Notes under the pieces: generated by a model
Told to the model about the DNA's origin: nothing
The model's input: only the letters and a program-made list of their open reading frames with translations
The model's database searches: none
Source of the DNA: an uncultured Porphyromonadaceae bacterium
Lineage (GTDB): Bacteria; Bacteroidota; Bacteroidia; Bacteroidales; Muribaculaceae
Assembly: GCA_945231345.1 (NCBI GenBank)
Contig: CALYOL010000002.1
Span: 1-42,662, forward strand
Length of the DNA stretch: 42,662 nt
Reading direction: 5' to 3'
In this document: positions 1-42,662 of the stretch, piece after piece
Numbering within the stretch: the first letter of the stretch is position 1
How the letters are laid out: each line of letters opens with the position of its first letter
Made by a program: the position numbers and the translations under genes

Positions 1-1
1 T

Positions 2-3000
2 CTCCTCTGAGCTGGTAGAAAATTCGCTAATGGATTTCAGAATTATGCGCGCCATCGACGGATAGTTTGAGCGGTTTAGGATAATGACTGACAGTGCTTT
101 CTCGTGTAGGTCATATTTCCTCCAGTCTGATATAATGTCTTGCACAGTCTTGTCTGACGTCTTTTTTGATGCCGAAGACTGCTTGACGTCGCCATAGAAA
201 GTACGAGTGTAAGTATATAGCATGTCTGGCAAGGTCTGTTTTGCGCGCTTGTTGTGTTCGGCAATTTTGGCATCAAGGAAAAGAACGGCATTTTTGACCA
301 TCTCGTCGAGTTTTTCGATGCTTGGATAATAGCCGAGCTGTCGTAGCATGGCAAATGCGGCGAGAACGTTTTGCGTTGCCCATTCAGAGCTTTCAGTGCC
401 ATAGCTGCTCCATGCCCAGCCGCCACCATGGCGCTGGAGGCGTGCAAGCACGTTGATTGACGTTTCATATACCCTGTCTATTTCTTTCTTGTCCAGCAGT
501 AGAGCAAGCCTCGTCATGCGCTGAGTGTCGTTCATCGCGTCTTGCATCCATGGGGTGCACTCGAGGAGTGCCACTTTCAGGTCTTGGTTTTTGCTAAGCA
601 TGGACACGAGTGTGGAATCGCTCTTGTCTGACTGCATCCAGTAGCGTATTGCACCGGCTATTTCAGGATTTTGCTTCATTATGCCCTCTGCCACGGCTGC
701 GGAGAATATTGCACCGGCAGCTGAAGGTGAGGTGAGAGGCTCTTCTTCTCGCAGCGAAGGAATGGCTGTCACCACGCTCCATGTTGGGTTTTCGTAAAAT
801 TCCAGGGTGACTTTTGCATTGCTTCCGCGTGGGATTGGCACGTTTACGGTTGTCTGGTCTATTCCCATATAGAACGGACGTGTCTCTATCACCGGCTGGG
901 CTGACTCCAGGGCGGCAATCAGACTCTGTTCGCCGTCTGAATTGCTGCCGTCTGATGCCTTGATGCGGAACAGTAGCGGTGTTCCGGCATTTTGTGCCTC
1001 TATAGGAAGTGTCACCACCTTGCTTTCCATTGCACCGAGTGAAATGGTGTCTGACAGGTTGGCTATTGCGTTTCCTGTGCCGGTATCAATGATGTCTATC
1101 GTGACACCAATACTGTCCTTAGCCTCGTCGGTATTGTTCATCACCGTAGCTGCGAGCACCACCTTATCGCCTTGGCGGATAAATCGTGGCAGTGCGCATT
1201 TCACCATTAGCGGACGTGAAGCTACAATGTTTCGTGTCTGAGTGTCAGTCAGCATATCTGCTGTATAAGCCACGGCGTTCATTATCCATGTCGTGGCTAT
1301 GCGAGGATAAGTAAATGAAACCGCTACGTTGCCATCTTCATCTGTGGTGAGCAGTGGCTCGAACAGGGCAAGCGGCTCTTCGCTTGGGCGGTATTCTTCT
1401 TGCTGTTTCGGCTTTTCGGCACCGCTATCCACTGCGCTCTCTTCCGTCTCTATTTCTGCTGCCATGTCTGCCATTGGGGCGGGTGCAGCTTCGCAATCAT
1501 CCATGTAATAATCTCCTACAAAGTTATTGCTTGCCTTGCACATCATACTATACCGCGGGGCTGAGTGATACATAGACCTTTCAAACATCCATTCATATTC
1601 CCACAGATTTAGTTCAGGGTATGGCAGATAGAATGAAAAATATGAATTTTCGGCATTGCGAACCATCACGTTGCCAATGCCCTGCACCGCGAGTCTGTAT
1701 TTTTTCTGCTTGCCAATGTAGCTGAATGCCAGTGGGCTGTGATGCTCAATGTCGTCAATGCTTTTGGAGAAAATATTCAGCATCAGGGCAGACTTGATGC
1801 CTGTGCCTACCGGATATGTCGTCTTTAGCTTTATGGTCTCTAATCCGCCGGGCACAATATTGTCGCGAAAACTTTCTATGCTGAGGGTGTATTTCTGCTT
1901 TTCATCTTTTATGGCTACTCTAATATCCTCATTTATAGGCTTATAATCTTTCACTCCGGCAATGTGGATAAACGCTTCTTCTACACTGTCTGGCAGCAAA
2001 ACAGCAACCTTGTTTAGTCCTTTTGTCAATGTAATCCACTGCTCGCTCGCTATGCTGTCTGCAGTCATTACAAACATTCTGGCGCATATTGTGTCGCAGC
2101 ATGTGGCTAAGAGCAGCTCATGGCTACGGTTTTTCGTTACGATGTCGCTGTTTGGAGTCCAGATAACGTCGCTAATCTCAAGTTCGCGCTTGTCAGGGTT
2201 ATAGAGTATCACATTGTTAGGCAATGTGGGATTTGCAAGCGTACTGTCTGATGGCTCTACGCTAATTTTGTATTCGCCGGGAGCAATATCGCTGAAATCA
2301 ACCTTATCCGTCGGTTTTGCTACTGCCTTTACTGCCACAATGCTATCGTTTTTAGCGTTTAATAGCCTTATATTCAGCGGTATTTCCACTTCATTGCCCA
2401 TAGGGTCTGAAACGGATACTCTCAGTGCTGCCGGCTTGCGGATATCAAAGCTTGTTGTTGTGAGCTCTATTCTGTATGGCTTGCCAATGGCAAAGCGGTA
2501 TTCACACGCTTGCGTCTCGCCTGCAGCTGAAGTGACGTTGCAACTCACTTGGATTGCACTGTCCGTGATACCATGTTTTTTTAGCGTTTCACTGTCTATC
2601 ACTATTTCAAATGCTCCGGCGGCATCGGTCACTGTCTCATACGTTGTCAGCGGAGTAAAGCTGTAAAACCACAGCATGCCGGTAGAGTATTCTGCGCTCA
2701 CAAACACTTTCGCATCACTTATTGGAAAGCCGGAATAGTCTGTGGCACACCCCTTTATCACTGCAGAGCCATCCTTTATAGACACGTCTGTGATTTTAGC
2801 ACTGAATGTAGGCAGCTTATAGTCGCTTACGGTCACGTATTTCGTTCCGATATTTTTGTTATTGTCTCTTACCTCAATGCGGAACTCGCCCATGAGCCCG
2901 CTCGTAGGCAGAGTGATTTTGCCTGTTATTCGCCCAAATTCATCGGTTTTATAGCTCTTTTTCTCTACTTCCTGATAGTTGGCATCACGGATAATTACGG

Positions 3001-4735
3001 TAACGTCATAATTACTGCAAATTTCAGATTTACCGTCATATACACTACGTATCACAGCAGCCCATTGCATTTCGTCGCCAGGGTGATATAGCGGTAGCGA
3101 GGTGGTGACGCTGGCTTCAAGTCTATTATTGTCGTAGTAATACGGCTTGTACATCCTGAAAAATTCAGCATACATGTCATCTCCTTTAGTAAGAGAATAA
3201 ATATCACCGGTACTAACTTTCAAAAAGCCTTCACTATCTGTCTTCCCAAGACATTTTCCGGTTTCCGTATCTGTCACTCTCACGCCATTGATTGGTCTAC
3301 CGGTCAAAGCATCGGCTGCGTAAACATTTTTCCAGGACTTAAACGCAAGGGCAAACGGATATATGCGTGACGCATGAATAATGCTATGCTCACTCAAATC
3401 CTTCAATTTTTTCCCCTCATGTATAGAGTCGCTATACGCTGTCAATACCGCATAAAGCCCAAATTTCGGTACTTTAAACTTTATCTTGGCTGTGCCGTGG
3501 AACAGGTGCTCGCGGCTGTCTGTTATCTCCTTCTTTTCCACAATAGACTTGACAATATACTCTTTTTTGATTTTATTGATTTCACACAGATATACATAAA
3601 ACTTACTTGCGTCTTTATATTCAGCTTCCACCTCAAACTCAATGCCCGGAGCCACAGACTGTGGTCCTGTTATGTTTACGCTCTTCCTGCGCAGGTGCTT
3701 GTTTAGGCTGTTTATCTTTTCGGCATACATAGAATTAGGGAATTTCTCTCCATATTCCAAGGTAGCATCATAATACGCTTGAAGGAAGTTTTCTCCTGCA
3801 CTTTCCCCTATGATGACGTCGCCATACTCTTGGTAATTATTATCGCAATACTCGCTGCCCTCCAAAATCGCAAGAGCAGAGAAATCATAATCCTTGTATT
3901 CAGCGTAAATGTCAAGAATTTGCTTGCCTATCTGATTTTCCGCCTTGACAAATTTGTTGTGCGACCACTTCAGCCGGTTTATCTCAGCCATCATATATGG
4001 CAGAGAATTGCTGGGTTTAAGGCTGACGAGCGCGGCGTAAATATGATGAATGGCAGTTGTGACTTTATCGGAAGAAATAAATTCTGAAGCCAAAAAGTCA
4101 TCGCCGCGCAATAGCCAGGACCCGTCTATAGAGGTTGATGAAGAAATATTTTCAAGCAATGTCAGAGAACGGTATGCCGCAAAGTCCAGCATAGTGGGAT
4201 AGACCACCTCGCTCCCTTTCTCAATATTAACAATCAGTGAATAATCATCAATTTTAGCCGCGTTTAACGCTTCCTTATACGACATAGCCTCGTCTATAAG
4301 CTGCGTAATCACATTGCGAAACTGCTCTCCGCTCCACTCACTGTAATCCTTCGGCAGAGGCTCAAGCGGCAACTCTCGGCGGTCGTAATTCCAGCGGTTT
4401 TCACTATAGACAGAAGAGTAGATATCAGCTTGAATTAGAGCGAGCATCGACTTAAGAAATTTGCTCGCTTTCTTGTCTGACTTAATATTCTCAATGCGAA
4501 CGAGGTTTTCTTTCAGGTTTTCATTGCTCACCGCACTTTCAGCAAGCGTCAGGTCGATGACAGCTCTCAGGGCGACAGCATCATCACCATTTTTCAGTGC
4601 GTTTTTCAATAATTTTTCACTATCTTTTGCCACCTGCTTAGGGTACGCAAAGTCCGGTTTTTTGTAATCTGCATTTATCATAGTTAATGACGATAAAATA
4701 ATTATAAATATTGTGGTTATTAATCTTGTATTCAT
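2..4735 (-). CDS. Alpha-2-macroglobulin family protein (3' end truncated by window edge)
   Basis: Absent from the ORF track because it has no stop inside the window. Reading minus from ATG at 4735 gives MNTRLITTIFIIILSSLTMINADYKKPDFAYPKQ... and later VSFTYPRIATTWIMNAVAYTADMLTDTQTRNIVASRPLMVKCALPRFIRQGDKVVLAATVMNN, typical of the A2M domain. Frame checked at 4735, about 1288 and 2-10. Confidence 0.85.
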   Translation of the reverse strand, partial: MNTRLITTIFIIILSSLTMINADYKKPDFAYPKQVAKDSEKLLKNALKNGDDAVALRAVIDLTLAESAVSNENLKENLVRIENIKSDKKASKFLKSMLALIQADIYSSVYSENRWNYDRRELPLEPLPKDYSEWSGEQFRNVITQLIDEAMSYKEALNAAKIDDYSLIVNIEKGSEVVYPTMLDFAAYRSLTLLENISSSTSIDGSWLLRGDDFLASEFISSDKVTTAIHHIYAALVSLKPSNSLPYMMAEINRLKWSHNKFVKAENQIGKQILDIYAEYKDYDFSALAILEGSEYCDNNYQEYGDVIIGESAGENFLQAYYDATLEYGEKFPNSMYAEKINSLNKHLRRKSVNITGPQSVAPGIEFEVEAEYKDASKFYVYLCEINKIKKEYIVKSIVEKKEITDSREHLFHGTAKIKFKVPKFGLYAVLTAYSDSIHEGKKLKDLSEHSIIHASRIYPFALAFKSWKNVYAADALTGRPINGVRVTDTETGKCLGKTDSEGFLKVSTGDIYSLTKGDDMYAEFFRMYKPYYYDNNRLEASVTTSLPLYHPGDEMQWAAVIRSVYDGKSEICSNYDVTVIIRDANYQEVEKKSYKTDEFGRITGKITLPTSGLMGEFRIEVRDNNKNIGTKYVTVSDYKLPTFSAKITDVSIKDGSAVIKGCATDYSGFPISDAKVFVSAEYSTGMLWFYSFTPLTTYETVTDAAGAFEIVIDSETLKKHGITDSAIQVSCNVTSAAGETQACEYRFAIGKPYRIELTTTSFDIRKPAALRVSVSDPMGNEVEIPLNIRLLNAKNDSIVAVKAVAKPTDKVDFSDIAPGEYKISVEPSDSTLANPTLPNNVILYNPDKRELEISDVIWTPNSDIVTKNRSHELLLATCCDTICARMFVMTADSIASEQWITLTKGLNKVAVLLPDSVEEAFIHIAGVKDYKPINEDIRVAIKDEKQKYTLSIESFRDNIVPGGLETIKLKTTYPVGTGIKSALMLNIFSKSIDDIEHHSPLAFSYIGKQKKYRLAVQGIGNVMVRNAENSYFSFYLPYPELNLWEYEWMFERSMYHSAPRYSMMCKASNNFVGDYYMDDCEAAPAPMADMAAEIETEESAVDSGAEKPKQQEEYRPSEEPLALFEPLLTTDEDGNVAVSFTYPRIATTWIMNAVAYTADMLTDTQTRNIVASRPLMVKCALPRFIRQGDKVVLAATVMNNTDEAKDSIGVTIDIIDTGTGNAIANLSDTISLGAMESKVVTLPIEAQNAGTPLLFRIKASDGSNSDGEQSLIAALESAQPVIETRPFYMGIDQTTVNVPIPRGSNAKVTLEFYENPTWSVVTAIPSLREEEPLTSPSAAGAIFSAAVAEGIMKQNPEIAGAIRYWMQSDKSDSTLVSMLSKNQDLKVALLECTPWMQDAMNDTQRMTRLALLLDKKEIDRVYETSINVLARLQRHGGGWAWSSYGTESSEWATQNVLAAFAMLRQLGYYPSIEKLDEMVKNAVLFLDAKIAEHNKRAKQTLPDMLYTYTRTFYGDVKQSSASKKTSDKTVQDIISDWRKYDLHEKALSVIILNRSNYPSMARIILKSISEFSTSSEE

Positions 4736-4963
4736 GATTTTATGGTGATTCAGTTTCGAAAAATCAGTAATTTCTGCAAATATAGCGAATTAATTGATAC
4801 ACAAAGCGGATTTACGAGATTTTAGCATTTTTTATTGTTTTATATTAGAGTTTGACGACACCAAAGTAACTAAAATGGACTGACTCCTGCAAAGGTGCCA
4901 GTCCTGATTTTTTTATCTGCCTTCAAAAAAGTTTAGCGGACAGTAATATTTCATAAACAAGTG

Positions 4964-5794
4964 TTATGAAGCATGCTCTTGACTGTCTAATGCTTTATGT
5001 TTCATTGCATAGATTATAAGTCCGATGCCGAGGAGAATAAACGGGATGCTGAGGAGCTGCCCCATGTTCAGGAGCATGTCGCGCTCAAATTCCTCCTGTG
5101 GATTTTTTACAAATTCAATCAGGAAGCGTGCGGTGAAAAGGATGGTGAGAAAAACGCCGAAAATGAGTCCCGGACGACGTTGTGCACCTTTTTTCCAATA
5201 CATCCACATCAGCAGTCCAAAAAGTGCGATATAGCACAGTGCTTCATATATCTGCGTTGGATGGCATGCTTGTCCCTCGTATAAGTAGTGCCACTCGGCA
5301 GAGCGGACGAACATAAATCCCCAGGGCAGGTCTGTCTGGTGTCCGAAAATTTCGCTGTTCATTAGGTTGCCGAAGCGTATAAGCGCGCCTACGAGTGCGG
5401 TAGGTATCACCAGCCGGTCGAAAGTCCACAGCGGTGTACGCTTGGTTGTGATAATAGAGAATAGGAGAACGGCAATGATAATGGCGATAGTTCCTCCGTG
5501 ACTTGCAAGACCGCCTTCCCAGACATAAAGAATTTTTATAGGGTCGTCTTTGTATTGGTCCCAAGCATAGAAAAATACATGTCCCAGTCGTGCACCAATT
5601 ACGGTGGCTCCGAGAACCCACAGCAAAAGCTTGTCTATCCAGTCGTCGGGCACGCTTTCGCTTTTAAACATTTTTTCTACTATTTTGTAGCCGACAAGGA
5701 ATCCGATGCCAAACATCAGTCCATACCACCGAATTGACACGAAAGAGTCAATCATTACGGGGTCAACGTCCCATACTATTGCGTCTAAAATCAT
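4964..5794 (-). CDS. lgt: Prolipoprotein diacylglyceryl transferase
   Basis: ORF 276 aa; SIRWYGLMFGIGFLVGY, GARLGHVFFY, GGLASHGG, RFGNLMNSEIFG, HPTQIYEAL motifs of Lgt. Confidence 0.97.
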   Translation of the reverse strand: MILDAIVWDVDPVMIDSFVSIRWYGLMFGIGFLVGYKIVEKMFKSESVPDDWIDKLLLWVLGATVIGARLGHVFFYAWDQYKDDPIKILYVWEGGLASHGGTIAIIIAVLLFSIITTKRTPLWTFDRLVIPTALVGALIRFGNLMNSEIFGHQTDLPWGFMFVRSAEWHYLYEGQACHPTQIYEALCYIALFGLLMWMYWKKGAQRRPGLIFGVFLTILFTARFLIEFVKNPQEEFERDMLLNMGQLLSIPFILLGIGLIIYAMKHKALDSQEHAS

Positions 5795-5811
5795 ACTAAT
5801 AAAAAATATAT

Positions 5812-5843
5812 ATCCTCACCGCCATATTTCGTGCAGTGAGGAT
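5812..5843 (-). terminator. Putative intrinsic terminator of the oxidoreductase operon
   Basis: Perfect 8-bp stem ATCCTCAC...GTGAGGAT followed on the minus strand by ATATATATTTTTTATT. Confidence 0.6.
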
Positions 5844-5859
5844 TATGCGAAAAAATATA

Positions 5860-6399
5860 TTATTCGTTCACGAGTTCCATGCCAATCTTCACGGCTTTTT
5901 CATTTGCCGGGAGTAGGTGGTGGTGACGTTCAGGGAGAACTTTTTTCAGCCCTTTGAGTACGTTGTCTATTGATACAATCGGGTCGACTTTTATCAGTGA
6001 GCCGAGAAGAATCATATTGTAGCTCTTAGCGTTGCCATATTCGATGGTAGCATCCATTGCCTTCACCTCAATAATTCGGATGTCTTTCCGCTCAGGCATT
6101 CGGTGAATGCCGTAAGGGTCGTAAATAAGCAGTCCACCAGGCTTTACTGAGTGTTCAAATTTATCGAGGCTCTGCTGGTTTAGTATCACTGCCACGTCGT
6201 AAGTGTCAACAATAGGTGAGCTGATTCGTGTATCACTTATCACAACAGTGACGTTTGCGGTGCCACCGCGCTGTTCAGGTCCGTAAGACGGCATCCATGT
6301 CACTTCAAGGTCGTTCATCAGCGCACCGTATGCGAGGATTTTTCCCATTGAGAGTACACCTTGTCCTCCAAATCCAGCTATAATAATTTCTTGTTTCAT
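5860..6399 (-). CDS. 2-oxoacid:acceptor oxidoreductase gamma subunit
   Basis: ORF 179 aa; IIAGFGGQGVLSMGKILAYGAL...SYGPEQRGGTANVTVVIS. Overlaps the upstream TPP subunit by 4 bp (ATGA). Confidence 0.93.
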   Translation of the reverse strand: MKQEIIIAGFGGQGVLSMGKILAYGALMNDLEVTWMPSYGPEQRGGTANVTVVISDTRISSPIVDTYDVAVILNQQSLDKFEHSVKPGGLLIYDPYGIHRMPERKDIRIIEVKAMDATIEYGNAKSYNMILLGSLIKVDPIVSIDNVLKGLKKVLPERHHHLLPANEKAVKIGMELVNE

Positions 6400-7166
6400 T
6401 GCTTTACTTCATTTTTTAGGTCGCCGAGTTGATAATGTTCTCCCATGTGTTCACGCATCCACAGGTTTGCGTCGTGAGGGCTCATCTTCCAGCCGGAAGC
6501 GCAAGTTCCAAGTATTTCCACTACAGACGTTCCTCTCCCAGCCATAGAGTTGGCAAATGCTTGCGCGATAGCTTTCTTTGCTTTTTTTACCGCAGCAGGT
6601 GTATCTACAGACTGGCGGGTGACGTAGCAAGTGCCATCAAGTTTTGCGAGCAGCTCGGAGATGTTAAGTGGGTATCCGTTAAGGTCAATTCGGCGCCCGT
6701 AAGGTGTAGTGGCAGTCTTCATCCCCTCAAGGGTTGTAGGCGCCATTTGTCCTCCGGTCATGCCGTAAATACCGTTGTTTATGAAAATAATTGTGATGTT
6801 TTCAGCTCTGTTAGCGGCGTGTATTGTTTCTCCAGTGCCGATAGCGGCAAGGTCACCGTCGCCCTGATATGTAAAGACAAGTCGGTCTGGGTTAAGACGT
6901 TTGATAGCGGTGGCGAGTGCCGGAGCACGTCCGTGTGCGGCTTCAACCCAGTCGACGTCAATGTATTTGTAAGCAAAAACTGCACAACCCACAGGCGCAA
7001 CGCCTACGGTATTATCAGCATATCCCTCTTCATCGAGGATTTCGGCGATAATGCGGTGTACTACGCCATGGCTGCATCCCGGGCAATAGTGCATTGTATT
7101 ATCGTTTAGGAGACGAGGTTTCGCGTAAACGCGATTTTCAGGACAAATTATATCTTCTTGTTTCAT
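6396..7166 (-). CDS. 2-oxoacid:ferredoxin oxidoreductase, TPP-binding beta subunit
   Basis: ORF 256 aa; HYCPGCSHGVVHRIIAE, TYQGDGDLAAIGTGE, NNGIYGMTGGQMAPTT. Confidence 0.94.
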   Translation of the reverse strand: MKQEDIICPENRVYAKPRLLNDNTMHYCPGCSHGVVHRIIAEILDEEGYADNTVGVAPVGCAVFAYKYIDVDWVEAAHGRAPALATAIKRLNPDRLVFTYQGDGDLAAIGTGETIHAANRAENITIIFINNGIYGMTGGQMAPTTLEGMKTATTPYGRRIDLNGYPLNISELLAKLDGTCYVTRQSVDTPAAVKKAKKAIAQAFANSMAGRGTSVVEILGTCASGWKMSPHDANLWMREHMGEHYQLGDLKNEVKQ

Positions 7167-7170
7167 CGTA

Positions 7171-8256
7171 TTACTCTCCTATAAGTTCTTTTTTAAGTGC
7201 GCTGAGAATTTCAGACGGATTAGGAACGATACCACCCATTCTGCCAAAGTGGCGCACGTTCATGTTTCTTCCCACCGCGAGTCTCACGTCTTCTATCATC
7301 TGTCCGGCGTTTAGCTCGGTCACGAGTATTCCCTTGCATGTTTTTGACGCCTCTGCGATAGCGTCGTATGGGAATGGCCATAAGGTAATCGGGCGTATAA
7401 GACCAACCTTTATGCCCTCTGCGCGAGCGTCCTCAATTGCCTTGAGGCAGATGCGCGCCACTGTACCGAAAGCTACAATGAGGTATTCAGCGTCTTCAGT
7501 ATGATAAGACTCATATCGTACTTCGTTTTTCTCAATCTCGCGGTATGTGCGCTGGAAGCGTTCGTTGTTTTTCTCCATAAGTGCGGAGTCAAGCTCCAGA
7601 GAGGTAACTACATTAGGCTTTCTGCCATGTGAGTGTCCGGTGGCAGCCCAGGGGCATTGGCGTGCTATTTCTTCCTCAGTGCGCCGAGGACGAGGCTCCG
7701 GCAACACCACTTTTTCCATCATTTGCCCAACGATACCGTCGGCGAGAATCATAGCGGGAGTGCGGTATTTGAAGGCGAGGTCAAAGCCAAGCCCAACAAA
7801 ATCAGCCATCTCCTGTACGGTAGCCGGGGCGAGTACAATGAGGTGGTAGTCTCCGTGTCCGCCACCCTTAGTTGCCTGGAAATAGTCGCTCTGCGATGGG
7901 TGAATAGTTCCGAGTCCCGGACCGCCGCGCATAACGTTCACAATCAGCGCAGGCAGCTCAGAGGCGGCGAGATATGAAATACCCTCTTGCATCAGGCTTA
8001 TACCCGGGCTTGAGGAAGAAGTCATGACAGCTTTGCCGGTAGCAGCTCCGCCATAAACCATATTTATGGATGCAATTTCGCTTTCCGCCTGAAGGACAAC
8101 CATGCCGGTGGTTTCCCACGGCATTTCCGCCTCAAGCGTCTCAAGTACTTCAGACTGAGGGGTGATAGGGTATCCGAAATATCCGTCAACGCCGTATCGG
8201 ATAGCCGCATGAGCAATGGCTTCGTTACCCTTCATCAGTTTTACTTCCTGGTTCAT
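7171..8256 (-). CDS. 2-oxoacid (VorB/KorA-like) ferredoxin oxidoreductase alpha subunit
   Basis: ORF 361 aa; MKGNEAIAHAAIRYGVDGYFGYPITPQSEVLETL, TSSSSPGISLMQEGISYLAASELPALIVNVMRGGPGLGTI. Confidence 0.94.
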   Translation of the reverse strand: MNQEVKLMKGNEAIAHAAIRYGVDGYFGYPITPQSEVLETLEAEMPWETTGMVVLQAESEIASINMVYGGAATGKAVMTSSSSPGISLMQEGISYLAASELPALIVNVMRGGPGLGTIHPSQSDYFQATKGGGHGDYHLIVLAPATVQEMADFVGLGFDLAFKYRTPAMILADGIVGQMMEKVVLPEPRPRRTEEEIARQCPWAATGHSHGRKPNVVTSLELDSALMEKNNERFQRTYREIEKNEVRYESYHTEDAEYLIVAFGTVARICLKAIEDARAEGIKVGLIRPITLWPFPYDAIAEASKTCKGILVTELNAGQMIEDVRLAVGRNMNVRHFGRMGGIVPNPSEILSALKKELIGE

Positions 8257-8291
8257 ATAATATAATGGGAGAGAGTCTTAATTTGTTACAA

Positions 8292-8522
8292 TTACTTTTC
8301 TATGACCTTATACACTTCGATGCAAGCATCCGGGCAAACTGTCGCGCACGACGCACAACCGATACACGCCTCAGCATTGACAACAGTGGCATAGTGGTAG
8401 CCCTTATTGTTCACCTCTTTAGGTTGCAACTGCAAAACCTTTGTAGGACAAGCTATTACACATAGCTCGCAACCCTTGCATCTTTCTGCATTTATAGTAA
8501 CTGCACCGTATATTTTAGGCAT
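8292..8522 (-). CDS. 4Fe-4S ferredoxin-type delta subunit of 2-oxoacid oxidoreductase
   Basis: ORF 76 aa with two CxxCxxCxxxC clusters (CKGCELCVIACP, CIGCASCATVCP); first gene of the operon. Confidence 0.93.
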   Translation of the reverse strand: MPKIYGAVTINAERCKGCELCVIACPTKVLQLQPKEVNNKGYHYATVVNAEACIGCASCATVCPDACIEVYKVIEK

Positions 8523-8673
8523 ATTTTTCTGTATTTTTGTCCTTTATTTCGTTTTAGTGATACAAAGATACAAATTTTATTTCGAAAATATGCTTTTTAA
8601 CATAAACTTAACTTATGGCACACATTGCTATTTGTGTGCTATTAATTGGCAAAAATGTGTATAATGCAATAAA

Positions 8674-9390
8674 TCAGGCAATAATATCTCTTAAGTCATT
8701 CACAGTAGTAACATCTTCGCCAAATTCAATGGGGAGGTTGTTGCGATTAAAGAACACTGCGCGCCAACCGGCATTTAACGCGCCTTTTATGTCTGTGTCG
8801 GGATTGTCTCCAATCATGATTGAATGTTCAGCGGTGGTTCCTGCCTTTTGTAGTGCATAGTCGAATATTCGGCGGTCCGGCTTGTTGATGTCAATTTCAT
8901 CGCTAAGCACAATGCAGTCTATCATGTCAAGCACTCCACCGGAGCGCAGTTTGTCAAACTGAACTTCCTTAAAACCGTTGCTTAACACGCCGATTTTAAG
9001 TCCTCTCGCCTTGATGTGCTCAAGCAATGTCCGCGCTCCCGGGACGAGTGCACTGCACTGTCCCAGTATGCGGAGGTAGTCTGTGTGAAGCACTTCGCTG
9101 TAGTCATAAGCAGCCTTCTCGTCCATTCCGCAGTCTATCAGCGGACGGGCGAAGCGTTCGTGCTGGAGGTAGTCTTTAGAAATAGTTCCGACGTTATAGC
9201 GAGCCCACAGCGAGTGGTTTACCTCAAGGTATCGGTTTCTCCACTGCTCCATCGTTGGGTAGAATCGGTGCAAATCGTGCATGTCGTAGATTTTCGCCAG
9301 TGAGATTAGGGAATTGCCGGAGAAATCCCACAGAGTGTCGTCAAGGTCTACCCATACCCATTCTATTCCTGTAAGGTCTATTGCTGCCAT
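8674..9390 (-). CDS. HAD-family hydrolase, YjjG-like pyrimidine nucleotidase
   Basis: Start reassigned to ATG at 9388-9390 (MAAIDLTGIEWVWVDLDDTLWDF), 1 nt after the upstream TGA. HAD motifs DLDDT, LSNGF, KPDRRIF, MIGDNPDTDI. Confidence 0.88.
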   Translation of the reverse strand: MAAIDLTGIEWVWVDLDDTLWDFSGNSLISLAKIYDMHDLHRFYPTMEQWRNRYLEVNHSLWARYNVGTISKDYLQHERFARPLIDCGMDEKAAYDYSEVLHTDYLRILGQCSALVPGARTLLEHIKARGLKIGVLSNGFKEVQFDKLRSGGVLDMIDCIVLSDEIDINKPDRRIFDYALQKAGTTAEHSIMIGDNPDTDIKGALNAGWRAVFFNRNNLPIEFGEDVTTVNDLRDIIA

Positions 9391-9391
9391 A

Positions 9392-10084
9392 TCACTCAAG
9401 TTCAAAAATTTTCCACCATTTGTATGAAATGTCTTTGTCAATCACTTCTGTTCCTCCCTCAATCCGCTTGAGAGCTTTTACCACACGGATAGTGACAGGC
9501 AGTATGATAATCTCATATCCGGTCTTAAGCAGTGCCTGTGTGAAAATCAGCGAGAAAACCACACTCCATGGCAACACTCCGCCAAAGGCTATTGGGAAAA
9601 ATATCAGCGAGTCAACGCTTTCGCCCCAAAGAGTGGAAACGATGGCGCGGAGGGAGAAATGATGTTTGCCGTCGGTGCGCTTCATCCGGCTCATGACGTA
9701 TGCGTTCACAAATGAGCCGCAGAGGAATGCCGTAAAGCTTGCAAACATTATCCGTGGGACAGCGCCGAAAATTGAACTCAGCGCTTCCTGCTGAGTCCAT
9801 GTCTCTCCGCCGGGTAATGCTATAGCGAGTTGCAAGAGGAGAGATACGATTAGGTTTGAGGCGAAGCCCAGCCATATCATCAGGCGCGCTTTTCGGAAGC
9901 CGTATACCTCTACGATGCAGTCGTTTATTATGTAAGAAATTGGGAAAACTATCACACCTGCCGTAATTGTGAAGAAATTGCCTATATCTATGGTTTTGAT
10001 TTCTACGAGGTTAGATACTATAAGGCAGATGCAGAAAAGAGTGGAGAGGAGGAGAAACGTAAGTGTAAACTTTGGTTGTTTCAT
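9392..10084 (-). CDS. yhhQ: Queuosine precursor transporter (YhhQ/VUT family)
   Basis: Start reassigned to ATG at 10082-10084 (MKQPKFTLTFLLLSTLFCICLIVSNLVEIKTI). ITAGVIVFPISYIINDCIVEVYGFRKAR is typical of COG1738. The ORF-track start at 10114 would lie inside the riboswitch. Confidence 0.9.
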   Translation of the reverse strand: MKQPKFTLTFLLLSTLFCICLIVSNLVEIKTIDIGNFFTITAGVIVFPISYIINDCIVEVYGFRKARLMIWLGFASNLIVSLLLQLAIALPGGETWTQQEALSSIFGAVPRIMFASFTAFLCGSFVNAYVMSRMKRTDGKHHFSLRAIVSTLWGESVDSLIFFPIAFGGVLPWSVVFSLIFTQALLKTGYEIIILPVTIRVVKALKRIEGGTEVIDKDISYKWWKIFELE

Positions 10085-10088
10085 TGTT

Positions 10089-10120
10089 CTTGTTTTTAAC
10101 GAGGTAGCAAGCACTCGGTG
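10089..10120 (-). promoter_or_regulatory. Candidate preQ1-I riboswitch aptamer
   Basis: Minus strand: CGAG-UG-CUUG-CUAC-CUCG-UUAAAAA-CAAG. P1 CGAG:CUCG; pseudoknot P2 CUUG:CAAG; A-rich tail; C immediately before the P1 3' strand, U after the P1 5' strand, A before the P2 3' strand. Upstream of a queuosine-precursor transporter. Confidence 0.8.
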
Positions 10121-10141
10121 TTAATAATTATTTTGTCAATA

Positions 10142-10172
10142 CAAAGGTAGTGAATTTTTTCCATATGGCAAA
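10142..10172 (-). promoter_or_regulatory. Bacteroidetes-type promoter of yhhQ operon
   Basis: -33 TTTG (10169-10172), 19-bp spacer, -7 TACCTTTG (10142-10149) on the minus strand. Confidence 0.75.
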
Positions 10173-10185
10173 AATATGCCATATG
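10162..10185. repeat. Perfect inverted repeat CATATGGCA-N6-TGCCATATG
   Basis: 9-bp arms 10162-10170 and 10177-10185; overlaps the -33 element. Confidence 0.8.
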
Positions 10186-10196
10186 AATGTATAAAA

Positions 10197-10230
10197 AGCG
10201 GGGCAATCCGCAAAAGGAGGATGCCCCGCT
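10197..10230 (-). terminator. Intrinsic terminator downstream of GH13 gene
   Basis: Minus strand AGCGGGGCA...TGCCCCGCT followed by TTTTTATAC. Confidence 0.8.
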
Positions 10231-10255
10231 AATTAATTTGTTTCAAGAATTTGAA

Positions 10256-11695
10256 TTACTTTTTAACGTAGATGCGGTATTCGCCAGGAGCGAGAGTTGT
10301 AGGATATTCTTCAGCTTCGCCTGTGAAGTAGTTGATGAGACAGTCGCAAGCCTTTGGAGCGTCTGCGGTGTATTTAACTTCAGCAGAGTCTTTGCCAAGG
10401 TTAAGCATTACGATTACCGGCTGCTCGTCTTTGCAGCGAGAGAAAATGTATAGGTCGTCAGACTCTGTTGCGTATCGAACCATTTCTCCGCCTTCAAGTC
10501 CTGCCTTGAGTGCAGGCTGTGAGTGCTTGAGTGCGTTAAGTTTCTGATAGAAAGTAAAATACTCGTTGCGAGGCTCAAATTCAGGAGCTGTATCTTTCTT
10601 GAAGAACTCAAATGCGCGGTTCATACCGGTTTCTTGACCTGTGTAGATAAGAGGCATGCCCGGGAGAGTGTAAGAAAGTACGGCGAAAGCAGCCTGAAGG
10701 TTGCCAAGACGTTCAAATTCAGTGCCTTCCCAAGAGTTGAGGTCATGATTTGTAATCATGTTCATCAGGTATGAATCTTTTGGATATTCCTGAGCCTGAG
10801 CTGCGAGGAGGGAGTCAATGGCAACTGCATGTTTAACAGGGAATTGACGGATTTCGCCAGTTTCCTTGTTAGCGTAAGTGTATTGACCTGCGGTAGCGGC
10901 TATTTCGCTGAAAAGGTCTTTCATAGGCCAGTTGTAACCCATGTTGAAGCCTTCTTTCTGAAGTTCTGGCTTGCTTGCTTCGGCGAGCATGAAAACACCT
11001 CCTTCTTTAGCAGCGTCGAGAGTTGGGCGCACTTCGTTCCAGAAGTCTGTAGGCACTTCACCGGCAACGTCGCAGCGGAAGCCGTCGATTCCGATTTCCT
11101 TTACCCAGAAGAGGAGGGCGTCTGTCATAGCAGCGCGAGTCTCAGGCTTTGAGTAGTCGAGTTTGTAAGTATCTGTCCAGTCGAAAGGACCATACATTTT
11201 GCCTTCTTCGTTAAGTGCGTAGTATTCAGGATGTTCAGTAACCCAAGCATTGTCACAACCTGTGTGGTTTGGAACCCAGTCTATGATAACTTTAAATCCA
11301 AGTTCGTGAGCTTTTGCTACGAAAGCCTTGAAAGAGTCGATGTTTCCGAGTTCTGGGTTGACATCTTTGTAGTCGCGTACGGCATAGTAGCTTCCGAGCT
11401 CGCCTTTGCGGTTAAGTTCAGAGATTGGGTGGATTGGCATGAGCCAGAGAATGTCTACGCCGAGGTCTTTGAGTCTCGGGAGTTGGTCGCCGAGAGCTTC
11501 GATTGTGCCTTCATTTGTGATTTGGCGCCAATTTACTTCATAAATAACAGCGTTACGGCTCCATTCAGGCTGAATGAGTGAAGTGTAAGTGGAGTCACGC
11601 TCAACTGTGGCGTTTTCCTGAGCCTTGTTGCCGGAGCAACTGAAGAGAGAGCCAAGCATTGTAGCTATGGCAGAAAAAATGAAGAATTTTTTCAT
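10256..11695 (-). CDS. Alpha-amylase family glycosyl hydrolase (GH13), probable lipoprotein
   Basis: ORF 479 aa; signal peptide with lipobox-like LFSC; VIDWVPNHTG, GIDGFRCDVAGE, FMLAEAS, NMITNHD GH13 motifs. Confidence 0.93.
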   Translation of the reverse strand: MKKFFIFSAIATMLGSLFSCSGNKAQENATVERDSTYTSLIQPEWSRNAVIYEVNWRQITNEGTIEALGDQLPRLKDLGVDILWLMPIHPISELNRKGELGSYYAVRDYKDVNPELGNIDSFKAFVAKAHELGFKVIIDWVPNHTGCDNAWVTEHPEYYALNEEGKMYGPFDWTDTYKLDYSKPETRAAMTDALLFWVKEIGIDGFRCDVAGEVPTDFWNEVRPTLDAAKEGGVFMLAEASKPELQKEGFNMGYNWPMKDLFSEIAATAGQYTYANKETGEIRQFPVKHAVAIDSLLAAQAQEYPKDSYLMNMITNHDLNSWEGTEFERLGNLQAAFAVLSYTLPGMPLIYTGQETGMNRAFEFFKKDTAPEFEPRNEYFTFYQKLNALKHSQPALKAGLEGGEMVRYATESDDLYIFSRCKDEQPVIVMLNLGKDSAEVKYTADAPKACDCLINYFTGEAEEYPTTLAPGEYRIYVKK

Positions 11696-11740
11696 GATAA
11701 AATTTTGGTTTTGTTAATATAAGTATGATTAATGTTATTA

Positions 11741-12337
11741 TTAGAAAAGTTTCAGCTGCGGGTCGATGAGAGTGAAGCTCATTCGGTGGTAAGGCGATGG
11801 TCCGAATTGCTCGATAGCTTGTCGGTGTGCCTTTGTTGGGTATCCCTTGTTCACGTCCCAGTGATACATAGGGTATTCATCGTGTATTCGTCGCATAAAT
11901 TCGTCACGATGAGTCTTTGCGAGTATTGAAGCCGCGGCAATGTTGGCAAATCTACCGTCGCCCTTGACAAACGTGCGGCAATCGAGGTCGCCGTAAGGCT
12001 TAAATCTGTTTCCATCTACAATCACGGCTCCGGGTCGGACGGAGAGAGCGTCGAGAGCGCGGTGCATGGCAAGGATAGACGCATTAAGGATGTTAAATTT
12101 GTCTATTTCCTGTGCGGAGACCACGCCAACCGCCCAAGCAATGGCTTCAGCTTCAATGATGGGGCGAAGAAGCTCGCGTCGTCGTTCGGTAAGCTTTTTA
12201 GAGTCGTTAATCAGCTCATTTTGAAAGTCGTCGGGCAAAATAACGGCAGCGGCGAAGACCGGTCCGGCAAGACAACCACGACCGGCTTCGTCTGTTCCTG
12301 CTTCGTTTATACCTGATATGTTGCAGATGGGCAGCAT
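11741..12337 (-). CDS. rnhB: Ribonuclease HII
   Basis: [34 protein letters not shown]; start chosen at ATG 12335-12337, overlapping the secA stop (TAATG). Confidence 0.96.
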   Translation of the reverse strand: MLPICNISGINEAGTDEAGRGCLAGPVFAAAVILPDDFQNELINDSKKLTERRRELLRPIIEAEAIAWAVGVVSAQEIDKFNILNASILAMHRALDALSVRPGAVIVDGNRFKPYGDLDCRTFVKGDGRFANIAAASILAKTHRDEFMRRIHDEYPMYHWDVNKGYPTKAHRQAIEQFGPSPYHRMSFTLIDPQLKLF

Positions 12338-15300
12338 TACATGCCTTTTCCGTGACAGTTTTTGAATTTCTTGCCGCTGCCGCAAGGACAAGGGTCGTTG
12401 CGACCTACTTTCGGACCAACGATAGTAGGCATTTTTGGCTGTGGGGCACCTTGTGGAGCAGATGCGGCCTGACGCTGTGCATTTTCGCCCGGAACGCTTT
12501 CCTTGCTGGTCTTGTAGCGAGAGTAGTCTGTCTTATTGTCAGCTATAGCCCTGTCAACTTTTACCTGACGCTGCTCAGTACCTTCCTGGCTTGGTGGGGG
12601 AGTCTGTACGAAAATCTGTCCGTGCATAAGTGCTGCCATTGCCTTGCTGTTAAGCTGGCTGAGCATAGTCTCAAACAGGTGGAAAGACTCGATTTTGTAT
12701 ATTACGAGTGGGTCTTTCTGTTCGTAAGAAGCATTTTGTACGCTTTGGCGTAGCTGGTCGAGCTCGCGGAGGTGTTCTTTCCAGAGTTCGTCGATAGAGA
12801 AGAGCAGGAGCAGCTTGTGCCATTCCTTGACTATAGACTTGCAGTCGGTCTTATATGCCTCGGTAATATCTACGATAATTCTGAATACACGCTTTCCGTC
12901 GGTTATAGGAACCTGGATACGTCCTGTAGCACCACGGTTTTCCACCCAGTCTTTGATGACCGGGAGGGCTACTTCACAGATGCGTTCATTGCGACGTTCA
13001 CGAGCTTCAGCAGCAGCGGCATAAATTTTATCTATGCGGTCTTCTTCAGACATTCGGGTGTATTCGTCTTCAGTGAACGGGAGAGCGATAGTAAGGCTGC
13101 GCATCATTTCATCCTCGAGGTCGCTGTAGAAGAAGCAATTCTTGACAGAGTTTTCAATCAGGTCGTAGAGCATGTTTTGCAGGTCCATCTCGATGCGTTC
13201 TCCAAGAAGGGCGTGGCGGCGGCGAGAGTAAATGTAAGTACGCTGCTTGTTCATCACGTCGTCGTATTCAAGGAGTCTCTTTCGGATACCGAAGTTGTTT
13301 TCCTCTACGCGTTTCTGTGCATTTTCAATGGCTTTAGTCACCATTCCGGCTTCAATTCGCTCACCTTCTTCAAGTCCGAGACGGTCCAGCATCTTCATGA
13401 CGCTGTCTGTGGCGAATAGTCGCATCAGCTGGTCTTCGAATGAAACGTAGAAAACAGAAGAGCCGGGGTCTCCCTGACGTCCTGAACGTCCTCGGAGCTG
13501 ACGGTCAACACGTCGAGACTCATGTCGCTCAGTACCGATGATGGCAAGTCCGCCAATGCCTTCCTTCGTGCTCTTTTCAATGATTTCAGGGTCATGAAGG
13601 TCTTTAACTTCCTGCGGAAGCTTGATGTCGGTACCACGACCAGCCATGTTGGTGGCGATAGTTACCGCGCCCGGTCGTCCTGCGAATTTTACGATTTCGG
13701 CTTCCTTTTGGTGAAGCTTTGCGTTGAGGACCTGGTGTTCGATATGGTTCATCTTGAGCATACGGCTCAGGAGCTCGGAAATTTCAACAGAAGTAGTGCC
13801 GACAAGAACGGGGCGTCCGATTTCGTGTAGACGCTTGATTTCCTCAATAACGGCATTATATTTTTCGCGTTTTGTCTTATACACGCGGTCGTTCATGTCG
13901 ATGCGTCTGATAGGACGGTTTGTAGGGATAGTTACGACGTCGAGTTTGTATATGTCCCAAAATTCACCGGCTTCCGTCTCTGCGGTACCGGTCATACCGG
14001 CGAGCTTGTGATACATACGGAAGTAGTTCTGTAGGGTGATAGTTGCGAAAGTCTGAGTAGCAGCTTCAACCTTTACGCCTTCCTTAGCTTCGATTGCCTG
14101 GTGAAGCCCGTCGCTGTATCGGCGACCTTCCATGATACGTCCTGTCTGCTCGTCAACAATCTTGATTTTATTATCGTCGATGACGTATTCCACGTCTTTT
14201 TCAAAGAGTGTGTAAGCCTTGAGGAGCTGTGTGACTGTGTGTACGCGCTCAGCCTTGATTGCATAGTTTTGCATAGCATCATCTTTGCGCTGCTGACGCT
14301 CGGCGGCGTCTGTAATAGTCTCAATTTCAGAAAGTTCTGCGGCAATGTCAGGGAGAACAAAGAATTTCGGGTCTTGTGAAGCTCCGGTCAGCACGTCGAT
14401 ACCTTTATCAGTGAGTTCTACGCTGCGGTTTTTCTCATCAATGATGAAGAATAGCGGGTCTGTGATGAAAGGCATTTCGCGAGAATTATCTTGCAAGTAA
14501 TAAGCCTCGGTCTCGAGGAGGAGGTTTTTCATTCCTTCCTGGCTGAGGAACTTGATGAGTGCGCTGTTTTTAGGGAGTCCCTTGAATGCGCGGAAAAGGA
14601 GGATTGCACCTTCTTTCTGCTGTTCTTTGTCGCCGGAAGCGATTTTAGTCTTTGCTTCAGATAGAATTTGGGTGATGAGCTTTCTCTGTGCCTCTACAAC
14701 GCGCTTGACGTTTTCCTTATATTCGTCGAATAGCTGGTCATCGCCCTTAGCAACAGGACCGGAGATGATGAGTGGTGTACGGGCATCGTCAATGAGGACA
14801 GAGTCCACCTCATCGACAATAGCGTAGTAATGCTTGCGCTGCACGAGGTCGTCAGGCTTCATTGCCATGTTGTCGCGGAGGTAGTCGAAACCAAATTCGT
14901 TGTTAGTACCGAAAGTGATGTCGCACTCGTAAGCGCGTCGGCGTTCAAGTGTGTTTGGCTCGTGCTTGTCAATGCAGTCAACGGTTGAACCATGGAACAT
15001 ATACAGAGGTCCCATCCACTCAGAGTCACGTTTTGCGAGGTAGTCGTTTACGGTGACAACGTGAACTCCGCGTCCGGAGAGAGAGCGGAGGAAAACAGGG
15101 AGTGTTGCAACGAGTGTCTTACCTTCACCGGTAGCCATCTCGGCGATTTTGCCTTGGTGAAGAACGATACCACCGATGAGCTGAACGTTGTAGTGAACCA
15201 TATCCCATGTGATTTCGTTACCACCGGCAATCCAGTGATTTTTCCAGAGAGCTTTGTCTCCTTCGATGCTCACGAAGTCTTTGCCTTGGGCGGCGAGGTC

Positions 15301-15708
15301 TCGGTCCATGTCGGTTGCAGTAACTTCAATGGTTTCGTTAGCGGCAAAGCGGCGAGCGGTCTCGCGTATAGCGGCGAAAACTACAGGGAGTGCCTCGTCG
15401 AGCTTTTTGTCTATCGTCTCGATGATATCCTTTTCGAGTTTATCTATTTCGTCCCATAGTGGCTGGCGTTTTTCCACCGGGGTTTCTTCGATTTTAACTT
15501 TTAGCTCAGCTACTTTAGCCTCATTGTCAGCAACGGCGCTCTTAATGCCAAAGCGGATTTGAGTGATTTTGTCGCGTAGCTCATCGTTGCTGAGCGCGCC
15601 GAGAGCAGGCTCTTCGGCGAGAATTTTGTCCAGAATAGGCTGAATTTCCTTGAGGTCTTTTTCAGACTTGTTACCAAAGAGTTTGCCTAAGAAACTGAGA
15701 AATGACAT
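12337..15708 (-). CDS. secA: Preprotein translocase subunit SecA
   Basis: Start reassigned to [20 protein letters not shown] (ATG 15706-15708). [42 protein letters not shown]-terminal zinc motif [16 protein letters not shown]. Confidence 0.98.
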
Positions 15709-15745
15709 ATTATATATTGAAATTTTATTGTTATCTTGATTGAAT

Positions 15746-17368
15746 TTATTTGAAGTCGAGTCGGAGAGGGGGCTGAGTAGCCGCATTTGGCGAGCGGATA
15801 CGCAAGATGGATGCGATAGTAGGCGCAATGGCACGCGGGTCTACAGCGCCGGTTATAGTTTTGCTTTTAATGTTCGGAGCAAGGATGAAAGCGGGCGCGA
15901 TAGGCGCGGTCTGCCGCTGAATTTTCGGGTAAGTGTCAGGATTTGGAGACACAGTTCCGTCGTCTACGATGTCCCAACCGGGGAAGGTGGAGATGTAGAT
16001 GTCTGCAGCAAAATCCTGATTTATGTTACGTCGTGGAGGAGTTGCAGTCTCTCCAATTCGTTCCGCAATGATGTCGTCGATAGTCTGTGCCTCGGAAATG
16101 CCAGCCATTCGATTAAGGAAACGGGCAGACTCTGAGCGAATTGCTGCAAGGTCTATGTCGCGCTGCTTTATTAGCTCGTGATTTAGATAAAACTGGTTTT
16201 GGTCGTAACCTATAACCCATTCTCCGTTGCCGTAAATGGCTATCAAATAAATATTTAGCAGTGAAATAGCTTTTCGTGGAGAAAATTCTCCCGCCGGAGT
16301 GTCCCACTCGTTTTCTTTGCTGCGGCGCCTTGTGACGTTGCTCGGAAGCCCTGTGATAACAATCATAGTGCGGTCCATTCCCGGTCCGTTTGTGTCAATG
16401 GCAGTGATAAGGCTCTTAATTTCTCTGTCGAGCCTGATGTAGCTGTCCATTTGCTCCATTCTGATGTCATGGTCGTCGCCATAAATGAAAGGGGTGACGG
16501 TGTAGCTGAGGTTCAGCATGTCGATGTTTTCGCCTTTTCCAAGGCTGAGCGACTTAATATAGTCACTTGCAATGGATGTCACCTCCGTGTTTACGAGTGG
16601 AGTATTCTTATAGTGGACAATTCTCTGTGGGTCAGTACGATAGAATGTATGGCGGAAAGAGTATAGTTTCTTATAGTTTGGCAGGTCCGGGTATAACTCG
16701 GGGCTGATGGCGGACTTCCATGCCATTGTGTCCAGCCTCATGTCCAGTGGCTGCATCCGGTTTCGCGTCTGTATAGTGTAAGGCGCGTCTTTGTAGTAAG
16801 TGGAGGTAGCCCATTTGCCGGATGTGTTGTCAATCCAGAATGCGCTGTTGCCTTTGTGTCCTGCCATTATGATGGCTTGTGCGGCGTCAGGGCATATTGA
16901 ATAGACGTGGTTTAGACCTTGTGAAGCAATTCTCAGCTCATCGCCGATAGTGGAGACGCGGAGGGCGCGGGGGGAGTAAGTTTCGTTTGTGAAATTGCCG
17001 AGGGTTGAAGAGTCGATGAAAAACGAAAGCGTGCGTCGACTTGCTCGGTCGTAAACCATGGATGATGCTACGCCGTTCATGGCCGGGCTTGCACCGGTCT
17101 GTACGATTGCAGTGGAAGCGGCGGGGTCGAGTACAGAGCCGAAGTTGAGGTCTGTGATAGTGACGCCGTCTCGCATTATCCGTTGTAGTCCTCCGTCGGT
17201 AAATTGGTCTTTGAGCAGGTTGATATAGTCCAGCGACAGCCCGTCTACAACAATATTCACAACCAGCGAGGGGCGACCTGCGGGCTGTGCTGAAAGCGTC
17301 ACAGTAGCCATAGTGGCTAATATGAGGCTAACGATATTGCGAGTCAGTTTTTGTTTTTTCTTTGCCAT
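15746..17368 (-). CDS. Alkaline phosphatase / nucleotide pyrophosphatase family protein
   Basis: Start reassigned to [15 protein letters not shown] with signal peptide. [80 protein letters not shown]. Confidence 0.85.
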
Positions 17369-18522
17369 CGGGCTATGTATAAATAAGTGTAACTGCGTAA
17401 CAATAAGGCGATTACAATAGGTATAAATGCGGGGTTTGCCGTTTGTATGCCTATGGAAATCACTATTAGATACGCAATTAAGCACACAAAGTTAAGCAAA
17501 ATAGGCGAGACTGCCAACATTTTTGACTTATTTATCCACATTAGTGGCAAAATTGCAATGCTCACCGGGCTTAGCCATAGGTAATTAAAGTTTGGTGATG
17601 TGGCTTCGTGTGTTGATTTGAAGATTAGGAAAGTGAGGAGGAGCGAGCAGAGAATGACTGGGACATAAATGACAGTGTCCATCCAGAGACTGACGACTTT
17701 TCTCCTTAAATCATAGACAGTTACGATAGCTGCAAGAATGAGGATTGCGATTGCAACGCACATTGGTGACTGTCGCCAAGGGGTGGGTGAGCAAGTGATG
17801 TCGGCATTTTCATCGCCATAGATTACAGTAGTGCTGACGATTTTCTTTTGCTTTCCGTCAAAGGTATAAGTTGCAGATGAGAGCAGGTGGGTGAGCATCG
17901 TGGGTGCGAAAACTTTTTCGCGAGGCGAGATTTGGTGGTCAATTCCGCATCCCAGGGCGATGTCGATGCCAAACTGATACCAGGGGTAGTTTCGGTGATA
18001 GTAATCCATAGCCTGGCGGTAAGTGGAAATTTCCGGCATATAGTCTTGATACATAAGTTTTTGTCCGAGAGCTTTCTCAATGATGGCCATGGGCTGCGTT
18101 GCGCAGTTGTTTTTTATGTAGTTATATCGATAGACGTTGTTTGGAGGTGTTAGGTTTTTATTGACTAAGTCCAAAATTTTCCGCGCCACGTCTTGCGGAA
18201 TATCGAGTTTCTGCTCGTAAACAGTCCGTCCCTCTTTTTTGTAGCAGTAGAGAAAATAATCGGTGGGAACAGCGCCGCACATATAATCAGTTTCGCCAGA
18301 CACGAAGCGTCCCACGAAATTTGGTGCAGAGAAATCAAAAAGCCCCCAGTTAATTACATAGTCGATGCTGTCTCCAACGGTAATTCTCATTGCCGCATGG
18401 CCTTCCAGCTCATAGATTTGTCGTCCTTGCGCTGTGGTAATCATGCTGATTGTCACAGTGTTATCAGCAGTAGCGCAGAATGCTGAAAGGAATATGAGTA
18501 GTGTGGTTATAGTCTGTTTCAT
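17344..18522 (-). CDS. DUF4105 family protein, candidate lipoprotein N-acyltransferase (Lnb-like)
   Basis: ORF 392 aa; signal peptide, YELEGHAAMRIT, NWGLFDFSAPNFVGRFVSGETDYMC, YNYIKNNCATQPMAIIE, C-terminal TM segments. Confidence 0.8.
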   Translation of the reverse strand: MKQTITTLLIFLSAFCATADNTVTISMITTAQGRQIYELEGHAAMRITVGDSIDYVINWGLFDFSAPNFVGRFVSGETDYMCGAVPTDYFLYCYKKEGRTVYEQKLDIPQDVARKILDLVNKNLTPPNNVYRYNYIKNNCATQPMAIIEKALGQKLMYQDYMPEISTYRQAMDYYHRNYPWYQFGIDIALGCGIDHQISPREKVFAPTMLTHLLSSATYTFDGKQKKIVSTTVIYGDENADITCSPTPWRQSPMCVAIAILILAAIVTVYDLRRKVVSLWMDTVIYVPVILCSLLLTFLIFKSTHEATSPNFNYLWLSPVSIAILPLMWINKSKMLAVSPILLNFVCLIAYLIVISIGIQTANPAFIPIVIALLLRSYTYLYIARWQRKNKN

Positions 18523-18681
18523 GTTTGCAAATTTAGCAAAAAACCACGATATTTACACAGCCTGCATAAATATTTTTCTTTAGAGAGTGAGAGTCAATGT
18601 TTTTTTGTATGATAGAGGCAAGAAAAATAAATAATAGATAATTTTTCTATTGCGGAGAAATGATTTTTTTTGCAAAAATAC

Positions 18682-18712
18682 TTTGAAACGGTGATAAAAA
18701 GTTGTAACTTTG
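18682..18712 (+). promoter_or_regulatory. Bacteroidetes-type promoter for the surface protein
   Basis: -33 TTTG (18682-18685), 19-bp spacer, -7 TAACTTTG (18705-18712). Confidence 0.7.
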
Positions 18713-18957
18713 CAGTGTCATAAAGAGAAAATTGTAGTTATTGCTTTGAGAATGTCTAAAATTGTAAGATAATCGCTTTTTGTGTTCAGTTTTCTTGCAT
18801 AAAAATATTGATATTTGCTACAAAATAAGGACATTTCTTTTCACATTTCTACAAATGGTGTGATAAAGCTTGAAAGAGGAATTTAAGATAAAATCAACAA
18901 TATGTTTAACCGCTAATCCGTGAGTAGTCGCGGTGAGGCAAAAAATTATTAATTACG

Positions 18958-21900
18958 ATGAGAGATTATTTCTACTCTGCATTTAAGTCGATGTACTCTC
19001 GTGTAGCGTTGATAGTGGCTGTGTTAGCGATAGGAGCTTACACGGCATTTGCTGCAGGAAGTGGCATATCGGCAGACGACCCGCTGGTGATAGAAAGTGC
19101 GGGAGAGTATCAGACCACATCAATGAAGCCATTCTATGGACAGTTTGTGGTACCTGAAGATGTCACAACAGACAATGCTGTGCTTGAAATTGTGTCAAAC
19201 GACCGCATTAGCGCCTATTCCGATGCAGCAATGGCGCAGGAAGTAGGCACGATTTCGGGTAACTTTTCACCATTCACAACAACGGTGAAAGTTGCCAACG
19301 GAACGGCAAAAGGCACGATTATCTATTTGTATTGCGACTTCTGCATGAATGGAGGTACAATCAAAGTGAACTTTGGAGCCCCAACGCCATTGGCATGGGT
19401 AGGCAACACGCCTGAGGCGACTTCAGTACTTAATGCTGCAAGTGCATATGTTACTGCTGAGTTTAACAAGGACGTAAAGGTTGATGGCGTCAATATGAGG
19501 TTATATGACGGCTCAACAAAAACTGTCAAATATACTGTTCAGGGTAAGTTTATCTCGATAGAAGCCAAGGAAACCATCGTGCCGATGTATGAAAGCGGAG
19601 AGTTAGAGGATGGAGATTATATATACTTTGACTTCAAGAATGTGACTACAGTAGATGGAAAAGAGTCACTTGGTGATTTGACATTGCCGTATTCAGCAGG
19701 TCCAAAGCCGGTTAAGCTTACGTCTACGGTAAACACGCCCGGCACAGGCATGGACGTGTTCTACTCATGGATTCCGACAAGCTCAAGCAGCAAGCTCTTG
19801 CAGTTTAACTTTGACGGCGCACTTGACACATCAGCGTCTATTAACGCTTACCTTGAATTCGGCAATGTAGAGTATGAAAATCTGTATTATACAGAGCCAC
19901 TTGAGGTGAAATTCTTTGGCGACAAGCTAATTGCGATAGATATGAGCGGCAAGCTTCGTCGCCGCGTGGATATGCTCCCAAGCGCATCTGAAGACGAGGC
20001 ATCAGAGTTTACCAGTGTCACTATTCATCTGACCGGAGTGAAAGATGCATCAGGCAATCCTGTATATAGTGAAGGTTCCGGCTCAATCGGCAGTTTCTCA
20101 GTGGTATATCCATACGAGGAAGTTTCTTACAGCCTTGCGAGCGAATTTACACCGGGTTCAGGCTCAATAGATGGAGTGAGCAGCATAGAAATCTGGTATC
20201 AGGAAACAGGAGGCAAGCTTGCGTACGACGGTGTGCAGTTTGCATACGTTTTAGGTGGTGAAGCCAAGGTGGCACAGGTGATGAACGACAATATCACCAA
20301 GGTAGAGACAGAGGCGGACAATTCAGTGACACTGACAGTGCCGGTGCCAAGCTTTGCACGCGACGCAGACACACAGGTGGTAGTATCACCATATAACCTT
20401 GAAGCTCCAGACGGCCTTGACCATTCAGCAGAAATCACAGCAACATACACTACAGCAGGTGTAGAGTCTTCAGCAATGACAGTTACATCAGCAAAGATGG
20501 TTACAAAGAATGCGGATGAAACAGAAATCACCGGAGAACTCGCAGACCTCCTGACAGTAGAGTCACTTGAGAAGTTAGTAGCAGACTCATACCTTGAAGT
20601 TTCAACATCGGTAGACGATGTTGTTGGCTGTATGGTATACGAGATAGACAACCTCACAACAGGCGATATCGTAAAGAGTTTCTATGAGACATCAAGCAAG
20701 ACATCAGAAGGTCACTGGAGCTTCTGGTTGCCAATAGACTACAAGCTGTATCAGGGTAATGACTATGCCATCACACTGAAAGCATATAGCACAAATTCAG
20801 ACTTCTATAACGATAAGTCAAGCTATGTAGACTCAACAGCGATAGTAATCAAGGGAGCCTGCCAGGAATATCAGTACAGCTCAGTAAAACTTATATACCC
20901 GAGCGTATTGAACTATCCTGGAAATGACCCGGACTATGACCTACAGAGCGCAGAAGCGAATACTTTCAAACTCACATTCAGCGGTGCGGTAGAAATCACT
21001 CAGGCATTTGCAAACATGGGTCAGGGAATGACAGACAATTGCGATGTTGCGATGAGCGATGACAATACAGTAGCAACCATTACAATTCCTTCAAGTGTAC
21101 TTACTATGTATGATTCCTTCAAGGTAAGTGTACAGGCAAAGGATATGGAAGGCAAAATCCTTCAAGGAAATGATGGAGCGGAAGGAAACTCTTTCTTCAT
21201 AATTAACTTTGATGCAAAATACAACCTTCCTGTTCCGGAAATTGTAGACCCGGCAGAAGATGCGACAGTGGAAGCATTATCATCTCTCACATTCTCATAT
21301 CCTACCGGTCTGGCATATGCATACTATGGCTACAAAATAGAGGTATATAACAAGCTACGCGAACTTGTAGCAACTTCAGACAATGAGAATATCCAGGGCG
21401 TTATAGAAGGAGAAGCAGACTATTCGACAAAGGTAATCGTACCTCTAACAAATGAAATCACAGCAGGGGGCGTGTACACGATAGTAGTACCGGAAGCGTT
21501 CTTCAACGTGGGCGGCAGCGGCACAGGTTTCGGACTGATGGGCAACCGTTCATTCTCATACACAGTGACTGTTGATGACGGCACAGTGCCTTCATACAAC
21601 ATTTCAATCAGCCCGGTTCCGGGCCCTGTAGGCAGCCTTAAGGACTTTGAAATCACATTCAACGACTACGATATGGCTGGCTGGAGCTGGAATGCATTCC
21701 CACGTCTCGAAGATGGTGAAGGAAACGTATTGCAGACACTCAATCAGGACACTAACCTTGACGTAAACTGGAATGTGTGGAATATGGTATATCTGCACCT
21801 TAATGAAGAGGTGACCACAGAGGGTACATACCGCCTCGTCTTCCCGGCAGGAACTGTAATGCTGGGTGACTCAGATACAAATGACAAGGAAATAGCGTTT

Positions 21901-23061
21901 GAATATCAGGTTGTAACGCTTGAGAATGTGGTAATCAGCCCTGCAGAAGGTGAGGTTGAAAGCCTGTATCAGTTCTATCTGTCATTCCCAGACCGCACAG
22001 ACGTGATGTGGGGTAGCGGAAATCCGACAATCACCCTGCCAAGTGGTGAAGTTGTAAATGTCACAAATACTACATGGGGCACAGGATACAACGAGGTTGT
22101 AGCATATCTGCCGGAAGAATATAGCGCACCGGGCGAATATGTATTCACCATACCAACCGGATGCCTCAATATCGATGGCGGAGTCAATACATACGATATG
22201 CAGTTCCACTACACAATCGCAGGTGTTACAGAAAACATCACCATCACACCTGCTACAGGGACAGTAGAAAGTCTCAAGGAATTTGAAATCACATTCAACG
22301 ACCATACAGAAGCGAGCTGGGGCAGTGGCTATCCAACCGTACAGCTGCCAAGTGGCGAAACACTGACATTGACCGATGCAAATCTTGGATGGGGAGAGGA
22401 AGAGAATGGTCTTCACATCAGCCTAACCAACGAGCTCACCGAGCCCGGAGACTATGTGCTTATATTGCCGGCGGGTTCTGTAAACTTTGAATATGGTGCG
22501 CCAAGTGAGTCAGACTTTAAATTCAAGTACAACATTGCAACTCCAGCTCCTGAACTTGAAGTTGTTTCAGACCCGGCAAGTGGCTCATTCGTAGAAAAAC
22601 TTGGAGATGTAGTGCTTTCATATATGGGCTGCGTATCTACAGACTGGAACAATAGCTATGGTGGCAGCGATGTGCCGACCCTCACACTACCAGACGGTAC
22701 AGACAAAGACGTGTCAATGGTTAAGAACTGGGGTGCAGATATGAATCAGCTTGCGTTTGAGTTCAGCCAGTATAATGGTGGATTTACGGAAGAGGGAGTA
22801 TATACTCTCACAGTACCGGCAGAATACACCACTTATACATACGACGACATGGAGTACTATCTCAATGCAAATGCCCTTGTGTTTACATGGGAAGTTAAGG
22901 AAAGCGGCGTAGACTTGATTTACGCAGGTGAAGACGGCGCAATCAACGTTTACACAGTAGATGGTGTTCAGGTAGTAAAGAACGGCACAGCGGCAGATGT
23001 ACGCAATCTGCGCAGTGGTATCTATGTAATCAACGGAAAGAAAGTTTACCTCAGAAAGTAA
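18958..23061 (+). CDS. Large secreted surface protein with tandem Ig-like repeats and T9SS-type C-terminal sorting domain
   Basis: ORF 1367 aa; signal peptide ALIVAVLAIGAYTAFA. Repeats beginning ISPxxGxVxSLxxFxxxF; C-terminus INVYTVDGVQVVKNGTAADVRNLRSGIYVINGKKVYLRK. Confidence 0.85.
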   Translation: MRDYFYSAFKSMYSRVALIVAVLAIGAYTAFAAGSGISADDPLVIESAGEYQTTSMKPFYGQFVVPEDVTTDNAVLEIVSNDRISAYSDAAMAQEVGTISGNFSPFTTTVKVANGTAKGTIIYLYCDFCMNGGTIKVNFGAPTPLAWVGNTPEATSVLNAASAYVTAEFNKDVKVDGVNMRLYDGSTKTVKYTVQGKFISIEAKETIVPMYESGELEDGDYIYFDFKNVTTVDGKESLGDLTLPYSAGPKPVKLTSTVNTPGTGMDVFYSWIPTSSSSKLLQFNFDGALDTSASINAYLEFGNVEYENLYYTEPLEVKFFGDKLIAIDMSGKLRRRVDMLPSASEDEASEFTSVTIHLTGVKDASGNPVYSEGSGSIGSFSVVYPYEEVSYSLASEFTPGSGSIDGVSSIEIWYQETGGKLAYDGVQFAYVLGGEAKVAQVMNDNITKVETEADNSVTLTVPVPSFARDADTQVVVSPYNLEAPDGLDHSAEITATYTTAGVESSAMTVTSAKMVTKNADETEITGELADLLTVESLEKLVADSYLEVSTSVDDVVGCMVYEIDNLTTGDIVKSFYETSSKTSEGHWSFWLPIDYKLYQGNDYAITLKAYSTNSDFYNDKSSYVDSTAIVIKGACQEYQYSSVKLIYPSVLNYPGNDPDYDLQSAEANTFKLTFSGAVEITQAFANMGQGMTDNCDVAMSDDNTVATITIPSSVLTMYDSFKVSVQAKDMEGKILQGNDGAEGNSFFIINFDAKYNLPVPEIVDPAEDATVEALSSLTFSYPTGLAYAYYGYKIEVYNKLRELVATSDNENIQGVIEGEADYSTKVIVPLTNEITAGGVYTIVVPEAFFNVGGSGTGFGLMGNRSFSYTVTVDDGTVPSYNISISPVPGPVGSLKDFEITFNDYDMAGWSWNAFPRLEDGEGNVLQTLNQDTNLDVNWNVWNMVYLHLNEEVTTEGTYRLVFPAGTVMLGDSDTNDKEIAFEYQVVTLENVVISPAEGEVESLYQFYLSFPDRTDVMWGSGNPTITLPSGEVVNVTNTTWGTGYNEVVAYLPEEYSAPGEYVFTIPTGCLNIDGGVNTYDMQFHYTIAGVTENITITPATGTVESLKEFEITFNDHTEASWGSGYPTVQLPSGETLTLTDANLGWGEEENGLHISLTNELTEPGDYVLILPAGSVNFEYGAPSESDFKFKYNIATPAPELEVVSDPASGSFVEKLGDVVLSYMGCVSTDWNNSYGGSDVPTLTLPDGTDKDVSMVKNWGADMNQLAFEFSQYNGGFTEEGVYTLTVPAEYTTYTYDDMEYYLNANALVFTWEVKESGVDLIYAGEDGAINVYTVDGVQVVKNGTAADVRNLRSGIYVINGKKVYLRK
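21238..22900 (+). repeat. Five degenerate about 95-115 aa tandem repeats inside the surface protein
   Basis: Units start near VDPAEDATVEAL (21238), ISPVPGPVGSLKDF (21604), ISPAEGEVESLYQF (21934), ITPATGTVESLKEF (22240) and SDPASGSFVEKLGD (about 22567). Each ends with a GxYxxxxPxxxx...F.Y.. pattern. Confidence 0.75.
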
Positions 23062-23088
23062 GCTCTCAATAGCATATCAATCTTTCAA

Positions 23089-23121
23089 GGGCGGGCGCAA
23101 AAAATAGCGTTCGCCTTTTTT
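23089..23121 (+). terminator. Possible terminator after the surface protein
   Basis: GGGCGGGCGC-AAAAAATA-GCGTTCGCC followed by TTTTTTCTTTT; imperfect stem. Confidence 0.45.
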
Positions 23122-23200
23122 CTTTTAAAATACTTGCATTATCGGTAAAAAATTGAGAACTTTGCACTCCTAAACAAGACGTTTTTCAATAGTACGATAT

Positions 23201-24376
23201 ATGACAAGCGAAAAAAAGATTTCAGATGAAATAATCTATGTAGGAGTCGATGACCCGGAGCTGCGGCTGTTTGAGAGCCAATACGCACTTGAGCAGGGGA
23301 TGACGTATAATTCTTATTTCATTGACGACGAGCAGATAGCGGTAATGGATGCTGTGGATGTTCGGAAAGTAGATGAATGGATGGATAACGTAAGCAGAAA
23401 CCTTAAGGGAAGAAAGCCGAGCTACCTCGTAGTTTTACATGTAGAGCCGGACCACAGCGCGGGCGTAAAGCGTTTTTGCGAGGCATATCCAGAAGCGAAA
23501 ATAGTTGGGAACGCCAAGACATTCACATTCCTGAGCCAATTCTTCAATGATGTTGATTTTGGCGACAGGAAGGTTGTTGTGAAAGAAGGTGATACACTTT
23601 CGTTAGGCAAACATACGCTAAAGTTTTTCATGGCACCGATGGTGCACTGGCCCGAAACGATGGTTGCGTATGAACAAGCTGATAAAGTGCTGTTTAGCGC
23701 AGACGCATTCGGGAAATTCGGTGTGTATGACGCAGATGCCGACGACTGGACATGCGAGGCGCGAAGATACTATTTCAATATAGTTGGTAAATACGGAGCT
23801 TCAGTGCAATGCCTGCTAAAGAAAGTGGCAAATTTGCCGCTGAAAGTAATTGCGCCGCTTCATGGTCCTGTGCTCAAAGAAAATTTGGGGTATTATATAG
23901 ATAAATATAACACATGGAGCAGCTATGAGCCGGAAGATAAAGGCGTGTTCATAGCAGTGGCATCAATACATGGTCATACTCTAAAGGCAGCTGAACTACT
24001 TGCCGAAAAATTGCGTGAACGAGGCGTGAAAGTTGCTTTCAGCGACATCACGAGGGAAGATATAGCAGAGGCGGTAGAAGATGCGTTCCGCTATGACCGT
24101 CTATTGCTCGCGGCGTCAAGCTACGACGGTGGAGTATTTACTCCGATGGACTTTTTCCTCTCTCGCCTGAAGCACAAAAACTATCAGAAGCGGCGCGTGG
24201 GAATACTTGAGAATGGTACATGGGCACCTTGTGCGGCGAAAGCGATGAAGGAGGCAATCAGCGAAATGAAAGATTTGACGCTTATAGAGCCGGTAGTGAC
24301 AATTCGTTCAGCCTATAATCAGGCAGACGAGGCGGCGTTTGATGCTTTGGCGGAAGCGTTGAGTAAAACGCTGTAA
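23201..24376 (+). CDS. FprA family A-type flavoprotein (flavodiiron protein)
   Basis: ORF 391 aa; metallo-beta-lactamase ligands HVEPDHSAG, VHWPET, DAFGKFG, APLHGP, then a flavodoxin domain (VFIAVASIHGHTLKAAE, AASSYDGGVF). Confidence 0.92.
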   Translation: MTSEKKISDEIIYVGVDDPELRLFESQYALEQGMTYNSYFIDDEQIAVMDAVDVRKVDEWMDNVSRNLKGRKPSYLVVLHVEPDHSAGVKRFCEAYPEAKIVGNAKTFTFLSQFFNDVDFGDRKVVVKEGDTLSLGKHTLKFFMAPMVHWPETMVAYEQADKVLFSADAFGKFGVYDADADDWTCEARRYYFNIVGKYGASVQCLLKKVANLPLKVIAPLHGPVLKENLGYYIDKYNTWSSYEPEDKGVFIAVASIHGHTLKAAELLAEKLRERGVKVAFSDITREDIAEAVEDAFRYDRLLLAASSYDGGVFTPMDFFLSRLKHKNYQKRRVGILENGTWAPCAAKAMKEAISEMKDLTLIEPVVTIRSAYNQADEAAFDALAEALSKTL

Positions 24377-24451
24377 TTTAAGTATATAGTGAGTAGCAGT
24401 TTTGTTTTGTGTTGCGAAAATTGAAAATCAATGAAAAATAATTGTGGATTT

Positions 24452-24484
24452 TTTTCCGTAATTAAAAAATAATTATTAACTTTG
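24452..24484 (+). promoter_or_regulatory. Bacteroidetes-type promoter for fabD
   Basis: TTG (24452-24454), 22-bp spacer, TAACTTTG (24477-24484). Confidence 0.65.
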
Positions 24485-24528
24485 CAGCGTAAAACGAAAT
24501 AAAGACAATTTACTAAGAAAAAGATAAA

Positions 24529-25407
24529 ATGAAAGCATTTGTATTTCCAGGCCAGGGCGCGCAGTTTGTGGGTATGGGTAAAGACCTATACGACAACAAT
24601 GCTGTAGCTCATGAGATGTTTGAGAAAGCTAATGACATTTTAGGTTTCAGAATTACAGACTTAATGTTTGCAGGGACAGATGAAGACTTACGTCAGACTC
24701 GAGTTACACAGCCTGCAATCTTTTTACATAGCGTAATCCTCGCCAAGACTCTTGGCGAAGAATTTAAGCCAGACATGACAGCAGGTCATTCACTTGGCGA
24801 ATTTTCAGCACTTGTAGCAGCAGGTGCACTGAACTTTGAAGATGGTCTACGCCTTGTATCAGCTCGTGCAATGGCAATGCAGAAGGCATGCGAGCTGAAG
24901 CCATCGACAATGGCAGCCGTTCTCGGACTTGCAGATGAAGTTGTAGAGAACGTATGCGCAGAGGTAGAAGGTGTAGTGGTATGTGCAAACTATAACTCAC
25001 CGGGTCAGATTGTGATTTCAGGTGAGATAGAGGCTGTAGCTGCAGCAAGCGAGAAGCTGGCAGCAGCGGGAGCACGCCGAGTAGTTCCATTGAAGGTAGG
25101 TGGAGCGTTCCACTCACCATGTATGGAGCCTGCACGCGCAGAACTCGCAGAGGCAATCGCAGCGACAGAAATCCATGAGCCGGTATGCCCTGTATTCCAG
25201 AATGTGGATGCTCAGCCGCATACAGACCCTGCAGAAATCAAGGCAAACCTAATAGCGCAGCTCACTGCTCCGGTACGCTGGACACAGTCTGTACGCAATA
25301 TGGTAGCCGCAGGTGCTACAGAATTTGTTGAACTCGGTCCAGGCAAGGTTCTTCAGGGTCTTGTCAAGAAAATCGATGGCAACATGGAAGTTTCAGGAAA
25401 GCAATAA
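24529..25407 (+). CDS. fabD: Malonyl CoA-acyl carrier protein transacylase
   Basis: ORF 292 aa; FPGQGAQFVGMGKDLY, GHSLGEFSALVAAGAL, GGAFHSPCMEPA, ELGPGKVLQGL. Confidence 0.97.
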   Translation: MKAFVFPGQGAQFVGMGKDLYDNNAVAHEMFEKANDILGFRITDLMFAGTDEDLRQTRVTQPAIFLHSVILAKTLGEEFKPDMTAGHSLGEFSALVAAGALNFEDGLRLVSARAMAMQKACELKPSTMAAVLGLADEVVENVCAEVEGVVVCANYNSPGQIVISGEIEAVAAASEKLAAAGARRVVPLKVGGAFHSPCMEPARAELAEAIAATEIHEPVCPVFQNVDAQPHTDPAEIKANLIAQLTAPVRWTQSVRNMVAAGATEFVELGPGKVLQGLVKKIDGNMEVSGKQ

Positions 25408-25442
25408 TTCCCTAAATATATTTCATTCCAACACTCTTTCCG

Positions 25443-25478
25443 TTAGGGTAGTCCGTGAGGATAGCCCTAATTTTTTTT
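25443..25478 (+). terminator. Intrinsic terminator of fabD
   Basis: TTAGGG...CCCTAA stem followed by TTTTTTTT. Confidence 0.75.
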
Positions 25479-25488
25479 ATTAACACTC

Positions 25489-25526
25489 ACAATAAAGCGT
25501 GACTTGAAGAAGCCACGCTTTATTGT
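25489..25526. terminator. Hairpin terminator between convergent fabD and DUF4831 genes
   Basis: Perfect 13-bp stem ACAATAAAGCGTG...CACGCTTTATTGT. Confidence 0.75.
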
Positions 25527-25545
25527 ATATTTTTTTGATAGTATC

Positions 25546-26625
25546 TTATTGTGCAGCACCAATTTCAGCGGCGGCACCGGTTACGGGGTCAAAGATGAGG
25601 TAAATAGGCTCTTTCTTGTCAGTGAAAGAGTTGGGGTTCAGTCCGTAAGTGACGCCGAACTGTGCAGTGCGGAATTGGCTGCGGAAAAGTTCGTCACCAT
25701 CATATTTGATAGCTACTTCGATTTTGCCGGGGATGCGGTATGCAAATCCGTTTTTTGGGAAAGGTACAGTGATGCCTTTGTCATCGACAGGCATTTCTCC
25801 ACGCTCTGTAATTTTCATTGTCAACATTAGTGGAGCCCCTGAAAGGTCATCGGCTGCAACGATGCCGTCAATGGCGGAAACGCGAGCGATAATTTTGTCT
25901 GTCACTTCTTCATCAGGAGTGTAAGTCATTGATTTCACGTCGGTATAGGTCTGTGTTGTGCCCACAAACATAGCCACGAGAGCCGCTTCCTGTGCATTGA
26001 TGTTGTCAAGGACTATTTTCAGTGCATTACCGTCGGGTGGCATTGCATCGCTTTGCCCTGTGAGCAATTCAGAGCGGTATTGTCTAAGCTGGTAAATCTG
26101 TGCGGCAGCAAGTTCTGCGCGCTTTGCGGAAGATTGACTCTGAAGCATTTCTTCAGATATAACCTGCTGTGCCGCAGAAGTCTGTAGCGGTGTAGGCTCT
26201 GCTTTTTGTGGAGTAGGCAGTTCTATTTCAGCTTGCTTCAGGAATTTTTCTGAGTTGATAGCAAGGGGTAAGTTTTCGCTGTTTATCACAACAAAAGGAG
26301 AGACTCCGGGCTTGAAAGTGACGATATATCTCTCCTCCGGGTTAGCAACGCCGCGAGAATTGACGGTGACGCTCTTGACGGTGGTGTTCACCGATTTTTT
26401 GTCTATTGGATTGTCAACGTTGAGATATTTTTTTGCATACTTGAAAAATTCTCCCGGCTCTTTGACGGTAGTTTCCGTTTCTACGGTTATATCCAGCACT
26501 GTATTAGGCAGGGTGTAGATAATTCCGTATTCATTAGCCTTAGTGGCGGTGATTTTCTGTGTGGTCTGTGCTCCGGCAGCGAAGAGAGATGCAGCAGCGA
26601 GAGCAAAGGTGAAAAGTCGCTTCAT
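25546..26625 (-). CDS. DUF4831 family protein, secreted
   Basis: ORF 359 aa; signal peptide MKRLFTFALAAASLFAAGAQ; TKANEYGIIYTLPNTVLDITVETETTVKEPGEFFKYAKKYLN is typical of DUF4831. Confidence 0.8.
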   Translation of the reverse strand: MKRLFTFALAAASLFAAGAQTTQKITATKANEYGIIYTLPNTVLDITVETETTVKEPGEFFKYAKKYLNVDNPIDKKSVNTTVKSVTVNSRGVANPEERYIVTFKPGVSPFVVINSENLPLAINSEKFLKQAEIELPTPQKAEPTPLQTSAAQQVISEEMLQSQSSAKRAELAAAQIYQLRQYRSELLTGQSDAMPPDGNALKIVLDNINAQEAALVAMFVGTTQTYTDVKSMTYTPDEEVTDKIIARVSAIDGIVAADDLSGAPLMLTMKITERGEMPVDDKGITVPFPKNGFAYRIPGKIEVAIKYDGDELFRSQFRTAQFGVTYGLNPNSFTDKKEPIYLIFDPVTGAAAEIGAAQ

Positions 26626-26639
26626 ATTTTCAAAATTGC

Positions 26640-28196
26640 TTAACGTAAGTAATTCTTTATAGCTTTGCCAATGTTATCAGCGATGTCTGAGGCAGTTACG
26701 CCGTAAGTGCCATGGATTTCCTCCGCGAGTTTTCCCGCCTCTCCATGAAGGTATGCTGCCAAGACGGCGGACTTGAGAGTGTTGTAGCCTTGTGCGAGAA
26801 AAGACATAATCATACCAGTCAAGACGTCGCCAGAACCGGCAGTAGCCATTGCCGGAGTGCCGTTTGAGCAGATGAAAATTTTGCCGTTAGGGAGCACGAT
26901 AGCGGTGTGGTGTCCTTTCAGCACGATAATAATCTTGCATTGTCGTGCAGCATCAACTGCTTTGAGCAATCTTTCTCGGTCTGAAGAGTGCGCACCAAAA
27001 AGCCTGTCAAATTCCCCCTTGTGCGGCGTGATTATGCAGTGTTTAGGGAGGAGGTTTAGCAGTCTTGGGCATGAGGAGATGCAGTTTAGCGCATCAGCAT
27101 CGAGCACGAGAGGCTGTTCGGGATATTTAGTGAGGAATAATTCAAGTGCTTTAACAGTGTCTTCGTGAGTGCCAATTCCGGGACCGATAGCGATGGAGTC
27201 GTAGCGAGTGCGTGAGCCCGGTTTGTCGCCTATCTATAAGTCGTTAATGAAAAAGTCGTGTTTTCCGGCTCTGAAAAGGGCTTCCGGCACAGCGGTCTGG
27301 AGGATGGAAAATGCGCAACGTGGCGCCATAACGGTAAGTTTCCCAATTCCGGAGCGGAGAGCACCGCGCGCGGAGAGAATAGCGGCACCAATCATTCCAT
27401 ATTGTCCTGCAATAATGAGTCCGTTTCCGAAGTCTGCTTTGCAGACATTCAGCGGGCGGCGGAATAGCAGTGCGTGAACATCCATTTCGTCAATCAAACG
27501 GATGTTGCAGTCTTGTCCGTCTTCTTTTGTAAGCTCAGGCAAGCCAACGTCGAGGACTACAACTTCGCCAAGTACTTCAGCGACGTCGTCGAGGAAAAAT
27601 GTGGGATATTGCCGATGAATTGCAAATGTGAAGTCAGCACTAATGCAGTTGCTGTTTATGATGTTTTCCGTGAGGTCTCCGGGAAGTCCGGATGGGTTTT
27701 CAATAGAGATGGTAGTGGCACCGTCGTTAGATGCTCGGTTTATAGTGTCAATGAGGTTTTTCAGCCCACCCTGTACGGCGTTGCTTTCTTCCGGTCCGAA
27801 AAGTCCGTCGATAACGAGATAATTAGGCTTTATGACAGGGAGAGTGATTTCCTTGATAAATTCAGTCACTTTAACGCCGTATTTTACGTTGTTTAAGAGT
27901 TCATCACGGAAAAAAGCAGTGTCTTCACATAGCTGGTCACCACCACGGTTGACGATATACACTTCCGTTTTAAAACCACGGCTGTCGGCAAGGATATAAG
28001 CCACGGAGAGAGCGGCAGCGCCCTTTTTACCCGGACCGGCAAACACCATAAGAGGCTTTCTGCTATCCCATCTTTCGGCAATCTCGCACGCCACCTGGTC
28101 GGCAATGCTGATGAGCAGGTCACGGTCGTTTCTGCCTGTTTTCTCCAGCATTTTACGGTGTATAGCCGCAATCTGTTTAGTGTTGTATATATTCAT
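26640..28196 (-). pseudogene. nnr: Bifunctional NAD(P)HX epimerase/dehydratase, interrupted by in-frame TAG at 27234-27236
   Basis: ORFs 27234..28196 and 26640..27107 are in the same frame. Readthrough gives ...ALFRAGKHDFFINDL*IGDKPGSRTRYDSIAIGPGIGTHEDTVKALELFL..., continuing to GTPAMATAGSGDVLTGMI. Confidence 0.85.
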
Positions 28197-28343
28197 GATG
28201 CAAAAGTTTCTTTTATATTTACAAAGTTAAGTCTAATTTTTCAGATAGAGAAAAATTTACATAAATTTATATCAAAAATTATGGTTATTATCGGGAAAAA
28301 TCTATATCTTTGCAAAAGGAATAACCAAAAAATCTACTATTAT

Positions 28344-29864
28344 ATGTTCACTAACGAAGACCTTAAACAATTAGCCTCAAAAGGCATATCACAAGAACAA
28401 GTAAAAGACCAACTTGAGCGTTTTGTGACCGGTTTCCCATATCTGCGTCTATCAGACAGCGCGAAGCTGGGGAAGTCAATATTTGGACTATCAACAGAAG
28501 AAGAGGAGCAGGCGATAGCACGTTGGCACCAATATCTGTCAGATAATGGCAAGGTGACAAAGTTTGTTCCGGCGTCGGGAGCAGCATCCCGTATGTTCAA
28601 GGCGCTGTTTGCCTTTGTAGATGGCGATACGGACACTCCGAAGCCGGGGAGCGACGTGGATAAGTTGTTAAAGGATATACATGAAATAGCATTTTTCCCG
28701 GAGCTTGAAGCAACCTGCAAAAGACTATATGGAGAAGGCGTAGATACACTAATCGCAAAGGGAGAGTGCCGTAAGGTGATAGGTGCAATCGTAAAGCCGG
28801 AGGGCATGAATTATGGCAATTTGCCAAAGGGATTGCTGACATTCCATTCATACGGAGACACCACCCGTACAGCTATCGAGGAGCAACTCGTGGAGGGCGC
28901 GCAGTATGCAACATCAGCGGATGGCACAGTACGCCTGCATTTCACCGTATCTACAAACCACCGCGAACTTTTCGCTGCAAAACTCGCTGCTGTAGTGCCT
29001 GCGATGGAGAAAAAGTTAGGTGTAAAATACGACATCTCAATGTCTGAGCAAAAGCCATCAACAGACACTATCGCCGTAAACCTTGATGGCACACCGTTCC
29101 GCGAAAATGGTGAGCTACTTTTCCGTCCCGGTGGTCATGGTGCTCTTATTCAGAACCTTAACGATATTCAGACACCTGTGGTGTTCATCAAGAATATCGA
29201 CAATGTTGTTCCTGACGCTCACCGTGCTCCAACCCTACGCTACAAGAAAGTTCTTGCCGGCCGACTTATAGAAATTCACGACCGTATTGCGCTATACCTT
29301 GATATGCTCAATACCGGAAAGTATGATATAGAAGACCTTCGCCGCATGATTGCGTTCCTACACGATGAACTTTGTGTGCGCGATGAGAAAATGAAGCATA
29401 TGGAAGACTCAGAGCTTGCACTTTACATCAAGGCGAAGCTAAATCGTCCTATCCGTGTGTGCGGTATGGTGCGTAATGAGGGTGAGCCGGGTGGCGGTCC
29501 TTATATCGCATATAACCGTGATGGGTCTTCTTCACCACAAATTTTGGAATCTACTCAGATAGACCCTGCAAATGAGGCTTATAAGGAAATGGTAGCTACA
29601 TCCTCTCACTTCAATCCTGTAGACCTGGTATGCTATATCGACGATGTAGAGGGAAAGAAGTTTGATTTGCTCAAATATGTAGACCCTGACACCGGCTTCA
29701 TCTCATCAAAATCTCTTCATGGCAAAGACCTTAAGGCACTTGAATTGCCGGGTCTGTGGAATGGCGCAATGAGCGACTGGAACACAGTGTTTGTAGAGGT
29801 TCCGGCGGAAACGTTCAATCCGGTTAAGACTGTGAATGACCTTTTGCGTCCGGCGCATAGGTAA
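28344..29864 (+). CDS. DUF4301 family protein
   Basis: Start reassigned to MFTNEDLKQLASKGISQEQVKDQLERF. KFVPASGAASRMFKALFAF, PKGLLTFHSYGD, RPGGHGALIQNLNDIQTPVVFIKNIDNVVPD. Confidence 0.85.
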   Translation: MFTNEDLKQLASKGISQEQVKDQLERFVTGFPYLRLSDSAKLGKSIFGLSTEEEEQAIARWHQYLSDNGKVTKFVPASGAASRMFKALFAFVDGDTDTPKPGSDVDKLLKDIHEIAFFPELEATCKRLYGEGVDTLIAKGECRKVIGAIVKPEGMNYGNLPKGLLTFHSYGDTTRTAIEEQLVEGAQYATSADGTVRLHFTVSTNHRELFAAKLAAVVPAMEKKLGVKYDISMSEQKPSTDTIAVNLDGTPFRENGELLFRPGGHGALIQNLNDIQTPVVFIKNIDNVVPDAHRAPTLRYKKVLAGRLIEIHDRIALYLDMLNTGKYDIEDLRRMIAFLHDELCVRDEKMKHMEDSELALYIKAKLNRPIRVCGMVRNEGEPGGGPYIAYNRDGSSSPQILESTQIDPANEAYKEMVATSSHFNPVDLVCYIDDVEGKKFDLLKYVDPDTGFISSKSLHGKDLKALELPGLWNGAMSDWNTVFVEVPAETFNPVKTVNDLLRPAHR

Positions 29865-29885
29865 TTCAATCTTAAGTGATAAAAT

Positions 29886-29913
29886 AACCGCCCGGGCGAA
29901 AGCTCGGGCGGTT
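29886..29913. terminator. Strong bidirectional terminator between convergent genes
   Basis: AACCGCCCGGGC-GAAA-GCTCGGGCGGTT followed by TGTTTTC. Confidence 0.85.
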
Positions 29914-29941
29914 TGTTTTCTATGTGTGAAAGAATTTTGTA

Positions 29942-30973
29942 TTATTGCATGTGGTTGAAACCCTGAGCGCGGAGAGGGATTTCCTGTCCGTCTCTTGTAA
30001 TCATCGCGTATCCGAGCGATTCGTCGGTGATGTGTCCGATGATTTTAATTCCCGGAATAGCCTCAACTTGCTCGTGTTGGTGCAGTGGGACGGTGAAGAG
30101 AAGTTCGTAGTCTTCTCCTCCGTTCAGCGCGGCAGTAACGAGGTTCATGTTTAGTTCTTCCGCCATAACAGCAGTCTGATAGTCAATAGGGATACGGTCT
30201 TCGTAAATTCTGCAACCAACATGGCTTTTGTGGCAGATGTGAAGGAGCTCAGAAGAAAGTCCGTCAGAGATGTCAATCATAGAAGTTGGCACAATACCGG
30301 CGTTTCTGAGGCTCTGAATGATGTCTTTTCGAGCTTCCGGCTTGAGTTGTCGTTCGATAATGTATTCTTTTCCAGAAAAATCGGGAGTGAAGTCTTTATT
30401 ACCGGCAGATGCGACTTTCTCCCGTTCCAGTAACTGTAGCCCCATATATGCAGCGCCGAGGTCTCCGGAAACGCATACGAGGTCGTTTGCGTGAGCGCCG
30501 TAACGAGATACTACTTCATTTTTAGGTGCATCACCGATAGCGGTGATGGAAATGACGAGACCCTGGCGGGAGGAAGTAGTGTCACCTCCAACGAGGTCAA
30601 CTCCATAAACATCACAGGCGAGACGGATACCGTCGTAAAGCTGCTCGATGTGTTCAACGGCGAAACGCTTGGAAATTCCGAGAGATACGGTGATTTGTCG
30701 TGGGGTTCCGTTCATGGCGTAAATGTCTGACAGGTTTACCACTACAGCTTTGTATCCGAGATGTTTAAGTGGAACGTAAGTAAGGTCGAAGTGAACGTTT
30801 TCGAGAAGCAAGTCGGTGGTGACAAGTATTTCAGTATCAGGATAATGTAATTGGGCACAGTCATCTCCGATACCTCGGATAGTGCTGTCGTTTTTCAGTT
30901 CAATACCCTTAGTCACGTGGTCGATGAGTCCAAATTCGCCGAGGGTGGAAATTTCTGTCAGTTTTTCTTCCAT
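29942..30973 (-). CDS. thiL: Thiamine-monophosphate kinase
   Basis: ORF 343 aa; GEFGLIDHVTKG, GIGDDCAQL, TTDLLLENVHFDL, DLVGGDTTSS, DISDGLSSELLHI, GGEDYELLFTV. Confidence 0.96.
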   Translation of the reverse strand: MEEKLTEISTLGEFGLIDHVTKGIELKNDSTIRGIGDDCAQLHYPDTEILVTTDLLLENVHFDLTYVPLKHLGYKAVVVNLSDIYAMNGTPRQITVSLGISKRFAVEHIEQLYDGIRLACDVYGVDLVGGDTTSSRQGLVISITAIGDAPKNEVVSRYGAHANDLVCVSGDLGAAYMGLQLLEREKVASAGNKDFTPDFSGKEYIIERQLKPEARKDIIQSLRNAGIVPTSMIDISDGLSSELLHICHKSHVGCRIYEDRIPIDYQTAVMAEELNMNLVTAALNGGEDYELLFTVPLHQHEQVEAIPGIKIIGHITDESLGYAMITRDGQEIPLRAQGFNHMQ

Positions 30974-31034
30974 GTCAATGAAAATGAGTTAAAAAATAAT
31001 GGCGTGTAAATCACGTCTTTCAGAATAATAGAAA

Positions 31035-31065
31035 CCACGACGTGCCATAAAAAGGCACATCGTGG
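31035..31065 (-). terminator. Terminator downstream of purine nucleoside phosphorylase
   Basis: 12-bp stem CCACGACGTGCC-ATAAAAA-GGCACATCGTGG (one wobble). Confidence 0.7.
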
Positions 31066-31084
31066 CTAATGTATGGTGATAAAA

Positions 31085-31900
31085 TTATACTCTTGCAACC
31101 ATTTCGCTCATGATGGCAACAGTGACAGGCTGCGCGGTGATGGCAGCTTGCTGTACTTCTTCGTGAGTAGGGACGTAAGTGATGTCCTTGCCACCGAGGT
31201 CAGTGATAACAGAAATACCGAATACTTTCATGCCTGCGTGGTTAGCAACAATGACTTCAGGCACAGTAGACATACCAACTGCGTCGCCACCGATAACGCG
31301 GAAGTATTCATATTCAGCAGGAGTCTCGAAAGTAGGGCCGGTAGTACCAACATATACGCCGTGCACAAGGCGGATGCCTTTTTCTTCAGCGATTTTGTCG
31401 GCGAGAGCGACATAATCGTGGCAATAAGCCTCTGTCATGGCAGGGAAACGCTCGCCAAGCTCTTTGTAATTTTTGCCGCGGAGAGGGTTTTCAGGGAAAA
31501 GGTTGATATGGTCTGTGATAACCATAACGTCGCCAACCTTGAAGCCTTTGTTCATACCACCAGCGGCGTTAGAAACGAAGAGAGTCTCAACTCCGAGTGC
31601 GCGCATAACTCGAACCGGGAAAGTGACTTGCTTCATGTCGTAACCTTCGTAGTAGTGGAAACGACCTTGCATAGCCATAACGCGCTTTCCACCCATAACT
31701 CCGAAAATAAGGCAACCTGCGTGGCCTTCAACGGTAGAGATAGGGAAATTAGGGATTTCAGAATATGGGATGACCTGTTTTTCTTCGATAAGGTCTGCGA
31801 TAGGTCCAAGACCAGTACCGAGAATGATTGCTAACTTAGGCATATCGCCGATAACGCGAGAGCGGAGAAAATCAGCGGTTTGGTTAATTTGTTCTAACAT
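31085..31900 (-). CDS. Purine-nucleoside phosphorylase
   Basis: ORF 271 aa; [81 protein letters not shown]. Confidence 0.96.
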
Positions 31901-31955
31901 TGATTATTAGTTTTAAGCGTTAAATTATTATTTTCAACAAAGTTTATTTAGCATA

Positions 31956-31987
31956 CAAAGTTATGAAAATTTCTTCATAACCGCAAA
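31956..31987 (-). promoter_or_regulatory. Bacteroidetes-type promoter for purine nucleoside phosphorylase
   Basis: -33 TTTG (31984-31987), 20-bp spacer, -7 TAACTTTG (31956-31963). The spacer region contains TTATGAA-N6-TTCATAA. Confidence 0.75.
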
Positions 31988-31995
31988 CATAGTGA

Positions 31996-33081
31996 TTATA
32001 TTTTTTTTGTCATGTGAGAGACGATGAAATCTGCGAAAGAGCCACTTTCGTTGTTTTCAATGCTGATGCTGATAGGGACAAAGAAGATGTAAGGCTTTAG
32101 GGCAGCGGGGAAATTTTCGCTGTTCATGATTTTTACGGCGTCTTTTTCCGTAGTGAGGATGAAGCGGCGTTTCCCGGGGAGATTTTTGTAAATACGGAGG
32201 ATAGTATTGAAGTCTTCAGCGGAGAAATCGTGATGGTCGCCGTAAGTTTTAGCCTTTACAAGCGCCTTTTGCTTGCGCAGATAGCTTAGGAACGGGCGCG
32301 GATTTGCCACACCTGTCAGTGATAAAACCGTGTCGTCGGCAGTCAGGTCCTCAACTGTGAAATTTGAGTTTGCAGCGGAGGGGAAAAGCGGCTTAGGCGA
32401 GCCATAGACGAAGTGAGAGAAAAATAGTTGCTGATAAGGGAACAAGTTTAGTTTATCAGCGAAAATTCGGTATTCGATAGGCTTGAGTTTCGTGGGGCAT
32501 TTAGTGACAATAACGGCGTCGCAGCGGTTTAGCGCAGACATAGGCTCGCGCAGCCTACCCACTGGCATAAGTCGGTCGTAAAAGACGGGGCGGTTAAACT
32601 CGGTGAGGACGATTGAGAGCGAAGGCTTTACGTATTGGTGCTGGAAAGCGTCGTCGAGGACGATGACTTGTAGCTCGGGGTTTATTTCCCTCATTCTGCG
32701 TATTCCCTCGGTACGCTTTTCGCATACAGCAAACAAGACGTGGTCTCCAAATTTGCGATACATCTGGAAAGGCTCGTCGCCAACGGTCTCAGGGGTTGCG
32801 TTTTTGTCGATGTGTATGAAGCCCTTAGTCTTTCTTCCATATCCGCGGCTAAGCACACCAACGGAGTATTTAGACTTTAGGATGTCTATAATGTGCTCTG
32901 TATGAGGAGTTTTGCCAGTGCCACCTACTGCAATGTTTCCAACGCAAATGACGGGGATGTCAAACTTTTGAGATTTCAGCCATCCCATGGAAAATAGCAT
33001 ATTGCGAATGCCTACACCAATTCCGTAAAGGAATGATGCGGGGTATAATAAGAGAGCTTCTGCTATTTTGTTTCTTGCCAT
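31996..33081 (-). CDS. lpxK: Tetraacyldisaccharide 4'-kinase
   Basis: ORF 361 aa; PVICVGNIAVGGTGKTPHTEHI, VLSRGYGRKTKGF, GDEPFQMYRKF, VLDDAFQHQYVKPSLSIVL. Confidence 0.96.
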   Translation of the reverse strand: MARNKIAEALLLYPASFLYGIGVGIRNMLFSMGWLKSQKFDIPVICVGNIAVGGTGKTPHTEHIIDILKSKYSVGVLSRGYGRKTKGFIHIDKNATPETVGDEPFQMYRKFGDHVLFAVCEKRTEGIRRMREINPELQVIVLDDAFQHQYVKPSLSIVLTEFNRPVFYDRLMPVGRLREPMSALNRCDAVIVTKCPTKLKPIEYRIFADKLNLFPYQQLFFSHFVYGSPKPLFPSAANSNFTVEDLTADDTVLSLTGVANPRPFLSYLRKQKALVKAKTYGDHHDFSAEDFNTILRIYKNLPGKRRFILTTEKDAVKIMNSENFPAALKPYIFFVPISISIENNESGSFADFIVSHMTKKI

Positions 33082-33154
33082 TAAGGGGAGAGGAAAAAAG
33101 TGTATTGAGGGTTGATAAAAAGCTTAAAAGAGTGCTTAAAATGGTGAATGTGAG

Positions 33155-34915
33155 TTACTTAATGATAACTTTATCCATACGGCACTGCATAGGATTCATG
33201 TTTTGCAGTTCGCGTATTTGCTTGTAAATCATATAGTTATCTCCGAGCTGTTCTTTAAGAGCTGCGTTGACTTGGTCTTCTTTCATCTCTTCCCAAGTTT
33301 CCCAGAAGTCGGTCTTGAGCTTAGGATAAGCAACAACCTGATAGTCGCTATAGAGGAGTGTATCAGCCATTTTAGCGATGACGTCGTCGAGAGAAGCGAA
33401 GCCGTCGATGAGTCCGAGCTCGAGTGCGGTGCTACCAACCCAAACACGACCTTCAGCGATAGCCTTAATGTCGTCTTTCGTCATACCTCTACCGTCAGCG
33501 CATCTTCCGGTGAAAGTCTCGTATCCACGTTCAACGTTTTTCTGGAATTGCTTACGCTGCTGCGGAGTCAAACTCTGCATGAGGGAGAAACCGGCGTTTT
33601 CGTTAGTAGCGACAGACTGAGGATTGACGCCGAGCTTTTCTTTCATAGTCTTTTCGACGCAAGGGATTATGCCGAAGATACCGATGCTGCCGGTGAGAGT
33701 TGTAGGCATAGCGAAGATAGAGTCAGCGCCGCAAGAGATGTAGTAACCGCCGGAAGCAGCATAGTCACCCATAGAAACATAGAGAGGTCTTCCTGTAGCC
33801 TTAAATCTTTCGAGAGCTTCCCAAATCTGCTCAGAAGCGAAAGCGGAGCCACCGCCGGAGTTAACGCGGAAAACGAGTCCGCCAATATTGTCGTCTTCAG
33901 TGATTTCTTCAATTTGTTTTACAACCTTAGGGCCTACGATGCCTTCAGAGCCGGAGTCTACGATGTCGCCGTAAGCGTAAAGGACTGCGATTTTGTTATT
34001 GTTGTCTTTGGAGTGAGGCATATCGACAGAAGCGCAGAGCTGGCGAGGGGTGATTAGCTGAAGCTCGTCTTCGTCATCAACGCCTACTCGGTTCATAAGT
34101 TCTTCCTTAGCCTGGTGCTTGTAAGCGCAAAAGTCTGCAAATCTGCGGTTTACAGCTTCATCTGCAGATTCAAATGCGAGGAGCGAGTCGGCGTTTTGGT
34201 TTACATAATCCTTAGCGATATTTCGGTCTGCGGCGATTGCAGAAATAGTATAGTCCCAAATAGAGCCGAGATAAGCCACTTGCTGCTCACGGTTAGCGTC
34301 GCTCATGGAAGAAATCATGAAAGGCTCAACAGCGCTCTTGTAAGTTCCAACCTTGAAAATCTGTGCTTCAACGCCAAGTTTGTCAAGTAAATCCTTGAAA
34401 TATAGAGTAGTAGCAGAAAGACCATGAATGTCAATTCCGCCGATAGGGTTTACCATGACTTTGTCTGCGCAAGCGGCGAGGAAATAGTCACCCTGGGAGT
34501 AATTGTCTGAATAAGCGACAATCCACTTTCCGGAAGCCTTGAAATAATCCAGTGCCTGCTTGATTTCAGCGAGCGAAGCCGGAGCGGCGGAAAGTCCGTC
34601 ACATTCGAGGTAGATACCCTCAAATTTGTTGTCGTCTGCGGCATATTTGATTGCAGCGATAGCCTCGTCGAGGGCGAAAGTGGGGCCGTTATTACCCTGA
34701 ACTTCGTCGATAAACGTAGAAGGCTGGTAACGCTCTACGACAGAGCCGTAAAGTCTTACATGGAGTATTGAATTGTTTTTAACGTCAACGGTTTCAGTCT
34801 CGCCAACAGATGCGGCAAGCCCAATGAGCATCATGCCCAGGAAGAAAAAAAGTCCGAAACTAATCCACAATCCTGTGATGGTGGCGAGAGTAGAAATGAA
34901 AAAACGCTTCAGCAT
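33155..34915 (-). CDS. sppA: Signal peptide peptidase SppA, 67K type
   Basis: ORF 586 aa; N-terminal TM; GIVGPKVVKQIEEITEDDNIGGLVFRVNSGGGSAFASEQIWEAL, MGDYAASGGYYISCGADSIFA, TLTGSIGIFG. Confidence 0.96.
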   Translation of the reverse strand: MLKRFFISTLATITGLWISFGLFFFLGMMLIGLAASVGETETVDVKNNSILHVRLYGSVVERYQPSTFIDEVQGNNGPTFALDEAIAAIKYAADDNKFEGIYLECDGLSAAPASLAEIKQALDYFKASGKWIVAYSDNYSQGDYFLAACADKVMVNPIGGIDIHGLSATTLYFKDLLDKLGVEAQIFKVGTYKSAVEPFMISSMSDANREQQVAYLGSIWDYTISAIAADRNIAKDYVNQNADSLLAFESADEAVNRRFADFCAYKHQAKEELMNRVGVDDEDELQLITPRQLCASVDMPHSKDNNNKIAVLYAYGDIVDSGSEGIVGPKVVKQIEEITEDDNIGGLVFRVNSGGGSAFASEQIWEALERFKATGRPLYVSMGDYAASGGYYISCGADSIFAMPTTLTGSIGIFGIIPCVEKTMKEKLGVNPQSVATNENAGFSLMQSLTPQQRKQFQKNVERGYETFTGRCADGRGMTKDDIKAIAEGRVWVGSTALELGLIDGFASLDDVIAKMADTLLYSDYQVVAYPKLKTDFWETWEEMKEDQVNAALKEQLGDNYMIYKQIRELQNMNPMQCRMDKVIIK

Positions 34916-35004
34916 AGCGAAAAAATATTAAAAAGTATTTTTAGTTTAACGGTTAATATTCACATAAAAATGCCGCAAAAGTCAGTATATTCCATGCGAC
35001 AATA

Positions 35005-35036
35005 CAAAGTTACGGTTTATATTTCAGTGGTGCAAA
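35005..35036 (-). promoter_or_regulatory. Bacteroidetes-type promoter for sppA
   Basis: -33 TTTG (35033-35036), 20-bp spacer, -7 TAACTTTG (35005-35012). Confidence 0.75.
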
Positions 35037-35074
35037 TAATTTTTAATAATTTTGTAAAAGGAATGGTATTTGTG

Positions 35075-36145
35075 TTACCTGAGAGCGAGAATTATTTTTC
35101 GGTTAGCGAGGTCGAGTGCGGAGGAGTCGAGCGAGGAGAGGTAGATTTGTGTGGTAGATTCGGAGTTGTGTCCGAGAGCTTCGCTGATGACGGATAATGG
35201 AATGCTTTGGCTTTTAGCGATGCTTGCCCAAGAGTGACGCGCGACGTACATTGTTAGTGGGATTGGAAGGGCGAGCATTTCACCAATAATCCGTAAGTTG
35301 CGATTGACGTTGTGTTCTGCGTAGATGTATTGTCGTCTTTCGTCGGAGTCTTTATGTCGGATAATCGGGAGGAGGTGGTAAGAGAGTACGTCGTAATATT
35401 TGTTGGCGATACGCTGCATATCTTTTTCCCACCGTATGGCGAGCCATTGTCCGGTTTTTTTTCTGCGATAGTATAGAAATCCGCAATGTAGGTCGTTTTT
35501 CTTGAGGTAAGCCATATCGACGAAAGACATTCCGCGCGTGTAGAAACTGAACATGAACATGTCTCGGGCAAAGTCGAGAGGGGAGCCTTTTTTAAGGTTT
35601 AAATTCTTAATTCGAGAGATGTCGGCGAGAGAAATTGCGCGTTTTTGTGTTTTGTCCACTCCAGTGTAAGCGTGCTTGAAAGGGAAAGTCTGTGAGACGA
35701 GTCCGCTATCAACGGCGCGGTTGTAGATAGCGCGGAGTATGCGGAGGTAAAAAGAGACAGAGTTGTCGCAAATACCGGTTTCACGGAGGTGTTTTTCGTA
35801 ATTTTGGATAATTGAAGAGTCGATATCAGAGATTGGAATGTCGGCGTTGTTTCTGAATCGGCGGAAACTGCGCATAGTTGCGATATACGTTTCAGAAGTC
35901 CGGATTTTCATTCTGTCTTTCATCTCTCTGATGATGGAGTCGGCGAAAGAGAAAAAAGAAGATTGTGGAAGGCAGTTTGGAGTGGCGCTTTTTATTTCGG
36001 GAGAAGAGCCTGGGGATATGATATTCCTGATAAGTTCCTCTAAATCAGCCTGTTTGTCGGCGAGCCGGTCTATTTTGTCAGAAAGAGCGGAAATTGTATC
36101 CTTCAAGTCCTTTATGATGGAAAGATAGTTGCTGTATTGATGCAT
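35075..36145 (-). CDS. Site-specific tyrosine recombinase with phage-integrase SAM-like domain
   Basis: ORF 356 aa; N-terminal coiled coil; FYTRGMSFVDMAYL, RRKKTGQ, YVARHSWAS, LGHNSESTTQIYLSSL give the R/K/HxxR/H/Y catalytic set. Confidence 0.92.
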   Translation of the reverse strand: MHQYSNYLSIIKDLKDTISALSDKIDRLADKQADLEELIRNIISPGSSPEIKSATPNCLPQSSFFSFADSIIREMKDRMKIRTSETYIATMRSFRRFRNNADIPISDIDSSIIQNYEKHLRETGICDNSVSFYLRILRAIYNRAVDSGLVSQTFPFKHAYTGVDKTQKRAISLADISRIKNLNLKKGSPLDFARDMFMFSFYTRGMSFVDMAYLKKNDLHCGFLYYRRKKTGQWLAIRWEKDMQRIANKYYDVLSYHLLPIIRHKDSDERRQYIYAEHNVNRNLRIIGEMLALPIPLTMYVARHSWASIAKSQSIPLSVISEALGHNSESTTQIYLSSLDSSALDLANRKIILALR

Positions 36146-36156
36146 AGTAATGAAAA

Positions 36157-36188
36157 TTTGACGTTAAACATGATAATATAACGTCAAA
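36157..36188. repeat. Perfect inverted repeat TTTGACGTTA-N12-TAACGTCAAA upstream of the recombinase ATG
   Basis: 10-bp arms 36157-36166 and 36179-36188, 11 nt upstream of the start codon at 36145. Confidence 0.85.
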
Positions 36189-36211
36189 CTATTATATGCG
36201 TGAAATGTTCT

Positions 36212-36976
36212 CTAAACGAGAGAGAGGCGATGCTCGAGCTCGGTGGAAGAAAGTTTGGTGAAAAGTTTTCCTTTGTGAGCGATAGAAACGTTGCCGGTTT
36301 CTTCAGAAACGATGATAGCGACGGCATCAGTCTCCTGCGCGATGCCGAGGGCGGAGCGGTGACGTAGACCGAGGGAGCGCGGGATGTTAGTATCGTGGCT
36401 GACAGGGAGGATGCATCCAGCAGACTTTATCCGGTCGTCGGCAATGATGAGAGCGCCGTCGTGGAGGGGTGAATTTTTGAAGAAAATGTTTTCGATAAGT
36501 CGGGAATTAATTTTGGCATCGATGATGTCGCCTGTATTTTCAAAATTTTCGAGGCTTACTTCCTGCTGAATGACGATGAGTGCGCCGGTTTTGCTACGCG
36601 CGAGGTTCATGCAGGCATAAACGACAGGCATGACCCATTTTTTAGTTTCTTCCTCGTCGTTAGGACGCTTGTGCTTGAAAAGTTTTTTGAGGAAATTCCA
36701 TCTGCGGTGGGAGCCGATAGCGACGAGGAAACGCTTAATCTGCTCTTGGAAAAGGATAACGAGGATAAGAAGCCCGATGCTCATGAACTTGTCTAAAATG
36801 CTGCCAATAAGCCTCATTTCAAGGATTTCAGAAGTTAGGACCCAAACGACGATGAAAGAGAGGACACCGACGAAAATGTTTAAGGTGCCGGATTCTTTCA
36901 TAATCCTGTAGAGATAGTAAAGCAGTGTAGCGACGAGCAGAATGTCGATAATGTCCTTAATGCCAATAACGTCCAT
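36212..36976 (-). CDS. cdaA: Diadenylate cyclase CdaA
   Basis: ORF 254 aa; three N-terminal TMs; FFKNSPLHDGALIIADDRIKSAGCILP, LGLRHRSALGIAQETDAVAIIVSEETG. Confidence 0.95.
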   Translation of the reverse strand: MDVIGIKDIIDILLVATLLYYLYRIMKESGTLNIFVGVLSFIVVWVLTSEILEMRLIGSILDKFMSIGLLILVILFQEQIKRFLVAIGSHRRWNFLKKLFKHKRPNDEEETKKWVMPVVYACMNLARSKTGALIVIQQEVSLENFENTGDIIDAKINSRLIENIFFKNSPLHDGALIIADDRIKSAGCILPVSHDTNIPRSLGLRHRSALGIAQETDAVAIIVSEETGNVSIAHKGKLFTKLSSTELEHRLSLV

Positions 36977-36977
36977 T

Positions 36978-37832
36978 TCAGATAGAATTAATCGTTTTAC
37001 AATACAGCTTTACGGCTTCAGCAGCCGGTTTTACATCGTGCACCCTAAGGATAGCGGCACCACGCTCAAGAGCGAGAGTGTTAATGACAGTAGTGCCGTT
37101 CAAAGCGTCGTCGGATGAGATGCCTAAGTATTTGGTAATCATAGACTTTCGAGAGACACCGACAAGGATAGGGCATTCCAGGCAATGGAAAGCCTCGAGA
37201 CTTGCGAGTAATTCGTAGTTTTGGTCAAGAGTCTTGCTGAATCCGAAACCCGGGTCGACGATGATGTCGTTCACTCCGAGGAGTGCGAGCGAGTTGATTT
37301 TTTTAGCGAGGTCTTGAATAACGGCAGCTGTAACGCCGATTTGTCCATAGTCTGTGAGCGACTGCATGGTAGCAGGTGTTCCTCGCATGTGCATGAGGAT
37401 GTAAGGGACTTTTAGCTCAGCGACGGTATTAAACATGTTTTTGTCGAGGTCGCCACCGGAAATGTCGTTTATGATGTTTACAGAAAGATTTTTGACAGCC
37501 TCACGAGCGACGTCGGCGCGGAAAGTGTCGATAGAGACGGGGATTTCCGGAGCAATTAGTCTAATCTGCTTCATTCCGAGCTCAATACGCCGGAGCTCCT
37601 CAGCCGGAGAGACGTCGTCGGCACCCGGTCGCGAGGAGTAAGCGCCGATGTCAATCATGTCAGCGCCATCATCGATAAGTTTTTGGACCCTAATAGAGAT
37701 GGCGTCGGCATCGAAAGTACGCGAGCCGCCAAAAAACGAGTCAGGAGTTACGTTGACGATACCCATCACTGCGGGAGACTGATATTCAATCAGTTTGCCG
37801 GAAATATTTAGTGAAAAAGGAATAAAATTCAT
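36978..37832 (-). CDS. folP: Dihydropteroate synthase
   Basis: ORF 284 aa; PAVMGIVNVTPDSFFGGSR, GADMIDIGAYSSRPGAD, NDISGG, DPGFGFSKT, GVSRKSMI. Confidence 0.97.
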   Translation of the reverse strand: MNFIPFSLNISGKLIEYQSPAVMGIVNVTPDSFFGGSRTFDADAISIRVQKLIDDGADMIDIGAYSSRPGADDVSPAEELRRIELGMKQIRLIAPEIPVSIDTFRADVAREAVKNLSVNIINDISGGDLDKNMFNTVAELKVPYILMHMRGTPATMQSLTDYGQIGVTAAVIQDLAKKINSLALLGVNDIIVDPGFGFSKTLDQNYELLASLEAFHCLECPILVGVSRKSMITKYLGISSDDALNGTTVINTLALERGAAILRVHDVKPAAEAVKLYCKTINSI

Positions 37833-37918
37833 GTTTTGAGCTAATTTGGGACAAAGTTACTAAATAGTTTTTGAATTTCCACGAAATTAGAATAAAATGA
37901 AAAAAAGTTGCCAAAAAA

Positions 37919-37950
37919 TTTGGAATTGTCGAAAAAATTTACTATCTTTG
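37919..37950 (+). promoter_or_regulatory. Bacteroidetes-type promoter for sbcD
   Basis: -33 TTTG (37919-37922), 20-bp spacer, -7 TATCTTTG (37943-37950). Confidence 0.75.
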
Positions 37951-37994
37951 CATAAGAAAACAGGGTATAAACTTTTATAAACAATTAATCAACT

Positions 37995-39167
37995 ATGAAA
38001 TTAATACATACAAGTGATTGGCATTTAGGGCATTTGCTTTACAACTATGACAGAGGCGAAGAACAATCGTCAATGTTAAATCAGCTAACAGAAATCGTGA
38101 AGAAAGAGCAGCCGGACGTATTCTTGCTGTGCGGAGATGTATTTGATACGCCCCAACCATCTACGTCGGTGCAGAAAATGTTTATCGAGGGCATGCTTGC
38201 GATACACGAGGCGTGTCCCGGAATGGTAATGGTAATGACAGCAGGGAACCATGACAGCGGCTCAAAGCATGAGGTGAACAAGGAGCTGTGGCAGTTTGTG
38301 GGCGGTCATGTGATAGGTAATATCTACAAGGACGCAATAGACAAGCATATCATAGAAATCCCGGGGAAAGGGTATGTGATAGCGGTCCCGTATGCATACG
38401 AGAAATTTATTCCTGAGAACTTTTTCAAGGACCTGACTGCACGCGTGAAAGAGGTGAATAAGGACAATTTGCCGGTGATAATGACGGCTCATACGACCGT
38501 AAACGGAGTGGATTTCACGGGTCATGAAAGGGTTAACGAGAAGACGATAGGAAACATAGACTCAGTAGGGATTGAGACCTTTGGCGAGGGTTATGACTAT
38601 CTTGCACTTGGCCATATCCATAAGCCCCAGTTTATCCATACCGGAAAGCACAATGTGAGGTATTCCGGGAGCCCGATAGCGGTTAGTTTTGACGAGAGCT
38701 ATAATCACACAGTCAGCATAGTGGAAATCTCCGGACATGGTGAGCGACCAGAGGTGAGGGAGGTAGAAATAGAGAATATCAAGCCCCTTGTGACGCTGCC
38801 GGTAGACGGCTATGGGACATACGAAGAGGTGATGGAAATTCTGAAGAAATTCGAGCCGGTAAGACCGTCGTATGTACGTCTGCAAGTGAAGGTAGAGGAT
38901 AGCCTACCGTATAATGCAAACTACAGTGCGTCAATACTATGCGAAGAGAAAGGGTGCAGTTTCTGCCTGTTTAACACAAAGCGCAAAGAGGCAGAGGCAT
39001 CTGAAATAAAGACGATGAGTGTAGACGAATTCATGAGCTGTGCCCCCATAGAAATATTCACGAAATATATAGAGTCACAGGGAATGGACGTGAGCGGTGA
39101 AATGCGTACAATGGTAGAAAGCGTGATAGCCGAAGTGAATGAAGAAAAACGAAACAATAACAAATAA
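37995..39167 (+). CDS. sbcD: Exonuclease SbcCD subunit D
   Basis: ORF 390 aa; MKLIHTSDWHLGHLLYNYDR, LLCGDVFDTPQPS, TAGNHDS, YLALGHIHKPQ, YSGSPIAVSFDE. Confidence 0.97.
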   Translation: MKLIHTSDWHLGHLLYNYDRGEEQSSMLNQLTEIVKKEQPDVFLLCGDVFDTPQPSTSVQKMFIEGMLAIHEACPGMVMVMTAGNHDSGSKHEVNKELWQFVGGHVIGNIYKDAIDKHIIEIPGKGYVIAVPYAYEKFIPENFFKDLTARVKEVNKDNLPVIMTAHTTVNGVDFTGHERVNEKTIGNIDSVGIETFGEGYDYLALGHIHKPQFIHTGKHNVRYSGSPIAVSFDESYNHTVSIVEISGHGERPEVREVEIENIKPLVTLPVDGYGTYEEVMEILKKFEPVRPSYVRLQVKVEDSLPYNANYSASILCEEKGCSFCLFNTKRKEAEASEIKTMSVDEFMSCAPIEIFTKYIESQGMDVSGEMRTMVESVIAEVNEEKRNNNK

Positions 39168-39182
39168 AAATTCTAAAGACTT

Positions 39183-42100
39183 ATGAAATTCAAGAAACTT
39201 GAGATTAAGAACATCGCCTCAATAGAGAGCGCAGTAATAGACTTTGAAGCATCGCCGCTAAGCGAAAGCGGCGTGTTCCTGATATGTGGTGATACAGGTG
39301 CAGGCAAGACGACGATACTTGACAGTATCTGCCTTGCAATGTTTAATACGACGCCACGCGGAAGAAACGCAAAAGGGTCTGACTCGTTACTTAATGATAT
39401 ATCTTTAAAGGACGGTCGCCAGCATCTGCGAAGAGGCTGTGGAGAGGGAAGCGTAAGGCTATTGATAACAGGTCTTGATGACCGCGAGTATGAGCTTATG
39501 TGGGAGGCCCATAGGGCGAATAAAAAGCCGGAAGGAAAGATACAGGGCGTTAAGAGGTACATGAGATGCACCGAGACGGGAGAGGTTTATAAAAATGATA
39601 TAAATAAAGATGTTAAGCGTGTTACAGGCCTTGATTTCGAGCAATTTTGCCGCACGACAATGCTTGCCCAGGGAGAATTCACAGTTTTCCTGAACAGCGA
39701 AGATGATAAAAAGGCAGAAATCCTTGAGAAGCTGACATCAACGACCGACTATGCAGCAATCGGGAAGAAAGTGTATGAAATAAAAAAGCAGAAAGAAGAC
39801 GACGTAAGACTGCTTGAGAGCCAGAAAGGAGCATTAACAATCCTTACAGACGAGGAACTTTCAGAGAAAAGAGGAAATCTGTCTGAACTGGAGATATCAC
39901 TAAGACAAGCCGAGGAGGAGAGAGGCGAGCTTCAGCAAAAGCGACAGTGGATAGAGCGCGAGCGCGAAGCGACGGCAGCCAAGCAGCGAGCACAGGCGGA
40001 GTATGACGAGGCGAATGCGAGCATGGAGAGCGAGGAGATAACGACCGCGAAGGTGGTTTGCGAGCAGTGGGACAAGACAGCCCAGGTGAGAGCAAACTTC
40101 GGCAAGATAAAGGAGGCAGAAACGGTGATATCCGACGAGACATCCACAATGGGGCAATTAGAGGGTAAATTTCAGCGTCTGCTGTCCGGCATGAACTACA
40201 TAGAGTCAAAAAAGGCTCAAGACAAGGAAATGGTTGAGCGCCTCAACTCAGAAAAAGAAGCAGAAAAAGATAAGGCAGAGATATATGCAAATACTCAAGC
40301 CATATCAGAGAAAATAGGGTCGATATTCAGTGCAGAGAAGGCAGTAAAAGACATAAAGGCTGATATAGAAAAAGAACAAAAGCGCCAGGAAACAGTTCTC
40401 CGGCGGAAAGTGGCAGAATGCAGCCAGAGCGTGACAGAAGCGACGGCAGAATATGAGGCAAAGAAGGCGGAGATAGACAAAATCAACGCAATCCTTGAAG
40501 AGATAGACATGGACAAAGTCTATGAGCTGTGCGAAAAAAGCGAGGCGCGCGAAAAAGTGCTTAAGGAAATCTTAGAGCTTATAGAGTCTGAGAGCAAGCA
40601 AAAGGGCGAGCTTGAAGAAAAGCGGAGCCGGGAATCAGAACAGAGAGAGTCTGCGATAGCTAAAAAGGGAGAAATACAAAAACTTGGCATTGAGATATAT
40701 GCTCAAAAATTCACACTTGAGACCCTAAAGGCAGCACTTGACGGACTAAACGACAGTGTTGACAGCTGGGCAAAAAATATCCGCAGAAAATTAAAAGTAG
40801 GAGACACCTGCCCGGTATGCCGCCGAGTGGTAGAGGAGGAGATAAACGAGGAGGAGATAGACAAACTCTTTGAAACGAATAGCTCCCTGTATAAGGAAAA
40901 AGAGGCAGAGCTGAAGGAAATGGAGAGCCGCAAAGCGAAGCTTGAGGCAGAAGTGGGAGTGATAGAAAAAGACTGTGACCGCCTGGCGAAAGAAATAGCG
41001 GAAGGCGAGAAAAACCTACAAGAAACTGTGGAAAAGATAGAGGACAGCGTGAGAAAGCACTTAGGAGTGGAGAAATATGACGAGTCCGTTAAAACCAGTG
41101 TGTCGTCTTACTATTCAAAGCTCACAGAGGAGAGAAAGAAACTTGAAGAATCACGCAAGGAGATTGAAAAATATCGGAACCATTCAATGAAACTGTCAAA
41201 AGAACTTGTAGGCCTTAAAACCAAGCAAGAACAGGCAGTGTCAGCTAAAAATGCGGCAGAAAAGGCTGTAAGTAACAGTGAGACAGCTGTAAACGGATAT
41301 AATGAGCAGATAGCGCGAAGGAATGCGGAGCGCGAGGCGATAATTGCGGAAGTTACAGCAATGGTGTCAGGCTGCGAGGCATTTACAGGGTGGCAGAGCG
41401 ATATGATAGGCTTCGGAGCAGAGCTTAAGCGCAAGGCGGAAAATTACCGAAATCTCGAAGAAAAGATAGAGAAGCTGAAAGGCGAGATAAGTAAAGAACA
41501 GTCTGCGATAGACACGCTGAAAGAGACTGTAAATCACATATACGAGTCAGTGCCACAATGGAAAAACATTGAGGCATCAGAGAGCGAGTCAGTGACCAAT
41601 ATGAGTGCAATAGCGAATGAGGTGCTGTCTGCGTCATCGGCATCGATAGCGAAAAAGCAGCGAGCAGAAGCGGCATTAAAAACAGCTAAAGCAGAGATAG
41701 AGGCGTATGTATCGGAAAACGAGGAATATACGGAGGAGTTGCTGGGCCGACTGAATGCAATAAGCGCGAGCGAGATATCAGAGAAAAAGGCAAAGATAGA
41801 GCATAATGTCAAGCTGCTGGCTGAAAAATCAGGAGCACTTAGGTCAGCGACAGAATTATTGTCAGAAGTCTTAAAGAGCCGTCCTGAAATAAAAGAAGGC
41901 GAGACATACGAAAGCATCTTAGAGGCAGAGGGCAAAAAGAAAGTCCAGGCAGAGGAGATAGCCATGAAGGTGGGAGAACTGAGAAAAACGATATCAGCGG
42001 ACAGCGAGAACCGCCTGAAAGTGAGCGGTCTTCTTGCCGAACTTGAGGAGAAGCAGAAAGTCCTTGAATCCTGGAGCAAGATAGATACTCTGATAGGGTC

Positions 42101-42596
42101 TGCAGACGGGAAAAAATTCCGCACGATAGCTCAGAGTTTTATACTGTCGAGCCTTGTAGAGTCGGCGAATCAATATTTGAGCAGGCTTTCAGACCAATAT
42201 AGATTGTATGTTTTGCCGGGTTCGTTTACAATGTATGTAATAGACGGACATTCAGGAGGTGAAAAACGCCCAGTGAATACGATATCCGGAGGAGAGAGTT
42301 TCCTTGTATCACTGTCTCTTGCGCTGGCACTGAGTGGAGTAGGAAGGAATATCTGTTTTGACACTATGTTTATCGACGAGGGCTTTGGGACACTGAGTGA
42401 GGAGGTTCTTGACGGAGCGATAACGACGCTAAGGCAGCTTCATAGTATGTCAGGCCGCCATGTGGGAATCATCAGCCACGTAGAGAAGCTGCGGAATGAG
42501 ATACCGGTTCAGATACAGGTGAAGCGCAAGCGCATCAGTTCATGCAGCACGGTGGAGGTGACAGACGTGAGTGAAGAGGATAGAGAACTTTTTTAG
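39183..42596 (+). CDS. sbcC: Exonuclease SbcCD subunit C
   Basis: ORF 1137 aa; LICGDTGAGKTTILDSICLAMF, long coiled coil with zinc hook CPVC (GDTCPVCRRVV), NTISGGESFLVSLSLALALS, MFIDEGFGTL. Confidence 0.97.
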   Translation: MKFKKLEIKNIASIESAVIDFEASPLSESGVFLICGDTGAGKTTILDSICLAMFNTTPRGRNAKGSDSLLNDISLKDGRQHLRRGCGEGSVRLLITGLDDREYELMWEAHRANKKPEGKIQGVKRYMRCTETGEVYKNDINKDVKRVTGLDFEQFCRTTMLAQGEFTVFLNSEDDKKAEILEKLTSTTDYAAIGKKVYEIKKQKEDDVRLLESQKGALTILTDEELSEKRGNLSELEISLRQAEEERGELQQKRQWIEREREATAAKQRAQAEYDEANASMESEEITTAKVVCEQWDKTAQVRANFGKIKEAETVISDETSTMGQLEGKFQRLLSGMNYIESKKAQDKEMVERLNSEKEAEKDKAEIYANTQAISEKIGSIFSAEKAVKDIKADIEKEQKRQETVLRRKVAECSQSVTEATAEYEAKKAEIDKINAILEEIDMDKVYELCEKSEAREKVLKEILELIESESKQKGELEEKRSRESEQRESAIAKKGEIQKLGIEIYAQKFTLETLKAALDGLNDSVDSWAKNIRRKLKVGDTCPVCRRVVEEEINEEEIDKLFETNSSLYKEKEAELKEMESRKAKLEAEVGVIEKDCDRLAKEIAEGEKNLQETVEKIEDSVRKHLGVEKYDESVKTSVSSYYSKLTEERKKLEESRKEIEKYRNHSMKLSKELVGLKTKQEQAVSAKNAAEKAVSNSETAVNGYNEQIARRNAEREAIIAEVTAMVSGCEAFTGWQSDMIGFGAELKRKAENYRNLEEKIEKLKGEISKEQSAIDTLKETVNHIYESVPQWKNIEASESESVTNMSAIANEVLSASSASIAKKQRAEAALKTAKAEIEAYVSENEEYTEELLGRLNAISASEISEKKAKIEHNVKLLAEKSGALRSATELLSEVLKSRPEIKEGETYESILEAEGKKKVQAEEIAMKVGELRKTISADSENRLKVSGLLAELEEKQKVLESWSKIDTLIGSADGKKFRTIAQSFILSSLVESANQYLSRLSDQYRLYVLPGSFTMYVIDGHSGGEKRPVNTISGGESFLVSLSLALALSGVGRNICFDTMFIDEGFGTLSEEVLDGAITTLRQLHSMSGRHVGIISHVEKLRNEIPVQIQVKRKRISSCSTVEVTDVSEEDRELF

Positions 42597-42613
42597 AGAA
42601 TAGAGAATAGAGA

Positions 42614-42662
42614 CTGTCTCTTATACACATCTCCGAGCCCACGAGACCTCTCTACATGTCGT
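42614..42662 (+). other. Illumina Nextera adapter contamination at contig end
   Basis: CTGTCTCTTATACACATCT (Tn5 mosaic end) + CCGAGCCCACGAGAC + 8-nt index CTCTCTAC + ATGTCGT (one mismatch to ATCTCGT of the P7 tail). Confidence 0.98.

Follow-up and report, generated by a model that had tools for sequence, protein, structure and literature searches.

The targets of preQ1-I riboswitches in Bacillus subtilis include queC, as is generally known and as is also recorded in PMC11625349. Members of the class are divided into subtypes by the two bases before the 3' strand of P1: UC marks type I and AC type II, while AC together with UU after P1 marks type III (PMC11625349). Types I and II have already been placed in the Bacteroidota by the same review, so the class itself is not new there. 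The review, published in 2024, also treats the discovery of riboswitches in mRNAs without a Shine-Dalgarno (SD) sequence as an outstanding challenge and predicts their existence (PMC11625349).

The locus considered here lies on the minus strand of the window, by which is meant the whole stretch of 42,662 nucleotides that was analysed. Its features, in the direction of transcription, are as follows; Tte denotes the type II aptamer of Thermoanaerobacter tengcongensis.

10169..10172 (-): possible -33 element TTTG, separated from the -7 element by 19 nt (sequence; consensus from PMC7366714)
10142..10149 (-): -7 promoter element TACCTTTG, consensus TAnnTTTG (sequence; PMC7366714)
10114..10117 (-): 5' strand of P1, CGAG, which covaries with 10100-10103 across Bacteroidales (sequence)
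10112..10113 (-): L1, UG, of which the U is, in the presumed register, the equivalent of U6, a ligand contact in the Tte aptamer
10108..10111 (-): 5' strand of P2, CUUG, complementary to 10089-10092 and unchanged in the 34 distinct copies that come from other families
10105..10107 (-): L2, CUA, which differs in length and sequence among copies
10104 (-): putative specificity C, equivalent to Tte C15; the A that precedes it completes the 'AC' typical of type II preQ1-I (PMC11625349)
10100..10103 (-): 3' strand of P1, CUCG, which covaries with 10114-10117
10093..10099 (-): L3, UUAAAAA, A-rich and predicted to occupy the minor groove of P1; the A-tract is invariant in the alignments
10089..10092 (-): 3' strand of P2, CAAG, at -8 to -5 from the ATG, near-invariant
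10085..10088 (-): spacer AACA, 4 nt, up to the start codon (sequence)
9392..10084 (-): yhhQ, queuosine precursor transporter of 230 aa, ATG at 10084 (TIGR00697, 125.8 bits; cut-off 50.95)

The element is thus a sequence that can form an H-type pseudoknot, CGAG-UG-CUUG-CUAC-CUCG-UUAAAAA-CAAG, which occupies 29 nt at 10089-10117 (-) and has a 10-nt loop between the two strands of P1. The first-pass annotation had given the RNA and both stems (P1 CGAG:CUCG and P2 CUUG:CAAG) exactly to the base; the range that it cited, 10089-10120, contains the element but takes in 3 nt too many of the 5' flank. The pocket positions that it named are present (U past the 5' strand of P1, C ahead of the 3' strand of P1 and A ahead of the 3' strand of P2), and the 4-nt gap that it described is read as CAAG, then AACA, then the ATG at 10084. 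Its identification of the downstream gene as a YhhQ queuosine precursor transporter agrees with the TIGR00697 match, which lies above the model's cut-off. Relative to the yhhQ start codon the A-tract of L3 falls at -9 to -13, and L3 and the 3' strand of P2 together span -5 to -15.

AC stands ahead of the 3' strand of P1 in 88 of 88 copies, collected by a scan that demanded the C and not the A, and there is no UU after P1; the element therefore fits type II. L1 is UG in 80 of the 88 copies and UA in the other 8 (the scan admitted only these two, and alignments A1-A3 show no others), and both its first base, U, and the putative ligand-pairing C are invariant in A1-A3. The Bacteroidales form has a P1 of 4 bp and a short L1, either UG or UA, and its P2, CUUG:CAAG, is Watson-Crick throughout. 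As a whole, the element is probably (at a rough probability of 0.87, judged from sequence) a Bacteroidales-specific preQ1-I riboswitch of the type II kind, which would act on translation as an OFF switch by occluding initiation of yhhQ.

The window itself gives little statistical weight to the fold. A strict pseudoknot descriptor finds three matches on its minus strand, compared with about 0.1 on each strand of Markov-resampled sequence, and is by itself not decisive; minimum free energy folding of the leader, by a method that cannot model pseudoknots, is unremarkable (z 0.19). A covariance model, R2, was trained only on Bacteroidales families other than the window's own (alignment A3). With this model the site scores 44.4 bits (E 4.6e-8), and the second-best in the window reaches only an E-value of 0.79. 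It is conservation, and not the descriptor or folding, that lifts the site far above chance.

A check on covariation of both stems had been proposed, and it succeeds for P1. The forms CGAG:CUCG, CGUG:CACG, AGUG:CACU, AGAG:CUCU, UGAG:CUCG and GGAG:CUCC are seen, two of the P1 pairs are changed on both sides among the copies, and pairing is found in 97-100% of cells compared with 25-62% for slid partners. All eight pairs of the pseudoknot are kept in 34 of 34 distinct copies outside the window's family. Copies of the main form all have the same P2, which differs only in a divergent variant, so its support comes from complementarity and position, covariation leaving it unproved. The divergent form, variant B (L072 1453-1492, L083 1462-1501, L085 1459-1498, L087 and L159 786-824), retains P1 and the A-tract and has a UUCUAG-like strand in place of CUUG, which pairs with CAGGAA or CAAGA with an A.A mismatch; its UCUAG is like that of the published B. 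subtilis aptamer.

The leaders of orthologous yhhQ genes had been proposed for this comparison. The element is present there in many Bacteroidales, and also in queC leaders, which the first-pass annotation had not foreseen. In the window's family, a search of 149 genomes with R2 gives 57 sites at E<=0.01, and all 57 lie immediately upstream of yhhQ (by coordinates, from two match tables compared by reading). A second model, R1, finds 43 sites at E<=1.5e-4 in 295 Bacteroidales genomes, the window's included; the gene downstream of the 42 other strong sites examined is a TIGR00697 transporter in 34 cases and queC in eight, and several genomes have the element before both genes. The strong sites therefore define a putative queuosine regulon, and hardly anything other than queuosine genes is marked by the element. 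In 398 genomes of the phylum R2 matches, besides the window, only a pair of Bacteroidales already known to carry the element and a weak, unrelated site (L161, E 0.049), which was rejected as it bears no resemblance to the motif.

The window's genome (84.8% complete) encodes QueC and QueF side by side, together with a contig-truncated Tgt. The R1 scan finds a single copy of the element in it, before yhhQ, and thus the transporter alone would be controlled in this genome; yhhQ would be repressed in this organism while the precursor is plentiful. A YjjG/YfnB-like HAD nucleotidase gene (TIGR02254, 182.5 bits) at 8674-9390 (-) starts just past yhhQ and is probably co-transcribed with it, and a similar HAD gene also lies 3' of yhhQ in L029. 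In this Duncaniella locus (L029 979-2187) no aptamer precedes yhhQ, which is the second gene and follows one for a KdsC-like HAD phosphatase, and the upstream gene of the motif-less Muribaculaceae loci L020, L024 and L036 ends as in L029. In the public metagenome-assembled genome records L011, L013, L019 and L023, the titles of which name Staphylococcus, Paenibacillus, Pseudoflavonifractor or Lachnospiraceae, the yhhQ loci are of the Muribaculaceae type, and the titles look wrong.

The Rfam PreQ1 model (RF00522), named earlier as a check, does not call the site when the window is scanned at gathering or permissive thresholds. Its cut-off of 39 bits is a database threshold and not a biochemical criterion; it is exceeded in none of the 295 Bacteroidales genomes and in only one of the 398 genomes of the phylum (L169, 50.7 bits, from another order). 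The miss is a matter of insensitivity rather than refutation, because genomes in which clear-cut copies stand in front of yhhQ and queC are also left uncalled. A permissive preQ1-II match to the other strand (16.6 bits against a cut-off of 47) was set aside as chance. Two other Bacteroidales families have sub-cut-off, type-I-like preQ1-I elements (UC) before queC (L165 1501-1547 (+) and L167 1501-1547 (-)), and the over-threshold site of L169 (1501-1545 (-)) is a canonical preQ1-I before yhhQ in another Bacteroidota order. The 39-bit threshold appears to lose real members. The occurrence of canonical preQ1-I on yhhQ and queC in related lineages supports preQ1 as the ligand.

Strong conservation of sequence, in a position on the ribosome landing site, might also be expected of a motif recognized by a protein, either a regulator or the transporter itself, or of a conserved translation enhancer, with no small molecule involved; in the Bacteroidota a leader that is simply A-rich would already favour initiation (PMC6847099). 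Such a site is nevertheless very improbable. The conserved residues fit the preQ1-I pocket in the U, C and A positions and in the AC signature, the compensatory changes in P1 are unexpected for an unstructured enhancer, and the element is linked to two different queuosine genes, with nothing else found, which are the same genes that carry canonical preQ1-I in related lineages. A riboswitch ligand other than preQ1 is a separate matter. YhhQ-type transporters carry both preQ0 and preQ1 (PMC11625349) and the pairing C should tolerate any ligand with a guanine-like face, so that another 7-deazaguanine, preQ0 or queuine, could be bound. This is unlikely, given that all the studied preQ1-I aptamers are named for preQ1 and that the window's genome encodes QueC and QueF; since the product of queC makes preQ0, linkage to this gene is more in line with feedback by preQ0 or preQ1 than by queuine.

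The mechanical list of open reading frames begins this gene at GTG 10114 and, as had been pointed out, would hide the element within coding sequence. Were that start correct, the stretch would be the 5' end of the gene and the pseudoknot fortuitous. There is, however, an in-frame stop within the motif in 49 of 84 homologous copies, by which a coding extension from GTG 10114 is excluded. The lengths of the spacer moreover differ by non-multiples of three, and the same motif stands in front of queC, which encodes an unrelated protein, leaving the chance of a coding origin vanishingly small.

The consensus of Bacteroidota promoters consists of a -7 element TAnnTTTG and a -33 element TTTG (PMC7366714), and TAnnTTTG is found within 90 nt upstream (<=90 nt) in 63 of the 88 copies compared with 4.5 in shuffles. 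In the window the promoter TTTG-N19-TACCTTTG ends at 10142, which therefore gives a leader of about 50 nt, the length that had been predicted from the sequence; transcription is expected to start at about 10135, and most of the leader would be aptamer.

Between the end of the motif and the ATG there are 3-6 nt in 81 of 84 copies, and exactly 4 nt in 56. No terminator-like site was found at the locus. Both observations favour translational control, as the first-pass annotation had argued. The aptamer could instead act on transcription, through pausing stabilized by the pseudoknot or through premature termination, since type II aptamers can act in this way, as in B. subtilis, and such pausing requires no terminator (PMC11625349). 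This is distinctly unlikely, as nothing like a terminator lies at the locus and a gap of 3-6 nt leaves no room for a separate expression platform. It finds some support in several queC copies: in the leaders L121, L130, L148 and L149 about 70-170 nt separate the motif from the ATG, and a different expression platform must therefore operate there, so that occlusion beside the ATG is not universal.

Occlusion of initiation at yhhQ would have to work differently from the classic case. The Bacteroidota make no use of SD sequences; adenines at -3, -6, -12 and -13 promote initiation, and structure close to the start codon inhibits it (PMC6847099). An SD-like 4-mer is found in only 2 of 82 leaders, and classic sequestration of an SD sequence by the aptamer is consequently not seen. 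Adenine is present in these 82 leaders at 59% (-3), 87% (-6), 96% (-12) and 91% (-13), and the window's leader has A at all four positions. With A at -6, -12 and -13 in most leaders, the A-tract of L3 and the tail of P2 coincide with the initiation signal.

From this geometry we infer how the switch might operate. Abundant preQ1 (or a close 7-deazaguanine) would bind between P1 and P2, pair with C10104 and lock the pseudoknot, burying L3 and the 3' strand of P2 (-5 to -15) and keeping the 30S subunit off the mRNA. When the ligand is scarce P2 would open, leaving the A-rich stretch free as an SD-independent initiation region, and more transporter would be made. The element may thus represent an SD-free translational riboswitch in which the A-tract of L3 and the P2 tail double as a Kozak-like initiation signal (-6, -12 and -13) that is hidden on ligand binding, within an order-wide preQ1 regulon (yhhQ, queC) missed by Rfam; the balance of evidence leans moderately towards this fuller proposal.

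A description of this Bacteroidales form was sought in the literature, apart from the 2014 survey of preQ1-I distribution, and none was found; the sequences of the subgroup may already be among the 521 of type II in that survey. What appears to be new, relative to Rfam and to the literature searched, is the Rfam-invisible, order-wide yhhQ/queC regulon of this form and its fixed, SD-free platform. The element is a compact, widespread and genetically tractable candidate for an SD-free riboswitch, with a fixed geometry to the start codon. Its distribution suggests that the uptake and synthesis of queuosine precursors in many gut Bacteroidales are under a switch invisible to standard annotation.

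The overall architecture of the element is that of Rfam RF00522 PreQ1. It has most in common with the Tte type II aptamer, with which it shares the H-type pseudoknot, the AC signature, the 10-nt loop between the P1 strands, a G-C pair at the top of P1, an A-rich L3 with a final A, a translational position and CAAG as the 3' strand of P2 (the Tte sequence is printed in PMC10639078). In Tte, however, P1 has 5 bp and L3 9 nt, compared with 4 bp and 7 nt here, and only two of the four steps of P2 are canonical (PMC11625349), whereas P2 of the element can be fully Watson-Crick; unlike the Tte aptamer, the element has no SD sequence to bury. The B. subtilis type II aptamer similarly has GCUAC in the loop, the AC signature and an A-rich L3, and queC is a target in both groups, but it works by means of a transcription terminator and has a loop of 12 nt, compared with 10 nt in the window copy, which lacks a terminator. 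Finally, type III preQ1-I, from E. coli and the yhhQ-linked group, shares translational control, linkage to yhhQ and the AC signature, and differs in its conserved UU after P1 and its buried AAGG SD sequence (PMC11625349), in place of which the element has UG or UA and an SD-free leader.
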